Shown here piece after piece: positions 1 through 64,000 of a DNA stretch of 64,000 nucleotides (position 1 is the first letter of the stretch; every line of letters starts with the position of its first letter). Position numbers and translations under genes: made by a program. Source of the DNA: Desulfobacula sp. (GTDB lineage: Bacteria; Desulfobacterota; Desulfobacteria; Desulfobacterales; Desulfobacteraceae). The stretch spans positions 62,001 through 126,000 of the forward strand of contig JAMPXP010000011.1 of assembly GCA_023701135.1 (NCBI GenBank), written 5' to 3'. Below the pieces are notes generated by a model that worked only from the letters and a program-made list of their open reading frames with translations, made no database searches and was not told the DNA's origin.

Positions 1-946
1 TCTCTGCGTCATGTTTGTAGCGGCTTCATTCCCCTATAAACTTTACCGGAGCTTTTCCTATTTTATCCTTTTTGCCTCTATTTTCCTTCTGATTGCCGTT
101 CTGTTTCCCTCCCTGAGCATCAAGGCCGGCGGCGCCAACCGGTGGATTCACGTTGCCGGCATCACCTTCCAGCCCTCTGAATTTACAAAACTGGCCCTGA
201 TTCTCTTTTTGGGATATTCCCTGTCCAAAAAACAGGAGCAGATCCGGGTTTTTTCCGTGGGATTTTTCCCCCACCTGGTGGTTTTTTCTCTTCTTTCCTT
301 TCTCATCATCATCCAGCCGGATTTTGGGACCATTGTGGTATTGGGAATGATTACCTGGGGCATGATGTTCATTGCCGGGGTCAAACTCCTTCACCTGCTC
401 TCTCCTTTGCCCCTGGTCCTCCCGGTCCTGTATTTCTTTGTATACAAGGTGGATTACCGCCTCGAAAGAATTCTGGTATTTTTAAATCCCTGGGCTGATC
501 CCTATAATGCCGGGTATCAGATCACCCATTCCTTAAAGGCCTTTGGCTCAGGGGGAATTTTCGGGAAAGGGATAGGGCTGGGCATGCAGAAAATGCATTA
601 TCTTCCCGAACCCCATACGGATTTCATTTTTTCCATTATCGGGGAAGAATTGGGGCTCATCGGCGTCATCATCATTCTCTGCCTTTATCTCATTTTGCTG
701 CTGAAAGGGGTGGCCATCGCCAAAAAAGCCGGGACGGTTTTCGGAGCCATTACTGCGGCAGGCCTGACCATCTATATTGCGGTTCAGGTCATCATCAATA
801 CCGGTGTCGCTTTAGGGGCCCTTCCCACAAAAGGCCTGACCCTTCCCTTCATCAGCTACGGGGGAACCTCTCTCATCATCAACATGGCCGCCATCGGCAT
901 CCTCATGAACATAGGAGCATCCAAAGATGATGAACAGCCCGTTTAA
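1..946 (+). CDS. ftsW: FtsW, peptidoglycan glycosyltransferase of the septum (5' truncated by window edge)
   Basis: SEDS-family integral membrane protein that polymerises lipid II at the division septum with its partner PBP3. The reading frame is open to the left edge of the window (positions 2-10 are coding in frame), so the N-terminal part is missing; about 314 residues remain. Several hydrophobic membrane segments are visible. The SEDS signatures are present: the NRWI and QPSE(F)TK region near the start, the GIGLG...LPEPHTDFIF motif mid-protein, and the C-terminal PFISYGG. The stop overlaps the start of murG by 20 bases, as in many division and cell-wall clusters, indicating translational coupling. 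RodA is the main alternative, but the position directly before murG favours FtsW. Confidence 0.93.
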   Translation, partial: LCVMFVAASFPYKLYRSFSYFILFASIFLLIAVLFPSLSIKAGGANRWIHVAGITFQPSEFTKLALILFLGYSLSKKQEQIRVFSVGFFPHLVVFSLLSFLIIIQPDFGTIVVLGMITWGMMFIAGVKLLHLLSPLPLVLPVLYFFVYKVDYRLERILVFLNPWADPYNAGYQITHSLKAFGSGGIFGKGIGLGMQKMHYLPEPHTDFIFSIIGEELGLIGVIIILCLYLILLLKGVAIAKKAGTVFGAITAAGLTIYIAVQVIINTGVALGALPTKGLTLPFISYGGTSLIINMAAIGILMNIGASKDDEQPV

Positions 947-2036
947 TCTTATCATCACCGGCGGAAAAACCGGAGGCCACCTGTTTCCCGGGATTGCAAC
1001 GGCAGAGGCGGTGCGGCAAATCAATCCGGGCGCCGAAATTTTATTTGTGGGCACCGATGCTCCCTTTGAGGTTCAAACCCTCCAAAAATACGGCTTTGCC
1101 CATAAAAGCATTTATTCAAAACCCATTAAGGGCAAAAACCTTTTCGGCAAATTATTCTCCATGAGCATTATTCTTGTTTCCCTGATCCAGTCCCTGATCC
1201 TGATGAAAGCCGTCAAGCCCGACTTTGTCCTGGGGGTGGGCGGCTTTTCTTCCTTTGCCGTGGTGGTGGCGGCCTGGATACTGGGCGTCCCCCGGGCCAT
1301 CCAGGAGCAAAACGCCTTTCCCGGATTGACCAACCGGAAACTGGCCCGCTTTGCCGACATCATCTTTACCTCCTTTGAAAACACCAGGGGCTGGACCGGT
1401 CATCCTAAAGTCAAATATGTGGGTAATCCTGTTCGGAAAGCCCTGGTCCAGGAATCTGAGACAGGCCTTGAAACAGAAGATCCCCGGCCGGACCAGACCT
1501 TCCTTCTGGTGACCGGCGGAAGCCAGGGCGCAACGAGTATCAATACGGCCTTTATGGATGCCCTGGCCCTCATGGACGGCCGGGATAAGCTGTATATCGT
1601 CCACCAGACCGGAATCCAGGATGAAGCCGTGACCCGGCAGAAATATGCCGACCTGAAAATCCGGGCCAGGGTCGGCGCCTTTTTCCATGACCTGCCCCAA
1701 ATCCAGAAACGAGCCCGGCTGGCCGTTACCCGGGCCGGGGCCGGGATCATTTCCGAACTCTGTGTTCGCGGACTTCCGGCCATTCTGATCCCCTTTCCCC
1801 ACGCGGCCGACGACCACCAGACCTTTAATGCAAAGGCCCTGGAAGAGCAAGGAGCCGCCGTCCTGATAAAGGAAAAGGACCTCGATGGAAATACATTGAA
1901 ACAGGCCATTGAAAGCCTGATCACTGATAAAAACAGGCTGGACCTCATGTCGGAAAAACTCAGAGGACTGGCAAAGCCCGATGCTGCAAAAACCATTGCA
2001 GATCATCTCTTAAATTTCAAAAGGATAAGAGGTTAA
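927..2036 (+). CDS. murG: MurG, lipid II synthase (UDP-GlcNAc transferase)
   Basis: Adds GlcNAc to lipid I on the cytoplasmic face of the membrane to form lipid II. 369 residues, normal for the family (about 355-370). The N-terminal glycine-rich loop reads TGGKTGGHLFPG (usual form TGGTGGHxxP). The C-terminal domain has TGGSQGA, HQTG and the UDP-sugar-binding segment RAGAGIISEL. Two adjacent ATG codons stand at 927 and 930; both lie inside the ftsW 3' end. It is followed after 5 bases by murC. The product supplies the substrate that FtsW polymerises. Confidence 0.96.
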   Translation: MMNSPFNLIITGGKTGGHLFPGIATAEAVRQINPGAEILFVGTDAPFEVQTLQKYGFAHKSIYSKPIKGKNLFGKLFSMSIILVSLIQSLILMKAVKPDFVLGVGGFSSFAVVVAAWILGVPRAIQEQNAFPGLTNRKLARFADIIFTSFENTRGWTGHPKVKYVGNPVRKALVQESETGLETEDPRPDQTFLLVTGGSQGATSINTAFMDALALMDGRDKLYIVHQTGIQDEAVTRQKYADLKIRARVGAFFHDLPQIQKRARLAVTRAGAGIISELCVRGLPAILIPFPHAADDHQTFNAKALEEQGAAVLIKEKDLDGNTLKQAIESLITDKNRLDLMSEKLRGLAKPDAAKTIADHLLNFKRIRG

Positions 2037-2041
2037 CCCAT

Positions 2042-3409
2042 ATGTATCAGAAAAACTATCATATCCATTTTGTCGGCATCGGCGGCATCGGCATGAGCGG
2101 GATTGCAGAACTTCTTCTGAATCTGGGCTACAAAGTGTCCGGTTCGGACCTGAAGCTGTCCCCCATTACCAAACGCCTGGAGTCCAAAGGCGCCGTCATT
2201 TACCAGGGCCACCGGAAAGAACAGGTGGAAGGCGCCAATGTGGTGGTGACCTCTTCGGCCGTTTCAAAGGAAAACCCGGAGGTGGTCCGGGCCAAAGAAC
2301 TCTCCGTCCCCATTATTCCCAGGGCTGAAATGCTGGCCGAACTCATGCGGATCAAATATTCCATTGCCGTATCCGGGGCCCATGGAAAGACCTCCACCAC
2401 TTCCATGGTCGCCCAGATCCTCAACACGGCCGGGCTGGACCCCACCGTGGTCATCGGCGGACTTCTCAAGGGCCTGGATACCAACGCCCTCCACGGGAAA
2501 GGCGACTATATTGTGGCCGAAGCCGATGAAAGCGACGGGTCTTTCCTGAAATATTCACCGGCCATTGCCGTGGTGACCAATATCGACCTGGAACACCTGG
2601 ATTTTTACAAAGATATCGAGGACATCAAGGACAAATTCGTCCAGTTCATCAATTCGGTTCCGTTTTACGGGCTGGCCATCCTGTGCCTGGACAATGAGCA
2701 TATCCAGGCCATCCTGCCCCGGATCAAGGTCCGTCACACCACCTACGGCATGGCTGCCCAGGCGGATCTCCAGGCCAAGGACATTTCGTTTGAGGGCGTC
2801 ACAAGCCATTTCACTGTGTTCCGGCATGAGAAAAAACTGGGAGAGATCTCCCTGAACCTGGCCGGCAAACACAATGTTTCCAATGCCCTGGCAGGAATTG
2901 CAGCAGGACTTGAACTGAACCTGTCCTTTAAAACCATTAAAAAGGCCCTGGAACAGATTGAAGGGGTAAAACGGCGGCTGGAGGTCAAGGGCGAGAAAAA
3001 AGGCATCCTGGTGATGGATGATTACGGGCATCATCCCACGGAAATCCTGGCCACCCTGACGGCCATCCGGGAGAGCTACAAGGGCAAACGGCTCATCGTG
3101 GCCTTCCAGCCCCACCGGTATACCCGTACCCAGGGCTTGTTCCAGGAGTTCACCCGTTCCTTTTACCAGTCGGACATCCTCATTGTGCTTCCCATTTATG
3201 CGGCCAGTGAAAAGGAAATCGAAGGGGTGGACGCCCAAAGTTTATGCGAGGCCATCAAAGAACACGGGCATAAGGATGTGTCCCATGCCCCGGATTTCAC
3301 CCAGGCCCTGTCCATCATCACCCATAAGGCCAAAAAAGGGGATATGGTGCTGACCCTGGGCGCCGGGGATATTTACACCCTGGGTGAAAAACTTTTGGAT
3401 ATCTTATAA
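2042..3409 (+). CDS. murC: MurC, UDP-N-acetylmuramate--L-alanine ligase
   Basis: ATP-dependent Mur ligase that adds L-Ala to UDP-MurNAc in the cytoplasm. 455 residues, full length. The N-terminal Rossmann segment carries HFVGIGGIGMSGIAELLLN, and the ATP-binding P-loop reads SGAHGKTSTTSM, both diagnostic of MurC. The EADESDGSF segment supplies Mg-binding acidic residues, and DDYGHHPTE is typical of the MurC C-terminal domain. It sits five bases after murG and nine before murB in one transcription unit. Confidence 0.97.
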   Translation: MYQKNYHIHFVGIGGIGMSGIAELLLNLGYKVSGSDLKLSPITKRLESKGAVIYQGHRKEQVEGANVVVTSSAVSKENPEVVRAKELSVPIIPRAEMLAELMRIKYSIAVSGAHGKTSTTSMVAQILNTAGLDPTVVIGGLLKGLDTNALHGKGDYIVAEADESDGSFLKYSPAIAVVTNIDLEHLDFYKDIEDIKDKFVQFINSVPFYGLAILCLDNEHIQAILPRIKVRHTTYGMAAQADLQAKDISFEGVTSHFTVFRHEKKLGEISLNLAGKHNVSNALAGIAAGLELNLSFKTIKKALEQIEGVKRRLEVKGEKKGILVMDDYGHHPTEILATLTAIRESYKGKRLIVAFQPHRYTRTQGLFQEFTRSFYQSDILIVLPIYAASEKEIEGVDAQSLCEAIKEHGHKDVSHAPDFTQALSIITHKAKKGDMVLTLGAGDIYTLGEKLLDIL

Positions 3410-3418
3410 CGGCAAGAT

Positions 3419-4339
3419 ATGGCAACAACAAAAGACATAAAATACGCAGCCATGGCTCAAACATTCGGCCTTTTAAGGGATGAGCCCCTAAAGCCCTATA
3501 CCTCTTTTAAGGTGGGGGGCCCCGCCGACCTCCTGGCCCTGCCCAAAACCGTAGAGGAATTGACAGCCCTGCTCGGGTATGCCTCGCAACAGAATATCCC
3601 TGTGACCCTTCTGGGCGGCGGCACCAATGTTCTTGTTTCCGACAAAGGCATCCGGGGCCTGGTCATTGTCACCACTGGATTGAAATCCGGTATCCGCATC
3701 ACAGACTCAACCCCGGAAAAGGCCCTTGTTGATGCAGCCGCTGGAGAACGACTGTCAACGGTGTGCCGGTTTGCTCTGGATCATTCCCTTTCCGGTCTTG
3801 AATTTGCCGCCGGCATCCCCGGCACCCTGGGCGGCGCCCTTGCCATGAATGCCGGGACAAAGGCCGGGGACATGTCCGGGATCATCCGGGATATCAAGAT
3901 ACTGGATTTTAAGACCTTGAACCTGGAAATTCTTGAAAGAAAAAAACTTGATTTTTCCTACCGGTGCCTTAAGCTTTCCGGGATCATTGTTGCGGCCACC
4001 CTTGCCTTAAAACCCGGAAACCGGACGGGGATAGAGCAAACCGTTCAAGCGAATCTATCGTTTAAAAAGGCGACCCAGCCGATTTCCGTTGCCAGCGCCG
4101 GTTGCTTTTTCAAAAATCCGGTCCAAGGCATGCCGGCCGGAGAACTCATTGAAAAATCAGGCCTCAAAGGAACAGATTTCAACGGCGCCAGGGTATCGGA
4201 CCTCCATGCCAATTATATCATCAATACGGGCAATGCCACCTGCGATGATATTCTTCGGCTAAAACAGCATATTCAAGACACGGTATTCAATGCCTTTAAG
4301 ATTAAACTTGAAACAGAAGTGAGGATTGAAGGTGAATAA
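3419..4339 (+). CDS. murB: MurB, UDP-N-acetylenolpyruvoylglucosamine reductase
   Basis: FAD enzyme that reduces UDP-GlcNAc-enolpyruvate to UDP-MurNAc with NADPH. 306 residues. FAD-binding signatures YTSFKVGGPADLL, LGGGTNVLVSDKG and FAAGIPGTLGGALAMNAG are visible. The catalytic proton-donor segment reads SAGCFFKNP, so cysteine occupies the position that is serine in E. coli MurB. The length fits the shorter MurB subtype. The start chosen is the ATG at 3419; another ATG lies at 3452. The 3' end overlaps the ftsQ start by eight bases. No ddl gene sits between murB and ftsQ, unlike E. coli. Confidence 0.95.
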   Translation: MATTKDIKYAAMAQTFGLLRDEPLKPYTSFKVGGPADLLALPKTVEELTALLGYASQQNIPVTLLGGGTNVLVSDKGIRGLVIVTTGLKSGIRITDSTPEKALVDAAAGERLSTVCRFALDHSLSGLEFAAGIPGTLGGALAMNAGTKAGDMSGIIRDIKILDFKTLNLEILERKKLDFSYRCLKLSGIIVAATLALKPGNRTGIEQTVQANLSFKKATQPISVASAGCFFKNPVQGMPAGELIEKSGLKGTDFNGARVSDLHANYIINTGNATCDDILRLKQHIQDTVFNAFKIKLETEVRIEGE

Positions 4340-5213
4340 CAAAATCAAACCCAACCGGTATAAACCCGTTACGGCTGAAGTGTCACATTTTAATTCAGAT
4401 TTCAATGCCGGCATTGATGTTTGCCTGAAATTCATCATGGTGGTGGCCTTTTTCTGCATCCTGAGCCTTGCCGCCATTTACGTCCACGATTTTATCACCC
4501 AGGCGGAATTTTTCAATATTACAGAAATTGAAATCCTTGGCACAGACCATGTGACAAGGGAGGAAATCCTTGCCCTGGCCGGTTTAAACCGGGACAGAAA
4601 TATTTATGAGGTGAACGCATCCCTGGCTGAACGACAGATCCTCTCACATCCCTGGGTTCAATCCGCCGACCTTGATAGACGGCTGGGTTCAAAACTGAAA
4701 ATCGTCATCAAAGAGCATGAGCCCCTGGCCATTGTCCGGATCAGGGAAGCTGCGGATATCCTGATCAATATCCAGGGCCTGCCCTTTAAGGAATATGACC
4801 CTTTAACGGATCACGCAGAAAACCTGCCCATCATAACCGGACTTGATCTGACCCCTGTCCGGGACCAATACGGTTTTTCCGGAAGGCTCTTTGATTCGGT
4901 GATGGATTTTTTAAAAACGGCAGAGGCCGCACCTTTTGAACGGATACAGGGCAATGAGCTGACAGGGATCATCCTGGAGACAAAACATGGGTTCAATTCC
5001 GTCTCAACGCAGGATCCGGACATCATTCCCATCAAGCTGGGATTTGATAATTTTAACGCAAAACTGAAAAAAGCAAAAAAAATCAAAGAGTATATTGATA
5101 AACACCTGCCTGAAAAAACAATCTGCGCCATGGACATTTTCAATATTGAAAAAGTATTTATCAAGACAAAACTCAATGATGCGCTGCACAACAATTTAAA
5201 AAAGGGGGCTTAA
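4332..5213 (+). CDS. ftsQ: FtsQ, division protein with POTRA domain
   Basis: Bitopic membrane protein that links early and late divisome proteins. 293 residues from the GTG at 4332. This start is preferred over the in-frame TTG at 4326 because a GAGG at 4321-4324 lies seven bases before it. A short basic cytoplasmic tail is followed by one transmembrane helix (roughly residues 34-56). A POTRA domain follows, recognisable by FFNITEIEILGTDHVTREEIL and the HPWVQSADLDRRLGSKLKI segment, then the FtsQ/DivIB domain. The start overlaps murB and the stop is one base before ftsA, implying tight coupling. Confidence 0.9.
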   Translation: MNNKIKPNRYKPVTAEVSHFNSDFNAGIDVCLKFIMVVAFFCILSLAAIYVHDFITQAEFFNITEIEILGTDHVTREEILALAGLNRDRNIYEVNASLAERQILSHPWVQSADLDRRLGSKLKIVIKEHEPLAIVRIREAADILINIQGLPFKEYDPLTDHAENLPIITGLDLTPVRDQYGFSGRLFDSVMDFLKTAEAAPFERIQGNELTGIILETKHGFNSVSTQDPDIIPIKLGFDNFNAKLKKAKKIKEYIDKHLPEKTICAMDIFNIEKVFIKTKLNDALHNNLKKGA

Positions 5214-5214
5214 T

Positions 5215-6441
5215 TTGCCGGGAAATGAAAAAATAATTGTCGGCCTGGATATCGGGACCACAAAGATATGTGCGGTTGTCGGTGAAATGCTGGACGATCA
5301 GATCAGCATTATTGGCGTCGGCTCCCATCCCTCCACCGGGCTTCGGAAAGGATCTGTCGTGAACATTGAATCCACCGTGGATTCCATTAAAAAAGCGGTG
5401 GAAGAAGCCGAACTCATGGCAGGATGTGATATTTCATCCGTCTATGTGGGCATTGCCGGAAACCATATTCAGGGCTTCAATTCCCACGGAATTATTGCCA
5501 TCAAAGGCCGGGAAATCACGGAACAGGATGTGGAACGGGTGGTGGATGCGGCAAAGGCCGTGGCCATCCCCACGGACAGGGAAATCCTCCATGTCATTCC
5601 CCAGGAATTCATTGTGGATGATATGAAATCCATTCAGAATCCCGTGGGCATGACGGCCATAAGACTTGAGGCCAAAATTCACATTGTGACCGGGGCCGTA
5701 TCTTCGGCCCGGAACATTGTGAAATGCTGCAATAAAGCCGGGCTTGAAGTCTGCGACATTGCCCTGGAATCCCTGGCATCGGGCGAAGCCGTTCTCACGG
5801 ACGAGGAAAAGGAACTGGGATGCATCATTGCAGATATGGGAGGCGGCACAACGGATCTGGCGCTTTTTAAGGACAACAATCTAAAATTCATCTATGAACT
5901 GACCCTGGGCGGACAGAACCTGACCAATGATATTTCCATCGGTCTGAGGACCCCGCTGCCGGAAGCGGAAAAGATCAAAATCACCCACGGCACCTGTGTG
6001 GCTTCAAATGTGAAAAACGGCGCCGTCATCGAGGTCCCGGCTGTGGGTGGGCGAGCGCCGAAAAAGCTTTCCAAGGGCATACTGGCGGAAATCCTTGAAC
6101 CCCGGGTGGAAGAAATTTTTACCCTGCTGAAAAAAGAAGTGTTTTCCAACGGCCTTGAAAATTCATACCCGGCAGGCTTTGTCCTGACCGGAGGAAGCGT
6201 GGTGCTGGACGGTATTACGGAAATTGCGGAATCGGTTTTCAATGTTCCGGTCAGAGTCGGACATCCTAATAGAATCGGCGGTTTGAAGGATATTGTCAAA
6301 AACCCTGCCTTTGCCACCGGGGTCGGACTGGTGATGTTCGGTTCCCATGCGACCTGCAAGCTGAATATCAAGGATGTGGAAAGTCAGGGCGTTTCGAAAA
6401 TATTAAACAGAATGAAACAGTGGTTTAAAGATATTATTTAA
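5215..6441 (+). CDS. ftsA: FtsA, actin-like membrane tether for FtsZ
   Basis: Actin-fold ATPase that anchors the Z-ring to the membrane. 408 residues, normal length. It starts with TTG at 5215, six bases after a purine-rich AGGGGG. The ATPase signatures are GLDIGTTKICAVVGE at the N-terminus, IIADMGGGTTDLALF in the middle and FVLTGGSVVLDGI near the C-terminus. The last residues (ILNRMKQWFKDII) form the expected amphipathic membrane-targeting helix. It is one base downstream of ftsQ and 17 bases upstream of the ftsZ start. Confidence 0.96.
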   Translation: MPGNEKIIVGLDIGTTKICAVVGEMLDDQISIIGVGSHPSTGLRKGSVVNIESTVDSIKKAVEEAELMAGCDISSVYVGIAGNHIQGFNSHGIIAIKGREITEQDVERVVDAAKAVAIPTDREILHVIPQEFIVDDMKSIQNPVGMTAIRLEAKIHIVTGAVSSARNIVKCCNKAGLEVCDIALESLASGEAVLTDEEKELGCIIADMGGGTTDLALFKDNNLKFIYELTLGGQNLTNDISIGLRTPLPEAEKIKITHGTCVASNVKNGAVIEVPAVGGRAPKKLSKGILAEILEPRVEEIFTLLKKEVFSNGLENSYPAGFVLTGGSVVLDGITEIAESVFNVPVRVGHPNRIGGLKDIVKNPAFATGVGLVMFGSHATCKLNIKDVESQGVSKILNRMKQWFKDII

Positions 6442-6458
6442 TTTTTATGGAGGTGGAT

Positions 6459-7775
6459 ATGGCATTTGCTTATGTAGAAAACGAAAGTTCGGCAAAAATC
6501 AAGGTTATCGGTGTCGGTGGGGCCGGCGGTAATGCCGTCAACAACATGATCAATGCAAAGCTTCGGGGGGTTAAATTCATCGTTGCCAATACTGACCGGC
6601 AGGCCCTGGAGGCATCCATGGCTGAAGTCAAAATCCAGATCGGAAAAGAATTGACCGAAGGCCTTGGGGCCGGTGCAGACCCCCAGAAAGGCCGGGATGC
6701 GGCCCTCGAGAGCGCCGACGAAATCCGGGAAGCCTTGAAGGACAGCCATATGGTGTTCATTACCGCCGGCTTCGGCGGGGGGACAGGCACGGGAGCCGCC
6801 CCGGTCATTGCGGAAATCTGCAAGGATCTCGGCATCCTGACCGTGGCCGTGGCGTCCAAACCCTTTTCCTTTGAAGGCAAAAAACGCGAAAAACAGGCCC
6901 TTGAAGGACTTGAAAAACTTCACGGCATCACGGACACCGTTATCACCATTCCCAATGACCGGCTCCGGGGAATAGCCCCCAAAGGCGCAAGGATGGTGGA
7001 CATGTTCATCAAGGCCGATGAAATTCTTCATCATTCCGTCAAAGGCATCACCGATCTGATCATGATGCCGGGCCATGTCAATCTTGATTTTGCAGATGTT
7101 AAAACCACCATGCAGAAATCAGGTAAGGCCCTCATGGGCATTGGAATCGCCTCCGGAGAAAACCGGGCCGTTGAAGCGGCTGAAAGGGCCATTTCCCATC
7201 CTCTCCTGGAAGATATCTCCATTTCCGGCGCAAAGGCCGTATTGATGAATATCACCTCCAGCTCCGACCTGACCCTGGATGAAATGACGGAAGCTTCGGA
7301 CCGGATCCACAGGGAGGTGGGAGACGATGCGGAAATCATCTGGGGCCAGACCTTTGATGAAGAACTGGGAGATGAGATCCGGATTACGGTCATTGCCACC
7401 GGCATCGGCTCCGATGAGCCCAAGGCCGAGCCCAACAATATCCATCATTTTGATCCCGTGGTCCAGCCCATTTATCATCAACAGGCTTCAGTTGCATCGG
7501 CCCGGGGGGGACAGTTCTCCCAGGGACCCGCACGGCAGGGATCACCGCAGCCGGCCCTGTCCCAGCCACGATCAGCATCGGAGCCTGTTGCCAGGGGCCA
7601 TCTGCGGGTTCCGACACCGGAGGAGCTGGCCAACTGGAATGAATTTGACAACCCGGTCATCATCAAACATAAAAAAGCCGTGGGAGATGATGATATTATG
7701 AACAATTACAGCGCCATGCAGTTTGACAACGACGATCTGGAGGTTCCGACATTTTTGAGACGTAAAGCCGACTGA
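6459..7775 (+). CDS. ftsZ: FtsZ, tubulin-like division GTPase
   Basis: Forms the cytokinetic ring. Start set at ATG 6459, giving 438 residues: the upstream in-frame ATG at 6447 overlaps the GGAGGTGG ribosome-binding site (6449-6456) that evidently serves 6459. The GTPase signature GGGTGTGAAPVIAE and N-terminal VIGVGGAGGNAVN are intact. A Pro/Gln/Ser-rich linker (about residues 325-390) follows. The conserved C-terminal peptide is DLEVPTFLRRKAD, which binds FtsA. The last gene of the recognisable division cluster; a radical SAM gene follows after only three bases. Confidence 0.98.
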   Translation: MAFAYVENESSAKIKVIGVGGAGGNAVNNMINAKLRGVKFIVANTDRQALEASMAEVKIQIGKELTEGLGAGADPQKGRDAALESADEIREALKDSHMVFITAGFGGGTGTGAAPVIAEICKDLGILTVAVASKPFSFEGKKREKQALEGLEKLHGITDTVITIPNDRLRGIAPKGARMVDMFIKADEILHHSVKGITDLIMMPGHVNLDFADVKTTMQKSGKALMGIGIASGENRAVEAAERAISHPLLEDISISGAKAVLMNITSSSDLTLDEMTEASDRIHREVGDDAEIIWGQTFDEELGDEIRITVIATGIGSDEPKAEPNNIHHFDPVVQPIYHQQASVASARGGQFSQGPARQGSPQPALSQPRSASEPVARGHLRVPTPEELANWNEFDNPVIIKHKKAVGDDDIMNNYSAMQFDNDDLEVPTFLRRKAD

Positions 7776-7778
7776 TCG

Positions 7779-9452
7779 ATGAAAAAAAGGCATAAACCTG
7801 CCTGGGAGGACGGTCACAACAAAGAAGGAACCGTTGAACAAGGGGCCATCCACAAACAAACCAAGGGGCTGATAAAAACCGCCCTGGTTTATCCCAACAG
7901 CTATTCGGCAGGCATGTCTTCCCTGGGGTTTCAAACCGTTTACCGGCTTTTAAACCGCATGGAGCTTGTGTCCTGTGAAAGGGTTTTTCTGCCGGCCCCG
8001 GGGGAACCCTCCCGGAAGGCCGGAAGCATTGAGACAGGACGTTGCCTTGATCAGTTTGACATTGTTTTTTTTTCAATATCCTTTGAAAACGATTTTCTCC
8101 ACCTTGTTCAACTCCTGGGAGAAGCAGGCATCCCCTTGCGATCACCTGATCGAAACCACCTCCACCCCCTGGTGGTCGCAGGGGGAGTCGCCTGTTTTTT
8201 AAATCCTGAACCCATTGCCCCGTTTATGGACCTCTTCCTCCTCGGGGAGGCCGAATGCCTGATAACCCCTTTTTTCCAGGCCTATGGGAAAAACAGCCCC
8301 CGGGCTGAGTTTTTGCAAAGCCTGGAACAAACCGTGCCCGGCGCCTATGTTCCCGGCCTTCATACCGCCGGCTCCCGGTTTCAAATCCAGGTGCAATACC
8401 TGAAAAGCCTGGATGGAATTTCAACCTTCACCTCCATCCTGACGGATAAAACCGCTTTCAAAGATGCTTTCCTCATTGAAATTCTGAAGGGTTGCCCCCA
8501 CGGATGCCGTTTTTGCAGTTCAGGTTTTATTTACCGTCCTCCGCGGATCTATCCCGTACAAACGGTTATGGAGCTTATGGACAAGGCCTCGGGCAAAACA
8601 GATAAAATCGGATTGGTGAGTTCGGCCATTGCCGATCACCCTGATATTGCAGCAATATGTGCTTACGGCACCAGCCGCGGTTTTAACCTGTCCTTTTCCT
8701 CGCTCCGGGCGGATAAACTGTCGGACGAACTGGTGGGCGCCCTCGCCGCAAGCGGGGTCAAGACCGCCACCATTGCTCCTGAAGCAGGTTCCGAAAGGAT
8801 GCGGGCCGTTATTAACAAGAAAATTTCGGAAACGGATATCCTGGACGCCGCCAGAAAACTGGTGGACGCCGGGATCATCAATCTCAAGCTCTATTTCATG
8901 ATCGGTCTTCCCTTTGAGGAGGAGGCTGATATCCATGCCATTGTGGAGCTGACCCAAAAAATCAAATCGGAATTTCTCATCGCATCAAAAAAGAAGCATA
9001 AGATCGGAACCATCACCCTGAGCATCAACCCCTTTATCCCAAAACCCTTTACCCCTTTCCAATGGGCCCCCATGGAAAGAAACAGGGTCTTAAAGCAGCG
9101 GGTGGACATCATTCATGAAGGCCTGAAAAAAACAGCCAATGTCAAGGTCAATATCGAATCCCTGCGCAAAGCCAAGATCCATGCCCTTCTCTCCCTGGCA
9201 GATCAAAAGGCTGCGGATATCCTGGAATATGCGGCGGTAAAAGGATGGTCCGCCGCCATGAAGGAAAACAAGGCCTATTGTGATGCGGCGGTCTACGGAG
9301 AAAAACCACTGGATTCCCCCCTGCCCTGGGATTTCCTCGATAACCGGGTCAAAAAGGAATTCCTGGTCAAAGAATTTCAAAAGGCGGCCCAGGGGAAAAT
9401 TTCCGCCTCCTGCCCCATGGCGGACTGCCGGGTTTGCAGAACCTGCATGTAA
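7779..9452 (+). CDS. Radical SAM protein with B12-binding-like N-terminal domain
   Basis: 557-residue radical SAM enzyme of unknown substrate. The [4Fe-4S] motif reads CPHGCRFC (CxxxCxxC, around residue 240), followed by the SAM-binding region and an APEAGSERMR segment typical of the family. The N-terminal 200 residues resemble the cobalamin-binding-type domain found before the core in many of these enzymes (YPNSYSAGMSSLGFQTVY, FSISFENDF). The C-terminus is Cys-rich, with CPMADCRVCRTC. It starts three bases after ftsZ and so probably shares its transcript. It resembles large radical SAM proteins fused or linked to DUF2344-type proteins in other bacteria, but no partner is present here. Confidence 0.8.
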   Translation: MKKRHKPAWEDGHNKEGTVEQGAIHKQTKGLIKTALVYPNSYSAGMSSLGFQTVYRLLNRMELVSCERVFLPAPGEPSRKAGSIETGRCLDQFDIVFFSISFENDFLHLVQLLGEAGIPLRSPDRNHLHPLVVAGGVACFLNPEPIAPFMDLFLLGEAECLITPFFQAYGKNSPRAEFLQSLEQTVPGAYVPGLHTAGSRFQIQVQYLKSLDGISTFTSILTDKTAFKDAFLIEILKGCPHGCRFCSSGFIYRPPRIYPVQTVMELMDKASGKTDKIGLVSSAIADHPDIAAICAYGTSRGFNLSFSSLRADKLSDELVGALAASGVKTATIAPEAGSERMRAVINKKISETDILDAARKLVDAGIINLKLYFMIGLPFEEEADIHAIVELTQKIKSEFLIASKKKHKIGTITLSINPFIPKPFTPFQWAPMERNRVLKQRVDIIHEGLKKTANVKVNIESLRKAKIHALLSLADQKAADILEYAAVKGWSAAMKENKAYCDAAVYGEKPLDSPLPWDFLDNRVKKEFLVKEFQKAAQGKISASCPMADCRVCRTCM

Positions 9453-9649
9453 AAGCCAGCGCCGAAGAATCCGGAGGATTTAAAGAAAATAGAACAGAGA
9501 GGCAGATTTTAAAATTTTTCCTTGTTTATCTTACCAATCCATTTTATAAGATATTGCGGTTTTTTGTATAAAAAAAAAGAAGCAGAACTTTAGATGATCG
9601 ATGAGGATCATCACATTATAAAAACAAGACCAATTAATCAGGAGGTTTT

Positions 9650-10570
9650 ATGACAGCTTTAGTATTCGGCCACAAAAATCCAGATACCGATTCCGTTTGC
9701 GGAGCCATTGCTCTGGCGGATCTTAAGAAAAAACTGGGTGAAGATGTGGCTGCCGCAGTCCAGGGAGAACTCAACCCGGAATCCAATTTTGTACTGAAAA
9801 AATACGGGGTTGCCGCACCCAAGGTGGTCACTTCCTATGCCGGACAAAGTGTATACTTGGTGGATCATTCCGACCTGGCCCAGAGCCCGGACGATCTCGG
9901 CAAGGCCAATATCCTCGGCATCGTCGATCACCACAAACTGGGGGACGTCACCACTTCCCAGCCCCTTGAATGCTGGATCTGGCCCGTGGGCTGCACCTGC
10001 ACCGTGATTGCATCCATGTACAAATATTATAACGTGGCCATCCCCAAGGATATTGCAGGCATCATGCTGTGCGCCATCCTTTCCGATACCGTTATTTTCA
10101 AATCCGCCACCTGCACCGATAAAGACAAAGAAATCTGTGCCTACCTGGCTGAAATCTGCGGTGAAAAAGACCTTCCGGGCCTTGGCATCCAGATGTTCAA
10201 GGTTAAATCCGCCGTTGAAGGCACTCCCATCCGTGAACTGGTTTTCCGCGATTACAAGGATTTCAATATGGGCGGAAAAGGCGTGGGCATCGGACAACTT
10301 GAACTGGTTGACCTTTCCATTGTTGACGGGATTAAGGCTGATCTTGCAAAAGACATCCAGGCCCTTAAAAAAGAAAAAGGCCACCACAGCGTTTTCCTCA
10401 TGCTGACCGATATCATGAAGGAAGGCACCGAGCTGTTGATTGCCTCCGATGACGAATCCGTGGTTCAAAAAGCCTTCGGCGTGGCTCCTGCAAATGGGAA
10501 AGCCTGGCTGAAAGGCGTCATGAGCCGGAAAAAAGAGATCATTCCGCCGCTTGAGAAGGCCTTTGCATAA
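9650..10570 (+). CDS. ppaC: Manganese-dependent inorganic pyrophosphatase (family II)
   Basis: Hydrolyses pyrophosphate to phosphate in the cytoplasm. 306 residues, the normal family II length. DHH-family metal motifs are intact: FGHKNPDTDSVCGA at the N-terminus, LVDHSD, and GIVDHHKLGD. The C-terminal DHHA2 domain contains the substrate-binding SRKKEIIPPLEKAF. A strong ribosome-binding site, AGGAGG, precedes the ATG. A 197-base AT-rich gap separates it from the radical SAM gene, so it probably has its own promoter. In sulfate reducers such an enzyme pulls sulfate activation by removing pyrophosphate; that role here is inference. Confidence 0.95.
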   Translation: MTALVFGHKNPDTDSVCGAIALADLKKKLGEDVAAAVQGELNPESNFVLKKYGVAAPKVVTSYAGQSVYLVDHSDLAQSPDDLGKANILGIVDHHKLGDVTTSQPLECWIWPVGCTCTVIASMYKYYNVAIPKDIAGIMLCAILSDTVIFKSATCTDKDKEICAYLAEICGEKDLPGLGIQMFKVKSAVEGTPIRELVFRDYKDFNMGGKGVGIGQLELVDLSIVDGIKADLAKDIQALKKEKGHHSVFLMLTDIMKEGTELLIASDDESVVQKAFGVAPANGKAWLKGVMSRKKEIIPPLEKAFA

Positions 10571-10595
10571 AAGTCTACAAAAGCCATAAAACATA

Positions 10596-10625
10596 CAGGG
10601 CCCGGGAATACCTCCCCGGGCCCTG
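10596..10625. terminator. Hairpin between convergent ppaC and sensor-kinase genes
   Basis: An 11-bp perfect stem, CAGGGCCCGGG paired with CCCGGGCCCTG, encloses an 8-nt loop. It lies 26 bases after ppaC and 27 bases beyond the stop of the convergent kinase gene. Neither side has a long T-run, so termination may be partly factor-dependent or the hairpin may mainly stabilise mRNA ends. Confidence 0.65.
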
Positions 10626-10651
10626 GTCTATTTGAAATACGATCTGGTTCG

Positions 10652-12613
10652 CTATACCCTCTCCCGGGTTTTCAGGACCCCGTCCAATCTTTTAGAAAGG
10701 GTTGCCATGTCAAAGGGTTTGAGAATATACCCGTCGCAGCCCTTTTGCATCATTTTCTCAATTTCCTCTTCCCGGCTGTAACCCGAAGACACGATTATTT
10801 TGATATCCGGGTCAATGGCCCTTATCTTTTCAAAGGCCTGCTGACCGCTCATGGAGGGCATGACCAGATCCAGAATAACAAGATCGATCCGGTCCTTTCC
10901 CGAGGTTATGGCCTCAATGGCCTCTGTTCCGCTTGAAACGGCCTTTACTTTATACCCAAGGGTTTCGAGCATGTCCGAACAGACTTCAACCACCCCTTTT
11001 TCATCATCCACCAGGAGAATGGTACCTTTTCCATTGATAATCGCAGGCTTTTCTTCAGTCTTCTTCAGCCCCACCCTGGTCCTTTTGGCAGGCAGGAAGA
11101 ACATGAAGGCGCTTCCCTTTCCAGGCTCGCTATCAACCCTTACCATGCCCTTATGGCTCTTGAGAATGCCATAGGTTGTGGCAAGTCCCAGCCCGGTTCC
11201 CTGACCTCTTTCCTTGGTTGTAAAGAACGGATCAAAAATCCTGGACATGATCTCTTCTTCCATTCCGATACCGGTGTCCGCGACCGTTATCTTGACATAG
11301 GTTCCCGGGGCGAGCCCCAACTCAACGGCTTTGACGTCATCCACCACGGTATTCTCGGACCGAATAATGATCTTTCCACCATTGGGCATGGCCTGCCACG
11401 CGTTAACAAAAAGATTCATGAGGACCTGCTTGATCTGGCCTTCATCAACAATGGTTCCCCAGAGATCCTTTTCAAGGTATTGCTCAATCAATATGTCTTT
11501 TTTCGTGCGGCCGAACATCTTGGCTGACATTTTCAACAGATAATTCAGATTGATAAGGGAGGTTTCCTGGATGCTTTTTTGAGCAAATCCGAGCAACTGG
11601 CGGGCCATCTCAGCGCCACTGAAAACATATTCATCAATGCTGGCCAGCCGCTTATATTCATCGCTTTCCTTTGGAAAGCCGCTTTTTACAAGGGAAGCAT
11701 ATCCCTGAATTCCCATGAGGATATTGTTAAAATCATGGGCAATTCCCCCGGCCAGGGTCCCGATGGCTTCCATTTTCTGAGCCTGGCGCAACTGATTTTC
11801 AAGATTGACCCGGTCCGTCACATCCCTGGCCACGGCATATAGGCCCTTGAATTCTTCTTTTTCATCGCTGGCCGGCAGATGCAGGGGCGAGGTCTTAAGC
11901 TCCATATAGGCACAAGAATCGGAGAAATCCTGTTTGGTTTTCTTGATTCCTATTTTCAAAAACCTGAAATGAGATTCCTTGCCATCACTATGGACGGGTG
12001 CGCCCGGATTGGTCAGTGCCCCGGCCTTTGACAGATCGTCTTTATGGACGACGGTTTCAAACCGTTTCCCGATCAAATCCTGTCTTAAAAATCCCAGAAC
12101 CTTTTCAAACTGATGGTTGACAAAGGTGAAACACCCGTTCTGATCCAGGATGAAAATCAGGTCCGGAGAATTGTTCACCATATATTCGAATTGTCTTTCC
12201 GAAGCTTCAAGTCTTGCCGACACAGCCTTTTTGGCTGCGATTAATTTTTTCTGGGAAAGGGCATTTTTAACTGTTTTGATAAGATCGGCATATTCAAAGG
12301 GTTTTTTAAGATAATCCCAGGCTCCGATCTTCAAGGCACGGACAGCAGACTCAATGGATGCATAGCCGGTAATGATAATGATCAAGACCTCATCGTCAAG
12401 GCCGTAAATATGCTCCATGACCTCATAGCCGTTCATTCCGGGCATGCTGATATCCAGCAGAACCAGGTCAAATCTGTTCTGCTCGAAAAATTTTATGGCT
12501 TCATTGCCGCTATATGCTCCTAGAGCCTGATATCCCTCTTTTTGCAAACAAAGAGAAATGTTCTCCACTATCCTTTTTTCATCATCAACGATCAGTATCT
12601 GTTCTGGTCTCAT
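10652..12613 (-). CDS. Hybrid sensor histidine kinase (REC-PAS-HisKA-HATPase-REC)
   Basis: 653 residues from the ATG at 12613; an in-frame TTG lies 12 bases upstream. Domains in order: receiver (about 1-120, phospho-acceptor Asp in LVLLDISMPG), a coiled linker, PAS (about 140-255, MVNNSPDLIFILD), HisKA with the H-box GGIAHDFNNIL, HATPase with GTGLGLATTYGIL, and a second receiver (about 535-650, LVILDLVMPS). No transmembrane segment is seen, so it is cytoplasmic and must receive its input from another kinase or a soluble signal through PAS. No output regulator is adjacent. It lies 34 bases downstream of the RnfB/GltD-like fusion gene on the same strand and may be co-transcribed with it. Confidence 0.9.
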   Translation of the reverse strand: MRPEQILIVDDEKRIVENISLCLQKEGYQALGAYSGNEAIKFFEQNRFDLVLLDISMPGMNGYEVMEHIYGLDDEVLIIIITGYASIESAVRALKIGAWDYLKKPFEYADLIKTVKNALSQKKLIAAKKAVSARLEASERQFEYMVNNSPDLIFILDQNGCFTFVNHQFEKVLGFLRQDLIGKRFETVVHKDDLSKAGALTNPGAPVHSDGKESHFRFLKIGIKKTKQDFSDSCAYMELKTSPLHLPASDEKEEFKGLYAVARDVTDRVNLENQLRQAQKMEAIGTLAGGIAHDFNNILMGIQGYASLVKSGFPKESDEYKRLASIDEYVFSGAEMARQLLGFAQKSIQETSLINLNYLLKMSAKMFGRTKKDILIEQYLEKDLWGTIVDEGQIKQVLMNLFVNAWQAMPNGGKIIIRSENTVVDDVKAVELGLAPGTYVKITVADTGIGMEEEIMSRIFDPFFTTKERGQGTGLGLATTYGILKSHKGMVRVDSEPGKGSAFMFFLPAKRTRVGLKKTEEKPAIINGKGTILLVDDEKGVVEVCSDMLETLGYKVKAVSSGTEAIEAITSGKDRIDLVILDLVMPSMSGQQAFEKIRAIDPDIKIIVSSGYSREEEIEKMMQKGCDGYILKPFDMATLSKRLDGVLKTRERV

Positions 12614-12647
12614 GGAATATCCCAACAGGATGACGGCATTGATTTTT

Positions 12648-14696
12648 TTATGTTAAATCCTTCCCTTCCAATTTTGTTTTTTCATAACAGACAAGACCAC
12701 ATCTTAAACATCTGTCTGCTTCTTTTCTGGCTTCTTCCGTTGAAAAACCCGTTGAAAACGGTTCGGGTGATCCGTGAAGGTCATCGGTCAATTTCAGGAT
12801 GGTCCTGGGTATGGGATTCACATTGTTCAAAAAAGCAACATCCTGAAGATTGGAACTTGCCGTAACCATAAGGGACGGATCCTGGAACCCGGTGCCGGTC
12901 ATGAGGCAATGAAGAGCGGCTGCTGCTTTCCTGCCGCCGTTGATGGCGGCAACAACCGAAGCATATTCACTGACCACATCCTGGTCCGATAAAAATCCGG
13001 CTTCCCGATTCCCATCCGGTTTTTTCAGAAGCTCATGACCTTCCCATCGCAGGGACCCTTGACCGGGAGAGTTGTCCGCTTCAGCCTTGATTTCAGGAAT
13101 AAACACGAGCTCGGGACATCTTCCGGAACCGATAATCAAAAGATCCGCATCCATATCGTGCTTCATGCCCGTATCAAATTCCGTGTATTCAATGCCGGCT
13201 AACCGTTTATCTTGGCCCCTCACCCGTGTAACACCGGCGCCAAAAATGAGCTCTGCTCCGGTTTTTGAGAGCCGCTCCGAAACCCCAGGGTCAAAATTCG
13301 AAACAGGCTTTCTTGAAATCACAACAACGTCTTTGGCACCGTTTTTCTTTAGAATTTCAACAGCCTCGGCAGCAATACTTTCTCCTCCCACGATAACGAC
13401 CTTTTTCCCGGATGGGATGCGGATACCATCATCGGTTCCGCTTCTTAACAGGTCAATCAAAAGATAGGCCCCCGGAAAAACATTCTCTGCTTCGGTCATA
13501 TCCCCCCGGAGAAGTCTGGAATCCCATCCGCCCGTGGCTGTAAAAACAGCGTGAAAGCCCTCTCTTAAGAGTCCGTCAATGGTAAAGTCCCTTCCTGCCT
13601 TGGCCTTTGTCCGGATATCAATCCCCATCTGCCGGATGCCTTCGATATCAAAATCCAGGATATCCATGGGTAATCTCTCCCTCTTGATGGCCTTGCGAAG
13701 AATTCCTCCCGGAACATCCATCGCTTCAAAAACAGTGGGTTCGTGGCCCAGCCTTGCACTGAAAAAGGCAGCAGACAGCCCTTCAACCCCCCCGCCGATA
13801 ACAGCGACTTTTTTTCCTGTGGCCGGTCCTTTATAGGGCAAGATCCGGCGATTCAAGCGCATTTCATAATCACAGACAAATCTTTTCAATCCGTTAATGG
13901 CAACGGATTCATCCTGTAAAAGCCTTCGGCAGTTGGATTCGCATGGGGCAGGACAAATCCTGGAAATAACCGTTGGAAAAGGATTCCGCTCTTTGATCAC
14001 CTGAATGGAACCTTCATAATCTCCCTCGCGGATGAGCCGGATATATTCCTTGATATCAATCCCTGTGGGACAGGCTCTCTGACAGGGAGTGGTGCATTCT
14101 TCCCGGGTATATTCCCTTAGGATTCTAAGGGCAGCGGAAGTCAGCCGGATGATATGTTTGGGGCAAACCCGTTCACAGGCACCACACCCCGTGCACTTAT
14201 CCAGGTTAACCTTGGGCAGGCCGTCCCGGCCAATGGTCAAGGCCCCGAACATACAGGCCTTTACACAGGTCCCCAGCCCAAGACACCCTATTCTGCAAAC
14301 TTTCATGCCGCCGAAAAGCATTTCGGCAGCCCTGCAATCGGTTACCCCGAGATATTGATATTCCATATCGGCCCCGTCTTTGCCGTAATAGCATCCGGGT
14401 CTGGCAAATTCAGGTTCCTTGCCCGACACGGAAACACCCATGATGGCGGCAATCTCCATGGCGACCTCTTCTCCCGCAGCCACACAGGAATTCACGGAGG
14501 AGAGGCCCTTGACAATGGCCTCGGCATTGGCATTGCAGCCCGGGTAGCCACATCCCCCACAATTGGCGCCGGGCAGGGCACTGCCCACGGCCACGACTTT
14601 TGGGTCCTCATAAACATAGAAAACTTTTGATGCGACGGCCAGAACAGCCCCGGTAATGACGCCGAGCCCCCCCATCAATAAAAGAGAATGTAACAT
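12648..14696 (-). CDS. RnfB-like ferredoxin domain fused to GltD-like FAD/NAD(P) oxidoreductase
   Basis: 682 residues. An N-terminal hydrophobic helix (about 4-26) is followed by an RnfB-type 4Fe-4S domain (ANCGGCGYPGC), further cysteine clusters (CRIGCLGLGTCVKAC; CTGCGACERVCP), and then a complete glutamate-synthase small-subunit-like flavoprotein. The latter begins at the TTPCQRACPTGID Fe-S domain and has two dinucleotide folds, VAVIGGGVEGLSAA and VVIVGGESIAAEA. Each half is a known family; the fusion is uncommon. AAGGA lies eight bases before the ATG. It is divergent from fdhA1 across 191 bases, suggesting a role moving electrons between NAD(P)H, ferredoxin and formate at the membrane (inference). 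GltD itself is unlikely because of the membrane and RnfB parts and the absence of gltB. Confidence 0.82.
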   Translation of the reverse strand: MLHSLLLMGGLGVITGAVLAVASKVFYVYEDPKVVAVGSALPGANCGGCGYPGCNANAEAIVKGLSSVNSCVAAGEEVAMEIAAIMGVSVSGKEPEFARPGCYYGKDGADMEYQYLGVTDCRAAEMLFGGMKVCRIGCLGLGTCVKACMFGALTIGRDGLPKVNLDKCTGCGACERVCPKHIIRLTSAALRILREYTREECTTPCQRACPTGIDIKEYIRLIREGDYEGSIQVIKERNPFPTVISRICPAPCESNCRRLLQDESVAINGLKRFVCDYEMRLNRRILPYKGPATGKKVAVIGGGVEGLSAAFFSARLGHEPTVFEAMDVPGGILRKAIKRERLPMDILDFDIEGIRQMGIDIRTKAKAGRDFTIDGLLREGFHAVFTATGGWDSRLLRGDMTEAENVFPGAYLLIDLLRSGTDDGIRIPSGKKVVIVGGESIAAEAVEILKKNGAKDVVVISRKPVSNFDPGVSERLSKTGAELIFGAGVTRVRGQDKRLAGIEYTEFDTGMKHDMDADLLIIGSGRCPELVFIPEIKAEADNSPGQGSLRWEGHELLKKPDGNREAGFLSDQDVVSEYASVVAAINGGRKAAAALHCLMTGTGFQDPSLMVTASSNLQDVAFLNNVNPIPRTILKLTDDLHGSPEPFSTGFSTEEARKEADRCLRCGLVCYEKTKLEGKDLT

Positions 14697-14798
14697 GTAT
14701 GTATTCCTTACCCCGTTGGCGTTTTATTCGTCCACTCTTCTATAACCCCCTCAAAAACGAAAAGTCAATAATATACCAAAATTTTTTACAGCGCTTCA

Positions 14799-14827
14799 TT
14801 GACAATGGAAAACTCAGAGTGTACTAA
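14799..14827 (+). promoter_or_regulatory. Predicted sigma-70 promoter of fdhA1
   Basis: A TTGACA -35 box at 14799-14804 and TACTAA -10 box at 14822-14827 are separated by exactly 17 bases, about 60 bases upstream of the fdhA1 ATG. The intergenic region also has to carry the divergent promoter for the RnfB/GltD-like gene. No clear operator repeat was recognised. Confidence 0.55.
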
Positions 14828-14887
14828 CTTATCTGTTGTCAGGACAAATGAGTATACGATTATACAATTATCTTCGGAAAAGACATC

Positions 14888-17650
14888 ATGGACCAAGATA
14901 CGATCATCATCAATGGGAACCATCTGGTCTTTAGATCAGGTGAAACAATTCTCGAAACCGCACGGCGCAACCACATTGATATTCCAACCCTTTGCCATTT
15001 GAAAAACGCCATCCCCACCCATACCTGCAAGATCTGTCAAGTTGAGGTAATGGGGGAGCCGGCCTTGGTCGAATCCTGTGCTGCCAAAGCAAAACAGGGC
15101 ATGACCATCCTTACCGACTCTCCGAAGGTGATTGAGGCAAGAAAAGAAGTTATCAAGGGGCTTCTTGCATCGGGTTATCACAATTGCGCGGCCAGAGAAA
15201 TGGATGCCAAAGACTGGACATCATTTCAACTGACGGTTCTGAAAAATGACGGTAAAGAGGATCTTTGCCCGGTCTGGGGAGATTGTGAACTTCAGGATCT
15301 GGCTTACCGGTACCAGGTAAAAACACGGCATACGCCGTCAAAGGAATGCCGGTATGACACTGAAAGGGCCAATCCGTTCATTATCCGGGATTTTTCACGA
15401 TGCATTCTTTGTGGCCGGTGTGTCAAGGCCTGCCGGGAAATTCAGGTTAACAACGCCATTGAATTCGGATATGCAGGGGATGATCTCAAGATTATTGCAA
15501 AAAATGATGCCACATTAAAAGACTCTGATTGTGTTTTCTGTGGAGAATGCCTTCAGGCATGCCCGGTCGGCGCCCTGGTGCCGGATAAGGCCTTCAGGGA
15601 CCACCGGTTTAAAGATACCCGGAAAATCAGAACCACCTGCTCTTTCTGCGGGGTGGGATGCCAGATGGATGTCTTTGTCCAGGATAATAAAATTGTCAAA
15701 ATCGACGGCGCTGATACCGACCTTCCCCCGAACCATGCCAGCCTTTGCGTCAAAGGCCGGTTCGGATATGAATTTGTTGCCTCACCGGAGCGTCTGACCC
15801 GGCCCTTGATCAAAAAAGACGGAAAACAGGTGGAAGCTTCCTGGGAGGAGGCCTTGGACCTGGTGGCCCAGAAACTATCCGCCATCAAATCGGAATCCGG
15901 CCCTGACAGCATCGGGGTCATGACCTCGGCCCGGATCACCAATGAAGATAATTATATAGCCCAGAAATTTACCCGGGCCGTGCTGAAGACCAATAATATA
16001 GACCATTGTGCCCGTCTGTGACACAGCTCCACCGTAGCCGGTCTGGCTGCAGCCTTTGGAAGCGGTGCAATGACCAACACCATTGCCGATATTGAAACAT
16101 CGGACCTGATCCTGGTGACGGGCTCCAATACCACGGAAAATCATCCGGTTCTTTCAAGCTTTGTCAAGCGGGCCACCCTGAAAGGCAAAAAACTCTATAT
16201 CATTGACCCGAGAAAAATCAAGCTCACCGAATATGCCGACAAATGGCTCAGGCCTCTTCCCGGAACCGATATTGCCTGGATCAACGGTCTGATGCACATT
16301 ATTATAAAGGAGGGGCTCCAGAACACCGCCTTTATCAAAGACCGGACTGAAAATTTTGAAGCCCTGAAAACCCTTGTGGAAACCTATACGCCGGAACATG
16401 TGGAGGCTGTTACAGGAATCAAGACAGGGGATCTCGTTGAAGTCGCCAGGGCCTTTGCCAAAGCCCCTGCTGCCTCCATTCTCTATTGCATGGGAATTAC
16501 CCAGCACACCTGCGGCACGGACAATGTCAAATCCCTGGCCAATCTTTCCATGCTTTGCGGTCACCTGGGAAAACCCGGCGGCGGAGTAAACCCTTTGCGG
16601 GGCCAGAACAATGTCCAGGGAGCCTGTGACATGGGCGGTCTGCCCAATGTGTTTACCGCCTATCAGCCCGTCGGCAATGACGAGGCCAGAAACACCTATG
16701 AAAAAGCTTGGAGCGTCACAGGATTGCCCAAGAATCCCGGCCTGGTTGTCACCGAAATGGTTCAGCGAGCCCATGAAGGAAGCCTTAAAGCCCTTTTTAT
16801 CATCGGTGAAAATCCCATGGTCTCCGACCCGGACCTGAACCATGCAAGAAAAGCATTTCAACGTCTGGATTTTCTAGTGGTCCAGGATATATTTCATACA
16901 GAAACCGCACAAATGGCCGATGTGGTGTTGCCGGCCTTCTGCTTTGCCGAAAAGGACGGGACCTTCACCAATACGGAACGCCGGGTCCAGCGGGTCAGAA
17001 AAGCCGTGGAAGCACCGGGAGAAGCCCGGGAAGACTGGCGGATACTTTGCGACATGGCCGGGCGGATGGGATATGAAATGTCCTACGCGTCCAGCCGTGA
17101 TATTTTTAAGGAAATCGCCGCAGTCACCCCTTCCTACAGAGGCATCACCTGGGAACGGATTGATAAGGTTGGCATCCACTGGCCCTGCCCCACGGAAGCC
17201 CACGAAGGAACGCCCATTCTTCACACCACCCAGTTTACCAGGGGAAAAGGGCTTTTTCATGCCCTAGCCCATACCCCTCCGGCTGAACTGCCGGACAGGG
17301 ACTATCCGTTTATTCTGACCACGGGCCGGGTGCTCTACCATTATCATACCGGGACCATGACCATGAAAACACAAGGATTAAATGTGCTTTCTCCTGAATG
17401 CTTTGTGGAGATTTCCGAATCCGATGCAACAAAAATGGCCCTTGATACCGGCGCCATGGTGGCCGTCTCTTCCCGCCGGGGCAAAATTACGGCAAAACTG
17501 AAGGTATCTTCCAAAGCCGTGGAAGGAACCGTATTCATCCCCTTTCATTTTGCAGAAGCCGCCGCCAATGAACTGACCAACGCAAAACTGGATCCAACGG
17601 CCAAAATTCCGGAATTCAAGGTATGTGCGATTAAAATTGAGGCGGTATAG
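14888..17650 (+). CDS. fdhA: Selenocysteine formate dehydrogenase alpha subunit with NuoG-type N-terminus (Sec at UGA 16019-16021)
   Basis: Molybdo- or tungstopterin formate dehydrogenase catalytic subunit, 920 residues if the in-frame UGA at codon 378 is read as selenocysteine. The flanking residues are DHCARL-U-HSSTVAGLA, the classic formate dehydrogenase active site. Order: 2Fe-2S ferredoxin domain (1-80), His/Cys cluster region (LCPVWGDCEL), two 4Fe-4S motifs (CILCGRCVKAC, CVFCGECLQAC), the catalytic 4Fe-4S (CSFCGVGC), the active site, and the molybdopterin dinucleotide domain at the C-terminus. No twin-arginine signal, so cytoplasmic. The NuoG-like front implies electron transfer to an NAD(P)- or ferredoxin-reactive partner, possibly the divergent flavoprotein. 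Its 3' end overlaps convergent rluD by 20 bases. Confidence 0.93.
16019..16050 (+). promoter_or_regulatory. UGA and bacterial SECIS-type hairpin in fdhA1
   Basis: The UGA (16019-16021) is followed after 12 bases by a 6-bp stem, GTAGCC (16034-16039) with GGCTGC (16045-16050, one G-T pair), closing the loop GGTCT. This is the size, distance and loop sequence of the E. coli fdhF SECIS element that binds SelB. It supports recoding rather than a nonsense mutation. Confidence 0.85.
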
Positions 17651-18593
17651 GAAGCTCTGAATTTTGAATTTCTGATTCCAGCAGGGCCAGAACCCTTAAA
17701 AAGTCCTCGGGCAATTCAGCCGTGAATTCCATTCGTTGACCGGAATAGGGGTGCCTGAAGGAAAGCCGTTGGGAATGCAACATCTGCCATGGCACTCTGC
17801 TCTTTTTTTTCCTGAGCCGCCCGGGCTGGTATACCGGATCCCCCAAAAGGGGATGACCCGTTTCATAGAAATGGACCCGGATCTGATGGGTTCTCCCTGT
17901 TTTTAAAGCAATTTCCACCAGGCAGGCCTCCTTAAACCGCTTTTGGACCTTCCACAGCGTGAGGGCGGGTTTCCCCGTCTCATAATTGACGGCCATCATC
18001 TTTCTTTTCACAGGATGCCGGCCAATGGGAAGATTTATTTCTCCCCGGTCTTCCGGTAAATTTCCCGTCACCAGGGCTAAATAATTTTTCTCAACCCTGC
18101 GTTCCTTGAATTCTTTTTGCAGAAAGCTTAGGGCCTGGCTTGTTTTGGCAATTACCATGAGACCGCTGGTATCTTTATCCAGGCGGTGAACAATGCCGGC
18201 CCTGTTTTTTTCCTCCCCAATACCCAGGATATCCGGGCTATGGTGCAACAACGCATTTACAAGGGTTCCCGTAAGATTTCCAGGGGCAGGATGGACCACC
18301 ATCCCCGCTTTTTTATGGATAACCAGGAGGTGGTCATCTTCAAAAACAATATCCGTGGGAATATTTTCCGGCAGAACCTCAGCCTCAAGTTTAAATTCAG
18401 GGATACAACCGGTGACAAGGTCACCCGTCTTAACACGGTATCCGGGTTTTTTTGTCTTATTGTTGACAAGGATTTCGCCCGCCGTGACCAGTTCCGCGGC
18501 CCGGCTCCGTGTAACCGTCTTGTCAAGGGCACAGAGGACAGCGTCAAGTCTTGTATTGTCGAAATCCGCGGATATGGAAATATTCATCTTCAT
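17631..18593 (-). CDS. rluD: RluD-type 23S rRNA pseudouridine synthase
   Basis: Isomerises uridines in 23S rRNA (helix 69 in the E. coli enzyme). 320 residues. An N-terminal S4 RNA-binding domain (about 14-75) precedes the catalytic domain, which has the RluA-family signature HRLDKDTSGLMVIAK with its catalytic Asp. LKTGRTHQIRVH is also characteristic. A second ATG lies two codons after the first. RluA-subfamily paralogues cannot be fully separated from RluD by eye. The gene ends within the last 20 bases of convergent fdhA1. Confidence 0.88.
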   Translation of the reverse strand: MKMNISISADFDNTRLDAVLCALDKTVTRSRAAELVTAGEILVNNKTKKPGYRVKTGDLVTGCIPEFKLEAEVLPENIPTDIVFEDDHLLVIHKKAGMVVHPAPGNLTGTLVNALLHHSPDILGIGEEKNRAGIVHRLDKDTSGLMVIAKTSQALSFLQKEFKERRVEKNYLALVTGNLPEDRGEINLPIGRHPVKRKMMAVNYETGKPALTLWKVQKRFKEACLVEIALKTGRTHQIRVHFYETGHPLLGDPVYQPGRLRKKKSRVPWQMLHSQRLSFRHPYSGQRMEFTAELPEDFLRVLALLESEIQNSELPIPPQF

Positions 18594-18601
18594 AGATAAA
18601 A

Positions 18602-18641
18602 AACCGGCGGACGCTTCAATATTGTCAGTGCCCGCCGGTTT
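18602..18641 (-). terminator. Intrinsic terminator after carD
   Basis: Stem AAACCGGCGG paired with CCGCCGGTTT (about 9-10 bp, 21-nt loop), read on the minus strand into a T-run at 18597-18603. It lies just 24 bases past the carD stop and directly before the rluD ATG, separating the two genes. Confidence 0.7.
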
Positions 18642-18665
18642 AATTTTTAATTTGGAACAATTCGC

Positions 18666-19199
18666 TTAAATAAAAAGGCTTTCGATCTCCTGCATCATGG
18701 ATTTTTCATCCACATCCTTGGCCATGGACAGCTCCTGAACCAGTAAATTCTGTGCTGTATCAAGGAGCTTGCGTTCACCAAAGGAAAGGTCTTTTTCAAG
18801 TTTCAACTGGAAAAGGTCCCTGAAAACCTCGGCCACATCATAAATGGACCCGGTTTTGATCTTATCCATGTATTCCCTGTACCTTCTGTTCCAGGTCTGA
18901 TTGTCTGAGCCCTGGGCTTTTTCCTTCATCACCTTGTAAACTTCCGGCACTTCCGTTTCAGGAATGAGTTCTCTTAGCCCGACCGATTCCACATTGGATG
19001 TCGGAATCATGATCACCATCCCGTTTTCCACGATTTTCATCATGTAAAAATTCAACGTGTCGCCGTTTATCTCCTTGCTCTCGATGGACTCGATGTACCC
19101 CACACCGTGAGCCGGATAAACAGCCACATCACCTTTTAAAAATTCCTTTTTGGTTGATGTCCCCTGTTTTACTCTGATTCGTTTGGATTTTTCACCCAT
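18666..19199 (-). CDS. CarD/CdnL-family RNA polymerase-binding regulator
   Basis: 177 residues. The N-terminal RNAP-interaction domain contains FLKGDVAVYPAHGVGYIESI, typical of CarD/CdnL/TRCF proteins. The C-terminal part is helical and DNA-binding (NRRYREYMDKIKTGSIYDVAEV). CdnL proteins stabilise RNA polymerase open complexes, especially at rRNA promoters. It has its own terminator and lies 95 bases downstream of pth. Confidence 0.92.
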   Translation of the reverse strand: MGEKSKRIRVKQGTSTKKEFLKGDVAVYPAHGVGYIESIESKEINGDTLNFYMMKIVENGMVIMIPTSNVESVGLRELIPETEVPEVYKVMKEKAQGSDNQTWNRRYREYMDKIKTGSIYDVAEVFRDLFQLKLEKDLSFGERKLLDTAQNLLVQELSMAKDVDEKSMMQEIESLFI

Positions 19200-19294
19200 T
19201 TGATAGCCCGCCTTTTCTTTATAGAAACAATTAGCCCATTCTTGTGCAGAGAACCATATTTAAACAACCTTGTCAATCAAATAGTTTTAAAATC

Positions 19295-19882
19295 TTATGG
19301 ATCCGGGGACTGATTAAAGGCGTTCATGGCTGAAATAACACCATTTTCTAAGATATGAAGGCAGGCATTTGAAGCAGTATCCGTGGTTTTGTCAAGAAGC
19401 GGCATTTCATCGGGCGAAAAACCGCCAAGAACGTGGCCGGTGATATCTCTTCCGGATGAGGGATGGCCCACACCCACCCGAACCCGGATATAATCATTGT
19501 TGCCAAAGGCTTCCATGATGGACCGGACACCATTGTGACCCCCATGCCCCCGGCTTTTCACGATTTTTATTTTTCCGAAGTCAAGATCCATATCATCATG
19601 GACAATGATAATGTCCTGGATTTCAATTTTATAATAGGCGGCAAATTTATGGATGGAAATTCCGCTCCGGTTCATATAGGTTAAGGGCTTGATGAGAAAA
19701 ACATCTTTTCCCTTTATCCTTGCTTTTACATATTCAGAATCAAACCGGGTTTTATCAAAGGTCAGGCAGAATTTTGATGCCAGGACGTCAAGGGCCATAA
19801 AGCCTATATTATGACGGGTCCGGGCATACTCCTTTCCAGGATTGCCCAGACCCGCAATGATGTTGTATTTCGAGTCCGACAT
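19295..19882 (-). CDS. pth: Peptidyl-tRNA hydrolase
   Basis: Releases tRNA from prematurely terminated peptidyl-tRNA. 195 residues. Signatures: GLGNPGKEYARTRHNIGF with the catalytic His, LTYMNRSG, and HDDMDLDFGKIKI with KSRGHGGHNG. The prs-rplY-pth order is conserved in many bacteria. It follows rplY after 11 bases. Confidence 0.96.
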   Translation of the reverse strand: MSDSKYNIIAGLGNPGKEYARTRHNIGFMALDVLASKFCLTFDKTRFDSEYVKARIKGKDVFLIKPLTYMNRSGISIHKFAAYYKIEIQDIIIVHDDMDLDFGKIKIVKSRGHGGHNGVRSIMEAFGNNDYIRVRVGVGHPSSGRDITGHVLGGFSPDEMPLLDKTTDTASNACLHILENGVISAMNAFNQSPDP

Positions 19883-19893
19883 CTACAAGGGAA

Positions 19894-20535
19894 TTATTCT
19901 TCAGCAGCTTTTTTGGAAGCTGCAGGGGCTTTCTCTACCGGCTCTTCGTCCTCTTCACCTCTTTCCTTGGAATCGGTTGACGGCGGAACGATGGTGATGA
20001 CCGTAAAATTGACATCATGGGGAATATGGATGTGCTCGCCCAGGTCAATATCATTGACATGAACAGCATCACCGATATCCAGATCCGTGATATCAATTTT
20101 GATGGTATCCGGTGTATCCATGGGCTTGCAGACCACATCCAGCTCACGCCGGATAAGCTGAAGAAGTCCGCCTTCCTTGACCCCCTTGCTCTTGCCCACG
20201 ACTTCAACCTGAACACTGACGGTGATTTTCTTTTCCATGTCGATTTCCTGCAAATCCACATGCAGATAATTCAGTCCAAAGGTATCCATGTGCATATCTT
20301 TCAGCATCACAATTTTATCTGCGCCGGCACCGCTGATCCGAAGATTAAAAAAGAGACCCATGGAGCCGTGTTTCCGGATAATATTATCAAATTCAACCGT
20401 ATCAAGGGCCAGCATTGTCGGTTCTGTCTTTCCGCCATAAACGATGGCGGGAATGGCTTTTTTAGCTCTCAATTGCCTTGCGGCACCCTTACCGGTCGTT
20501 TCTCTTTTTTTTGCATTTAAGTCTATTAATTCCAA
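19894..20535 (-). CDS. rplY: Ribosomal protein bL25, long CTC form
   Basis: Binds 5S rRNA in the large subunit. 213 residues, the long CTC type with an N-terminal L25 domain (about 1-95) and a TL5-type beta domain (about 96-185). The tail is acidic and Ala-rich (EERGEEDEEPVEKAPAAS). KRETTGKGAARQLRAKKAIPA is typical of the N-terminus. It lies between prs and pth, the usual neighbours. Confidence 0.95.
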   Translation of the reverse strand: MELIDLNAKKRETTGKGAARQLRAKKAIPAIVYGGKTEPTMLALDTVEFDNIIRKHGSMGLFFNLRISGAGADKIVMLKDMHMDTFGLNYLHVDLQEIDMEKKITVSVQVEVVGKSKGVKEGGLLQLIRRELDVVCKPMDTPDTIKIDITDLDIGDAVHVNDIDLGEHIHIPHDVNFTVITIVPPSTDSKERGEEDEEPVEKAPAASKKAAEE

Positions 20536-20588
20536 CGTTTTTTCCTCCGTATCTGCACCTATCCATGCAGAAGACTATTATTTATGTT

Positions 20589-21527
20589 TTATACAAACAG
20601 AGAATTTACAGAATCACCCCTGTAACTGCGCATAATTGCCTCACCCACCAGTTTGGCAATGGAAAGCGTCTTGATCTTGTCACACTGTTTTGCTTCTTCA
20701 GAAAGAGGGATCGTGTCCGTAGCAACAAGAGAGCTTAAAGATGATTTGTTTATTCTGTCAATGGCCGGGCCGGACAGCACCGGGTGAGTACAATATGCAT
20801 GAACAGCCTTTGCACCATTTTCAACGATTACGCCGGAAGCCTCTGCCAGTGTTCCGGCCGTATCCACCATATCATCAATAATAATGGCGATCTTGTCCTG
20901 AACATCGCCAATAATGGCCATGGCCTTTGCCTGGTTGGGCGCACTTCTTCTCTTGTCCACAATGGCCAGTCCGGCATTCAGACGTTTGGCATAGGCCCTT
21001 GCCCTTTCAACGCCGCCCGCATCAGGGGACACCACCACCAGGTTCTCCGGAAAACGGGTCTTGATCTCATCGATGATCACCGGTGCTGAATAAAGGTTAT
21101 CCACCGGGCAGTTAAAAAACCCCTGAATCTGCCCGGCATGCAAATCCATTGTGATGACCCGGTGAACCCCTGTACACTCAAGAAGATCGGCCACCAGCTT
21201 GGCACTGATGGGAACCCTGGGAGATACTTTCTTATCCTGGCGTGAATACCCGAAATAAGGAATCACTGCCGTGATTCTACTGGCCGAAGACCGTTTGAAC
21301 GCATCGATCAGGAGCAGCAATTCCACAAGGTTGTCGTTCACCGGATAACTTGTGGATTGGATCACATAAATCTCCTGGCGCCGGACATTCTCATGAATTT
21401 CAACCTGGATTTCTCCGTCACTGAACCGGTTGACTTTCATCTTTCCCAATGGTTTTGAAAGATATTCGGCAATCTTGCTCGCAAGAGGAAGATTTGAATT
21501 TCCCGCAAAAATGGACAAGCCGTTCAT
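20589..21527 (-). CDS. prs: Ribose-phosphate pyrophosphokinase (PRPP synthetase)
   Basis: Makes PRPP from ribose 5-phosphate and ATP. 312 residues, full length. Signatures: FAGNSNLPLASKIAEYL, FSDGEIQVEIHENVR, VVSPDAGGVERAR, and the PRPP loop IIDDMVDTAGTL. It lies downstream of tRNA-Gln and ispE, the usual ispE-prs-rplY-pth context. Confidence 0.97.
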   Translation of the reverse strand: MNGLSIFAGNSNLPLASKIAEYLSKPLGKMKVNRFSDGEIQVEIHENVRRQEIYVIQSTSYPVNDNLVELLLLIDAFKRSSASRITAVIPYFGYSRQDKKVSPRVPISAKLVADLLECTGVHRVITMDLHAGQIQGFFNCPVDNLYSAPVIIDEIKTRFPENLVVVSPDAGGVERARAYAKRLNAGLAIVDKRRSAPNQAKAMAIIGDVQDKIAIIIDDMVDTAGTLAEASGVIVENGAKAVHAYCTHPVLSGPAIDRINKSSLSSLVATDTIPLSEEAKQCDKIKTLSIAKLVGEAIMRSYRGDSVNSLFV

Positions 21528-21558
21528 AAAAAAATTCTCTTCTTAAAATATAAATATA

Positions 21559-21633
21559 TGGCTGGGGCGAGAGGATTCGAACCTCTGGATGCAGGGATCA
21601 AAACCCTGTGTCTTACCGCTTGACGACGCCCCA
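21559..21633 (-). tRNA. tRNA-Gln (anticodon TTG), CCA encoded
   Basis: 75 nt cloverleaf on the minus strand. Acceptor TGGGGCG pairs with CGCCCCA; discriminator G and an encoded CCA follow. The anticodon stem CAGGG/CCCTG encloses loop TTTTGAT with anticodon TTG. The T arm is AGAGG-TTCGAAT-CCTCT. It sits between ispE and prs in the same orientation. Confidence 0.96.
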
Positions 21634-21649
21634 GTACAATAAACTCACC

Positions 21650-22528
21650 TTATCCGCCAAAGGAGGAAAGAAGGATTTTCCGTTTGCTTCCGTCCCATTT
21701 TTCCAGGAGGATTTCACAAGCCTTTTGTGCCTCCCTGCGGTCTTGAAAAAGTGCAAAAAGAGATGAGCCGCTCCCTGTCATCCGCACCTTTTTGTGCAGC
21801 AACAACTCCATCTCTTCTTTTGCTTCCCTGATTTCGGGGTAAAGCCTGCACGCCGGTCCTTCAAGATCGTTGTGCATCCATGCCCCTGCATCAAATTCTT
21901 GTCCCCTTAACAATACATTTAAACCAGCATTCATAGTATATTTTTGGGTTGATGTCAATTCAAAATCATATCTTTTGTATACTGCTGCCGTTGCCGCAGG
22001 GACTCCTGGGTCGCACAGGACAAGGTGATAGGGTCGAAGATCAGGCGGTTTCTCAAGCTTTTCACCAATGCCCCGGACAATGGCCGGGCCGTTGAACATG
22101 AAAAAAGGAACGTCGGCGCCCAGATCCAGCCCCAGTTCCATTAATTCAGGTTTTGAAAATGGTTGATGGTGGTAATCGTTTAATGCAGTTAAGACTGTGG
22201 CGGCGTTGCTGCTGCCGCCCCCCAGGCCTCCGCCGGGCGGGATCCGCTTGATGATCTCAATGAAAACGCCATGTGTTTCATGCCCTTTTTTTCTCAAGGC
22301 CTGGTAAAAAAGGTCTGCCGCCTTATGGGCCAGATTGGATTCATCTTCCGGGACCCGGGGATGGGAACAGACGACCTTTGTCTGCTCTGCATCAAAGTCT
22401 ATATGGAGGTCGTCGCAAAGATCAATGGGTGTCATGAGAGAGAACAGGGTATGATATCCATCCTCTCTTTTTGATGTGATATAGAGGAACAGATTGATCT
22501 TTGCAAAAGATGTGACCTTCAGGGTCAC
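21650..22528 (-). CDS. ispE: IspE, 4-diphosphocytidyl-2-C-methyl-D-erythritol kinase
   Basis: GHMP kinase of the non-mevalonate isoprenoid pathway. 292 residues. Signatures: SFAKINLFLYITSKREDGYH and the ATP loop PPGGGLGGGSSNAA; MTGSGSSLFALF near the C-terminus completes the GHMP fold. The GTG start overlaps the stop of the upstream DUF1844 gene in a GTGA, a sign of coupled translation. Confidence 0.95.
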   Translation of the reverse strand: MTLKVTSFAKINLFLYITSKREDGYHTLFSLMTPIDLCDDLHIDFDAEQTKVVCSHPRVPEDESNLAHKAADLFYQALRKKGHETHGVFIEIIKRIPPGGGLGGGSSNAATVLTALNDYHHQPFSKPELMELGLDLGADVPFFMFNGPAIVRGIGEKLEKPPDLRPYHLVLCDPGVPAATAAVYKRYDFELTSTQKYTMNAGLNVLLRGQEFDAGAWMHNDLEGPACRLYPEIREAKEEMELLLHKKVRMTGSGSSLFALFQDRREAQKACEILLEKWDGSKRKILLSSFGG

Positions 22529-22821
22529 GCCTTGGCCTCGACAAAGGCTATCCTGATTTCGCTTAAAAGGGCTTTGAGAAGATTTTTTTCATCCTCGGTC
22601 AGGTTTCCCTTTGTTTTTTCTTCCAGCATGGCAATCATGTCAATGGTGTGCCTTGCAAGCTTGAGATCCTTTGATTTTCTCCCGGTGATGGGGTCTTCAA
22701 CCTTACCCAGTTGAACCAGCCCCGATGAATATAAGGATAAAATAAAACTTGAAAAATCCACTTTCGGCAGCGGGCCTGCCGCTGGGGCCTCACTCATGAC
22801 AAACCCTTTTCCCTCGGCCAT
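22525..22821 (-). CDS. DUF1844 small protein
   Basis: 98 residues from the ATG at 22821. This start is chosen because GGGAGA lies just before it; an upstream in-frame ATG at 22866 has no such site. The DUF1844 pattern is visible: VDFSSFILSLYSSGLVQLG, then KDLKLARHTIDMIAMLEEKTKGNLTEDE in shorter pieces. The function is unknown. Co-occurrence with ispE in one operon is seen here, with a four-base overlap. Confidence 0.85.
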   Translation of the reverse strand: MAEGKGFVMSEAPAAGPLPKVDFSSFILSLYSSGLVQLGKVEDPITGRKSKDLKLARHTIDMIAMLEEKTKGNLTEDEKNLLKALLSEIRIAFVEAKA

Positions 22822-22846
22822 TTTTATTTCTCCCTGAATTATGGTT

Positions 22847-23419
22847 TTATCTGAAACGCCATTCAATATCCAGATTATCTTTTGTCACAGATGCAAGGTA
22901 ACCGTCAAAATAAAAATGTTCAACCGGGTATTTTTTATCCAAATACCGGATCAAAAGATTCCTGTCATCCCATACTTCATGAATTTTTGCTTTTGACAGA
23001 CCCCGCATCCCAACCCCTGCTTTTTTCAGCACGGCTTCCTTGGCCGTAAACACCCTGAAAAAGATAATCCCTCTGTCCCGGCCCGAGAAAAGTAAGGCTT
23101 CGGTTTCATCCACGATTTTTCTGAACAAGGCCTCTGAAATAGGTTTGATCATTTCAATATCAATCCCCACCCCCTTTGTTGAGACCACACCGGCCACATA
23201 ATCCGGCTTATGGCTGAGGGACCAGAAGACACCCCTGAACGGCAGGGGCACACCGGATTCACCGGTTTCAAAGGCGCCGATGTCCAACCCGGATCTCAGG
23301 GCCGAGGCGGCCGCACATTCCCTGGCCAGACGGCTCAAGGCCGCAGTCCTTTCCTTCCCCGGCAATGCCTGGACCATCCCGGGAACCTTTGAAATATAAG
23401 GATAGAGGATAATGATCAA
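22847..23419 (-). CDS. Sfp-type 4'-phosphopantetheinyl transferase
   Basis: Transfers phosphopantetheine from CoA to carrier proteins. 190 residues. The family motifs are GVGIDIEMIKP and FTAKEAVLKKAG; WSLSHKPDYVAGVVS matches the upstream conserved block. The start is a TTG in the TTGA that ends the upstream gene, so translation is coupled. No polyketide or peptide synthetase is nearby; the target may be the fatty-acid acyl carrier protein (inference). Confidence 0.82.
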   Translation of the reverse strand: MIIILYPYISKVPGMVQALPGKERTAALSRLARECAAASALRSGLDIGAFETGESGVPLPFRGVFWSLSHKPDYVAGVVSTKGVGIDIEMIKPISEALFRKIVDETEALLFSGRDRGIIFFRVFTAKEAVLKKAGVGMRGLSKAKIHEVWDDRNLLIRYLDKKYPVEHFYFDGYLASVTKDNLDIEWRFR

Positions 23420-25542
23420 CCTTCCTCTGTTTCCAGCCGGATAATAATATCCGCCACGGTTGCGCCCTGACCCTCTTCATGGACAAACAAGGGGTTGATG
23501 TCCAGTTCTTTGATCATGGGATGCTGGTCCGCCATGGCTTTCAAGGACACAATCAGTTTTTCAAGGGTTTCGATATCCGCCGGTTTCTCCCCCCTGAGCC
23601 CTTTTAAAATCGGATACCCCTTGATGCTTCTCACCATTCGCCGGGCCACATTCCTGCCCATGGGGGACAGCCGGAAGACCACATCCTTGTAAACTTCGAC
23701 AAAGATGCCGCCCAGCCCGAACATGACCGCATGGCCAAAGACCGGGTCCCTGGATAACCCCAGGATAACCTCTTTTCCCTTGGGCGCCATTTTCTGGATC
23801 AGGACCCCTTCGATTTTTGCATCCGGGTTAAAGGCCCTGGCCTTTTCCATGATGGCGTCAAAGCCGGACTCAATTTCGGTTTGATCTTCAATGCCCACCC
23901 TGACGCCGCCGGCATCGGTCTTGTGAAGAATATCCGGGGAGGCGATCTTCATGGCCACCGGATACCCGATCTTTTCTGCCAGGTCGCAGGCCTCGGCCTT
24001 GTTATTCGCCAAAGCCATGGGAAGGGTTTTAAATCCGTAGCACCGGAGCAATTCGCTTCCGTCCAGCTCCCCCAGAACGGTTTTCCCGGCGGCCAGGCTC
24101 TCTTTTATAATGTCATGGGCCCTTTTTGTATCATAGGTCAGCTCAAACTGAGGCAGGATCTTTCTAAACAGCCATTTCATCCCCTGTCTCAGGGCCCCCA
24201 GGGATCGGGCCGCACTTTCCGGGAACTGGTACACCGGGACCCGGTGTTTTTGCAGGAGCTTTACCCCGTCGGACACGTCCACCACTCCCATAAAGGCACA
24301 GACAATGGGCTTGATGGTGTTTTGGGCGATGCGGACAATGGCTTCGGCCGTGCCGATGGCATCGGTCATGGATTGGGGCGTCAGTATGATCAGGGCCGCA
24401 TCCACTCCCCGGTCGCTCAATACCGTGGCCAGGGTATTTTCATACCGGTCCCGGGCCGCATCTCCGATGACATCCACAGGGTTATGAAAATTGGCTGTGG
24501 ACGGCAGGTATTTTTTAAGCTCCCGTATGGTTTCATCGGAGAATTTGGCCAGCCTCAGGCCCGACTGCTCACTCATGTCCGTGGCGATAATACCCGGCCC
24601 GCCGGCATTGGTGATGATGGCGATCCTGTCCCCTGTGGGGTATTTATTGGCGGCAAAGGCCTGGGCATAGTCAAACAACTGGTTTACGGTGGCGCATCTA
24701 AGGATGCCCGACATATTGAAAATGGCGTCATACAGGGCATCGGAACCTGCCAGGGCTCCGGTGTGGGAGGCGGCGGCCCTGGCCCCGGCATCGGAGGACC
24801 CGGACTTGATGGCAATGACATGGGTGGGATGGGTCCCCGAGGTCATCTGCCGGACTTCGGTGATAAATTCTTCGGCAGTCCGGTTCAGTTCTTCCATATA
24901 TATCATGACCACATCGGTGTCTGGGTCTTTGTGGTAATACCTGAGCAGATCCAGCTCATCAACGTCGGCTTTGTTGCCGATGGAAATGAATTTGGAAAAA
25001 CCGAATCCCTTATCCGCCGCATAATCCAATACTGCCGTACACAGGGCCCCGCTCTGGGAAATAAAGGAGACATTTCCGGCCGCCGGCATCCTGGACGAAA
25101 AGCTGGCGTTCAAGGAGACCTTGGGAGACGGGTTGATGACCCCAAGGCAATTGGGCCCCACCAGCCTTACTTTTGCCGCCGCACACAGGGCCTTGATTTC
25201 CTTTTCGATTCTGGCACCCTCTCCTCCTACTTCCTTGAACCCGGCCGAAACAATCACGATTCCTTTCACCCCCTTGGCTATGGATTCCTTAACCGTCTCT
25301 AAGGCGGCCTTGGGTGGAAGAATAATCATGGCCAGGTCAATGGGATCAGGGATATTGCCGATGCCGGCATAGCATTTTACGCTTAATATGGATTTTGCCT
25401 TTGGGTTCACGGGATAGAGGGTCCCGGTGTATCCGCCGGACAGGATATTGGCAAAGATATCATGGCCCACCTTTCCCTTCTGGTTTGATGCCCCGATGAC
25501 CGCAATGGTCTCCGGTGAAAAGATTGCGTCGAGCCTGTCCAT
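23416..25542 (-). CDS. ADP-forming acetate/acyl-CoA synthetase, alpha-beta fusion
   Basis: 708 residues. It interconverts an acyl-CoA plus ADP and phosphate with the free acid plus ATP. Order: CoA-binding domain (about 5-135, AVIGASNQKGKVG), succinyl-CoA-synthetase-like domains (FISQSGALCTAVLDYAADKG; the ASHTGALAGSD segment), then a C-terminal ATP-grasp domain (about 480-708, GYPVAMKIASPDILHKTDAGG). The single chain joins what are separate alpha and beta subunits in some archaea. The substrate cannot be fixed from sequence. It could couple acetyl-CoA made or used by the Wood-Ljungdahl genes to ATP, but it lies on the other side of folD/fhs with a 358-base gap. Confidence 0.88.
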   Translation of the reverse strand: MDRLDAIFSPETIAVIGASNQKGKVGHDIFANILSGGYTGTLYPVNPKAKSILSVKCYAGIGNIPDPIDLAMIILPPKAALETVKESIAKGVKGIVIVSAGFKEVGGEGARIEKEIKALCAAAKVRLVGPNCLGVINPSPKVSLNASFSSRMPAAGNVSFISQSGALCTAVLDYAADKGFGFSKFISIGNKADVDELDLLRYYHKDPDTDVVMIYMEELNRTAEEFITEVRQMTSGTHPTHVIAIKSGSSDAGARAAASHTGALAGSDALYDAIFNMSGILRCATVNQLFDYAQAFAANKYPTGDRIAIITNAGGPGIIATDMSEQSGLRLAKFSDETIRELKKYLPSTANFHNPVDVIGDAARDRYENTLATVLSDRGVDAALIILTPQSMTDAIGTAEAIVRIAQNTIKPIVCAFMGVVDVSDGVKLLQKHRVPVYQFPESAARSLGALRQGMKWLFRKILPQFELTYDTKRAHDIIKESLAAGKTVLGELDGSELLRCYGFKTLPMALANNKAEACDLAEKIGYPVAMKIASPDILHKTDAGGVRVGIEDQTEIESGFDAIMEKARAFNPDAKIEGVLIQKMAPKGKEVILGLSRDPVFGHAVMFGLGGIFVEVYKDVVFRLSPMGRNVARRMVRSIKGYPILKGLRGEKPADIETLEKLIVSLKAMADQHPMIKELDINPLFVHEEGQGATVADIIIRLETEEG

Positions 25543-25900
25543 ATATCCCTCCTGTTTTTCTGTCTTGATCCTGATAATTTGATCAGAAGATATCCCAATG
25601 AATTTGAGTTATGATCCTATCACTTTAAATATCATTTTTCCACTTCGATTGATTAATAAATGATCAAAACAGATCCGAAAATGAAAGGGCCCTCAATCAA
25701 TAACCCAAAAAATCAGCGATGGATTCTATAGAAAATATCGGCAATAGCCGTCGGCACCTGTTTGATTCTTCTTTTCCTGGGCCGTGACCGCAGACGGCTT
25801 TGCACAGGCCGGACTGGCATAAAAAATAACCAGCCGGAACCCATAAAAATGGCTTCCGGCTGGGTGAGTATTTTAACTTTTTATCTCTGGTACTTTTTTC
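25543..25900. other. Intergenic region between folD and the acyl-CoA synthetase gene
   Basis: 358 bases. It contains the folD terminator (25830-25863) and presumably the promoter for the acyl-CoA synthetase gene, reading leftwards from an AT-rich stretch around 25600-25680. Around 25735-25825 a plus-strand frame reads as a short hydrophobic signal-peptide-like segment, but it has no convincing start or ribosome-binding site. No gene is called. Confidence 0.5.
25830..25863 (-). terminator. Intrinsic terminator after folD
   Basis: A 10-bp perfect stem, CCAGCCGGAA with TTCCGGCTGG, and a 14-nt loop. On the minus strand it is followed by TTATTTTTTAT. It lies 38 bases after the folD stop. Confidence 0.85.
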
Positions 25901-26791
25901 TTATTTCATGCTCAATTGCGCAGATCGAAGCGTATTTTTCATGAGCATGGCAATGGTCATGGGTCCTACGCCTCCCGGAACAGGTGTGATCTTTCCTGCA
26001 ATTTCCTTGGCTGCTTCAAAATCGACATCGCCTTTAAGGATTGCTTTTCCGGTTTTCTCATTCATTCCGACACGATTTACACCAACGTCGATAACCGTTG
26101 CGCCGGGCTTGATCCATTCAGGTTTCACCAGATCCGGGACTCCTGCCGCAACAATCAGAATATCGGCCCGTTTGCAGTGGAAGGCAAGATCTTTTGTACG
26201 GGTATGAACAATGGTAACGGTGGAATCGGCTCCCTTGCCTTTCTGGGCCATCATCATGGCTATGGGTTTGCCGACGATATTGGATCTTCCCACAACCACC
26301 ACTTCAGCACCTGAAGTTTCAGTGCCGGAACGGACAATCAGTTCCTGGATGCCGGCCGGGGTGCAGGGCAGAAACTTGGCTTCAGCGCCGCCGATCATGA
26401 GACGGCCCACATTTACCGGGTGGAAGGCATCAACATCCTTATCCGGGTTGATGGCATTCAGCACTTTTTTCTCATCCACATGCTTGGGCAAAGGCAATTG
26501 CACCAGGATGCCGTGAATATCCGGGTCATTATTGTATTTATCAATCAAAGCCAGAAGATCAGCTTCTGAGATATTATCCGGCTGGTCATCCTGTATTTCA
26601 TGGAAACCAAGACTCAAGGCCGTCTGGACTTTCAAAGTTACATAGCTGATGGACGCAGGACTTGAGCCCACAAGAATGGTGACGAGTCCTGGAACCTTGC
26701 CATACTTTGCCTTCATCTGCTCGACTTCGGTCTTGATCTCGGCAAGTATGGTCTTTCTTATTTCAGTTCCGCTGATAATTTGCGCTGTCAT
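25901..26791 (-). CDS. folD: FolD, methylene-THF dehydrogenase/cyclohydrolase
   Basis: Bifunctional enzyme interconverting methylene-THF, methenyl-THF and formyl-THF with NAD(P). 296 residues. Signatures: YVTLKVQTALSLGF (catalytic Lys), PLPKHVDEKKVLNAI, VVVGRSNIVGKPIAMMM and TPVPGGVGPMTIAML. It lies 18 bases downstream of fhs in the same operon, giving two consecutive steps of the Wood-Ljungdahl methyl branch. Confidence 0.97.
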   Translation of the reverse strand: MTAQIISGTEIRKTILAEIKTEVEQMKAKYGKVPGLVTILVGSSPASISYVTLKVQTALSLGFHEIQDDQPDNISEADLLALIDKYNNDPDIHGILVQLPLPKHVDEKKVLNAINPDKDVDAFHPVNVGRLMIGGAEAKFLPCTPAGIQELIVRSGTETSGAEVVVVGRSNIVGKPIAMMMAQKGKGADSTVTIVHTRTKDLAFHCKRADILIVAAGVPDLVKPEWIKPGATVIDVGVNRVGMNEKTGKAILKGDVDFEAAKEIAGKITPVPGGVGPMTIAMLMKNTLRSAQLSMK

Positions 26792-26809
26792 TTTATTTTC
26801 CTTTCGTCT

Positions 26810-28585
26810 TTAGAATACGCCCTGAACCTTGCCGGTTTCAACATCTACATCCACCCTCTTGAAAGCCGGGTTTGAGCTGGTTCCGGGCATGAGGGAAATG
26901 GTTCCGGCCACGGGAACGATGAATCCGGCACCGCCGTAGGTGAGGACTTCGCGGATGGTGAGTCTCCAGCCCTTGGGCACGCCCTTGAGGCTCGGGTTGT
27001 CGGACAGGGACAAATGGGTTTTCACCATGCACATGCCAAGACCGGCCAGTTTCGGGTCGGCCTGGATTCGTTCAATGGCCTTGTTGGCTTCCCCAGAATA
27101 GTCAACACCGTCTGCCCCGTAAACTTCCTTGGCAATGAGTTCGATTCTTTCTTTAATGGGCATATCCAGTTCATAGAGGAATTTGAATTCAGTTTTTTCT
27201 TCGCAGGCTTCGATAACGGCCTGGGCAAATTCAATGGCGCCGTCGCCACCTTTTTCCCAGTGACGGGAAAGGGCAACCCTTGCACCTTCTTTTTCACAAA
27301 GCTCGCGGACTTTCGCGATTTCTTTGTCTGTGTCGGTATAGAAGGCATTGATGCAGACCACCGGTGAAATACCGGCCTTACGGACATTCCGGATATGGTG
27401 GATGAGGTTTCCGCATCCTTTTTCAACCCATTCCACACTTTCCGTGAGGTATTCTTTGGGCATGGCTTTTCCGGGAACGGGAACAGGAGCGCCGCCATGG
27501 CATTTCAAAGCGCGGATGGTGGCCACAACAACGGCGCAATCCGGTTTCAGTCCGGAGTAGCGGCATTTCAGGTTCCAGAATTTTTCAAACCCGATGTCAG
27601 CACCAAAGCCTGATTCGGTTACATGGTAGTCGGCCAGTTTAAGCCCGATCCGGTCGGCAATGATGGAACTCTGGCCGATGGCGATATTGGCAAAGGGACC
27701 GGCATGAACAATAACCGGCTGTCCTTCCAGGGTCTGGATCAAAGACGGGTTGAGGGCATCCACCATCCATGCCGTCATGGCGCCGGCCACCTGGAGGTCT
27801 TCGGTGGTGACGGGTTTGCCTGTTTTGGTATAGGCCACAACAATTTTGCCCATTCTTTCCCGCATGTCTTTCAAGTCTTTGGCAACGGCCAGAATGGCCA
27901 TGACTTCTGAAGACACGGCAATGCCGAATTTGGATTTCATCATAAAACCGTCGGTCTTGCCGTTTACGCCGTCAATACCGATGATGATATTTCTCAAAGA
28001 CTGGCAGCAGAAATCCATGATCCATCCCATTTCCACTCTGGTGGGATCGATATCGATTCGTTTCATACCGGACAGTCTTTCCAGTTGTTCGTCCGTATAG
28101 TTTCTTTCATGCTGGAGACGGGAAGTCAGGGCCACCATGGCCAGGTTATGGGCATTCATGATGGCGTTGATGTCGCCGGTAAAGCCCAGTGAGAACGGAG
28201 TTAACGGAATGCACTGGGCAAGACCGCCGCCGGCTGCCGACCCCTTGATATTCATGGTGGGTCCGCCGGAAGGCTGACGGATGGCGGCGCAGACATTCTT
28301 GCCGAGTTTGCCCAGGCCCTGGACCAAACCCATGCTGGAGGTGGACTTTCCTTCTCCCAGGGGTGTCGGGGTAATGGCGGTGACATCGATGTATTTTCCG
28401 TTGGGTTTGTCCTTAAGTCTTTCCAATACCTTCCTGAAATCAATCTTGGCGATATAATGGCCTTGGGGCAACAGCTCTTCCTTTGTCAGCCCGAGCTTTT
28501 CGCCGATCTCATAGATGGTCAGCATTGTTTTTTCCGCATCTTCTGCAATTTCCCAGTCTTTGTGTTTGGTTGGATCTAGTGCCAT
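26810..28585 (-). CDS. fhs: Formate--tetrahydrofolate ligase
   Basis: ATP-dependent formylation of THF, the step that brings formate into the methyl branch (reversible in acetate oxidation). 591 residues, somewhat longer than the roughly 557-residue clostridial enzyme. ATP-binding P-loop [18 protein letters not shown] and the [13 protein letters not shown] segment are diagnostic. A GGAGC motif precedes the ATG. It is divergent from the acs operon across 487 bases. Confidence 0.97.
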
Positions 28586-29072
28586 GGTTTGCTCCTTTAT
28601 TGCTTTGGACTCCTGATGGAGCCGGTAAATAAAATAATGATGAAACCAATTTCGACATCTTGGTTTTAAAATCCTGACTGCATATCTTACCTATTCGATA
28701 AAACTTAAAAAATCAATATTTTTCGCCGGTTCAATTCTAATTTATTAATTAAATTTCATTCAATCGAGGGAACACCCCGTAGCTATATTGCAAGATACCA
28801 TATTATATAAGGGTTTTAGCGGTTAGGAGGCCAAGACCATTAAATTCACTCATCTATTGACAAAAAACCATACAAATTATAAGTCATATTTTGTTATTTT
28901 ATAAATTGAGACATGATAAGGGCTTTTAAATGGAAAGATATTTCAATTTAGTATTGACTGAGTTTGATTTAGCGTTTCCATTACATATTGTCCCTTTTCT
29001 GAGAACACCCGGTCAGTTTAATCTTAACCCCCCCCAACTCATAACTATCTTTAATAATCGTAGGAGGTAAAA
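28586..29072. other. AT-rich regulatory region between fhs and acsD
   Basis: 487 bases without a credible gene, noticeably richer in A and T than its surroundings. It must hold divergent promoters for fhs-folD (left) and the acs operon (right). It includes the -35/-10 candidate at 28857-28883 and ends in an AGGAGGT ribosome-binding site for acsD. Many homopolymer A/T tracts are present; no recognised riboswitch or operator was found. Confidence 0.6.
28857..28883 (+). promoter_or_regulatory. Candidate promoter of the acs operon
   Basis: TTGACA at 28857-28862 and TATAAG at 28878-28883, spacer 15 bases, which is short. This would leave a leader of about 180 bases before acsD. A second TTGACT occurs near 28954. 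Neither is certain. Confidence 0.35.
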
Positions 29073-30626
29073 GTGGGATTTGAAATAACCAAAGAAACCT
29101 ATGCCGGCAGTATCAAGGGAATCACCATTGGAAAAGGTGATCGAGCCGTTACCGTCGGCGGCCAGACCAGTTATCCGTTTTATCAGTTTGAAGGGAAAAT
29201 GCCCCATAAACCCATTATTGCAATGGAAATCTGGGATATTGTTCCGGAAGATTGGGCAGAAGCAGCAAAAGCACCTTTTAAAGATGTTTATTCAGACCCG
29301 GCTGCCTGGGCCAAAAAATGCGTGGAAGAATTTGGTGCTCAGGCCATTGTTCTCCAGCTCAAAAGCACGGATCCCAACGACAAGGATGCTAGCCCCGAGT
29401 CAGCAGCAGCCACCGTAAAAAAGGTTTTGGAAGCCATCAAGGTTCCCCTCATTGTCTGGGGTTGTGCAGTGCCGGCAAAAGACGGGGAAGTCCTGAAAAA
29501 AGTTTGCGAAGCCTGCCAGGGTGAAAATCTCATCGTAGGCCCGGTGGAAGAAAAGAACTATAAGGGAATCGGTGCGGCCGCCATGGGATATGGGCATACC
29601 GTGATTTCCTCTTCCCCCATTGACGTCAACCTTGCCAAACAGGTCAATATCCTTCTTGAAAACCTGGGCGTTTCCCTGGACAAGGTCATTGTGGACCCCA
29701 CCACAGGCGGTCTCGGCTACGGTCTTGAATATTCCTATTCCGTCATGGAGCGCCTCACCATGGCCGCCATGACCCAGGGCGACGACAAACTTCAGAATCC
29801 CATGATCAACAACCTGGGCAACGAAGTCTGGAAATGCAAAGAAGCCAAACAGACGGTTGCGGACGCCCCGGAACTGGGTGACCCCGAGAGACGGGCCATC
29901 CTCATGGAAGCTGTAGGCGCGGTGTCTTACCTTGTGGCCGGTTCCAGCATCCTGATCATGCGCCACCCTGAATCCATCAAACTTGCCAAAGCGTTCATTG
30001 ATCTTGCCTATGTCGGCGGTTCCGCCAAGGATGTGGCTCCCATCAAAAAACGGATGGATGATGTGGACATTGATTTTGCCGCCATGGCAAAGGCCCCGGA
30101 TCTGACCATTGCAGAAGAGAAAAAACCTGCCCCGGCCAAGGCTGCTGCACCGGCTGCCAAAGAAGCCCCGAAAGCGGCTGCACCGGCTGCTAAAGCGGCC
30201 GCCCCCAAAGCTGAAACGGCCCCGGCACCCAAAGCCGCAGCACCGGCTGCTCCGGCCCTAGACCCGGCTGCCGAGGCAAAGGCAAAAGCAGAGGCCGATG
30301 CTAAAGCCAAGGCCGACGCCGAAGCAAAGGTAAAAGCCGATTCGGACGCAAAAGCCAAAGCAGAGGCCGATGCTAAAGCGAAAGCGGACGCTGATGCAAA
30401 AGCCAAAGCTGATGCTGAAAAGAAAGCTGAAAAAGACGCTGCTTCCAAAAGGGATGCTGAAGAACAGGCCCTTAAGGAAAAACGAGCCGCAGAAAGAGAA
30501 AAAGCTGCTGCTGAAAAAGCCGCCTCACCAAAAACTGAAATTAAAAAGACTCCTGCGAAATTCAATAAATCCATGCTGGATAATATTATTGATGATCTCA
30601 ACAGGATTCACAAACGGGCAAGTTAA
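29073..30626 (+). CDS. acsD: AcsD, corrinoid iron-sulfur protein small subunit, with a long Ala/Lys/Glu-rich C-terminal extension
   Basis: Small subunit of the corrinoid Fe-S protein, which carries the methyl group between methyl-THF and acetyl-CoA synthase. The conserved TIM-barrel domain spans about residues 1-345 (VDPTTGGLGYGLEYSYSVMERL is the best-known block, given here in two parts: VDPTTGGLGYG and LEYSYSVMERL). Start GTG at 29073, seven bases or so after AGGAGGT. From residue 349 a tail of about 170 residues follows: Ala/Pro/Lys (351-399), an ADAKAK-type repeat likely to be a long helix (400-490), then a short conserved-looking end, MLDNIIDDLNRIHK. The family normally ends near residue 310-330. 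First gene of the acs operon, 77 bases before acsA. Confidence 0.93.
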   Translation: MGFEITKETYAGSIKGITIGKGDRAVTVGGQTSYPFYQFEGKMPHKPIIAMEIWDIVPEDWAEAAKAPFKDVYSDPAAWAKKCVEEFGAQAIVLQLKSTDPNDKDASPESAAATVKKVLEAIKVPLIVWGCAVPAKDGEVLKKVCEACQGENLIVGPVEEKNYKGIGAAAMGYGHTVISSSPIDVNLAKQVNILLENLGVSLDKVIVDPTTGGLGYGLEYSYSVMERLTMAAMTQGDDKLQNPMINNLGNEVWKCKEAKQTVADAPELGDPERRAILMEAVGAVSYLVAGSSILIMRHPESIKLAKAFIDLAYVGGSAKDVAPIKKRMDDVDIDFAAMAKAPDLTIAEEKKPAPAKAAAPAAKEAPKAAAPAAKAAAPKAETAPAPKAAAPAAPALDPAAEAKAKAEADAKAKADAEAKVKADSDAKAKAEADAKAKADADAKAKADAEKKAEKDAASKRDAEEQALKEKRAAEREKAAAEKAASPKTEIKKTPAKFNKSMLDNIIDDLNRIHKRAS

Positions 30627-30703
30627 TTGCAACATATTGTCCGACCCGGGTTTTCCGAGCCGAACAATCAATTTTTATATATAATCAGGAGGAGGAACCT
30701 CTA

Positions 30704-32725
30704 ATGGTAGAAAAAGTAGATAAGGAAGCCAAAGAAGCTAAATTGGCTGATCCAATAGAAGCGTCTGTTGATAAAGCAACCCAGCAGATGATCATCCGTT
30801 CCCATAAACTCGGAATTGAAACGGTGTTTGACCGGGCCGTTGCAATGAAACCATGCAATATCGGACTACAGGGAACCTGCTGCAAAAACTGTGCAATGGG
30901 ACCCTGCAGGCTCCCGCTTCCAAAAGGTGGAATTGAAGGTGAAGATACGAGAAAAGGCCTTTGCGGTGCCACCGCCAATACCATTGCAGCCAGAAACTTT
31001 GCCCGGATGATCGCAGGCGGCGCAGCTGCCCACTCCGACCATGGCAGAAGCGTTGCCGAAGTATTTTACGCGGCTGCCAACAAACTGACCAATGACTATA
31101 AAATCAAAGATCCGATAAAACTTTTATCCATCGCACCGCATTATGGTGTGGAGACCAAGGTTGAAGTTGACGGTGAAATGGTTGACAGAGACATTGACGA
31201 GATTGCTGTTGAGCTTGCTGATATCGCCTTGGCTGAATGGGGTAAAACCGGGAGCACAACTCTTGTACCAAAGCGATTCCCCCAGGTCAGATATGACCTG
31301 TGGAAAAAGTTAGGGGTTCTTCCCAGGAATATCGACAGAGAGATTGTTGATATCATGCACAGAACCCACATCGGGGTTGACCAGGATTACAAAAATCTCA
31401 TGAAACAGGGTGCCCGTTGTGCTCTAGCAGACTTGAGCGGTTCCTGGCTTGCAACCGAACTTCAGGATGTTTTGTTTGGTACTCCGTCTCCTTTGATTTC
31501 AGAAGCAAACCTTGGTGTCATGAAAAAGGACCACGTCAACATTATTGTCCACGGTCATGAACCGATCCTTTCTGAAATGATTGTCGCAGCATCCCAGTCC
31601 GCTGAAATGGTTGAACTTGCCCATAAAGTCGGAGCAAAGGGCATTCAGTTGAGTGGTATCTGCTGTACGGCCAACGAAGTGCTCCAGAGACACGGGGTCC
31701 CCAATGCAGGTAATTTTCTACAGCAGGAACTGGCCATTATCACCGGTGCGTGTGATGCAATGGTTGTTGACGTTCAGTGTGTATTTCAGAACCTTGCCAA
31801 CGTGGCCAAATGCTTCCATACCAAACTGATCACCACCCACCCCATGGCCAAGATGGAACAGTCCAATGTTCTTCACATTGAATTTGATGAGCATCATGCC
31901 ATGGAAGATGCCTTACGAATTGTAACCATGGCCGTTGAGAATTTTAAGAATCGCGATGCAGAGGTTCAAATTCCGGCAGAAAAACAAACTCAGGTCGCGG
32001 GCTTCTCCGTAGAATCTGTAAAATATCACCTTGGCGGAACGTTCAGAGGCACCTACTATACACTTAATGACAATATCATCAATGGCCGTATCCGTGGGGT
32101 CGCCGCTGTCGTTGGCTGTAACAACGCCAGACAACAGCACAACAATGCCCACCTGACGGTTATTAAAGAACTCATTAAAAATGATGTTATTGTTCTCACA
32201 ACAGGTTGCGGTGGTATTACTGCTGCCATGGCCGGTCTTCTTCAGCCGGATTCAGCCGCTGCATATTGCGGCCCTGGATTGGCGGAAATCTGTGAAGTTG
32301 TGGGTATCCCACCGGTTCTCCACATGGGCTCCTGCGTCGATAACTCCCGGATTCTACATGCAGCCATCGAGGTTGTGAATGCAGGCGGTATGGGTAAAGA
32401 TCTCTGTGACTGGCCGGTAGCCGGCTCCGCCCCTGAGTGGATGAGTGAAAAAGCCATTTCCATTGGTCAGTATGTTGTCTGCAGCGGTATTTACACAGTA
32501 TTCGGCGGTCATCTCCCCATCGAAGGCGCCCCTGTGTTCAAAGAATACCTGAATTCAGGAATGGAAGCACTCTATGGCGGTATGTGGGCGATTGAGGCTG
32601 ACCCCATCAAGCATGCCCATTTGATGATTGCCCATATCGATAAAAAGAGAAAAGAGCTGGGTATTGATAAGGCAAGGGAAAGAGTTCTGATGGATATGGC
32701 TGACCGCCAGGCACTGGAAGGCTAA
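30704..32725 (+). CDS. acsA: AcsA/CooS, Ni-containing CO dehydrogenase catalytic subunit
   Basis: Interconverts CO2 and CO at the Ni-Fe-S C-cluster and passes CO to AcsB. 673 residues. The N-terminal cysteines for the B and D clusters read LQGTCCKNCAMGPCRLP. Further conserved blocks are GICCTANEVLQRHG, VVGCNNAR, TTGCGG and HMGSCVDNSR, which supply C-cluster ligands. AGGAGGA precedes the ATG. Its place between acsD and acsB identifies it as the CODH of the CODH/ACS complex rather than a free-standing CooS. Confidence 0.97.
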   Translation: MVEKVDKEAKEAKLADPIEASVDKATQQMIIRSHKLGIETVFDRAVAMKPCNIGLQGTCCKNCAMGPCRLPLPKGGIEGEDTRKGLCGATANTIAARNFARMIAGGAAAHSDHGRSVAEVFYAAANKLTNDYKIKDPIKLLSIAPHYGVETKVEVDGEMVDRDIDEIAVELADIALAEWGKTGSTTLVPKRFPQVRYDLWKKLGVLPRNIDREIVDIMHRTHIGVDQDYKNLMKQGARCALADLSGSWLATELQDVLFGTPSPLISEANLGVMKKDHVNIIVHGHEPILSEMIVAASQSAEMVELAHKVGAKGIQLSGICCTANEVLQRHGVPNAGNFLQQELAIITGACDAMVVDVQCVFQNLANVAKCFHTKLITTHPMAKMEQSNVLHIEFDEHHAMEDALRIVTMAVENFKNRDAEVQIPAEKQTQVAGFSVESVKYHLGGTFRGTYYTLNDNIINGRIRGVAAVVGCNNARQQHNNAHLTVIKELIKNDVIVLTTGCGGITAAMAGLLQPDSAAAYCGPGLAEICEVVGIPPVLHMGSCVDNSRILHAAIEVVNAGGMGKDLCDWPVAGSAPEWMSEKAISIGQYVVCSGIYTVFGGHLPIEGAPVFKEYLNSGMEALYGGMWAIEADPIKHAHLMIAHIDKKRKELGIDKARERVLMDMADRQALEG

Positions 32726-32783
32726 CTCCCTTGGTGAATAGAATACATAATACAATAAATCCTCAACGAAGGAGGAACTTAAT

Positions 32784-34997
32784 ATGTCAAAATTGATCGC
32801 ATTTGCTGCCATTCAGGGTGGATACAAAGTTGTTGCCCAGGTTGAAGGTGAACTGGAAAGAGCACTTCAGACCTATGATGCCAGCACGAAAGTCGGCTTC
32901 CCGAATACAGCATACTATCTGCCGGTTATCTATTCTTTGACCGGTCTTAAATGTGAAACCCTGGAAGATCTAAAAAAGCCCATGGCCTTTGCCCGTGGCC
33001 TTCTTCCCCCCCATATCAGGCTGAAAAACTGGCTTCCGTACCTGGGGCCCCTACTGGACGCCGGTATGGCCGGTATCATTTCCTATGAAGTAAAAGAGGC
33101 CCTGAGATATCTGAATGACCCGGATTTCTACATTGCCCAGGAAGACCCAGATGTTGAAAACGGTAAGCTTTGGGTGGGCGCAGCCGATGACACCATTTTA
33201 AGAAAAAGAGGGGTTGAATTTGTGGACGGTTCCGCCCCCGGTTTCGCCGCCATGGTCGGTGCCGCTCCCAACAAAGAGATTGCCAAGATGATTGTGGAAG
33301 ACTACCAGAAACGGTCCCTTTACATTTTCTGCGCCGCCAACCACAACGGCAAGACCCTGATCCAGCAGTGCCTGGACGCCGGCATGCAGATCGGCTGGAA
33401 TACCCGTATCGTGCCCTTTGGGCCGGACATCTCCTCGGCCGTCTTTGCCCTCGGCTTTGCCAACAGGGCAGCCATGGCCTTTGGCGGTGTAAAACCGGGT
33501 GATTATAAGACCATCCTGAAATACAATAAAGACAGGGTCTTTGCCTTTGTTAACGCCCTGGGCGACGTCGGCACCGAATGGGGTGTTGCCGCCGCCGGTT
33601 GCGTCAACTGGGGATTCCCGACCATTGCCGACACACCGATTCCCGAGATCCTGCCGACGGGTATCTGTACCTATGAGCATGTTGTGGCCCCGGTTGCCCA
33701 TGCCGACATGGTTCAGAAATCCGTAGAAGTCAGGGGCCTCAAGGTCCAGGTGGCCAATATCGAGATCCCCTGTGCATTCGGTCCGGCCTATGAGGGTGAA
33801 CGGGTTCGCGGGGCAGATCTTTATGCACAGTGCGGCGGTGGTAAGACCCAGTGCACCGAGCTTGTAAAAATGGCTGACATGAACGCCATTGAAGACGGCA
33901 AGGTCACCATTGTCGGTCCGGATCTTGCCGGTATTAAAGAAGGCGGAACCTTCAACCTGGGTATTTTTGTACAGGTTGCCGGCCGTGAATTCCAGGAAGA
34001 TTTCGAACCCATCATGGAACGCCAGATCCATCACCTGATCAATTATATTCAGGGTATCATGCATATCGGACAAAGGGATATCTCCTGGATCCGTATCAGT
34101 AAGGCCGCCATTGAAAAAGGCTTTACCCTGAAGGATATCGGCGTGGTTCTCCATGCCAAATTCCACCAGGATTTCACCAAGATCATTGATAAAGTTCAGG
34201 TGACCCTCTATACCAACAAAGAAGATGTGGATAAAATGACGGCCACCGCCAGAGCCAACTACCAGACACGTGATGCACGCGTGGACAAGATGACCGATGA
34301 GGATGTGGAGACCTATTATTCCTGTACTCTCTGTCAGTCCTTCGCCCCCAGCCATGTCTGTACGGTCAGTCCGGAAAGAACGGGACTCTGCGGCGCCTAC
34401 AACTGGATGGACTGCAAGGCCTCCTATGAAATCAATCCCACCGGGCCCAACCAGCCCATTCAAAAAGGCGAATGCATTGACCCGAAACTGGGCCAGTGGA
34501 AAGGCGTCAATGATTTTATATATAAAGCCTCCAGAGGCGCTGTAACCCATTACAATTTTTATTCCATGGTTCACGACCCCATGACCACCTGCGGCTGCTG
34601 CGAATGTATCGCCGCCATGCTGCCGGCCTGTAACGGGGTTATGACCGTCGGCCGTGACTATTCAGGGGATACCCCCTGCGGTATGAAATTCACGACCCTG
34701 GCCGGTGTTATGGGTGGCGGGGCTTCTTCTCCGGGTTTTGTGGGCCATTCCAAATACAATATCACCCAGGGAAAATTCCTTGTGGGCGATGGCGGGCTAT
34801 TAAGAATGGTCTGGATGCCCAAGCAGTTGAAGGAAGAATTAAAAGACAGGATCGTTGCCCGTGGAAAAGCCATGGGCATTCCGGACCTGTTTGACAAGAT
34901 TGCCGATGAAACCGTTGGCATCACCGAAGAAGAAATTCTTCCCTTCCTCCAGGAAAAAGGGCATCCGGCGCTTTCAATGGAGCCCCTTGTAGGATAA
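32784..34997 (+). CDS. acsB: AcsB, acetyl-CoA synthase (CODH/ACS alpha/beta subunit)
   Basis: Assembles or cleaves acetyl-CoA from CO, a methyl group and CoA at the Ni-Ni-[4Fe-4S] A-cluster. 737 residues, full bacterial length with the N-terminal CODH-binding domain. A-cluster cysteines are in YSCTLCQSFAPSHVC, then GLCGAYNWMDCKA, and in CGCCECIAAM with the following cysteine. AAGGAGGA precedes the ATG. It is 58 bases after acsA and 88 before acsC, the latter gap carrying a strong hairpin. Confidence 0.98.
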   Translation: MSKLIAFAAIQGGYKVVAQVEGELERALQTYDASTKVGFPNTAYYLPVIYSLTGLKCETLEDLKKPMAFARGLLPPHIRLKNWLPYLGPLLDAGMAGIISYEVKEALRYLNDPDFYIAQEDPDVENGKLWVGAADDTILRKRGVEFVDGSAPGFAAMVGAAPNKEIAKMIVEDYQKRSLYIFCAANHNGKTLIQQCLDAGMQIGWNTRIVPFGPDISSAVFALGFANRAAMAFGGVKPGDYKTILKYNKDRVFAFVNALGDVGTEWGVAAAGCVNWGFPTIADTPIPEILPTGICTYEHVVAPVAHADMVQKSVEVRGLKVQVANIEIPCAFGPAYEGERVRGADLYAQCGGGKTQCTELVKMADMNAIEDGKVTIVGPDLAGIKEGGTFNLGIFVQVAGREFQEDFEPIMERQIHHLINYIQGIMHIGQRDISWIRISKAAIEKGFTLKDIGVVLHAKFHQDFTKIIDKVQVTLYTNKEDVDKMTATARANYQTRDARVDKMTDEDVETYYSCTLCQSFAPSHVCTVSPERTGLCGAYNWMDCKASYEINPTGPNQPIQKGECIDPKLGQWKGVNDFIYKASRGAVTHYNFYSMVHDPMTTCGCCECIAAMLPACNGVMTVGRDYSGDTPCGMKFTTLAGVMGGGASSPGFVGHSKYNITQGKFLVGDGGLLRMVWMPKQLKEELKDRIVARGKAMGIPDLFDKIADETVGITEEEILPFLQEKGHPALSMEPLVG

Positions 34998-35010
34998 TAA
35001 CTTAACAGAA

Positions 35011-35053
35011 AGGCCCGGCGGCGGATCACACCAGATTAAAAACCGCCGGGCCT
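35011..35053 (+). other. Intercistronic hairpin between acsB and acsC
   Basis: An 11-bp perfect stem, AGGCCCGGCGG with CCGCCGGGCCT, with a 21-nt loop, and no T-run after it. It lies 14 bases after the acsB stop. It could set mRNA processing or partial termination within the operon. Confidence 0.6.
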
Positions 35054-35085
35054 CTACCATAAGGTTAAAACTTAAGGAGAAAAAA

Positions 35086-36426
35086 ATGGCATTAACCGGT
35101 ATACAGATATTCAAACTCCTCCCCAAAACAAACTGCAAGGAGTGCGGAGTCCCGACCTGTCTGGCCTTTGCAATGAATCTTGCATCGGGCAAGGCGGAAC
35201 TGGACAGTTGCCCCTATGTTTCCGACGAAGCAAAAGAGCAACTGGCTGAGGCCTCTGCTCCCCCCATCCGTCCCGTCAAACTGGGAAAAGGTGTCCGCCA
35301 GACCATGACAGGGGGAGAAACCGTTTTATACAGACATGAAAAAACATTTTTCAATCCCACAGTTCTTGCCGCCACGGTCTCTTCCGACATGGATGCCGCA
35401 AAACTGGATAAAACTCTCAAGATCTATAATGCCTTCCAGTATGAGAGGGTGGGCCTCAACCTAAGACCCGAACTGCTGGTGGTAAAGGATGCCGGAAACG
35501 GGGCAGCCGCCTTTGCCGCCGTTGCAGGCAAAATTGCCAAAGAATCCGAATTCAATCTGGTGCTCATGACGGAAAATATCGACGTCATGAAAGCCGGTGT
35601 TGAAGCCGCCGGATTCAAACGTCCGCTGCTCTACGCCGCAACAGCCGCCAATGTGGATGCCATGGGCGCCCTTGCCAAAGAAAACGATCTGCCTCTGGCT
35701 GTTAAAGCCGCTTCCGTCGACGCCCTCATCCCCCTGACCACCAAACTCACGGGCATGGGTCTCAAAGACCTGGTCATTGATCCGGGTTCACGGGAAATCA
35801 AACAGGCCCTTGAGGATCAAGTCGGCATTCGTCGTGCCGCCCTTAAAGCCGGTAACAAGGCCCTCGGGTTCCCGACCATCACCTTTCCCTGTGAAATGGC
35901 CTCCAACCTTGATATGGAAACCCTCATCGCCTCCATGTTTGTGGCCAAATACGGTGGAATTGTGGTATTGTCCGATTTTTCCACGGAATCCTTGTTCCCC
36001 CTCCTTCTGGAACGGCTGAATATTTTTACCGATCCCCAGAGGCCCATGACAGTGGTGGAAGGCATATTTGAAATCGGCAACCCCAATGAAAATTCACCGG
36101 TTTTGGTCACCACCAATTTTGCCCTGACCTATTTTATCGTATCAGGTGAAATCGAGGCCAGCAAGGTACCAGCCTGGCTCCTGGTCAAGGATTCAGAAGG
36201 CCTTTCCGTTTTGACGGCCTGGGCTGCCGGCAAATTCGGCGGCGATGATGTGGGTGCCTTTGTTAAAAAGAGCGGCATCATGGATAAGGTCAAACATAAA
36301 GAACTGATTATCCCGGGTTATGCGGCTGCCATTGCCGGTGATGTTGAAGAAGAGCTTCCCGGCTGGACCATTACGGTGGGACCCAGAGAAGCCGCTCACA
36401 TCCCAGCATTCCTGAAATCTCGGTAA
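35086..36426 (+). CDS. acsC: AcsC, corrinoid iron-sulfur protein large subunit
   Basis: Binds the cobamide and a [4Fe-4S] cluster that keeps cobalt reduced. 446 residues. The N-terminal cluster motif is TNCKECGVPTCLAFAMNLA with a fourth Cys in LDSCPYVSD. The middle is a TIM barrel and the C-terminal part is the B12-binding domain (GYAAAIAGDVEEELPGW). AAGGAG precedes the ATG. It pairs with AcsD and receives the methyl group from AcsE. Confidence 0.97.
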   Translation: MALTGIQIFKLLPKTNCKECGVPTCLAFAMNLASGKAELDSCPYVSDEAKEQLAEASAPPIRPVKLGKGVRQTMTGGETVLYRHEKTFFNPTVLAATVSSDMDAAKLDKTLKIYNAFQYERVGLNLRPELLVVKDAGNGAAAFAAVAGKIAKESEFNLVLMTENIDVMKAGVEAAGFKRPLLYAATAANVDAMGALAKENDLPLAVKAASVDALIPLTTKLTGMGLKDLVIDPGSREIKQALEDQVGIRRAALKAGNKALGFPTITFPCEMASNLDMETLIASMFVAKYGGIVVLSDFSTESLFPLLLERLNIFTDPQRPMTVVEGIFEIGNPNENSPVLVTTNFALTYFIVSGEIEASKVPAWLLVKDSEGLSVLTAWAAGKFGGDDVGAFVKKSGIMDKVKHKELIIPGYAAAIAGDVEEELPGWTITVGPREAAHIPAFLKSR

Positions 36427-36437
36427 ATTTTAAAAGC

Positions 36438-36459
36438 CGGGGCAGGCACACCTGCCCCG
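36438..36459 (+). other. Intercistronic hairpin between acsC and acsE
   Basis: A 9-bp stem, CGGGGCAGG with CCTGCCCCG, and a 4-nt loop CACA, 11 bases after acsC. No T-run follows, so it is more likely an mRNA-stability or processing element than a full terminator. Confidence 0.6.
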
Positions 36460-36498
36460 ACAACGCAATGTAACATATAATTATAAAAGGAAGAGAAT

Positions 36499-37404
36499 AT
36501 GATACTATTTGGTGAAAGTCTGAACGTCATTTCCAGGGTCATCGGAAAGGAATTCAAAGAGCCGGATCCAGCCAAACGTAATCCCAAACCCATTCAGGAA
36601 GAAGTTGTGCGGCAAAAAGAACTGGGCATGGATTATATCGACATCAACCTTGGTCCGGCAAAAAAATTCGGTACGGAATTAATGCCCTGGGTGGTTAATG
36701 TCGTCCAGGAAGCTGTCCCTGATATGCCCCTGCTTCTGGATACGTCCAACATTGATGCGATTGAAGCCGGGCTGAAGGTCATCAAACCGGCCTCCAAACC
36801 CCATATCATCAATTCCATCATGGCGCGGCCGGAACGGTACGAAAGAATGGTTCCCCTGGCAGCCCAATATGATGCGGATTTTGTGGCCCTCATGTGGGGA
36901 CCGGACGGTCTGCCCAGAGATGAGAACGAAAGAGCTGCCCTGGCCGTTGAGCTCATCTATTTTGCCAATGAAGCCGGAATCGCCAATGAAAGAATCTGGG
37001 TGGACGGCATTGTTACCCCTGTCAATATCCAGCAGCAACAGCTCATGAGCCTGATGAATTTTCAGATGATGATGGAAGAGATTGCCCCGGGTGCAAAATC
37101 CACCTGCGGCCTTTCCAATATCTCCAATGGCCCGCCCGAGCATCTCCGCGGCATCCTGAACCAAACCTATATGGTGATGCTGGAAAAATACGGTATGAAA
37201 GCCGTTATTTCAGATCCTTTGGACAAACAGCTCACTGCCATTGCCAAAGGCCAGCGCCAGGACATTGTGGACCTGATCTATGGCATGATGGATGGCAATG
37301 TGCCGGATATAAGCAGTCTCAGCAAGGAATTACAGGATTATGCCAAAACCTATAAAGTTATTATGGGTGAAACGCTTTATTCAGATTCATGGCTTGAGAT
37401 CTGA
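36499..37404 (+). CDS. acsE: AcsE, methyl-THF:corrinoid iron-sulfur protein methyltransferase
   Basis: Transfers the methyl group from methyl-THF to the Co(I) cobamide of AcsCD. 301 residues, a pterin-binding TIM barrel. GESLNVISRVIG at the N-terminus, MDYIDINLGPAKK, and the STCGLSNISNG block are the family signatures. AGGAAGAG precedes the ATG. It is longer than the Moorella enzyme by roughly 40 residues. Last gene before an intrinsic terminator. Confidence 0.94.
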   Translation: MILFGESLNVISRVIGKEFKEPDPAKRNPKPIQEEVVRQKELGMDYIDINLGPAKKFGTELMPWVVNVVQEAVPDMPLLLDTSNIDAIEAGLKVIKPASKPHIINSIMARPERYERMVPLAAQYDADFVALMWGPDGLPRDENERAALAVELIYFANEAGIANERIWVDGIVTPVNIQQQQLMSLMNFQMMMEEIAPGAKSTCGLSNISNGPPEHLRGILNQTYMVMLEKYGMKAVISDPLDKQLTAIAKGQRQDIVDLIYGMMDGNVPDISSLSKELQDYAKTYKVIMGETLYSDSWLEI

Positions 37405-37442
37405 TCTTTATCTGATTTAACCAACCTGAAATATACCACCTG

Positions 37443-37477
37443 AAAAGCTCCTGATCCGCTATGGTCAGGGGCTTTTT
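37443..37477 (+). terminator. Intrinsic terminator after acsE
   Basis: Stem AAAAGCTCCTGA with TCAGGGGCTTTT (one mismatch) followed by a T-rich tract TTTTTGTTTT. It lies 39 bases after acsE and marks the end of the main acs transcript; cooC beyond it may be read through or separately promoted. Confidence 0.85.
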
Positions 37478-37561
37478 GTTTTCCATTGTCATTTTTTGCC
37501 TTTCTTTTGTGGAAAATGAACTTATATTGGTTAAAGATAATTTCTGAGGAGGATGTATAAA

Positions 37562-37855
37562 TTGAGCAATCAGATTCAAAATACCTGGTATTATATCATC
37601 GTACAGAACCCGGAAGCAGGCGGGGAACAGTTTGTGGGGTATACGGATCAAAAAACCGGGAAGGCATTTATTCCTACCTTTAAAACAAAAGAGATTGCAC
37701 AGCAGTGTTTTCTGGTCATGCCCAAGGATATCATGAACCATAAATATGAAGTCCAGGCCATTATTCAGGAAGACCTGATGTCCCTGGCCCAACAGAATGG
37801 GTATGATATTTTTGTAATGGATGACAAAGGCCGTGTACTGGAAAAAATATCCTGA
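37562..37855 (+). CDS. Small conserved-looking protein of unknown function between acsE and cooC
   Basis: 97 residues from a TTG at 37562, chosen because GAGGAGG (37546-37552) lies nine bases before it; the ATG at 37553 is directly against that site. It is soluble, with no signal peptide, no cysteine motif except one Cys, and alternating beta-strand and helix character. Readable landmarks are NTWYYIIVQNPEAGG, KAFIPTFKTKEIAQQ and NGYDIFVMDDKGRVLEKI. I do not recognise a family. Position after the acsE terminator and 45 bases before cooC suggests a link to CODH maturation or regulation, but this is inference. Confidence 0.75.
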   Translation: MSNQIQNTWYYIIVQNPEAGGEQFVGYTDQKTGKAFIPTFKTKEIAQQCFLVMPKDIMNHKYEVQAIIQEDLMSLAQQNGYDIFVMDDKGRVLEKIS

Positions 37856-37900
37856 CGCCAAGGCAGGTCTTTTAAACGTTTAAATTGCAGGAGTCCTATT

Positions 37901-38686
37901 TTGAGCTTAAAAATTGCAGTCGGCGGCAAGGGCGGTGTTGGGAAGACCACCATTACTTCTCTGATTGCCCGCTCCATTGCCGCCCTGAACAAAGATAAAC
38001 GCGTCATTGCCATTGATGCGGACCCGGTGTCCAATCTGGCCGCAGGGCTTGGCATTGATGAATCAACCCCCATCACCCCGGTGTCCGAACTTTCCCAGTT
38101 GATTTACGAAAGGACCGGCGCAAAACCCGGCACCACCGGAGGATTTTTCACCTTGAACCCCAAGGTGGATGATATCCCTGACCGGTTTTCCATTGAAAAA
38201 GACGGGGTAAAACTCCTGGTCATGGGAACCGTCAAAAAAGGAGGCTCAGGCTGTATCTGTCCGGAAGCCACCATGTTAAAAGCCCTGATGAACCATCTGG
38301 TGCTGGCCCGGAACGAGGTGGTGGTCATGGACATGGAAGCCGGTATCGAACATTTGGGAAGAGCCACCTCCGGGTCTGTGGATGCCCTCATCGTAGTGGT
38401 CAACCCGGGAAAAAGAAGCCGTGTGGCCGCAGATAAAATCCGGCAGCTTGGCCGGGATATCGGAATCAAGAACATTGTGGTGATCGGCAATCGGATAAAA
38501 TCCGAAGCAGACAAAGTCATGATCCGGGAAAGCATGTCCGACTACACCATCCTCGGGTTTATTCCGGAAACCGATGAAATCGTGACCGCGGACAGAAACG
38601 GGAAGCGCCCCTTTGATGATATCAGCCGGATTCCCGAAGAATTAAAGGAGATCACGCAAAAGCTGCTGGCCCTGGCCAAAAAATAG
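37901..38686 (+). CDS. cooC: CooC-type nickel-insertion ATPase for CODH/ACS
   Basis: MinD/ParA-fold ATPase that inserts nickel into CO dehydrogenase or acetyl-CoA synthase. 261 residues. The deviant Walker A reads GGKGGVGKTTITSLIA, Walker B-like residues lie in AIDADPVSNLAAGLG, and the metal-binding CxC is in GGSGCICPEATM, which is typical of CooC. TTG start at 37901 after CAGGAG. It is two bases from the stop of the convergent Epd-like gene. Confidence 0.92.
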   Translation: MSLKIAVGGKGGVGKTTITSLIARSIAALNKDKRVIAIDADPVSNLAAGLGIDESTPITPVSELSQLIYERTGAKPGTTGGFFTLNPKVDDIPDRFSIEKDGVKLLVMGTVKKGGSGCICPEATMLKALMNHLVLARNEVVVMDMEAGIEHLGRATSGSVDALIVVVNPGKRSRVAADKIRQLGRDIGIKNIVVIGNRIKSEADKVMIRESMSDYTILGFIPETDEIVTADRNGKRPFDDISRIPEELKEITQKLLALAKK

Positions 38687-38688
38687 GG

Positions 38689-39705
38689 TCAGGAAGCTTC
38701 AACCGCGGCTATGGTGGTGTCCAGCATCCGGTTGGAATATCCCCATTCATTGTCAAACCAGGCCTGGACCTTTACCAGCCGTTTCCGGCTCACCCGGGTC
38801 TGGTGAAGATCGATAATGGAAGATCTCGGGTCATGGTTGAAATCACAGGACACCAGATATTCATCACTGACCCCGAGAATATATTTCAATTCGTTCATTG
38901 ATGCCTGTTCCAAAACCCTGTTGACGGATTGTGGATCCGTATCCGTATTGACCACCAGGGCAATGTCCATGATGGAGACATTGGTGGTGGGAACCCGGAT
39001 GGCAAGGGTCTCAAACCGGCCTGCCATGGAGGGCAGAATCTTTGAAATCCCTTTTTCAAGAGCGGTTTTTACGGGAATAATGGATTGAAGGGCAGACCGG
39101 GTTTTTCTTAGATCCGGATTATAGGCGTCAATGACCGGCTGGTCATGCATGGCCGAATGAATGGTGGTGATGGAACCGCTCTCAATGCCCAATGCCTGAT
39201 CCAGCACATGGATAACCGGAATCACGCAGTTGGTGGTGCAGGATGCATTTGAAATAACAGCGTGTTCCTTTTTTAAGGCCTGATGATTCACCCCGTAAAC
39301 AATGGTGGCATCCACTTCATCAGCGGCCGGTTGTGAATAGATGACTTTTCTGGCACCGGAAAGAAGATGCAGCTCTGCCGATTCCCTGTTCTTATAAACC
39401 CCTGTGCAATCCAGAACCACATCAATCTTTAAATCCTTCCAGGGAAGGTTTACGATGTTTTTTTCCTGAAAAATTTTAATGGTATCCGCACCAATGATCA
39501 AGGATGAATTCTGATTTTTCACCTCAAAGGGGAATCGTCCGTGGGTGGAGTCATATTTTGTCAGATGGTAGACCGCCCTTGGATCCGCGGTTTCATTGAC
39601 GGCCAACAGCCTGATCCGGTCATAAAAATGCGGGGATTCATACAAGGCCCTGACCACACAGCGGCCTATCCTGCCATATCCGTTGATTGCTATATTAATT
39701 TTCAT
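38689..39705 (-). CDS. Epd-like erythrose-4-phosphate/glyceraldehyde-3-phosphate dehydrogenase
   Basis: 338 residues, GAPDH superfamily. NAD-binding N-terminus INGYGRIGRCVVRALYES, catalytic Cys in SNASCTTNCVIPVI, and TTIHSAMHDQPVIDAYNPDL. These blocks are closer to E. coli Epd (E4P dehydrogenase) than to GapA. Epd makes 4-phosphoerythronate for pyridoxal phosphate; in an organism without other evidence, a glycolytic or gluconeogenic role is equally possible. Monocistronic, convergent with cooC. Confidence 0.85.
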   Translation of the reverse strand: MKINIAINGYGRIGRCVVRALYESPHFYDRIRLLAVNETADPRAVYHLTKYDSTHGRFPFEVKNQNSSLIIGADTIKIFQEKNIVNLPWKDLKIDVVLDCTGVYKNRESAELHLLSGARKVIYSQPAADEVDATIVYGVNHQALKKEHAVISNASCTTNCVIPVIHVLDQALGIESGSITTIHSAMHDQPVIDAYNPDLRKTRSALQSIIPVKTALEKGISKILPSMAGRFETLAIRVPTTNVSIMDIALVVNTDTDPQSVNRVLEQASMNELKYILGVSDEYLVSCDFNHDPRSSIIDLHQTRVSRKRLVKVQAWFDNEWGYSNRMLDTTIAAVEAS

Positions 39706-39879
39706 TTTGTTGTCATCTCATCATCCATCTTATCTGTGACCATATCATAAACTGTTAACCAGGTTAATGCTAATATCATCTCTGCTGCCTTGGCAATAAA
39801 AAATTCATCCATATCTTAATGCAAGATGTTAATAATGGAGTGAATGAATGGCAATCCCATAAGCAAAAGGAGATATATC

Positions 39880-40440
39880 ATGAGCCGGATATTGATTATA
39901 TATGAAAGCGATTACGGCAATACAAAAAAAATGGCGGAAGCTGTTGCATCCGGAGCAGAATCCGTGCCCGGAACCATTGTTTCCCTGAAACAGGCAGGGG
40001 AAGTCACTGCCGATGACATGACAAAAAGCGACGGAGTCATTATCGGAACCCCGGTTCATATGGGAAGCATGGATCACCGGATAAAAACCTTTATCGATAC
40101 GGTCTGCGGGGGGCTCTGGATGGAAAATAAAATGGTGGGGAAAGTAGGCGCCGTCTTTGCCACAGGCAGCGGATACGGCGGCGGCGGCGGTGGAGCGGAA
40201 CTCACCCTGCTCAGCCTGCTCAACAACCTGGCAGAACTGGGGATGGTCCTTGTTCCTCTGCCCAAAAACACCAAAGGCTATGAATATGGGGGGCTCCAAT
40301 GGGGTCCCTGCGGCAGGTCCGCCGGACTTCATATGGAACAGGACGGCATCAAGGATGAAAGCCTCACTGCGGCCTGCCATCATGGTGCCAATGTGGCCAG
40401 AATTGCGGCCACCTTAAAAGGGACAGCGTTTTTTGCCTAG
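39880..40440 (+). CDS. Flavodoxin-fold protein, WrbA-like
   Basis: 186 residues from ATG 39880, after AAGGAGAT; a longer in-frame opening from 39844 lacks a site. FMN phosphate loop YESDYGNTKKMA, then GTPVHMGSMDH and the FATGSGYGGGGGGAEL segment, which match the WrbA/NAD(P)H-quinone oxidoreductase group. Soluble; probably a low-potential electron carrier or quinone reductase. Followed by a terminator. Confidence 0.85.
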   Translation: MSRILIIYESDYGNTKKMAEAVASGAESVPGTIVSLKQAGEVTADDMTKSDGVIIGTPVHMGSMDHRIKTFIDTVCGGLWMENKMVGKVGAVFATGSGYGGGGGGAELTLLSLLNNLAELGMVLVPLPKNTKGYEYGGLQWGPCGRSAGLHMEQDGIKDESLTAACHHGANVARIAATLKGTAFFA

Positions 40441-40508
40441 GCCTAACCAAAGATATTTCAGGGCAGACATGCATACCATATCAGCCCGGTTCCGGTTTAT
40501 AAACTTCA

Positions 40509-40556
40509 AAAAAAAGGCCCCCCAGGAATTTCTGGTTTACCAGGGGCTTTTTTTGC
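40509..40556 (+). terminator. Intrinsic terminator after the flavodoxin gene
   Basis: An A-rich run and GGCCCC pair with GGGGCTTTTTTT around an inner loop of about 20 bases, ending in a T7 run. It lies about 70 bases after the stop at 40440. Confidence 0.75.
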
Positions 40557-40729
40557 TATAGTATATAAATTCGGCATTTAGTTTAAAAATAATGTTGCCA
40601 GCCTGCCATTGTTTTTGGATAGCCTTTGATTGATTTTAGATCAGTTCTTTTTTCACGGCAGACCGAAAAATCCCAGAATTGATTGTATTGTGTTATGAGA
40701 ATTTATTATTTATTTCAAAGGAGAAAAGG

Positions 40730-41125
40730 ATGAAGCTCTATTTAGGAAATTTGTCATACGAGGTTACTGAAGATGATCTGCGGCAGGCATTGGAAGCCTT
40801 CGGCCAGGTTGAATCCGTCACCATTTTAAAGGACAGAGACAGCGGACGGCCAAAAGGGTTCGGATTCGCAGAGATGGCTTCCAAAGCAGAGGGTCAGGCT
40901 GCCATCGAAGGACTCAACGGCAAAGAGCTGAAAGGTAGAGCCTTGAATGTGAATGAAGCCCGCCCCCGAACTGAAAACAGCGGCGGCAGAAGTGGTGGAA
41001 GAGGCGGCTATGGCGGCGGCGGTGGTCGTGGGGGTTACGGCGGTGGCGGCAGAGGCGGAGAAGGCGGCGGCCGCGGGGGTTACGGTGGCGGCAGAGGCGG
41101 ACAGGGTGGCGGCAGGGGCAGGTAA
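40730..41125 (+). CDS. RRM-domain RNA-binding protein with Gly/Arg-rich tail
   Basis: 131 residues from ATG 40730 after AAAGGAG; an upstream in-frame opening from 40679 lacks support. One RRM domain (1-80) with RNP2 LYLGNL and RNP1 RPKGFGFAEM. A glycine-rich tail with RGGYGGG-type repeats follows (about 85-131). It resembles the single-RRM proteins of cyanobacteria and deltaproteobacteria, often cold-induced. The 289-base upstream gap and a strong terminator make it monocistronic. Confidence 0.93.
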   Translation: MKLYLGNLSYEVTEDDLRQALEAFGQVESVTILKDRDSGRPKGFGFAEMASKAEGQAAIEGLNGKELKGRALNVNEARPRTENSGGRSGGRGGYGGGGGRGGYGGGGRGGEGGGRGGYGGGRGGQGGGRGR

Positions 41126-41196
41126 GGACCGCATTCCGCTGTCCTGCATTGCCTATCACCTTTAAGACGGTGGTGAAAAATTTCAACAATCCGACA

Positions 41197-41243
41197 TCGG
41201 TTCTTAAAAGGCTTTCTGCTTTTTAAGAACCGAGTTTGTTTTT
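41197..41243 (+). terminator. Intrinsic terminator after the RRM gene
   Basis: A 13-bp perfect stem, TCGGTTCTTAAAA with TTTTAAGAACCGA, an 11-nt loop, and a following GTTTGTTTTTT. Confidence 0.9.
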
Positions 41244-41362
41244 TATCTCCCCTATTTTTTTATACCGGAAAAATACGATTTCAAATGAATAAGGGTTGAC
41301 GGATTTGCATATAGGGCATAAGAATTTACCTTGTTCAGGCATAAACAAGGGAATACGCCAAG

Positions 41363-42292
41363 ATGCATATTCATACGCTTCGGCAATGGCAGCACAGTCA
41401 TGATTTTTCAGCCATCCACCACAGGGGGGAAAGCCGCACCATAAAAGTCCTTATTCTTACCTTCATCACCATGGGGGTGGAGATTGTTGCCGGAAATATT
41501 TTCGGGTCCATGGCCTTGCTGGCAGACGGCTGGCATATGGGCACCCATGTTGCTGCCTTCGGTATTTCCATATTTGCCTATCAATATGCCAAAAAAAACC
41601 GCCTGAACCCGAATTTCAGTTTCGGCACCGGAAAGGTGAGCGTCCTTGGCGGGTTTGCAAGTGCCGTGGCCTTGGCCGTCATTGCCCTTGTCATGGCCGG
41701 GGAATCCGTCAGCCGCCTATACCATCCGCAAAATATACATTTTAATGAGGCCATCTTTGTGGCCGTGTTGGGCTTGGCCATCAACCTTGTCAGTGCCTTT
41801 CTTCTTCAAGACAGCCATGGGCATTCTTCAAATGAAGGTCATCACCATGACCATAATCTAAGGGCCGCCTACCTGCATGTGCTGGCCGACGCCCTGACCT
41901 CGGTCCTGGCCATTATCGCTCTTTTTTCAGGAAAATATTTCGGCCTGAACTGGATGGATCCGGTCATGGGGATTGTCGGTGCCCTGGTCATCTCCCGATG
42001 GTCCTGGGGCCTTTTGAGGGATACCAGCTCCATCCTTCTGGACCAGTCCATGCAAGGCACCGACATCATTAAAATAAAGAAACGCCTGGAAACGGACTCC
42101 GATAACCGGGTCGCCGATGCCCATATCTGGAAAGTCGGGCCGGATCATTATGCAGCCATCATCTCCATTGTTACCCATTATCCGAAACCTCCGGAACATT
42201 ATAAGCTTCTCCTGAAAGACTTAAAGCAATTGGATCATATTACAATAGAGATCAACCCCTGCCTTGAACCGCCATGTCTGCAGGAGACTTAA
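41363..42292 (+). CDS. dmeF: DmeF-type cation diffusion facilitator (divalent metal exporter)
   Basis: 309 residues, CDF family with six predicted transmembrane helices. Metal-site residues appear as ALLADGWHMGTH in TM2 and YLHVLADALTSV in TM5. A His-rich cytoplasmic loop (DSHGHSSNEGHHHDH) lies between TM4 and TM5, and the N-terminus is His-rich (HTLRQWQHSHDF), a DmeF trait. DmeF exports Co, Ni and other divalent ions; nickel/cobalt handling would suit a cell with abundant CODH/ACS and corrinoids (inference). The MFS gene follows after 13 bases. Confidence 0.88.
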   Translation: MHIHTLRQWQHSHDFSAIHHRGESRTIKVLILTFITMGVEIVAGNIFGSMALLADGWHMGTHVAAFGISIFAYQYAKKNRLNPNFSFGTGKVSVLGGFASAVALAVIALVMAGESVSRLYHPQNIHFNEAIFVAVLGLAINLVSAFLLQDSHGHSSNEGHHHDHNLRAAYLHVLADALTSVLAIIALFSGKYFGLNWMDPVMGIVGALVISRWSWGLLRDTSSILLDQSMQGTDIIKIKKRLETDSDNRVADAHIWKVGPDHYAAIISIVTHYPKPPEHYKLLLKDLKQLDHITIEINPCLEPPCLQET

Positions 42293-42305
42293 ACAAAGGA
42301 TGCCC

Positions 42306-43496
42306 ATGACTCTTCCGGATCACCATGAGCAGAATAAATTCCGGTCCCAGCTTCTGCCCCTGTTCTTTCTGACGTCGATTTTTTTTCTGAATTTTACCAT
42401 CAGGATCATTATTTCACCTCTGCTGCCCACCATTGCCGGGGATATGAACCTGACCCGGGACCAGGCCGGCTCTTTTTTTCTGATATCAGCCTCAGGATAT
42501 TTTATTGTCCTTTTATGCTCTGGATTTGTATCTTCCCGGCTTCTTCATAAAAAAACCATTGCTCTTGCCGCCATGGGCAGCGGCATGGCATTGGCAGCAG
42601 CCGGTCTGAGCCAGAACCTCCTGGCCATGCGCCTGGGACTCTTTGGGGTTGGCATGGCGTCTGCACTGTATCTTCCCTCGGGCATCGCCGTTCTGACCTC
42701 ATCCACGGACACCCGGAACTGGGGAAAGGCCATCGGAATCCACGAGCTGGCGCCGAACCTGAGTTTTCTGCTAACTCCCATCCTCTGTGAAGGGCTGCTT
42801 TTGTGGCTCTCCTGGAGAAATGTCTTGCTTTTGGTGGGCATGACCTCCATTTTTCTAGGCTTTGCTTTTTATAAATTTTCAACGGTAAAGGATTTTAAAG
42901 GGGAATCCCCCCATCTCAAATCCTTTCTGCCCCTTGCGGCAACCCCCTCCTTCTGGATGATGATGGCCCTGTTTACGGTGGGGGTGACCGGAACCCTGGG
43001 GGTATATTCCATGCTGCCCCTCTACCTTGTAAAAGAACACGGCCTGCTTCAAACCGAGGCCAATACCCTGATGACCCTGTCCCGGATGTTTACCCTGCCC
43101 ATGCCCTTTGTGGTCGGATGGCTGTCGGACCGTTTCGGTCTCAAACCCATTCTTGCGGTTGTGCTGATCATCACCGGCCTTTCAACCCTTTTACTAGGGG
43201 TATTCACCGGACCCTTGCTAACGGTGGTTATTTTTATCCAGCCTTTATCTTCTGTGAGTTTTTTCCCGCCGGCCTTTGCAGCCTTATCCCTCATCGGCTC
43301 CAGGGAAACGCGGAATATCATGGTTTCCTTTACCATTCCCATCGCTTTTCTCATCGGCGGGGGACTGGTTCCGAATCTGATCGGCATTTTCGGAGAAAAT
43401 GATTTTTTCCCCCTGGGCTTTATGCTGGCAGGAGGATTTATTATTGCCGGTGCCGCTCTCCCGGCCTTTTTAAAATTCCGGGAAGAGCCTCTTTGA
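42306..43496 (+). CDS. MFS transporter
   Basis: 396 residues from ATG 42306, preferred because AAAGG lies six bases before it; ATG 42300 is the alternative. About 12 hydrophobic segments, with an MFS loop 8-9 signature VVGWLSDRFGLKP. The N-terminal DHHEQNKFRSQ is cytoplasmic. The substrate cannot be told. Probably co-transcribed with dmeF, ending near the convergent ferritin-like gene. Confidence 0.82.
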   Translation: MTLPDHHEQNKFRSQLLPLFFLTSIFFLNFTIRIIISPLLPTIAGDMNLTRDQAGSFFLISASGYFIVLLCSGFVSSRLLHKKTIALAAMGSGMALAAAGLSQNLLAMRLGLFGVGMASALYLPSGIAVLTSSTDTRNWGKAIGIHELAPNLSFLLTPILCEGLLLWLSWRNVLLLVGMTSIFLGFAFYKFSTVKDFKGESPHLKSFLPLAATPSFWMMMALFTVGVTGTLGVYSMLPLYLVKEHGLLQTEANTLMTLSRMFTLPMPFVVGWLSDRFGLKPILAVVLIITGLSTLLLGVFTGPLLTVVIFIQPLSSVSFFPPAFAALSLIGSRETRNIMVSFTIPIAFLIGGGLVPNLIGIFGENDFFPLGFMLAGGFIIAGAALPAFLKFREEPL

Positions 43497-43531
43497 TGGC
43501 ACCGGGCAAAACCGAGAGAATGCCGGTATCC

Positions 43532-43990
43532 CTACCAGATTTCAGGATAGGCCACGTTCACAAAACTTTCTTCCATTTTGAATTTGTGGTCTTTTTCCAT
43601 GGCGGCAAGGCTGTTGAAGACGGCTTTCAATTCCGGGTCATCGCAATTGGCTGCAAGGGTCTGATATTTTTGCATGGCAATCTCTTCATTTTTCATGGCA
43701 AGACCGATGGCGTCTTTGAGATTCATGTTTGATGACACTTCCGGCAGGGCAATGGTTTCCGAAATCTTAAAATCCCGGGTGCCGTTAAAGGTGGCGGGTT
43801 TGATCCGGCCCTTGTCAAGAAGGGCGGTTAAAATCTTTTCATGATTGGCTTCTTCTTTGGAAAAGCCCAGGAATAATTCTTTGAGATAGGAATCCCGGAT
43901 TTTTTCGGAAATTTTCAGGTAGAATTCTTTGGCCTCAATCTCTCCGGCTATGGCATCCTTGACGGCTTTTTTATAAAGATCGGCATCCAT
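43532..43990 (-). CDS. Ferritin-like/rubrerythrin-type diiron protein
   Basis: 152 residues from ATG 43990, eight bases after AAGGAG; the GTG at 43999 overlaps that site. A four-helix bundle with likely diiron ligands in AGEIEAKEFY, KEEANHEKIL, MKNEEIAMQKYQ and MEKDHKFKME. No rubredoxin domain is present. Probable role in peroxide or oxygen defence or iron handling. It stands alone between the MFS gene and the FMN riboswitch. Confidence 0.83.
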   Translation of the reverse strand: MDADLYKKAVKDAIAGEIEAKEFYLKISEKIRDSYLKELFLGFSKEEANHEKILTALLDKGRIKPATFNGTRDFKISETIALPEVSSNMNLKDAIGLAMKNEEIAMQKYQTLAANCDDPELKAVFNSLAAMEKDHKFKMEESFVNVAYPEIW

Positions 43991-44202
43991 ATGGATCACT
44001 CCTTGTCAACTCATGGTTAAACGGTTTTGAATTCAATACAATTATCACCCGGCAGCCTGTCTTGTCAAACCATGGGATGAAAAATAAAGGCTTAACGGAC
44101 ACAAAACCGAGCCCAAAACTCCCCCTGCCATCCGATAAAAGAGAAAATTATGGTTTATCCTGAATTTGGATTGTGGTATAGGTTCTGTCAATTTGTCATT
44201 TA

Positions 44203-44314
44203 TTCTCAGGGCGGGGTGAAATTCCCCACCGGCGGTAAACCGGATTTTCATCCGGAAAGCCCGCGAGCGCTCCATGATATATGATGGAGGTCAGCAGATC
44301 TGGTGTAAATCCAG
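44203..44314 (+). promoter_or_regulatory. FMN riboswitch (RFN element), 3' end truncated
   Basis: The conserved RFN pieces are plain in order: AGGGCGGGGTGAAATTCCCC, ACCGGCGGTAAA, an AGCCCGCGAGCGC, then GGTCAGCAGATCTGGTG and TAAATCCAG. The usual closing part after the last helix (consensus GCCGACGGT plus the 3' strand of P1) is absent; instead the sequence passes directly into ribB coding sequence at 44315. The element normally represses riboflavin synthesis or uptake genes when FMN is bound. Confidence 0.88.
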
Positions 44315-44611
44315 GCGGCCATAGCGGACAATGCCGCCCCCGGGGACCTTAACCGGCCCGGCCATATCTTCCCTTTAAAGGCAAAACAGGGAGGGGTCCT
44401 GGAACGGGCCGGGCATACCGAGGCCACCGTTGACCTGATGCGGCTGGCAGGCCTTAAACCCTTCGGCGTTCTCTGCGAACTGACCAACCCCGACGGAACC
44501 ATGGCCAAATTGCCCCAGGTGATCGAATTTGCCGGGCGCCGTGATATTCATGTGCTGGCCGTGGAAGACATCATTGCCTATCGGCGGGCCCATATCCAAA
44601 AAGCGGTTTAA
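44315..44611 (+). pseudogene. ribB: C-terminal fragment of ribB (DHBP synthase), start and N-terminal half deleted
   Basis: 98 codons in one open frame, from [20 protein letters not shown] to the TAA at 44609-44611. They align with roughly the last 45% of RibB (about 217 residues in E. coli), including [23 protein letters not shown] and [11 protein letters not shown]. No ATG/GTG/TTG with a ribosome-binding site exists upstream, because the riboswitch abuts it. The N-terminal metal and substrate residues of RibB are missing, so no activity is expected. The frame is still open and well conserved, so the deletion appears recent. Confidence 0.88.
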
Positions 44612-44652
44612 AAAAAACGGCCGGCCGCACCCCCCTTCAGGAATGCGGCCGG
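44610..44652 (-). terminator. Intrinsic terminator of the Hdr/Fdh operon
   Basis: A 9-bp stem, TGCGGCCGG with CCGGCCGCA on the minus strand, with a 14-nt loop, then CGTTTTTTT. It lies 14 bases after the fdhA2 stop and abuts the ribB fragment stop. Confidence 0.85.
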
Positions 44653-44665
44653 TCCATTAAAAAAA

Positions 44666-46708
44666 CTAGGATACCTTTTCGAGTTTTACGGCGCAGACCT
44701 TGAACTCGGGAATCTTGGCAATGGGGTCATAGGCCGGGTTGGTCAGCTTGTTGACATTGCTTTCCTCAAAATGGAAGGGCATGAAGACCACCCCTTTTTC
44801 CACCCGCTCGGTGATCATGATCCGGGTTTCGATCTCTCCCCTCCGGGAAGCCATCCTGACCCTGTGGCCGTCACAGAGGTCCAGGGCCTCGGCATCGGCC
44901 GGGTTCATTTCCAGGAACCCTTCCGGCACTTCAAAATCAAGGGATTTGGAATTCCGGGTCATGGTGCCGGTATGGTAATGGGCATAGACCCGTCCCGTGG
45001 TCATGCAAAAGGGATATTCCTCGTCCGTAAGTTCCGCCGGGGGTTTATAGCCGATGGCATGGAAAAGCCCCTTGCCCCGGGTGAATTTGCCGTCCTTGTG
45101 AAGGAAGGGGGTTCCCGGATGCTCCGGGGACGGGCAGGGCCATTGCAGCCCCGGCCCTTCAAGACGCTCGTAGGTCATCCCGCCGTAGGACGGGGTGAGG
45201 CTTGCAATTTCCTTGAAAATGGTTTCGGGAGAGTCATATTCCATTTTATACCCGAACCGGCTGGAGATGTCCTGGATGATCTGCCAGTCCTGGCGGGAAT
45301 CGCCAACCGGCGCCACCGCTTTTCTCACCCGGGTCACCCGCCGTTCCGTATTGGAAAAGGTTCCGTCCTTTTCCGCAAAGGAAACCCCGGGCAGCACCAG
45401 ATGGGCCAGCCTGGCCGTGGGGGTCAGGAAAATATCCTGGACAATGAGAAGTTCCAGCTTTTCCAGGGCCTTGACCACATGGTTGGCATCCGGGTCCGAT
45501 ACCACCGGGTTCTCCCCCATGATCCAGAGGGCCTTGACCTCTCCTTTTTCAATGCCGTGCAGCATTTCCGGAATGGTCAGGCCGATTTTGGAGGGAAGCT
45601 CACTCACGCCCCAGGCTTCGGCAAATTTCTTGTTGGCCGCCCCCAAGGTAACGGGCTGGTATCCGGTATAGACATTGGGAAGGCCGCCCATATCACAGGC
45701 GCCCTGGACATTGTTCTGGCCCCTGAGAGGATTCACGCCGGTGGCGTATTTCCCGATATTGCCGGTGAGCATGGCCAGATTGGCCAGGGATTTGACATTG
45801 TTCACCCCGTTGGTATGCTGGGTAATCCCCATGCAATAGACAATGGACGCCTTATCCGCTTTGGCATAGGTTTCGGCCAGGGTCTGGATATCTTCAACCG
45901 AAACCCCTGTAATCCCGGATACCTCATCCAGGCTGACGGCATGGATGAGATTTTTGAACCCCTCAAATTCTTCCGTGTTATCAGCAATAAAGGCTTTGTC
46001 TTCAAGTCCCTGGTCCAGAATCACCTTCATCATCCCGTTCAGCAGGGCCACGTCGGTGCCGGGCCGATGACGGACATAGAGATGGGCAAAGGCGGCAATC
46101 TGGTTTTTTCTCGGGTCCGCCACCAGGACCCTGGCCCCTTTTTCAATGGCCCTGAAAATCCGGGTAGCCACCAGGGGATGGGACGTGGCTGTATTGGACC
46201 CGATGATGAAAATGGTATCGGCGTCTTCCAGTTCCGACATGGCGTTCGTCATGGCTCCACTGCCAAAAGATGCGGCAAGACCTGCCACAGTGGAGGAATG
46301 TCAGAGACGGGCGCAATGGTCGATATTATTGGTGCCCACACCGGCCCTGGCAAATTTCTGCATGAGGTAATTTTCCTCATTGGTCACCTTGGCGGAGGCC
46401 AGAAAGCCCACTGCATCGGGGCCTGTGCCCTCTTTGACGGCCTTGAGCCCCGAAGCGGCAAAATCCAGGGCCTCATCCCAGGACACTTCCACCAGTTCCC
46501 CGTTCTTTCTCATCAAGGGTTTGGTCAGCCGTTTTTCAGATTGAACAAACTGATGCACATTCCATCCCTTGATGCAGAGCTTGCCCTCATTGACCGGGCT
46601 GGTCTTGCAAGGGATGGTGCCCGTAAGCCGGCCGTCCAGGGACTCAAGAAAAAAATTGCATCCGCATCCGCAATAGGTGCAGGTTGTCAGCGTATTCCGG
46701 TAATCCAT
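44666..46708 (-). CDS. fdhA: Selenocysteine formate dehydrogenase catalytic subunit, Hdr-linked (Sec at UGA 46301-46303)
   Basis: 680 residues with the UGA at codon 136 read as selenocysteine. The flanks DHCARL-U-HSSTVAGLA are identical to those of the 14888 enzyme. It begins directly with the catalytic 4Fe-4S motif (CTYCGCGCNFF) and lacks the NuoG-like front, as in FdhA subunits that hand electrons to a separate FdhB. Molybdopterin motifs QNNVQGACDMGGLPN and SFAEKDGTFSNTERR are intact. No twin-arginine signal, so cytoplasmic. Last gene of the eight-gene operon, 26 bases after the FdhB-like gene. Reaction: formate/CO2 interconversion, probably coupled through FdhB-like and MvhD to the HdrA flavins. 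Confidence 0.93.
46271..46303 (-). promoter_or_regulatory. UGA and SECIS-type hairpin in fdhA2
   Basis: On the minus strand the UGA is followed after 11 bases by the stem TGTGGCA/TGCCGCA (7 bp, one G-T pair) closing the loop GGTCT, the same loop as in fdhA1 and in E. coli fdhF. Confidence 0.85.
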
Positions 46709-46734
46709 TATCTTTCCTCTTATATTAACCCTGT

Positions 46735-47538
46735 TTATTTTTTGGGTGCAGGACCCATCATGCTCAAGGGTGATATTTCGTTCTTATTCATCCCGGATGT
46801 AAATCCGAATTCCGTGTTCATGATCTTGGATGTCTTTTTATAGAGCAGCCTCAGGGGAATATCCGCCGGACAGGCCTCTTCGCAGAGTCCGCAATCAATG
46901 CACCGGTCCGCCATGTGCATGGCCCGGGTCAGGTGGAAGACCGGGATGTCCACGGGAAGGTCCCCCTTGGAGACCAGATCTTCGCATTCCAGGCTGCATT
47001 CCTTGCAGAAGCACATGGGACAGATATCCCTGCATCCATAGCATTTGATGCATTTTGAAAACTGCTCCGTCCAGAAACTGAAGCGTTCTTTCAAATCCAG
47101 GCCTTCCGCCGCCTCCACCCGTTTCTGGGCCACCCCCTGGGATTTTTCACCGGCCGTCATCTCGTCGGGCCAGGGTTTTTTGCATTCGCATTGCAGGGCC
47201 AGGGTTTCGGGGCAGGATATCCCGATGGGGACCACCTTGTCCGCTGCCAACTGGTTCAGGCGAAAGAGGATATGAAGGCCCCTTTCATCGCAGCCCCGGA
47301 CCAGGACCCCGAAGACCTCGTCCGGATATTGCCGGGCAATGGTGGTGAGCACCTTGTTCAGCGGATATCTTGCATCTCCGGAGGTTTCCCTGTCCCCGAG
47401 ACTCAGGTGCTGAAGATCATCCCCTTTCTGGAACAGGCAGGGCGCCACATGGCCGTTGGCATTGGCCAGGGCCACGACACCCTTGACGGAGCCGCCGGAA
47501 AGGAGTTCATTTATTTTTTGTTTTACGCGATCGATCAT
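46735..47538 (-). CDS. FdhB-like iron-sulfur subunit
   Basis: 267 residues. The first 110 residues resemble the N-terminal domain of the F420-hydrogenase/formate dehydrogenase beta family (GVLVRGCDERGLHILFRLNQL). A Cys-rich middle (CIKCYGCRDICPMCFCKEC) and a second ferredoxin motif (CIDCGLCEEACPADIPL) supply two or more 4Fe-4S clusters. It lacks the full F420-binding C-terminal part. It probably carries electrons between FdhA and MvhD. It starts eight bases after the mvhD stop and ends 26 before fdhA2. Confidence 0.82.
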   Translation of the reverse strand: MIDRVKQKINELLSGGSVKGVVALANANGHVAPCLFQKGDDLQHLSLGDRETSGDARYPLNKVLTTIARQYPDEVFGVLVRGCDERGLHILFRLNQLAADKVVPIGISCPETLALQCECKKPWPDEMTAGEKSQGVAQKRVEAAEGLDLKERFSFWTEQFSKCIKCYGCRDICPMCFCKECSLECEDLVSKGDLPVDIPVFHLTRAMHMADRCIDCGLCEEACPADIPLRLLYKKTSKIMNTEFGFTSGMNKNEISPLSMMGPAPKK

Positions 47539-47546
47539 AACTATAC

Positions 47547-47990
47547 CTATCCTAAAGCAAGGGTTTTGACGGGTTCTTTTTTCAATGGGGAAGGCCCCAG
47601 CTTTTTAAGGACGTCAATAAAATGGTTGATTTCCTCAACAAACTCCGGTGCCTCGGCAGAAGATACCCATCTGGCCCTGAGCCTTTCCTTTTCCAGACCG
47701 CAGAAATCCAGCACCTGGGAAAGAACGGCCACCCGTTTTTCAGCAGAATAATTACCATACAGGTAATTGCATTCACTTAAATGTCAGCCGCCCACGAAAA
47801 TGCCGTCCACTCCCTGCTGGAATGCCCTCAGCATATGGTGGGGAGACACGCTCCCGGAGCACATGACACGGATGATCCGGATATTTGCCGGGTACTGCAT
47901 ACGACTGACCCCAGCCAGGTCAGCAGCGGCGTATGCTCACCAGGTGCACAGAAAACAGACGATATGGGGTTCAAACTGTGTGTCGTTCAT
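47547..47990 (-). CDS. mvhD: MvhD-type electron-transfer subunit with two predicted selenocysteines (codons 18 and 69)
   Basis: 147 residues when two in-frame UGAs are read through: 47937-47939 (codon 18) and 47784-47786 (codon 69). N-terminus: [22 protein letters not shown]; second site: GVDGIFVGG-U-HLSECNYLYGN. The neighbour at 51349-51768 has [13 protein letters not shown] and [21 protein letters not shown], so site 1 replaces a Cys and site 2 is shared. Start ATG 47990 after AAGGAAAG. MvhD bears a [2Fe-2S] cluster and links a hydrogenase or Fdh to HdrA. Both Sec sites lie at conserved thiol positions, likely cluster ligands (inference). 86 bases downstream of the HdrA'-like gene, the widest gap in the operon. 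Conventional gene calls would see only the piece after codon 69. Confidence 0.88.
47750..47786 (-). promoter_or_regulatory. UGA (codon 69) and SECIS-type hairpin in the double-Sec mvhD
   Basis: 15 bases after the UGA a perfect 7-bp stem AATTACC/GGTAATT closes the 5-nt loop TGTAT. The hairpin in the other mvhD is at the same distance and has a related stem (CATTACC/GGTAATG). Confidence 0.8.
47897..47939 (-). promoter_or_regulatory. UGA (codon 18) and nested hairpin in the double-Sec mvhD
   Basis: On the minus strand the UGA is directly followed by GCATACG, which pairs perfectly with CGTATGC 27 bases on. Inside, CTGACC pairs perfectly with GGTCAG around the loop TGGCTGG. The equivalent region of the Cys-containing mvhD (around 51700) lacks the outer stem as far as I can see, which ties the structure to the UGA. 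Confidence 0.75.
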
Positions 47991-48076
47991 TTATTTCTTT
48001 CCTTATATATGCTAACGGTTTTTCTCTTTGTGTTCTATATCAGGCCGGACTGTTTCCGGCATTTTCCCCGCACCGC

Positions 48077-49750
48077 TCAAGCCGCCCCGATCTGGGCCAG
48101 GAGCTGATCGGGCTTGAATCCCCGAAGCTGGGCGCTGTGGGACGGACAGGTGGCGGCACAATTTCCGCATCCCTTGCAGAGAATTTCATTGACCTGGCAG
48201 ATGCGTTTTCCCGGGTCATAGGTGATGGCTTCGTAGGGACACATGGTCAGGCAGGCTTTGCAGCCCACACAGGACTCGGGGTTGATCTCCGCCACAATGG
48301 CGCTTTTCACCAGTTTTTCCTTGAACAGGATGGCCGCCACCCGGGAGGCCACGCCGATGCCCTGGGTCCTGGCTTCCGTGGAGGTGGCCGGATACCGGCC
48401 GGACCCGCAGACAAAAACCCCGTCAGCGGCAAAATCCAGGGGACGGAGTTTGGCATGGGCTTCCAGGAAAAATCCGTTCTGGTCCGTGGGCACCCGCATC
48501 ATATTGGCCAGGGCGGCGCTGTCTTTTCTCGGCACCAGGGGGGTGGACAGGACCACCAGGTCCGTGTCCAGCTCCAGGGTTTTGCCGGTAATGGTCTGAA
48601 AAAATTTCACCTTGCCGTCCGCCACCACGGGCGCATTTTCCGGGCTGTAGACATCGAACCGAACGCCCTTGCCCCTGGCGTCCCAGAGCATCTGCTCCTT
48701 GTAGGTGCCGTACATCTGCATATCCCGGTAAAGGATTCTCACATCGGTCAGGGGATATTTTTCCTTGATGAGCATGGCGTTTTTCACGCCGATGAGGCAG
48801 CAGATCCGGGAACAGTATTCCCGTCCCGCCATCCTGGCGCCGGCGCACTGGATAAACACCACCCGTTTTGCGGAGAGGTCATTCTTTGCCAGCTTCTGCT
48901 CCAGCTCCATGAGGGAGATGACGGTCTTGCCGTTATACCCGAACAGCCCTTCCGGGATCAAGGGGACAGCTCCGGTGGCCACCACCATGCATCCGACCAT
49001 TTCTTCAAGCATTCCCTTTTCCGTATCGATCTTAACATTGAAATTACCGATATATCCGCCGGTTTCCTGGACCGTTGCCGAGGTATGGCAGGTGATATTG
49101 GATCTGGACCTGACATCCCCGATGATTTCATCAAGGGTTTCCCTGGCGGTTTTTCCCGTATCCAGGCGGTTCACCTGCTGCAGGAGACCTCCCAGGGACG
49201 GCGTCTTTTCCACCAGGATGACTTCCAGGCCCATGTCGGACAGGGCCTGGGCCGCGGACAGCCCTGCGATCCCGCCGCCGATGACCAGGATTCTCCGGAT
49301 CAGGGAGGATTCAATGGCCTCCTGGGGCTCAAGCCCGGCGCTTTTGGCGACGCCCATGCGGATAAGTTCCTTGGCTTTCTGGGTGGCGTCGGCCCTTTTG
49401 CCCATGTGGACCCAGGAACACTGGTCCCGGATATTGACCATTTCAAAGAGATAGGGATTCAGCCCCGCTTCGGCGCAGGAACTTGAAAACAGGGGCTGAT
49501 GGGTCCGGGGCGAGCAGGAGGCCACCACCACCCGGTTGAGGTTCTGTTCCTGGATGGCTTTTTTGATCTCCCCTATCCCGGATTCCGAGCAGGTATACAG
49601 ATTTTCCTTGGTATACACCACATGGGGAAGGGTTTTGGCATATTCGGCCACATCGGCGCAATCCAGATGCCCTGCAATATTGGACCCGCAGTCACAGACA
49701 AATACCCCGATGCGAGGTTCTTCATAGAGCGATACATTCTTCTTATTCAT
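48077..49750 (-). CDS. HdrA'-like (QmoB/HdrA C-half) iron-sulfur flavoprotein
   Basis: 557 residues from ATG 49750, preferred over TTG 49759 because GAAAGG lies nine bases before it. N-terminal segment GVFVCDCGSNIAGHLD, then CSPRTHQPLF, an FAD-binding fold (LVIGGGIAGLSAAQAL), and two C-terminal 4Fe-4S motifs (CVGCKACLTMCP, CKGCGNCAATCP). It corresponds to the second half of the fused protein at 51782-54817, here a separate gene. The Sec/Cys of true HdrA is absent. Relatives include QmoB and the duplicated HdrA forms of sulfate reducers. Start is 16 bases after the HdrA stop. Confidence 0.85.
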   Translation of the reverse strand: MNKKNVSLYEEPRIGVFVCDCGSNIAGHLDCADVAEYAKTLPHVVYTKENLYTCSESGIGEIKKAIQEQNLNRVVVASCSPRTHQPLFSSSCAEAGLNPYLFEMVNIRDQCSWVHMGKRADATQKAKELIRMGVAKSAGLEPQEAIESSLIRRILVIGGGIAGLSAAQALSDMGLEVILVEKTPSLGGLLQQVNRLDTGKTARETLDEIIGDVRSRSNITCHTSATVQETGGYIGNFNVKIDTEKGMLEEMVGCMVVATGAVPLIPEGLFGYNGKTVISLMELEQKLAKNDLSAKRVVFIQCAGARMAGREYCSRICCLIGVKNAMLIKEKYPLTDVRILYRDMQMYGTYKEQMLWDARGKGVRFDVYSPENAPVVADGKVKFFQTITGKTLELDTDLVVLSTPLVPRKDSAALANMMRVPTDQNGFFLEAHAKLRPLDFAADGVFVCGSGRYPATSTEARTQGIGVASRVAAILFKEKLVKSAIVAEINPESCVGCKACLTMCPYEAITYDPGKRICQVNEILCKGCGNCAATCPSHSAQLRGFKPDQLLAQIGAA

Positions 49751-49766
49751 AGGGGGCAACCTTTCT

Positions 49767-51311
49767 TCATGATGCCTTTTGATCGGTTTTTTTCATTACG
49801 GCCTGAACGGCCCTGGCCGCTGCAGAGCTGGCCTGGGCTACGGATTCGGGAATATCCATGGGGCTGTGGGCGCACCCGCAGACAAAGACTCCCGGTCGCG
49901 TGGTGTCCAGGGGATTGGCCGGGTCGGTCTTGAAAAATCCGAACCGGTCCATCTGGATATCCAGGGTTTCGGCAATTTTTCCGGCCCCCTTGACGGGTCC
50001 GCAGGCCGTGGCCAGGATCACCAGATCAAAGGGTTCTTTTTTAACCTTCTGCTCCTTGGTATCCTCATAAATTACCACGGGGCGCTCATCGGCATCCTTG
50101 GTGATTTCCGCCACCCGGGACCGTTTGTAGACAATATTGGAATTGTTTCCCCCGCGGATCTTGTATTCTTCAAAGCCCTTGCCCACGGCCCGGATATCCA
50201 TTCCAAAGATCACCGAATGGGTGTCATTGTCATGTTCATGGGCAATGATGGATTCCTTGATGGCATGCATACAGCAATAGCCGGAGCAGAAGGGGTAGAA
50301 TCTCAGATCCCGGGAGCCCACGCATTGGATAAAGGCCAGTTTTTTGGCGCTTTTAAACCCCTTGGCCTTTTCTTTCAGGGCCAGAAGGGGGGTCTCATGC
50401 TCGAGATGGGCCGAATAGCGTTCCAGCCATTTGTCCCGGTCTTTTTCCAGGGCTTCCGTCGGATTCAGGCTGCCGTTCTGATGAGCGGCATAGAACTCGG
50501 CGCTGGTCATGCCATGGTCTTTTTCAAATTTTTCAAGGCCTTTGAGGGATTTGCGGACTTTATTCTCCAGTTCGGCGATTTCAGCCTTGACCTTCCGGTC
50601 GCTGGGGCGGTAGACATGGCCCTCCGTGGGGCCCGAGGCAGACAGGAACCGCTCAAATTCCATGGCCGTGACCACATTGTCGATCTCTTTATACCGGTAT
50701 TCAGGAATCCGTGAAGGATCAAAGACATCATAGCCCGTGGCCAGAATAACTGCGCCCACGGGCAGTTCCAGGATTGTGTCCTTCTGCTCGAAATTGATGG
50801 CCCCGGCCTGGCATTTCTTCTGGCAGATCCCGCATTTTTTCCCGGTCAATACCCGGCAGTGATCCGGGTCAATGGTATGGGTGGAGGGAATCCCCTGGGC
50901 AAACCAGGAATAAATGGCCCTTCTTTCCGCATGGCCTTCGTTGTAAAGATCGATCACCGGCGTGGGGCAGACTTCCCGGCAGGCCCCGCAGCCCGTGCAT
51001 TTATCCTCTTCCACATACCTGGCTTTTTTCCGGACCGTGGCCGTAAAATTCCCGGCTTCTCCCGTCAGCTTTTCAAGTTCGCTGTAGGCCAGAAGTTTGA
51101 TATTGGGATGTCGACCGACATCCAGCATCTTGGGCGAAAGTATTCAGATGGCGCAGTCGTTGGTCGGGAAGGTTTTGTCAAGCTGGGCCATTTTCCCGCC
51201 AATGGAAGGAAGCTGTTCCACCAGGTAAACCTTGAATCCCATTTCGGCCAGATCCAGCGAGGACTGGATCCCGGCAATGCCGCCGCCAAGGACAAGTATA
51301 TCCTTTGTCAC
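49767..51311 (-). CDS. hdrA: Selenocysteine HdrA-like flavoprotein (Sec at UGA 51144-51146)
   Basis: 514 residues from GTG 51311, chosen because AGGAG lies eight bases before it; the ATG at 51335 is upstream of that site. UGA at codon 56 within [17 protein letters not shown], the position that is Cys or Sec in HdrA. FAD fold [20 protein letters not shown]; ferredoxin motif [12 protein letters not shown] at about 105; CGICQKKC at about 160. A Lys/Glu-rich insertion of roughly 80 residues (about 237-317) is not in the fused paralogue. HdrA flavin is the electron-bifurcating centre of heterodisulfide reductase complexes. It follows mvhD (51349) after 37 bases. Confidence 0.88.
51107..51146 (-). 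promoter_or_regulatory. UGA and SECIS-type hairpin in hdrA
   Basis: 21 bases after the UGA a perfect 6-bp stem GATGTC/GACATC closes the 4-nt loop GGTC. Confidence 0.7.
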
Positions 51312-51348
51312 AATCGTTTCTCCTGTTGTCTTCATCTATGATTCGCCC

Positions 51349-51768
51349 TCAGGCCACCTTTCGTATATTGGCGGGCCCCAGGGCTTTTATGGTTTCCGTA
51401 AATTCGTTTGCCGTTTTGGCAAACCGGGTTCCTTCGGCGGAGGAAATCCATTCCAGCCGGAGTCTTTTCGGATCAATGCCCAGGAGGTTTAAAAACCCGC
51501 TGGTCATCTCGAACATCTTCTGGGCCTTTACATTACCGTCCAGGTAATGGCAGTCACCGATATGTCAGCCTGAGACCAGGACACCGTCGGCCCCTTTTTC
51601 AAAGGCTTTGAGAATATAATTGGGGTTGATCCCGCCGGAACACATGACCCTGATGATTCTCATATTGGGCGGATACTGGAACCGGCTCACGCCGGCCAGG
51701 TCAGCCGCCGCATAGGAACACCAGTTGCAGGCAAAGGTCAGGATCTGCGGGTTAAAATCTTGAGACAT
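51349..51768 (-). CDS. mvhD: MvhD-type electron-transfer subunit, one selenocysteine (UGA 51565-51567)
   Basis: 139 residues from ATG 51768, seven bases after AAAGGA; the ATG at 51792 lies inside the upstream gene. Family blocks: [28 protein letters not shown], and [21 protein letters not shown] with UGA at codon 68. [2Fe-2S] protein joining an HdrA to a hydrogenase or formate dehydrogenase. It lies between the fused HdrA and the separate HdrA, 13 bases after the first. Unlike its paralogue at 47547 it keeps Cys at the N-terminal site. Confidence 0.9.
51531..51567 (-). promoter_or_regulatory. UGA and SECIS-type hairpin in mvhD (51349-51768)
   Basis: 15 bases after the UGA a perfect 7-bp stem CATTACC/GGTAATG closes the 5-nt loop TGGAC. 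Confidence 0.8.
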
Positions 51769-51781
51769 GTCAGGGTCCTTT

Positions 51782-54700
51782 CTATGATTCAAGTGCTGTT
51801 TCGATCATGGTCAGCACCTCATTGTTATAATGGAAGACACCGGCCGCACCGGTGGGGCAGGCCACGGAACAGGCGGCGCAGCCTTTGCACAGGGCCTGCT
51901 GGACCGAGGCGATCTTGACCCCGTCTTCCCGGATATGAACGGCAATGGCCCCGAAGGCGCAGGCGTCTTCACAGGCGCCGCAACCCCGGCACAGGGCCTC
52001 GTTGACCTGGGAGACCACGCCATCCACGGTCACGGTTTCCTTGGACAGGACCACGGTGGCCCGTGATGCAGCCGCCTTGGCCTGGGCAATGCTTTCTTCC
52101 ACCGGTTTGGGATAATGGGCCATACCGGCCAGGAAGATACCGTCCGTGGCAAAATCAACCGGCCTTAATTTGGCATGGGCTTCCATGAAAAACCGGTCGT
52201 CGTTCAGGGAAAGCTTGAACATCTGGGCCAGGGCTGCATTGTCTTCCGGAACAATGGCCGAGGCCAGGACAATGAGATCGGGTTCCAGGCCAAGATTCAT
52301 TCCGAGCACATGGTCCCGGACCGTCACTGCAAGGGAAGATCCCTCTTTTTGAACCAGGGGTTTATGGTCAAGGTCATACCGGACAAAGATAACCCCCTTG
52401 TCCCGGGCTTCCTTATATTTTTCTTCCCTCTGGCCATAGGTCCGGATATCCCGGTAGAGCACATAGACATCCATGTCCGGGTTCAGTTCCTTGAATTTCA
52501 GGGCCGATTTCACGGAATGGGTGCAGCAGACCTTGGAACAATAGGGACGTTCCGGCTCCCGTGACCCCACACACTGGATGAATACGGCCGCATTCATGGT
52601 TTTCAGAAACGAACTGTCTTTGGCCATCCGTTGATCCAGCTCCAGATGGGTCAGGACCCGTTCGTCTTCTCCGTATAAATATTCGGTGGGTTTTCTTTCC
52701 TTTGCACCGGTGGCAATAATCACGGCGCCGTGATCAATCGTCTGGTCCCTGCCGTTTACGGACAACGTCGTCTTGAAATTTCCGATAAACCCGGCCGTAT
52801 CCTTGACCGTTGCCCCGGTAAAGACCTGGATCAGGGGATTTTCCCGGACCTCTTTCACCAGCTTGGCCACATTTTCGGCAATGGGTTCGCCCTTCCAGGT
52901 TTGGTTCAGGTGAAGGGCATTTCCGCCCAGCACAGCCTCTTTTTCCACCAGGGTCGTAAAAAATCCCTGTTTTGCCAGGCCCAGAGCCGAGGTCATACCG
53001 GCCACACCGCCGCCGATGACCAGGCCTTTCTGGACGATTCCCACGGTGGGCTGGGGCAAGGCCCGCATGAGGGAGGCCTTGGCCACGGCAATGCGAACCA
53101 GATCCTTGGCCTTGGCTGTCGCCAGTTCTGGCTCCTTGGAATGGACCCAGGAACACTGGTTCCGGATATTGGCCATTTCAATGAGATATTTATTAAGACC
53201 CGCGTCTTTCAGGGTTTCCTGGAATAGGGGCTCGTGGGTTCTCGGGGTGCAGGCGGCCACAACGATCCGGTTCAGACCGTTTTTTTCGATCACCTGTTTC
53301 ATTTTATTCTGGGTGTCCTGGGAACAGGTGAACATATTCTCTTCCACAAAGGCCACATGGGGAAGGGTCCTGGCATAGGCCGCCACATCGGGCACATTGA
53401 CGATGCCGCCGATATTGGTGCCGCAGTTGCAGACAAAGACCCCGATCCTCGGGTCCTGGCCCATGATATCGGTCTCGGCGGGATAGGTCCTTGTTCTGGT
53501 CAGGGTTCCCCTGGCCGGGGAAAGGCTGGTTCCGGCATCGCAGGCGGCTGCGCTGGCTTCCATGACGGCCATGGGAATATCCTTGGGTTCCTGGAGGGCG
53601 CCGCAGACATAAAATCCCTTGCGGGAGGTTTCCACCGGTGAAAAACTATCCGTGACCACAAAATTATTGGCATTCAGTTCAATTCCCATGTTCCTGACAA
53701 CGGCGGCCAGGTCCGCCGGGGTTTCCATGCCCACGGACAGCACCACCATGTCAAAGACTTCGGTGATATTCCGTCCGTCTTCGCTCACATAGGTGGCGAT
53801 GAGCTTATGGTTTTCATCCTGGGTAATGGTATGGATCCTGGATCTGACAAACCGAACGCCCTGGTCCTTGGCCCGTTCATAGTATTTTTCAAAGTCCTTG
53901 CCATAGGTTCTCATGTCCATGAGAAAAATGGAGGCTTCAAACTCGCCGGAAATATGGTCTTTGGCCATCATGGCTTCTTTTACGGCATACATGCAGCAGA
54001 CGGAAGAGCAGTATGAATTGCCGCATTTATTCTGATCCCGTGATCCCACGCACTGGAGCCAGGCGATCTTTTTGGGTTCCGCCTTGTCGGGAAAGCATTC
54101 AATATGGCCATGGGTGGGGCCCCCGGCAGACAGAATCCGTTCAAATTCAATGGATGTGACCACATTGGGAAATTTGGCATACTGGAGATTGTCCAGCCTG
54201 GACGGGTCAAAGGGCTTGAACCCGGCCGCCATGATGACGGAACCCACGTTCAGGGTCAGGATTTCTTCCTTGTCCTCGTAATTGATGGCACCGGTGGGGC
54301 AAACTTTGGCGCAGGTGCCGCATTTGTCCTTCAGGAGTTTCAGGCAGACGGCAGGATCAATGGCATATTTCAAGGGGACGGCCTGGGGATAAGCCACATA
54401 AATGGCCTTTCGCTTGTCCAGACCCTCATTATATTCATCCCCGGTTTTGCCCGGGCATTTTTTGGTGCATTCCCCGCAGGCAATACATTTATCCATGTCC
54501 ACATACCGGGGGGATTTTTTAACGGTGATGGTAAAATCACCCGCCTCACCCTCGATCTTCTCGACGGTGGAAAGGGTGTGAAGCTGTATGTTCAGGTGCC
54601 GGCCGACCTCGACCAGTTTGGGTGAGATGACTCACATTGCACAGTCATTGGTGGGAAAGGTTTTGTCCAATTGGGCCATGACCCCGCCGATGGAAGTGGA

Positions 54701-54817
54701 TTTTTCCACCAGGTGAACAAAATAACCTGAATTGGCCAGGTCAAGGGCGGCCTGCATCCCGGCAATGCCGGAACCCACCACCATGACCGAGCCGTGAATC
54801 TTATTCGTATTTGCCAT
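51782..54817 (-). CDS. hdrA: Fused HdrA-HdrA' selenoflavoprotein (Sec at UGA 54632-54634)
   Basis: 1011 residues when the UGA at codon 62 is read as Sec ([17 protein letters not shown]). First half, about 1-450: FAD fold [20 protein letters not shown], ferredoxin motifs [13 protein letters not shown] (about 111) and CGTCAKVCP (about 166), then HdrA core ([13 protein letters not shown]). Second half, about 452-1011: [23 protein letters not shown], a second FAD fold ([20 protein letters not shown]), and two C-terminal ferredoxin motifs ([24 protein letters not shown]). So it has two flavin sites and at least four 4Fe-4S motifs. GGAG lies seven bases before ATG 54817. 50 bases after the HdrC/HdrB-like gene. 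Confidence 0.88.
54600..54634 (-). promoter_or_regulatory. UGA and candidate SECIS hairpin in the fused hdrA
   Basis: About 16 bases after the UGA a 6-bp stem TGGTCG/CGGCCG (two G-T pairs) closes the 4-nt loop AGGT. It is weaker than the other hairpins but at a matching distance. Confidence 0.55.
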
Positions 54818-54867
54818 TGATTAACTCCAGTTTCTTATACAATCCGTCCGTATCGCATGGGGCCATC

Positions 54868-55983
54868 TTATTCCATATGGGCCGCAAGATAGGAAACAAG
54901 GTCCAGGATTTCCACATGATGATCTGTATTTTTCCGGGCACAGGTCAGATGAATCCGGCATTTGGGACAGGCCGTGATAATGGCGGTTGCGCCGACAGCC
55001 TCGGCTTCCTTCAGCCGTTGCATCTGCATGACCTTTGAACAGGTCGAGCATTCCATCCAGGCTGTTGTGCCGCAGCAGACAGCATTCTCCCGGTTGTGTT
55101 CCATTTCCGCCAGTTGAGTTCCGGGAACAAGGGCAATCAGTTCACGTGGGGCTTCATAGATCCCGGACCGTCTTCCCAGACGGCAGGGGTCCTGAAAGGT
55201 CACGGTGGTGTTGCCCCCGTTTTTAAAGGCGATTCCTGCCTTGGGTATCTCCCTGGCCAGGAATTCCGTGATGTGAATGATCTCAAAGGGCAAAGGACCC
55301 AGCTTTTGGGTATAGGCCTCCCGGAACATGGAATAGCCTTCGGGACAACCGAAAACAACGGTCTTTGCGCCTGCGGCAACGATGGTCTGGATATTCTTTC
55401 GGGCCAGGGTTAAAAAGGTGTCCTCATCCCCGCACCAGAAGGCATCGTGTCCGCAGCAGCATTCGTCATTGCTGACCACGGGCTGGATCCCGATTCGATT
55501 GAGGAGCCTGAGGTTGTTCTCCGCAGACTCGATCATGTTCAGGTCAAGATATTGAAAGGCCGCGTCATAATAGGCAATACAGCCGGTGAAATAAAAAATA
55601 TCCCCTTTGTCGGCAATCCTCCCCGCTTTTTTGGCCCATTCTATCCGGTTCTGTTTGACGCCCTTGGCCTGGATGCTGGTGATGGTATGAAACATGCCGT
55701 GGTGGCTGAGTTTGGGGAGGTTGTCCGCCTGTCTGGCTTTGTAACGGTAAGACCGGATAAATTCAGGAAAGTCTATTTCCACCGGGCACCGGTCCGAGCA
55801 CCGGGAACAGGAAAGACAGGCCCAGATATCCTTGCTTTGAAGGATATCGCCCTCGGGCTCCGTCAAGGTGCGCTTGATCATCCGGCGCGGGGAAAAATCT
55901 TCCAGCGTCATGGCCACGGGGCAACTTCCGGTACAGACCCCGCATTCCATGCAATAATCGATTTGTTGTTGTGAAAGCTGCAT
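54868..55983 (-). CDS. HdrC-HdrB-like fusion (HdrD-type, two CCG domains)
   Basis: 371 residues. N-terminal HdrC-like part with two 4Fe-4S motifs (CMECGVCTGSCP; CLSCSRCSDRCP). The C-terminal HdrB-like part has two Cys-rich CCG domains (DECCCGHDAFWCG with FGCPEG; DPCRLGR, AVCCGTTAWMEC, ACPKC). CCG domains hold the non-cubane clusters that cleave heterodisulfides in methanogens. In bacteria the acceptor is unknown; it may be a disulfide, a DsrC-like protein or another carrier. First gene of the operon; a good sigma-70 promoter lies about 140 bases upstream. Confidence 0.9.
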   Translation of the reverse strand: MQLSQQQIDYCMECGVCTGSCPVAMTLEDFSPRRMIKRTLTEPEGDILQSKDIWACLSCSRCSDRCPVEIDFPEFIRSYRYKARQADNLPKLSHHGMFHTITSIQAKGVKQNRIEWAKKAGRIADKGDIFYFTGCIAYYDAAFQYLDLNMIESAENNLRLLNRIGIQPVVSNDECCCGHDAFWCGDEDTFLTLARKNIQTIVAAGAKTVVFGCPEGYSMFREAYTQKLGPLPFEIIHITEFLAREIPKAGIAFKNGGNTTVTFQDPCRLGRRSGIYEAPRELIALVPGTQLAEMEHNRENAVCCGTTAWMECSTCSKVMQMQRLKEAEAVGATAIITACPKCRIHLTCARKNTDHHVEILDLVSYLAAHME

Positions 55984-56121
55984 AGATAAAATCCAAATAT
56001 CAATAAAAAATAATCAATCAACCCTATTTAATGATTCTTTGATGGGAATTTATCTTCCCGAAAAAGAATCTTTTGTGCCGCAAAATCAAAAACAAAGCTT
56101 ACAACACCAGAAAAAGCGTCG

Positions 56122-56150
56122 AATGTAAAGGAAAAATTTCAGTCCGTCAA
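56122..56150 (-). promoter_or_regulatory. Predicted sigma-70 promoter of the Hdr/MvhD/Fdh operon
   Basis: On the minus strand, TTGACG (56145-56150) and TACATT (56122-56127) with a 17-base spacer. It lies between the upstream gene's stop (56160) and the first operon gene, giving a leader of about 130 bases. That it is the only such site in a 176-base gap supports one transcript for all eight genes. Confidence 0.6.
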
Positions 56151-56159
56151 GAATATATT

Positions 56160-57239
56160 TTATAATCTTTTCAAAACCTTATCATACTGTTTTACTATGA
56201 TTTCCCATGAAAACCGGGCCATTTCACCGGATAATCTTTCCTGGAGCGGCTTGTATTCACGAACATTCAGAAGGATGTGTTTGAGTTTTTCCACCAGGTC
56301 CGTTTCCGTCCTGTAGAAAATACGGGGATGGAGATCTTCCGGCATGATCTCGGGATAGGAAAGCCGCTGGGGAAGAAGAGGAACACAGCCATGGCGGACC
56401 GCCTCCACAACGGAAATGCCGAAATTTTCCTGAAGGGCCGTACTGACCACCACAGCCCCCTTTTTAAGCCAGGACAGATAATCCTCCCTGGATTCCACAT
56501 AGCCGGAGACCCGTATTTCATCCTTTAAAACCACTCTCGCCCTGTTAAAAATATCGGGAAAGGCCTCGAAATTTTCGCCCAGGAGGGCCAGGGAAAAGGG
56601 AATGTTCATTTCCTTCAATCTGAAAAGGGCATTGAAAAAGGATTCCGGATTTTTATCATGCTCCCATCTATGGTTCCATATGATCAAGGGCACGGCTCCG
56701 TCCCTTTCTTCCAGGGTCACGGAACCCGGCTCAAACCGGCAGCCGGGATAAATGACAGAGGCCTTTTTCCGAATCTCCTCCATCATGAAACCGGGCCTGG
56801 CGTCGGGCATGAGGCGGATCAATGCCCTGGCCGCCCCCATGAATTCATCAAGGTGGAATTTTGAATTAAACACCACCCGGTTGGCGGCAAAGGCAGACAC
56901 CATATTGGTAAACCCCAGGTGAAAATCGCGTTTCTCATCAAAGGCCAGGGGATAGGACAACTGGTTTTCATGGAAATACAGGAGGACAGGCGGAAGATTT
57001 TTGCCTGCCAGGGCCTTGAAATCCGTCAGATCCATCATGTCCGTGGTGAGGATGGCGTCATAGAACGAAAAATCCCGGATTTTATTCACAAAATGCAGGG
57101 CCGCCCCACGCATGCGCCATTTCCAGAACCGGGCCGGCAGGGTTTCAAGGGTGATGTCATGGCTGGAACAGGCTTTAAATCCCAGGGCAAAGTCCTGATG
57201 GGAACCGCCGAAAAAAGGCTCAAGAAAGAGGATTTTCAA
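56160..57239 (-). CDS. tRNA-queuosine mannosyltransferase-like glycosyltransferase (DUF3524/GTDC1 family)
   Basis: 359 residues, GT4-type fold. The N-terminal DUF3524 domain is plain: LFLEPFFGGSHQDFALGF, TLPARFWKWRMRGAA, YFHENQLSYP, and FTNMVSAFAANRVVFNSK. A glycosyltransferase group 1 domain follows (WNHRWEHDKNPESFFNAL; FGISVVEAVRHGCVPLLP). Members of this family, such as vertebrate GTDC1/QTMAN, mannosylate queuosine in tRNA-Asp. That this bacterial gene does so is inference. It is monocistronic; its stop is at the promoter of the Hdr operon. Confidence 0.85.
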   Translation of the reverse strand: MKILFLEPFFGGSHQDFALGFKACSSHDITLETLPARFWKWRMRGAALHFVNKIRDFSFYDAILTTDMMDLTDFKALAGKNLPPVLLYFHENQLSYPLAFDEKRDFHLGFTNMVSAFAANRVVFNSKFHLDEFMGAARALIRLMPDARPGFMMEEIRKKASVIYPGCRFEPGSVTLEERDGAVPLIIWNHRWEHDKNPESFFNALFRLKEMNIPFSLALLGENFEAFPDIFNRARVVLKDEIRVSGYVESREDYLSWLKKGAVVVSTALQENFGISVVEAVRHGCVPLLPQRLSYPEIMPEDLHPRIFYRTETDLVEKLKHILLNVREYKPLQERLSGEMARFSWEIIVKQYDKVLKRL

Positions 57240-57521
57240 CGTCTGAAGTCCTTTCTCCGGGGAACCTGGATTCAGGAAAATGCTTCAAGCCAGGGCCGTC
57301 TTGCCATGTGCAGCGATTTTACAGCAAAGGCCAGTGATCAACGGCTGAAAATTCGGAGCTGCAGATTTCCCTTGACCGGGTTCTTCCGGACGATATCGTA
57401 TCATTATTTTTTTGAACGGCAAAATATTTCCGGCACTATACCATATGAAACCCAAATTTTAAAAACCTTTTTAAAAAATATTGCCATATTGTGATTTCAC
57501 GTGTAAACACAAAGCATTATT

Positions 57522-58823
57522 ATGATGAACCGCATGGACCCATTCCCCATAAACTCTCCCTTGCCCCAGGTGTTTACAACCCCGGAATTTTCCATGGAAC
57601 TTTGCTGCCAAGGAAACGATCGCTATACCAAGGTCAGTTATCCCGTCAAATACGGGTTGTTTTCAAGGCTTGAAACCCGTGACCATATCCTGGAATTCAA
57701 TCTCAACCACGAGATCCGCCATGCCCGGTCCAAAAAAAATACCTGGCTCCATCCTTCCGAATGGCTGAAGCGGACCCTGGGAAACGACTGGGTATATTAT
57801 TCCAGCGGCGGGTACTCCGGGGTTTATGAAGCCCTGGGGGAATATTATCTGCCCAACCTCACCTATCCCACCAATTCCCTTCTCGGGGGAAAACCCTTTG
57901 AGGAAAAGGGAATCCGGGAGATTGTCACCCATTGGCCCGATATCCTGACGGGCCTGCCGGACACAGGCCTGCCCGATGAATTCTCCGGATGGCTCCAGCG
58001 CCTCCGGGAAAACACCCCTGAACGGCTTGCGGAAAAGGCCCGGACCCTTTTTGATATTATCGGATCACGGGTAACGGTCATGCCGCCCGATGCCCGGCAT
58101 ACGGATTATAATTTCATTCCCCTGACCATTGCCGACGGATGCCTTTACAAATGCGCCTTCTGCAAAATCAAGAACAAAAAACCGTTTTCCGTGAGGTCCA
58201 GGGCCGATATCCACCGCCAGATAGCTGAATTGAAAACCCTGTACGGAAGGGACATCATCAATTACAACGCCCTTTTTCTCGGAGAGCACGATGCCCTGAA
58301 TGCCCCTGCGGACCTCATCCTTGAAACCCTGGAAAAGGCCCATGAAGAATTCGGTTTTGCTTCATCCTATATGAAAGAGGCGTTCCTTTTCATCTTCGGC
58401 AGTGCGGATTCCTTTTTAAATGCCGATCCCCTCCTCTTTGAGGGGCTTAAAGCACTTCCCTTTCAGACCTTTATCAATCTCGGTCTTGAATCCTGTGATA
58501 AAACCACCCTGAAGCTCATCGGGAAACCCATCACCCCGGAAAAGGTGAGGGCCGCCTTTGAAAAGGCCCAACAGATCAACCAGACCCTGCCCAACGTGGA
58601 GATCTCCTGCAATTTTATCATGGATGAGGATTTGCCCCCGACCCATGCCGAATCCCTGCTGTCCCTCCTCCGGCCGGACAGCCGGAGAACCAGTCCAAAG
58701 GGCGGCATCTATCTCTCTCCCCTGAAATTTGCCAGCCCCTCCCGGGAGGTTTTATATGACTTCTATAAACTGAAATCCCTGAGCCGGTTTCCCACTTTTT
58801 TATACCTGATCCAGAGGTTATGA
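57522..58823 (+). CDS. Radical SAM protein of unknown function
   Basis: 433 residues. The cluster motif is CLYKCAFC (CxxxCxxC, about residue 207), preceded by an unusually long 200-residue N-terminal region and IPLTIADG. The LGLESCDKTTLKLIGKP block is typical of radical SAM barrels. Start at ATG 57522; 57525 and 57534 are also possible, as no clear ribosome-binding site is seen. No known family name comes to mind. It is followed after four bases by a second radical SAM gene, probably co-transcribed. Confidence 0.78.
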   Translation: MMNRMDPFPINSPLPQVFTTPEFSMELCCQGNDRYTKVSYPVKYGLFSRLETRDHILEFNLNHEIRHARSKKNTWLHPSEWLKRTLGNDWVYYSSGGYSGVYEALGEYYLPNLTYPTNSLLGGKPFEEKGIREIVTHWPDILTGLPDTGLPDEFSGWLQRLRENTPERLAEKARTLFDIIGSRVTVMPPDARHTDYNFIPLTIADGCLYKCAFCKIKNKKPFSVRSRADIHRQIAELKTLYGRDIINYNALFLGEHDALNAPADLILETLEKAHEEFGFASSYMKEAFLFIFGSADSFLNADPLLFEGLKALPFQTFINLGLESCDKTTLKLIGKPITPEKVRAAFEKAQQINQTLPNVEISCNFIMDEDLPPTHAESLLSLLRPDSRRTSPKGGIYLSPLKFASPSREVLYDFYKLKSLSRFPTFLYLIQRL

Positions 58824-58827
58824 TCCC

Positions 58828-59811
58828 ATGACGCTCCTCCACACTCCCCTGCCCTTTGGCCCTGATGCCGAGGCCCTTGGCTCCTGCCAGTGCTGCCCCA
58901 GGGACTGCCGGGTGAACCGCCTGATCGGGGAACTGGGCTATTGCCGCACCGGGGCCGGGTTTCAGATCGGCGCCATCTGCCTTCACCAGGGGGAGGAACC
59001 GGTCATCGGTGGCGGGCACGGCATCTGCAATGTATTTTTCACCCGGTGCAATCTTCAATGCGTCTATTGCCAGAACCACCAGATCAGCCGGAATACGGAC
59101 CCCCAGATTGAATATACCCTGACCCTGGACGAGGTTGTCCGGCGGATTGAAACGGTTCTGGACCAGGGCGCCCGGGCCCTGGGCTTTGTGTCCCCCTCCC
59201 ATGTGATCCCCCAGGTCCGGGCCCTGATCCGGGCCCTGGGGGAAAAGGGCCGGACCCCGGTAACGGTTTACAATACCCATGCCTATGACCGGGTGGAAAG
59301 CCTGAAGGCCCTGGCCCCCCTGATCCGGGTCTGGCTCCCGGACCTGAAATATATGGATGAGGCCCTTGCCCTGAGGCTTTCCCACGCCCCCCGCTACCCT
59401 GCCGTTGCCACGGCCGCCATCCGGGAAATGGTCCGGCAGAAGGGCCTTGCCCTGAGGTTAAACGGCGGGGGCGAGATCCAGGAAGGCGTCATCGTGCGCC
59501 ATCTGGTGCTTCCGAGCCAGGTGGAGAACAGCAAGGCGGTGCTGCGATTCCTGGCCAGGGACATCTCCCCGGACATCACGGTTTCCATCATGGCCCAGTA
59601 TTCTCCCACGCCTCATGTGGCCGGCCAAAAAGGGCTGGAGCGGGGAGTGACCCAGGCGGAATACGACGAGGTGCTGGATGAGATGGATTTCCTGGGACTT
59701 GAAACCGGCTGGGTCCAGGAGCTGGACAGCAGGGACACCTATCAGCCCGATTTTGCCCAGTCCCATCCCTTTGATCCCGGTCTCCCCTCCATTGGCCTCA
59801 AACCCTCTTGA
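58828..59811 (+). CDS. PflA-like radical SAM protein
   Basis: 327 residues of the group related to pyruvate formate-lyase activating enzymes. The extended N-terminal Cys motif (CQCCPRDCRVNR with GYCRTG) precedes the radical SAM motif CNLQCVYCQNHQIS. WLPDLKYMD and the GYCR-containing start match the putative PflA family of anaerobes. No glycyl-radical enzyme is adjacent, so the target is unknown. Start ATG 58828, four bases after the upstream stop. Confidence 0.85.
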   Translation: MTLLHTPLPFGPDAEALGSCQCCPRDCRVNRLIGELGYCRTGAGFQIGAICLHQGEEPVIGGGHGICNVFFTRCNLQCVYCQNHQISRNTDPQIEYTLTLDEVVRRIETVLDQGARALGFVSPSHVIPQVRALIRALGEKGRTPVTVYNTHAYDRVESLKALAPLIRVWLPDLKYMDEALALRLSHAPRYPAVATAAIREMVRQKGLALRLNGGGEIQEGVIVRHLVLPSQVENSKAVLRFLARDISPDITVSIMAQYSPTPHVAGQKGLERGVTQAEYDEVLDEMDFLGLETGWVQELDSRDTYQPDFAQSHPFDPGLPSIGLKPS

Positions 59812-59844
59812 TTTTATCCCCTTTTTGATGTTAGGTTGCCGTCC

Positions 59845-60702
59845 ATGACCCACAAAAATCTCATATCCCTGCACGGCGGCCACAGCGGAGAGTTTTGCAG
59901 CCATGCCCAAGATGATCTGGAAGATATCCTTTTAAGGTATATGGACCTCGGCTTCACCCGGGTCGGCATCACCGAGCATATCCCGCCCGGCCGGGAAGAT
60001 TTTCTTTATCCGGATGAGCGAAAACTGGGCCTGACGGCTGCCGATCTTGAGAAACGGTTTGAAGCCTATTTTCAAACCATTAGGGGCCTTCAGAAAAAAT
60101 ATGCCTCCCGGATCAGGATCTTTGCCGGGATGGAAACGGAAACCTATACGGGCTATGCCGCCCATGTGAAAAGCCTCATCCGGCGGTTCAAGCCCGATTA
60201 TCTGGTCGGCTCGGTCCATCATGTGGATGATGTCTGCTTTGACTACTGCCGGGAAGATTACGACCGGATGGTTTCCCTGTGCGGTTCCCACGAAGCCCTG
60301 TACCAGCGGTATTTTGACCTTCAACAGGACATGATCCTGAGCCTGAAGCCCTTTGTGGTTGGGCATTTCGACCTTATCCGGATCTTTGACCCGGACTATG
60401 AAAAAAGACTGGCAGTCCCCACCGTCCGGGAAAAGATCCTCCGGAACCTGAAGCTCATCAAATCCCTGGGCCTGGTCCTGGATTTCAACCTCCGGCCCCT
60501 GAAACGGGGGGAAAAGGAACCCTACCTCACCGCCTCCATCAGGAAAACAGCCAGGGAAATGGGCATCCCCCTGGTTCCCGGGGATGATTCCCACGGCGTG
60601 GCCGAGGCCGGGGGCCATGTGGAAAAGGCTATTGCTATGCTGACAGCGGAAGGCTTTGCCACGGACTGGCCTGATCCGGTCTTCATCACCGGAAATGAAT
60701 AA
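59845..60702 (+). CDS. PHP-domain histidinol-phosphatase-like protein
   Basis: 285 residues from ATG 59845; the in-frame TTG at 59836 is less likely. PHP metal motifs: LHGGHSGEFCSHAQDD, GITEHIPP, AGMETETY, GSVHHVDD, VVGHFDLI and PGDDSHGV. It is closest in layout to HisK-type histidinol phosphatases (histidine biosynthesis), although no other his gene is nearby. It lies 33 bases after the PflA-like gene. Confidence 0.82.
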   Translation: MTHKNLISLHGGHSGEFCSHAQDDLEDILLRYMDLGFTRVGITEHIPPGREDFLYPDERKLGLTAADLEKRFEAYFQTIRGLQKKYASRIRIFAGMETETYTGYAAHVKSLIRRFKPDYLVGSVHHVDDVCFDYCREDYDRMVSLCGSHEALYQRYFDLQQDMILSLKPFVVGHFDLIRIFDPDYEKRLAVPTVREKILRNLKLIKSLGLVLDFNLRPLKRGEKEPYLTASIRKTAREMGIPLVPGDDSHGVAEAGGHVEKAIAMLTAEGFATDWPDPVFITGNE

Positions 60703-60717
60703 AGGAAGCGAATTATC

Positions 60718-61203
60718 ATGAAGGCAGTGGTTCAGCGGGTTAAAAACTCCCAGGTGACCGTGGATGGCGTCCTTGTCTCGGGCATCGGTCATGGGCTCAT
60801 GGTTCTTCTGGGCGTATCCGAGGACGACACGGAAAAGGATGCGGATTTCCTGGTGGAAAAAATCATCCATTTGCGCATCTTTGAAGACGAAAACGGCAAA
60901 CTGAATATTTCTTTGATGGATGTCCGGGGAGAACTCCTGGTGGTCTCCCAGTTTACCCTTCTCGGTGACTGCCGGAAGGGCCGGAGGCCCTCCTATATCA
61001 AGGCCGCCGCCCCTGAAAAGGCCAACCGGCTCTACGCATATTTTATCCGCCGGGCAAGGGAACTGGGGGTTGAGACAAAATCAGGCGTTTTCCAGGCCAT
61101 GATGGAAGTCTCCCTGGTCAACCAGGGACCCGTCACCCTGATCATAGATACTAAAGAAAAAGATACTAAAAATAAGGACTCGAAGACAAATGAGCCCGGA
61201 TAA
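60718..61203 (+). CDS. dtd: D-aminoacyl-tRNA deacylase
   Basis: Removes D-amino acids and glycine mis-attached to tRNA. 161 residues. N-terminus [17 protein letters not shown], catalytic SQFTLLGDC, and the [11 protein letters not shown] block (Gly-cisPro region) are diagnostic. AAAGGAAG precedes the ATG. A short Lys/Asp-rich tail extends beyond the usual end. It overlaps the next gene by 14 bases. Confidence 0.96.
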
Positions 61204-61945
61204 TCTTTCCATCGTCCTGGTCAGACCCCGGGGCCCCATCAATATCGGGTCCGTGGCCAGGGTTATGATGAATTTCGGCTTTACCCGGCTGAGGCTGGTG
61301 GAGCCCACACCGGAATACCTGTCCCTGGACGCCAAAAAAATGGCCCTGACCGCCTTCCCCATCCTTGAAACCGCCCAGGTCTTTGATGACCTGAAATCGG
61401 CCCTCTCCGATATCCAGGCCGCCTTCGGCACCACCCGCAGGTTCGGCAAATACCGGGAAAATTTTTTTACCCCGGCGGCCGCGGCCGAAACATTAAACCG
61501 GGATTTTTCCGACATATCCTGCGCCCTGGTGCTGGGGCCCGAGGACAACGGCCTGGAAACCAGCGATCTGAGCCTTTGCCGCCATTTTATCACCATCCCC
61601 ACCCATGACGGGTTTCCCTCCATGAACCTGAGCCATAGCCTGGCCATCCTGCTTTATGAAATTTCCATCTTCTCGGCAAAAATCAAAAAACCGCCCGGCC
61701 TGCCGGCTAAAAAACTGGCCGGGGGCGATGAAATAGAGCATATGGTGGACCATATGCGGGAAACCCTGCTCAGCATTGAATTTCTCGACAAACAGAACCC
61801 GGACCACCTGCTGCGGACCTTCCGCCGGATCTTCGGCGTCGCCGGGCTCAGCTCAAGGGAGGTAAAGATCATCGAAGGCCTCATGAGCCGCATCGACTGG
61901 ACGGAAAAGGAAAGGAGGAAACACGCCCATGTTCACCATGGATGA
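61190..61945 (+). CDS. TrmJ-like SPOUT tRNA/rRNA methyltransferase
   Basis: 251 residues. SpoU-type knot motifs: [18 protein letters not shown] at the N-terminus, [12 protein letters not shown], and [19 protein letters not shown] at the C-terminal side of the knot. TrmJ methylates the 2'-O of nucleotide 32 in tRNA. Other members of the family are possible. It overlaps dtd upstream by 14 bases and the next gene by 17. Confidence 0.88.
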
Positions 61946-62393
61946 CCTTTTGGAGGTGGCCGTAAAAATGGAAAAAAACGGGGAGGCGGTTTACCGGAAA
62001 TCCCTGAAAAAAATACGGCAGAAGGCCCTCACGGACCTTCTCTCCTGGATGGCGGCTGAAGAAGCCGCCCACAGCCGCTGGTTCCTGGAACAAAAAAAAC
62101 GTCTGGCCCTTCAGCCCGAAGAAAAAGCCTTAAAGGAAATGATCCCCGAGGTGCTTCAGGACATGATGGGAGAAAACGCCCTTTCCCTGGATGAGGTGGA
62201 ATTTGACAAAATCAGCACCCCCCTGGAACTCCTGAACACCTTTATTGAATTTGAAAAGGAAACCATCCAGTTCTATGAATTGCTGGACATGTTCATTGAA
62301 ACGGAGGAGGTTCGGAAAGGCCTGAAAACCATCATCCAAGAAGAAAACGCCCATGTGGAAAAGCTGGCTAATATGGCCGCCGCTTTGCGTTAG
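61929..62393 (+). CDS. Ferritin-like/rubrerythrin-type diiron protein
   Basis: 154 residues. The start is nine bases after GGAGGA. Diiron ligand candidates lie in MEKNGEAVYRK, EEAAHSRWF, FEKETIQFYELL and QEENAHVEKL. No rubredoxin domain. It differs from the ferritin-like gene at 43532 and is probably a separate paralogue. Probably co-transcribed with the methylase gene, which it overlaps. Confidence 0.83.
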   Translation: MFTMDDLLEVAVKMEKNGEAVYRKSLKKIRQKALTDLLSWMAAEEAAHSRWFLEQKKRLALQPEEKALKEMIPEVLQDMMGENALSLDEVEFDKISTPLELLNTFIEFEKETIQFYELLDMFIETEEVRKGLKTIIQEENAHVEKLANMAAALR

Positions 62394-62401
62394 TCCCCCT
62401 C

Positions 62402-62453
62402 AAAAGAAAAATCCAGGCCCTTGAAAAACAGATCCGTTCTTCAAAGGCCTGGA
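62402..62453 (-). terminator. Intrinsic terminator of the VWA/OmpA gene
   Basis: Stem TCCAGGCC with GGCCTGGA, extended inwards by TTGAA/TTCAA with a single bulged base on each side. On the minus strand a TTTTTCTTTT tract follows. It stands between convergent genes and may serve both. Confidence 0.75.
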
Positions 62454-62464
62454 CATTATACTCC

Positions 62465-64000
62465 CTACTCCGTTGTTTCGTACTCTATCGTGATGATCAC
62501 TGTCCGGTTAAAGGACCGTCCTTCGGGGCTGGCATTGTCATAGGGCGGATCATGGGGACCGTTGCCTTTAGACGTGACCCTCTCCGGCGATGAAATGCCG
62601 CTGTCCATCACGGTCTGATAAACCGACTGGGCCCGGCGAACGGAAAGGGCGACATTATAATCTTCGGTGCCGATGATGTCGGTCTGTCCCAGAATGGTGA
62701 CGGATGCATCGGGCAGCTCTTTGATCCTTGCCGTCACCCGGTCGATGACGGTTTTATTCCTTTCCTTGATGTCGGAACTGTCAAAATCAAACAGGATCAG
62801 GGCATATTTTTCCACCACCTTGTATTCAAGCTTCTGGGCCTTTCGTTCTACCCTTGTGAGATATTTGACATTGGTCTTGAAGACATCTGTCTCAAAGGTC
62901 TGGCCCGTGATATCGGTGAGGGTGGCGCTGGTGGAAAGGGTTTTAAAGGCGCCTATTTTGCTGAACCCGAATTCCGCAAGGCTGAAGGACGCATCCGGGA
63001 TCGTATTTCCCTGGCCTTCGATGGATTTTAAAAGAGTCCCGTCCCCCTTGATCTCAATCTTCCAGTCTTTTAAATCATATCCCGGCTTGATATTGGGCTG
63101 GATGGTGATCTCGCTGGAATCGGCCACTTCAAAGGTATAGGTGCTTTTTATGGAATCCAGGATCGCAGGCGAACCGGAGCGGATCTCCACCCTCTGATTT
63201 TCAACGATTCCTTCCTCAACCCGGCTGGTGCTGGGGATTTCAGGCAGCTTTCGGGCCGTGACAATGAGCCTGCCCGGATCAATATTCCATATATACTGGA
63301 GATAGGATTTGACGCTTTCCGCCCTGGCCCGGGAAAGGGACAGGTTATTTTTTTCTTCGCCCTTGTCACTGACGCATCCCACCAGTTCGACCATGGCTTC
63401 GGGATTTTCAACCAGCCGTTTGCCGATGATATTCAATACATCGTAATATTTGGTCATGGTGTCCCGCAGCATCTTTTCATCAAATTCTCCGGCCTCGGCC
63501 TGGGTTTTCAATAAATGGTAATGCTCGGGAATGGCGCTCTGGCCAGCCTCAAAGAAAATATAATTGAGCAGGGGAGAACTGTCGATGATGGTCAGTTCCT
63601 CAATGGTCACATCGGACGGATAAACCCCCAGGGAACCCTGGGGCGGATTCACAAAGGTATATTCAACCACATACTGGTAGAGCAGGGTCGTGGAAACCTC
63701 TTGAAATATGGGCAGCAGATTTGCGGCCGACGTAGCTTTCCAGCATTTTCCCCCGGCGGCTTCGGCAAAAGAGTTTAAAAAAGCGTCTTTTTCCTCGGTG
63801 GGCATAAAATCAATGCTGAAGGCCTTGAAATTCTTTAATCCCTTTGCCTTGGGCGCGATGATCTCTTTTTTGATCTCGCTGTTCAGGTCTTCCCCATCTG
63901 AAAAAACCACCAGGAATTTATTATTTTTTTCAGGCAGTTTTGAAACCAGGTCCAGCCCGCCCAGGATCCCTTCATATAAATAGGTCTGGCCGCTCATGCC
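62465..64000 (-). CDS. VWA-domain protein with two OmpA-like domains (N-terminus beyond the window)
   Basis: About 511 residues of the C-terminal part; the frame stays open to the right edge. The first visible part is the end of a von Willebrand A domain (VVFSDGEDLNSE and following). Then come a first OmpA-like domain (LSLSRARAESVKSYLQ) and a second at the C-terminus (FDFDSSDIKERNKTVIDRV; LSVRRAQSVYQTVM). OmpA domains bind peptidoglycan, so it is probably an envelope protein. The signal peptide, if any, lies outside the window. Confidence 0.85.
   Translation of the reverse strand, partial: GMSGQTYLYEGILGGLDLVSKLPEKNNKFLVVFSDGEDLNSEIKKEIIAPKAKGLKNFKAFSIDFMPTEEKDAFLNSFAEAAGGKCWKATSAANLLPIFQEVSTTLLYQYVVEYTFVNPPQGSLGVYPSDVTIEELTIIDSSPLLNYIFFEAGQSAIPEHYHLLKTQAEAGEFDEKMLRDTMTKYYDVLNIIGKRLVENPEAMVELVGCVSDKGEEKNNLSLSRARAESVKSYLQYIWNIDPGRLIVTARKLPEIPSTSRVEEGIVENQRVEIRSGSPAILDSIKSTYTFEVADSSEITIQPNIKPGYDLKDWKIEIKGDGTLLKSIEGQGNTIPDASFSLAEFGFSKIGAFKTLSTSATLTDITGQTFETDVFKTNVKYLTRVERKAQKLEYKVVEKYALILFDFDSSDIKERNKTVIDRVTARIKELPDASVTILGQTDIIGTEDYNVALSVRRAQSVYQTVMDSGISSPERVTSKGNGPHDPPYDNASPEGRSFNRTVIITIEYETTE

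Follow-up and report, generated by a model that had tools for sequence, protein, structure and literature searches.

We describe a gene of Desulfobacula sp., a marine sulfate-reducing bacterium, that encodes a small electron-carrying protein of the FlpD/MvhD family, here called MvhD2, and that contains in-frame UGA codons at positions 18 and 69. It lies on the minus strand of the stretch of DNA that was analysed (64,000 nt, hereafter the window, to which all coordinates refer). The best explanation of its sequence is that both UGAs are decoded as selenocysteine (Sec), each through its own in-frame bacterial SECIS (bSECIS) hairpin. We consider it likely that this MvhD, with its two Sec residues and a bSECIS for each, is the connector from FdhBA to HdrA, Sec69 being a cluster ligand and Sec18 a free selenol. 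The portion of the literature searched, which did not extend to supplements and subscription papers, yielded no two-Sec bacterial MvhD, no paired bSECIS and no ligand/non-ligand split. As far as these searches reach, then, the conserved bacterial two-Sec form, its paired bSECIS and the division into ligand and non-ligand Sec are new; an automatic annotation of a two-Sec bacterial MvhD may well exist in the protein databases, which lay outside the search.

The MvhD2 frame and its family

The mvhD2 frame (47547–47990, minus strand) runs from ATG 47990, directly 5' of which lies AAGGAAAG, to TAG 47547–47549, and specifies a protein of 147 aa when UGA codons 18 (47937–47939) and 69 (47784–47786) are read. 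This confirms the two-UGA MvhD frame of a preliminary description made from the sequence alone, in which frame, start, both UGAs and the terminal TAG had been placed correctly. The family resemblance that it had noticed in the flanks of both sites is borne out by the PF02662 (FlpD/MvhD) profile, which matches MvhD2 over its full length (174.2 bits, positions 1–123 of 123): both UGA sites align with Cys positions of the profile, and the Cys/Sec residues that the family requires are present as C15, C44, U69 and C74. Sec18 forms a CxxU motif after Cys15, and probably is not a cluster ligand; Sec69 stands at one of four positions that never deviate from Cys or Sec, and is a probable [2Fe–2S] ligand. 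The paralogue MvhD1 (51349–51768, minus strand; ATG 51768 to TGA 51349–51351) conforms to its earlier description: its first site is Cys and its second a UGA codon (Sec68, 51565–51567).

Among solved MvhD/ElpC chains, MvhD2 matches 5odc_D, 8rvu_F and 7bkb_F in sequence (E 2e-46 to 4e-38), and five aligned chains, of six solved MvhD-type chains found, have Cys at both sites. The AlphaFold model of MvhD2 (pLDDT 82) has 5odh_D, 5odc_D, 8rvu_F and 7bkb_F as its best PDB fold matches and recovers the fold of solved MvhD (5odh_D, E 4e-17; 5odc_D, E 6e-17; TM-scores 0.81–0.87). Residue 18 of the model lies near the start of helix 16–24, three residues past Cys15, which is at the end of the first strand. 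MvhD homologues are known to bind a [2Fe–2S] cluster (PMC12350162).

Two separate bSECIS elements

The bSECIS-like hairpin of codon 18 (47904–47924, minus strand) has 8 bp, including G–U end pairs, and a GGCUG loop 20 nt past the UGA; that of codon 69 (47750–47768, minus strand) has 7 bp and a UGUAU loop 22 nt past the UGA. In the codon-18 hairpin, pairing extends to all cells (100%) of 49 distinct sequences and one compensatory change is seen, and 94.8% of cells of the codon-69 hairpin are paired in 41 of 63 distinct sequences, with a loop that is mostly UGUAU or UGUAC and two pairs changed on both sides; compensatory changes are few in both. Shifting the codon-69 structure by +3 columns gave a slightly higher covariation score (0.074 versus 0.058). 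The perfect 7-bp stem proposed earlier for codon 69 is as described, including its loop. The nested 7+6 bp hairpin proposed for codon 18 survives in its inner part (the 8-bp helix above), and its outer 7-bp helix was rejected, two of its pairs being broken in about half of the sequences (78.4% paired).

Genes were sorted by their codons at sites 18 and 69 into Sec/Sec (UU), Sec/Cys (UC), Cys/Sec (CU) and Cys/Cys (CC), and the normalised entropy of silent sites was calculated for codons 22–29 (hairpin 1), codons 75–80 (hairpin 2) and elsewhere. In this order of regions the values were 0.10, 0.20 and 0.83 in Sec/Sec genes (n=64), 0.41, 0.71 and 0.76 in Sec/Cys genes (n=11), 0.80, 0.17 and 0.82 in Cys/Sec genes (n=43), and 0.79, 0.94 and 0.84 in Cys/Cys genes (n=16), such that strong silent constraint under a hairpin is found only where its own codon is UGA. 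Hairpin codons of the Sec/Sec genes differ from the other codons with a Mann–Whitney p of 1.4e-7, a descriptive value given that the sequences are related. Because synonymous codons freeze under each hairpin only in the presence of its own UGA, we regard this four-way control as decisive, at the level of sequence comparison, for two separate bacterial SECIS elements, and the earlier claim that each UGA has a hairpin of its own is upheld. The four classes constitute a clean natural experiment, in which bSECIS constraint tracks UGA separately at each site of a single gene. The UGA pair occurs in 65 distinct orthologous genes, and in these the silent sites are constrained under the one hairpin as well as under the other.

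The published bSECIS model, the constraints of which were taken from PMC13188914, calls for a loop 16–37 nt past the UGA, a G within the first two loop bases and a minimum free energy (MFE) of at most -7.5. The MvhD2 hairpins, with -15.3 and -9.2 kcal/mol and loops at 20 and 22 nt, conform to it, and so do all six Sec codons of the operon in the window, compared with none of its three TGA stops. A bSECIS prediction after each UGA, which had been proposed as a check, is therefore positive at both sites, but it is weak evidence alone, since 143 of 626 UGA triplets sampled from the window, on either strand and in any frame, also pass. Counted without the patterns --CUC, CSCCC and CDCCC and without rows lacking the full stretch, passes at sites 18 and 69, respectively, were 65/65 and 50/65 for Sec/Sec genes, 10/11 and 0/11 for Sec/Cys genes, 33/43 and 40/43 for Cys/Sec genes, and 3/16 and 0/16 for Cys/Cys genes; codon-shuffled Sec/Sec controls passed in 448/650 and 57/650 cases. 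With background and shuffles passing this often, above all at site 18, we rejected the pass rate as stand-alone proof. At site 18 the model is not diagnostic, and because that site often passes without a UGA, it is the silent-site result and not the bSECIS model that carries it.

Rfam, applied to the operon (44600–56100), listed nothing at E 10 or below for the hairpins of MvhD. The alignments of this analysis comprise 26 of 28 Sec/Sec places in A1, the window together with 35 of the 80 named loci in A2, the full set of 49 distinct sequences in A3, and 41 of 63 distinct sequences in A4. Hairpin alignments served to build two covariance models, R1 and R2; R2 also matches the Cys site of the MvhD1 paralogue (35.1 bits), which can be explained by protein homology.

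Probable decoding of both UGAs as selenocysteine

The genome itself has a tRNA-Sec (76.8 bits) and SelB (352.9 bits), and at both MvhD2 sites the UGA occupies a Cys-equivalent position and is kept in relatives. Across nine orthologues, dN was below dS (at most about 0.4 of dS) in 19 of 27 segments, on both sides of each UGA, with dS not computable in 8 of the 27.

Two in-frame stops within one short frame might also be expected of a pseudogene, of a sequencing error, or of a code in which UGA specifies Trp. We reject these readings, to which we give next to no chance: the identical UGA pair is found in named strains and in MAGs of many projects, and a pseudogene or error is refuted because orthologues share both UGAs; the genome has the machinery for Sec; and, with regard to Trp, TGA ends three neighbouring genes, and Cys, not Trp, is aligned opposite both UGAs. 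A further possibility is that one UGA only encodes Sec, the other being a regulatory stop that makes the full protein conditional (for example, a selenium switch). Such a stop would be in keeping with the presumed inefficiency of Sec insertion in bacteria, and with the failure of 15 of the 65 Sec/Sec genes to pass the bSECIS model at site 69. However, the protein is conserved, with dN below dS downstream of both UGAs, silent constraint is site-specific and present under both hairpins, and a stop at codon 69 would lose Cys74, a residue present in 80 of 80 FlpD domains (see below). We judge a regulatory stop to be very improbable, and maintain that both UGAs are best explained as Sec codons.

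Probable cluster ligation by Sec69 and the role of position 18

In 80 FlpD domains, positions 15, 44 and 74 are Cys without exception, position 69 is Cys (69 domains) or Sec (11), and position 18 is Cys (28), Sec (22), Asp (19), Ser (5), Gly (5) or Met (1). These domains were drawn from 184 FlpD matches in 39 genomes sampled across the phylum and represent the lower-scoring part of those listed, with none from the genome under study, a sampling that inflates the share of odd residues at position 18. A [2Fe–2S] cluster usually has four ligands. Since four positions are invariant as Cys/Sec and four is the usual number, Sec69 is most likely a ligand, together with Cys15, Cys44 and Cys74, and Sec18 is most likely a free selenol adjoining the cluster, and not a ligand.

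We therefore argue against the suggestion of the preliminary description that both selenols are ligands of the same [2Fe–2S] cluster. Cys is found at both positions in the five aligned solved chains, and five Cys/Sec residues are kept in most close relatives, so that the spare thiol might be another than that at position 18; but 30 of the 80 domains have Asp, Ser, Gly or Met at position 18 while positions 15, 44, 69 and 74 are Cys/Sec in all 80, and there are more cases of Asp or Ser at this position in L030, L143 and L031. Asp or Ser, which account for 24 of the 30 cases without Cys/Sec, could be ligands themselves, and for this reason the firmest ground for a non-ligand role is given by the five Gly, the one Met and the four invariant positions. 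Ligation of one cluster by both selenols appears unlikely to us, and we favour Sec69 as the ligand with Sec18 beside it; Sec69 might also tune the potential of the cluster, an effect that the preliminary description had proposed for the selenols as an alternative to ligation.

Asp18 is seen in FlpD domains of the phylum (e.g. L157, L158 and L162) that lie within open frames of 734–775 residues, suggesting a different role of position 18 in longer or fused proteins.

Distribution and origin of the Sec/Sec form

UGA at both codons was found in at least 28 of 145 genomes (own genome and relatives), the Sec/Sec places being in at least 13 of 26 genomes of the genus, at least 12 of 60 others of the family and at least 3 of 59 others of the order. 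Among the best 80 of 426 named loci, the matched gene is Sec/Sec in 60, Sec/Cys in 7 and Cys/Cys in 13. Four named strains, as distinct from MAGs, carry Sec/Sec genes (Desulfospira joergensenii DSM 10085, Desulfopila sp. IMCC35008, Desulfosediminicola flagellatus IMCC35005 and NaphS2), the same protein is present in a Desulfobacula MAG (L065), and Sec/Sec records bear the names of Desulfobacteraceae, Desulfobulbaceae, Desulfohalobiaceae, Syntrophobacteraceae and Syntrophaceae. When 39 genomes were sampled evenly across the phylum, the matches listed included no two-TGA FlpD besides the gene itself. The Sec/Sec form seems, from these counts, to be concentrated near the order of the window, with further members elsewhere. 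The orthologue alignment kept matches of at least 60 bits (171 rows), in which 90 Sec/Sec rows, owing to overlapping records, correspond to 65 distinct DNAs; a further two-TGA row (G020:C161:4383) is a Cys/Sec MvhD1 paralogue (L066), and we take its second TGA to be its stop.

A quick tree, for which sites 18 and 69 were masked in 216 FlpD domains, requires a minimum of 11 changes at site 18 and 13 at site 69, and cannot tell gain from loss. One clade (SH-aLRT 91) takes in 63 of 64 Sec/Sec tips together with 3 Sec/Cys tips, and L133 lies apart. On this tree, Sec is gained or lost separately at each of the two sites; a count of Sec/Cys exchanges in FrhD had been published by 2006 (PMC1794560). 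The Sec/Sec MvhD of L133 (2686–3093) has Sec/Cys proteins as its neighbours and stands outside the main clade, and its second Sec is possibly of independent origin.

The genome of the window has 12 FlpD places, and its eight top-scoring FlpD comprise two Cys/Cys, two Cys/Sec, three Sec/Cys and one Sec/Sec (MvhD2). All four Sec/Cys combinations are thus present in one genome among these paralogues (L001–L008); a further one, L030, lies in an open frame of 782 residues and has Asp at position 18.

Relation to known systems

Two Sec residues in this family have a precedent in archaea. In Methanococcus maripaludis, vhuD contains two TGA codons (PMC9622424), as the preliminary description had suggested for methanococci, and a 2026 review lists the family with CxxU and two Sec, reports multiple Sec in some archaeal FrhD/VhuD, ascribes to VhuD an apparently central part in bringing both the formate dehydrogenase and the hydrogenase of M. 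maripaludis into contact with HdrA, and places archaeal SECIS elements mostly in the 3'-UTR (PMC13188914). MvhD2 shares with the archaeal two-Sec VhuD the FlpD/MvhD family, the CxxU motif, a place of action beside HdrA and two UGA-encoded Sec residues (compared by number, from the literature). It differs in the location of its hairpins, which are conserved inside the frame and not in a 3'-UTR, there being eight bases between its TAG and the next ATG.

Deltaproteobacterial MvhD selenoproteins, also part of the earlier account, have been in print since 2006: Sec is reported in FrhD of Syntrophobacter fumaroxidans (PMC1794560) and in mvhD1/2/3/5 of Desulfobacterium autotrophicum (PMC2702500). They share with MvhD2 the family and the HdrA neighbourhood, and D. 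autotrophicum loci V and VI have fdhB–fdhA beside mvhD, as does the window (PMC2702500). The relevant passages of these two accounts make no mention of two Sec per protein, and some of the MvhD/FrhD genes concerned may be two-Sec. The HdrBCA–MvhD–FdhBA cluster of the deep-sea Chloroflexi DscP3, which was compared with Desulfobacula toluolica Tol2, has the same gene content and a Sec-containing FdhA, and differs in that the corresponding passage does not mention Sec in its MvhD (PMC5736913). In the methanogen Fdh–Hdr and Elp–Hdr complexes (7BKB, 8RVU), which are among the best fold matches of the MvhD2 model, MvhD/ElpC likewise links an FdhAB-type module to HdrA (PMC12350162), whereas Cys is found at both positions and the partners are HdrB and HdrC.

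Operon and proposed role in electron transfer

The operon, read from its 5' end on the minus strand, encodes an HdrD/HdrBC-like protein with CCG domains in which no Sec was seen (54868–55983), a long HdrA-like protein of 1011 aa with Sec in NDCAMU (51782–54817; UGA 54632–54634), MvhD1 (Cys/Sec), a split HdrA consisting of an N-terminal half with Sec in NDCAIU (49767–51335; UGA 51144–51146) and a C-terminal half (48077–49750), MvhD2 (Sec/Sec), an FdhB-like iron–sulfur protein of 267 aa (46735–47538), which has Fer4-type matches only and is named FdhB for its place between MvhD and FdhA, and FdhA, the formate dehydrogenase alpha subunit (44666–46708; TIGR01591, 860.7 bits), with Sec136 (UGA 46301–46303). 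Six UGA-Sec codons fall within 44666–54817 (HdrA, split HdrA, MvhD1, MvhD2 twice and FdhA), and fdhA, fdhB, mvhD and hdrA stand together as in the gene sets of Fdh–Hdr complexes.

The formate dehydrogenase-linked setting that had been claimed holds across relatives. Where enough sequence is available among the best 80 named loci, Sec/Sec MvhD is followed 3' by FdhB in 54 of 54 cases and by FdhA in 47 of 49; 5' of it are HdrA (53/53) and a second MvhD (33/44). A motif search of 61 Sec/Sec loci including the window, counting loci with a motif match only, gave Sec 54 and Cys 0 for the FdhA motif and Sec 68 and Cys 0 for the HdrA motif NDCAxU. The Sec/Cys relatives have FdhB (7/7) and FdhA (4/5) as well, compared with 0/12 and 1/12 in Cys/Cys relatives. 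Because the setting is common to the Sec/Cys relatives, it belongs to the clade and does not explain the second Sec. The preliminary description had placed the novelty of MvhD2 mainly in its bacterial, formate dehydrogenase-linked setting; its reservation regarding archaea was well founded.

We suggest that MvhD2 would act as a [2Fe–2S] connector carrying electrons from the Sec-containing FdhBA to HdrA. Sec69, at one of the four always-Cys/Sec positions, would ligate the cluster with Cys15, Cys44 and Cys74, and Sec18, in place of a fifth and dispensable thiol, would help electron transfer or protect the cluster. By homology, the path may lead from the FdhAB-type module through the HdrA clusters and the MvhD/ElpC [2Fe–2S] cluster to the bifurcating FAD; we infer from homologous complexes which way the electrons would flow, as well as any bifurcation. 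The mechanism of the step from the cluster to the bifurcating FAD, which involves two electrons and about 25 Å, was called unknown in 2025 (PMC12350162).

It is conceivable, if something of a long shot, that MvhD2 has a natural Sec69-ligated [2Fe–2S] cluster beside a free selenol, Sec18, serving as a second redox or gating group. If so, the Sec18 gate would enable a one-electron cluster to supply the bifurcating flavin of HdrA, some distance away, with two electrons, and Cys18 of other family members would do the gating less well. With position 18, the cluster site of MvhD gains a fifth thiol or selenol, dispensable in the family, and yet Sec is spent there. Translating two Sec codons out of 147, and six in one operon, looks costly, yet the pair is kept in loci recorded under several families. 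Selenium at a probable ligand and a probable non-ligand position would provide separate 77Se and X-ray handles on the electron step.

Three minor observations concern the same region. Rfam SECIS_3 matches at the FdhA UGA (46248–46306, minus strand) with a sub-threshold score of 44.3 bits (gathering threshold 63). The N-terminal half of the split HdrA (49767–51335, minus strand) seems to carry an insert of about 80 residues when compared with an HdrA profile (365 profile positions spanned by 444 residues), which is charged and, by eye, possibly coiled-coil. Just upstream of the operon, 56160–57239 (minus strand) encodes a tRNA-queuosine alpha-mannosyltransferase N-terminal domain (PF12038, 207 bits).
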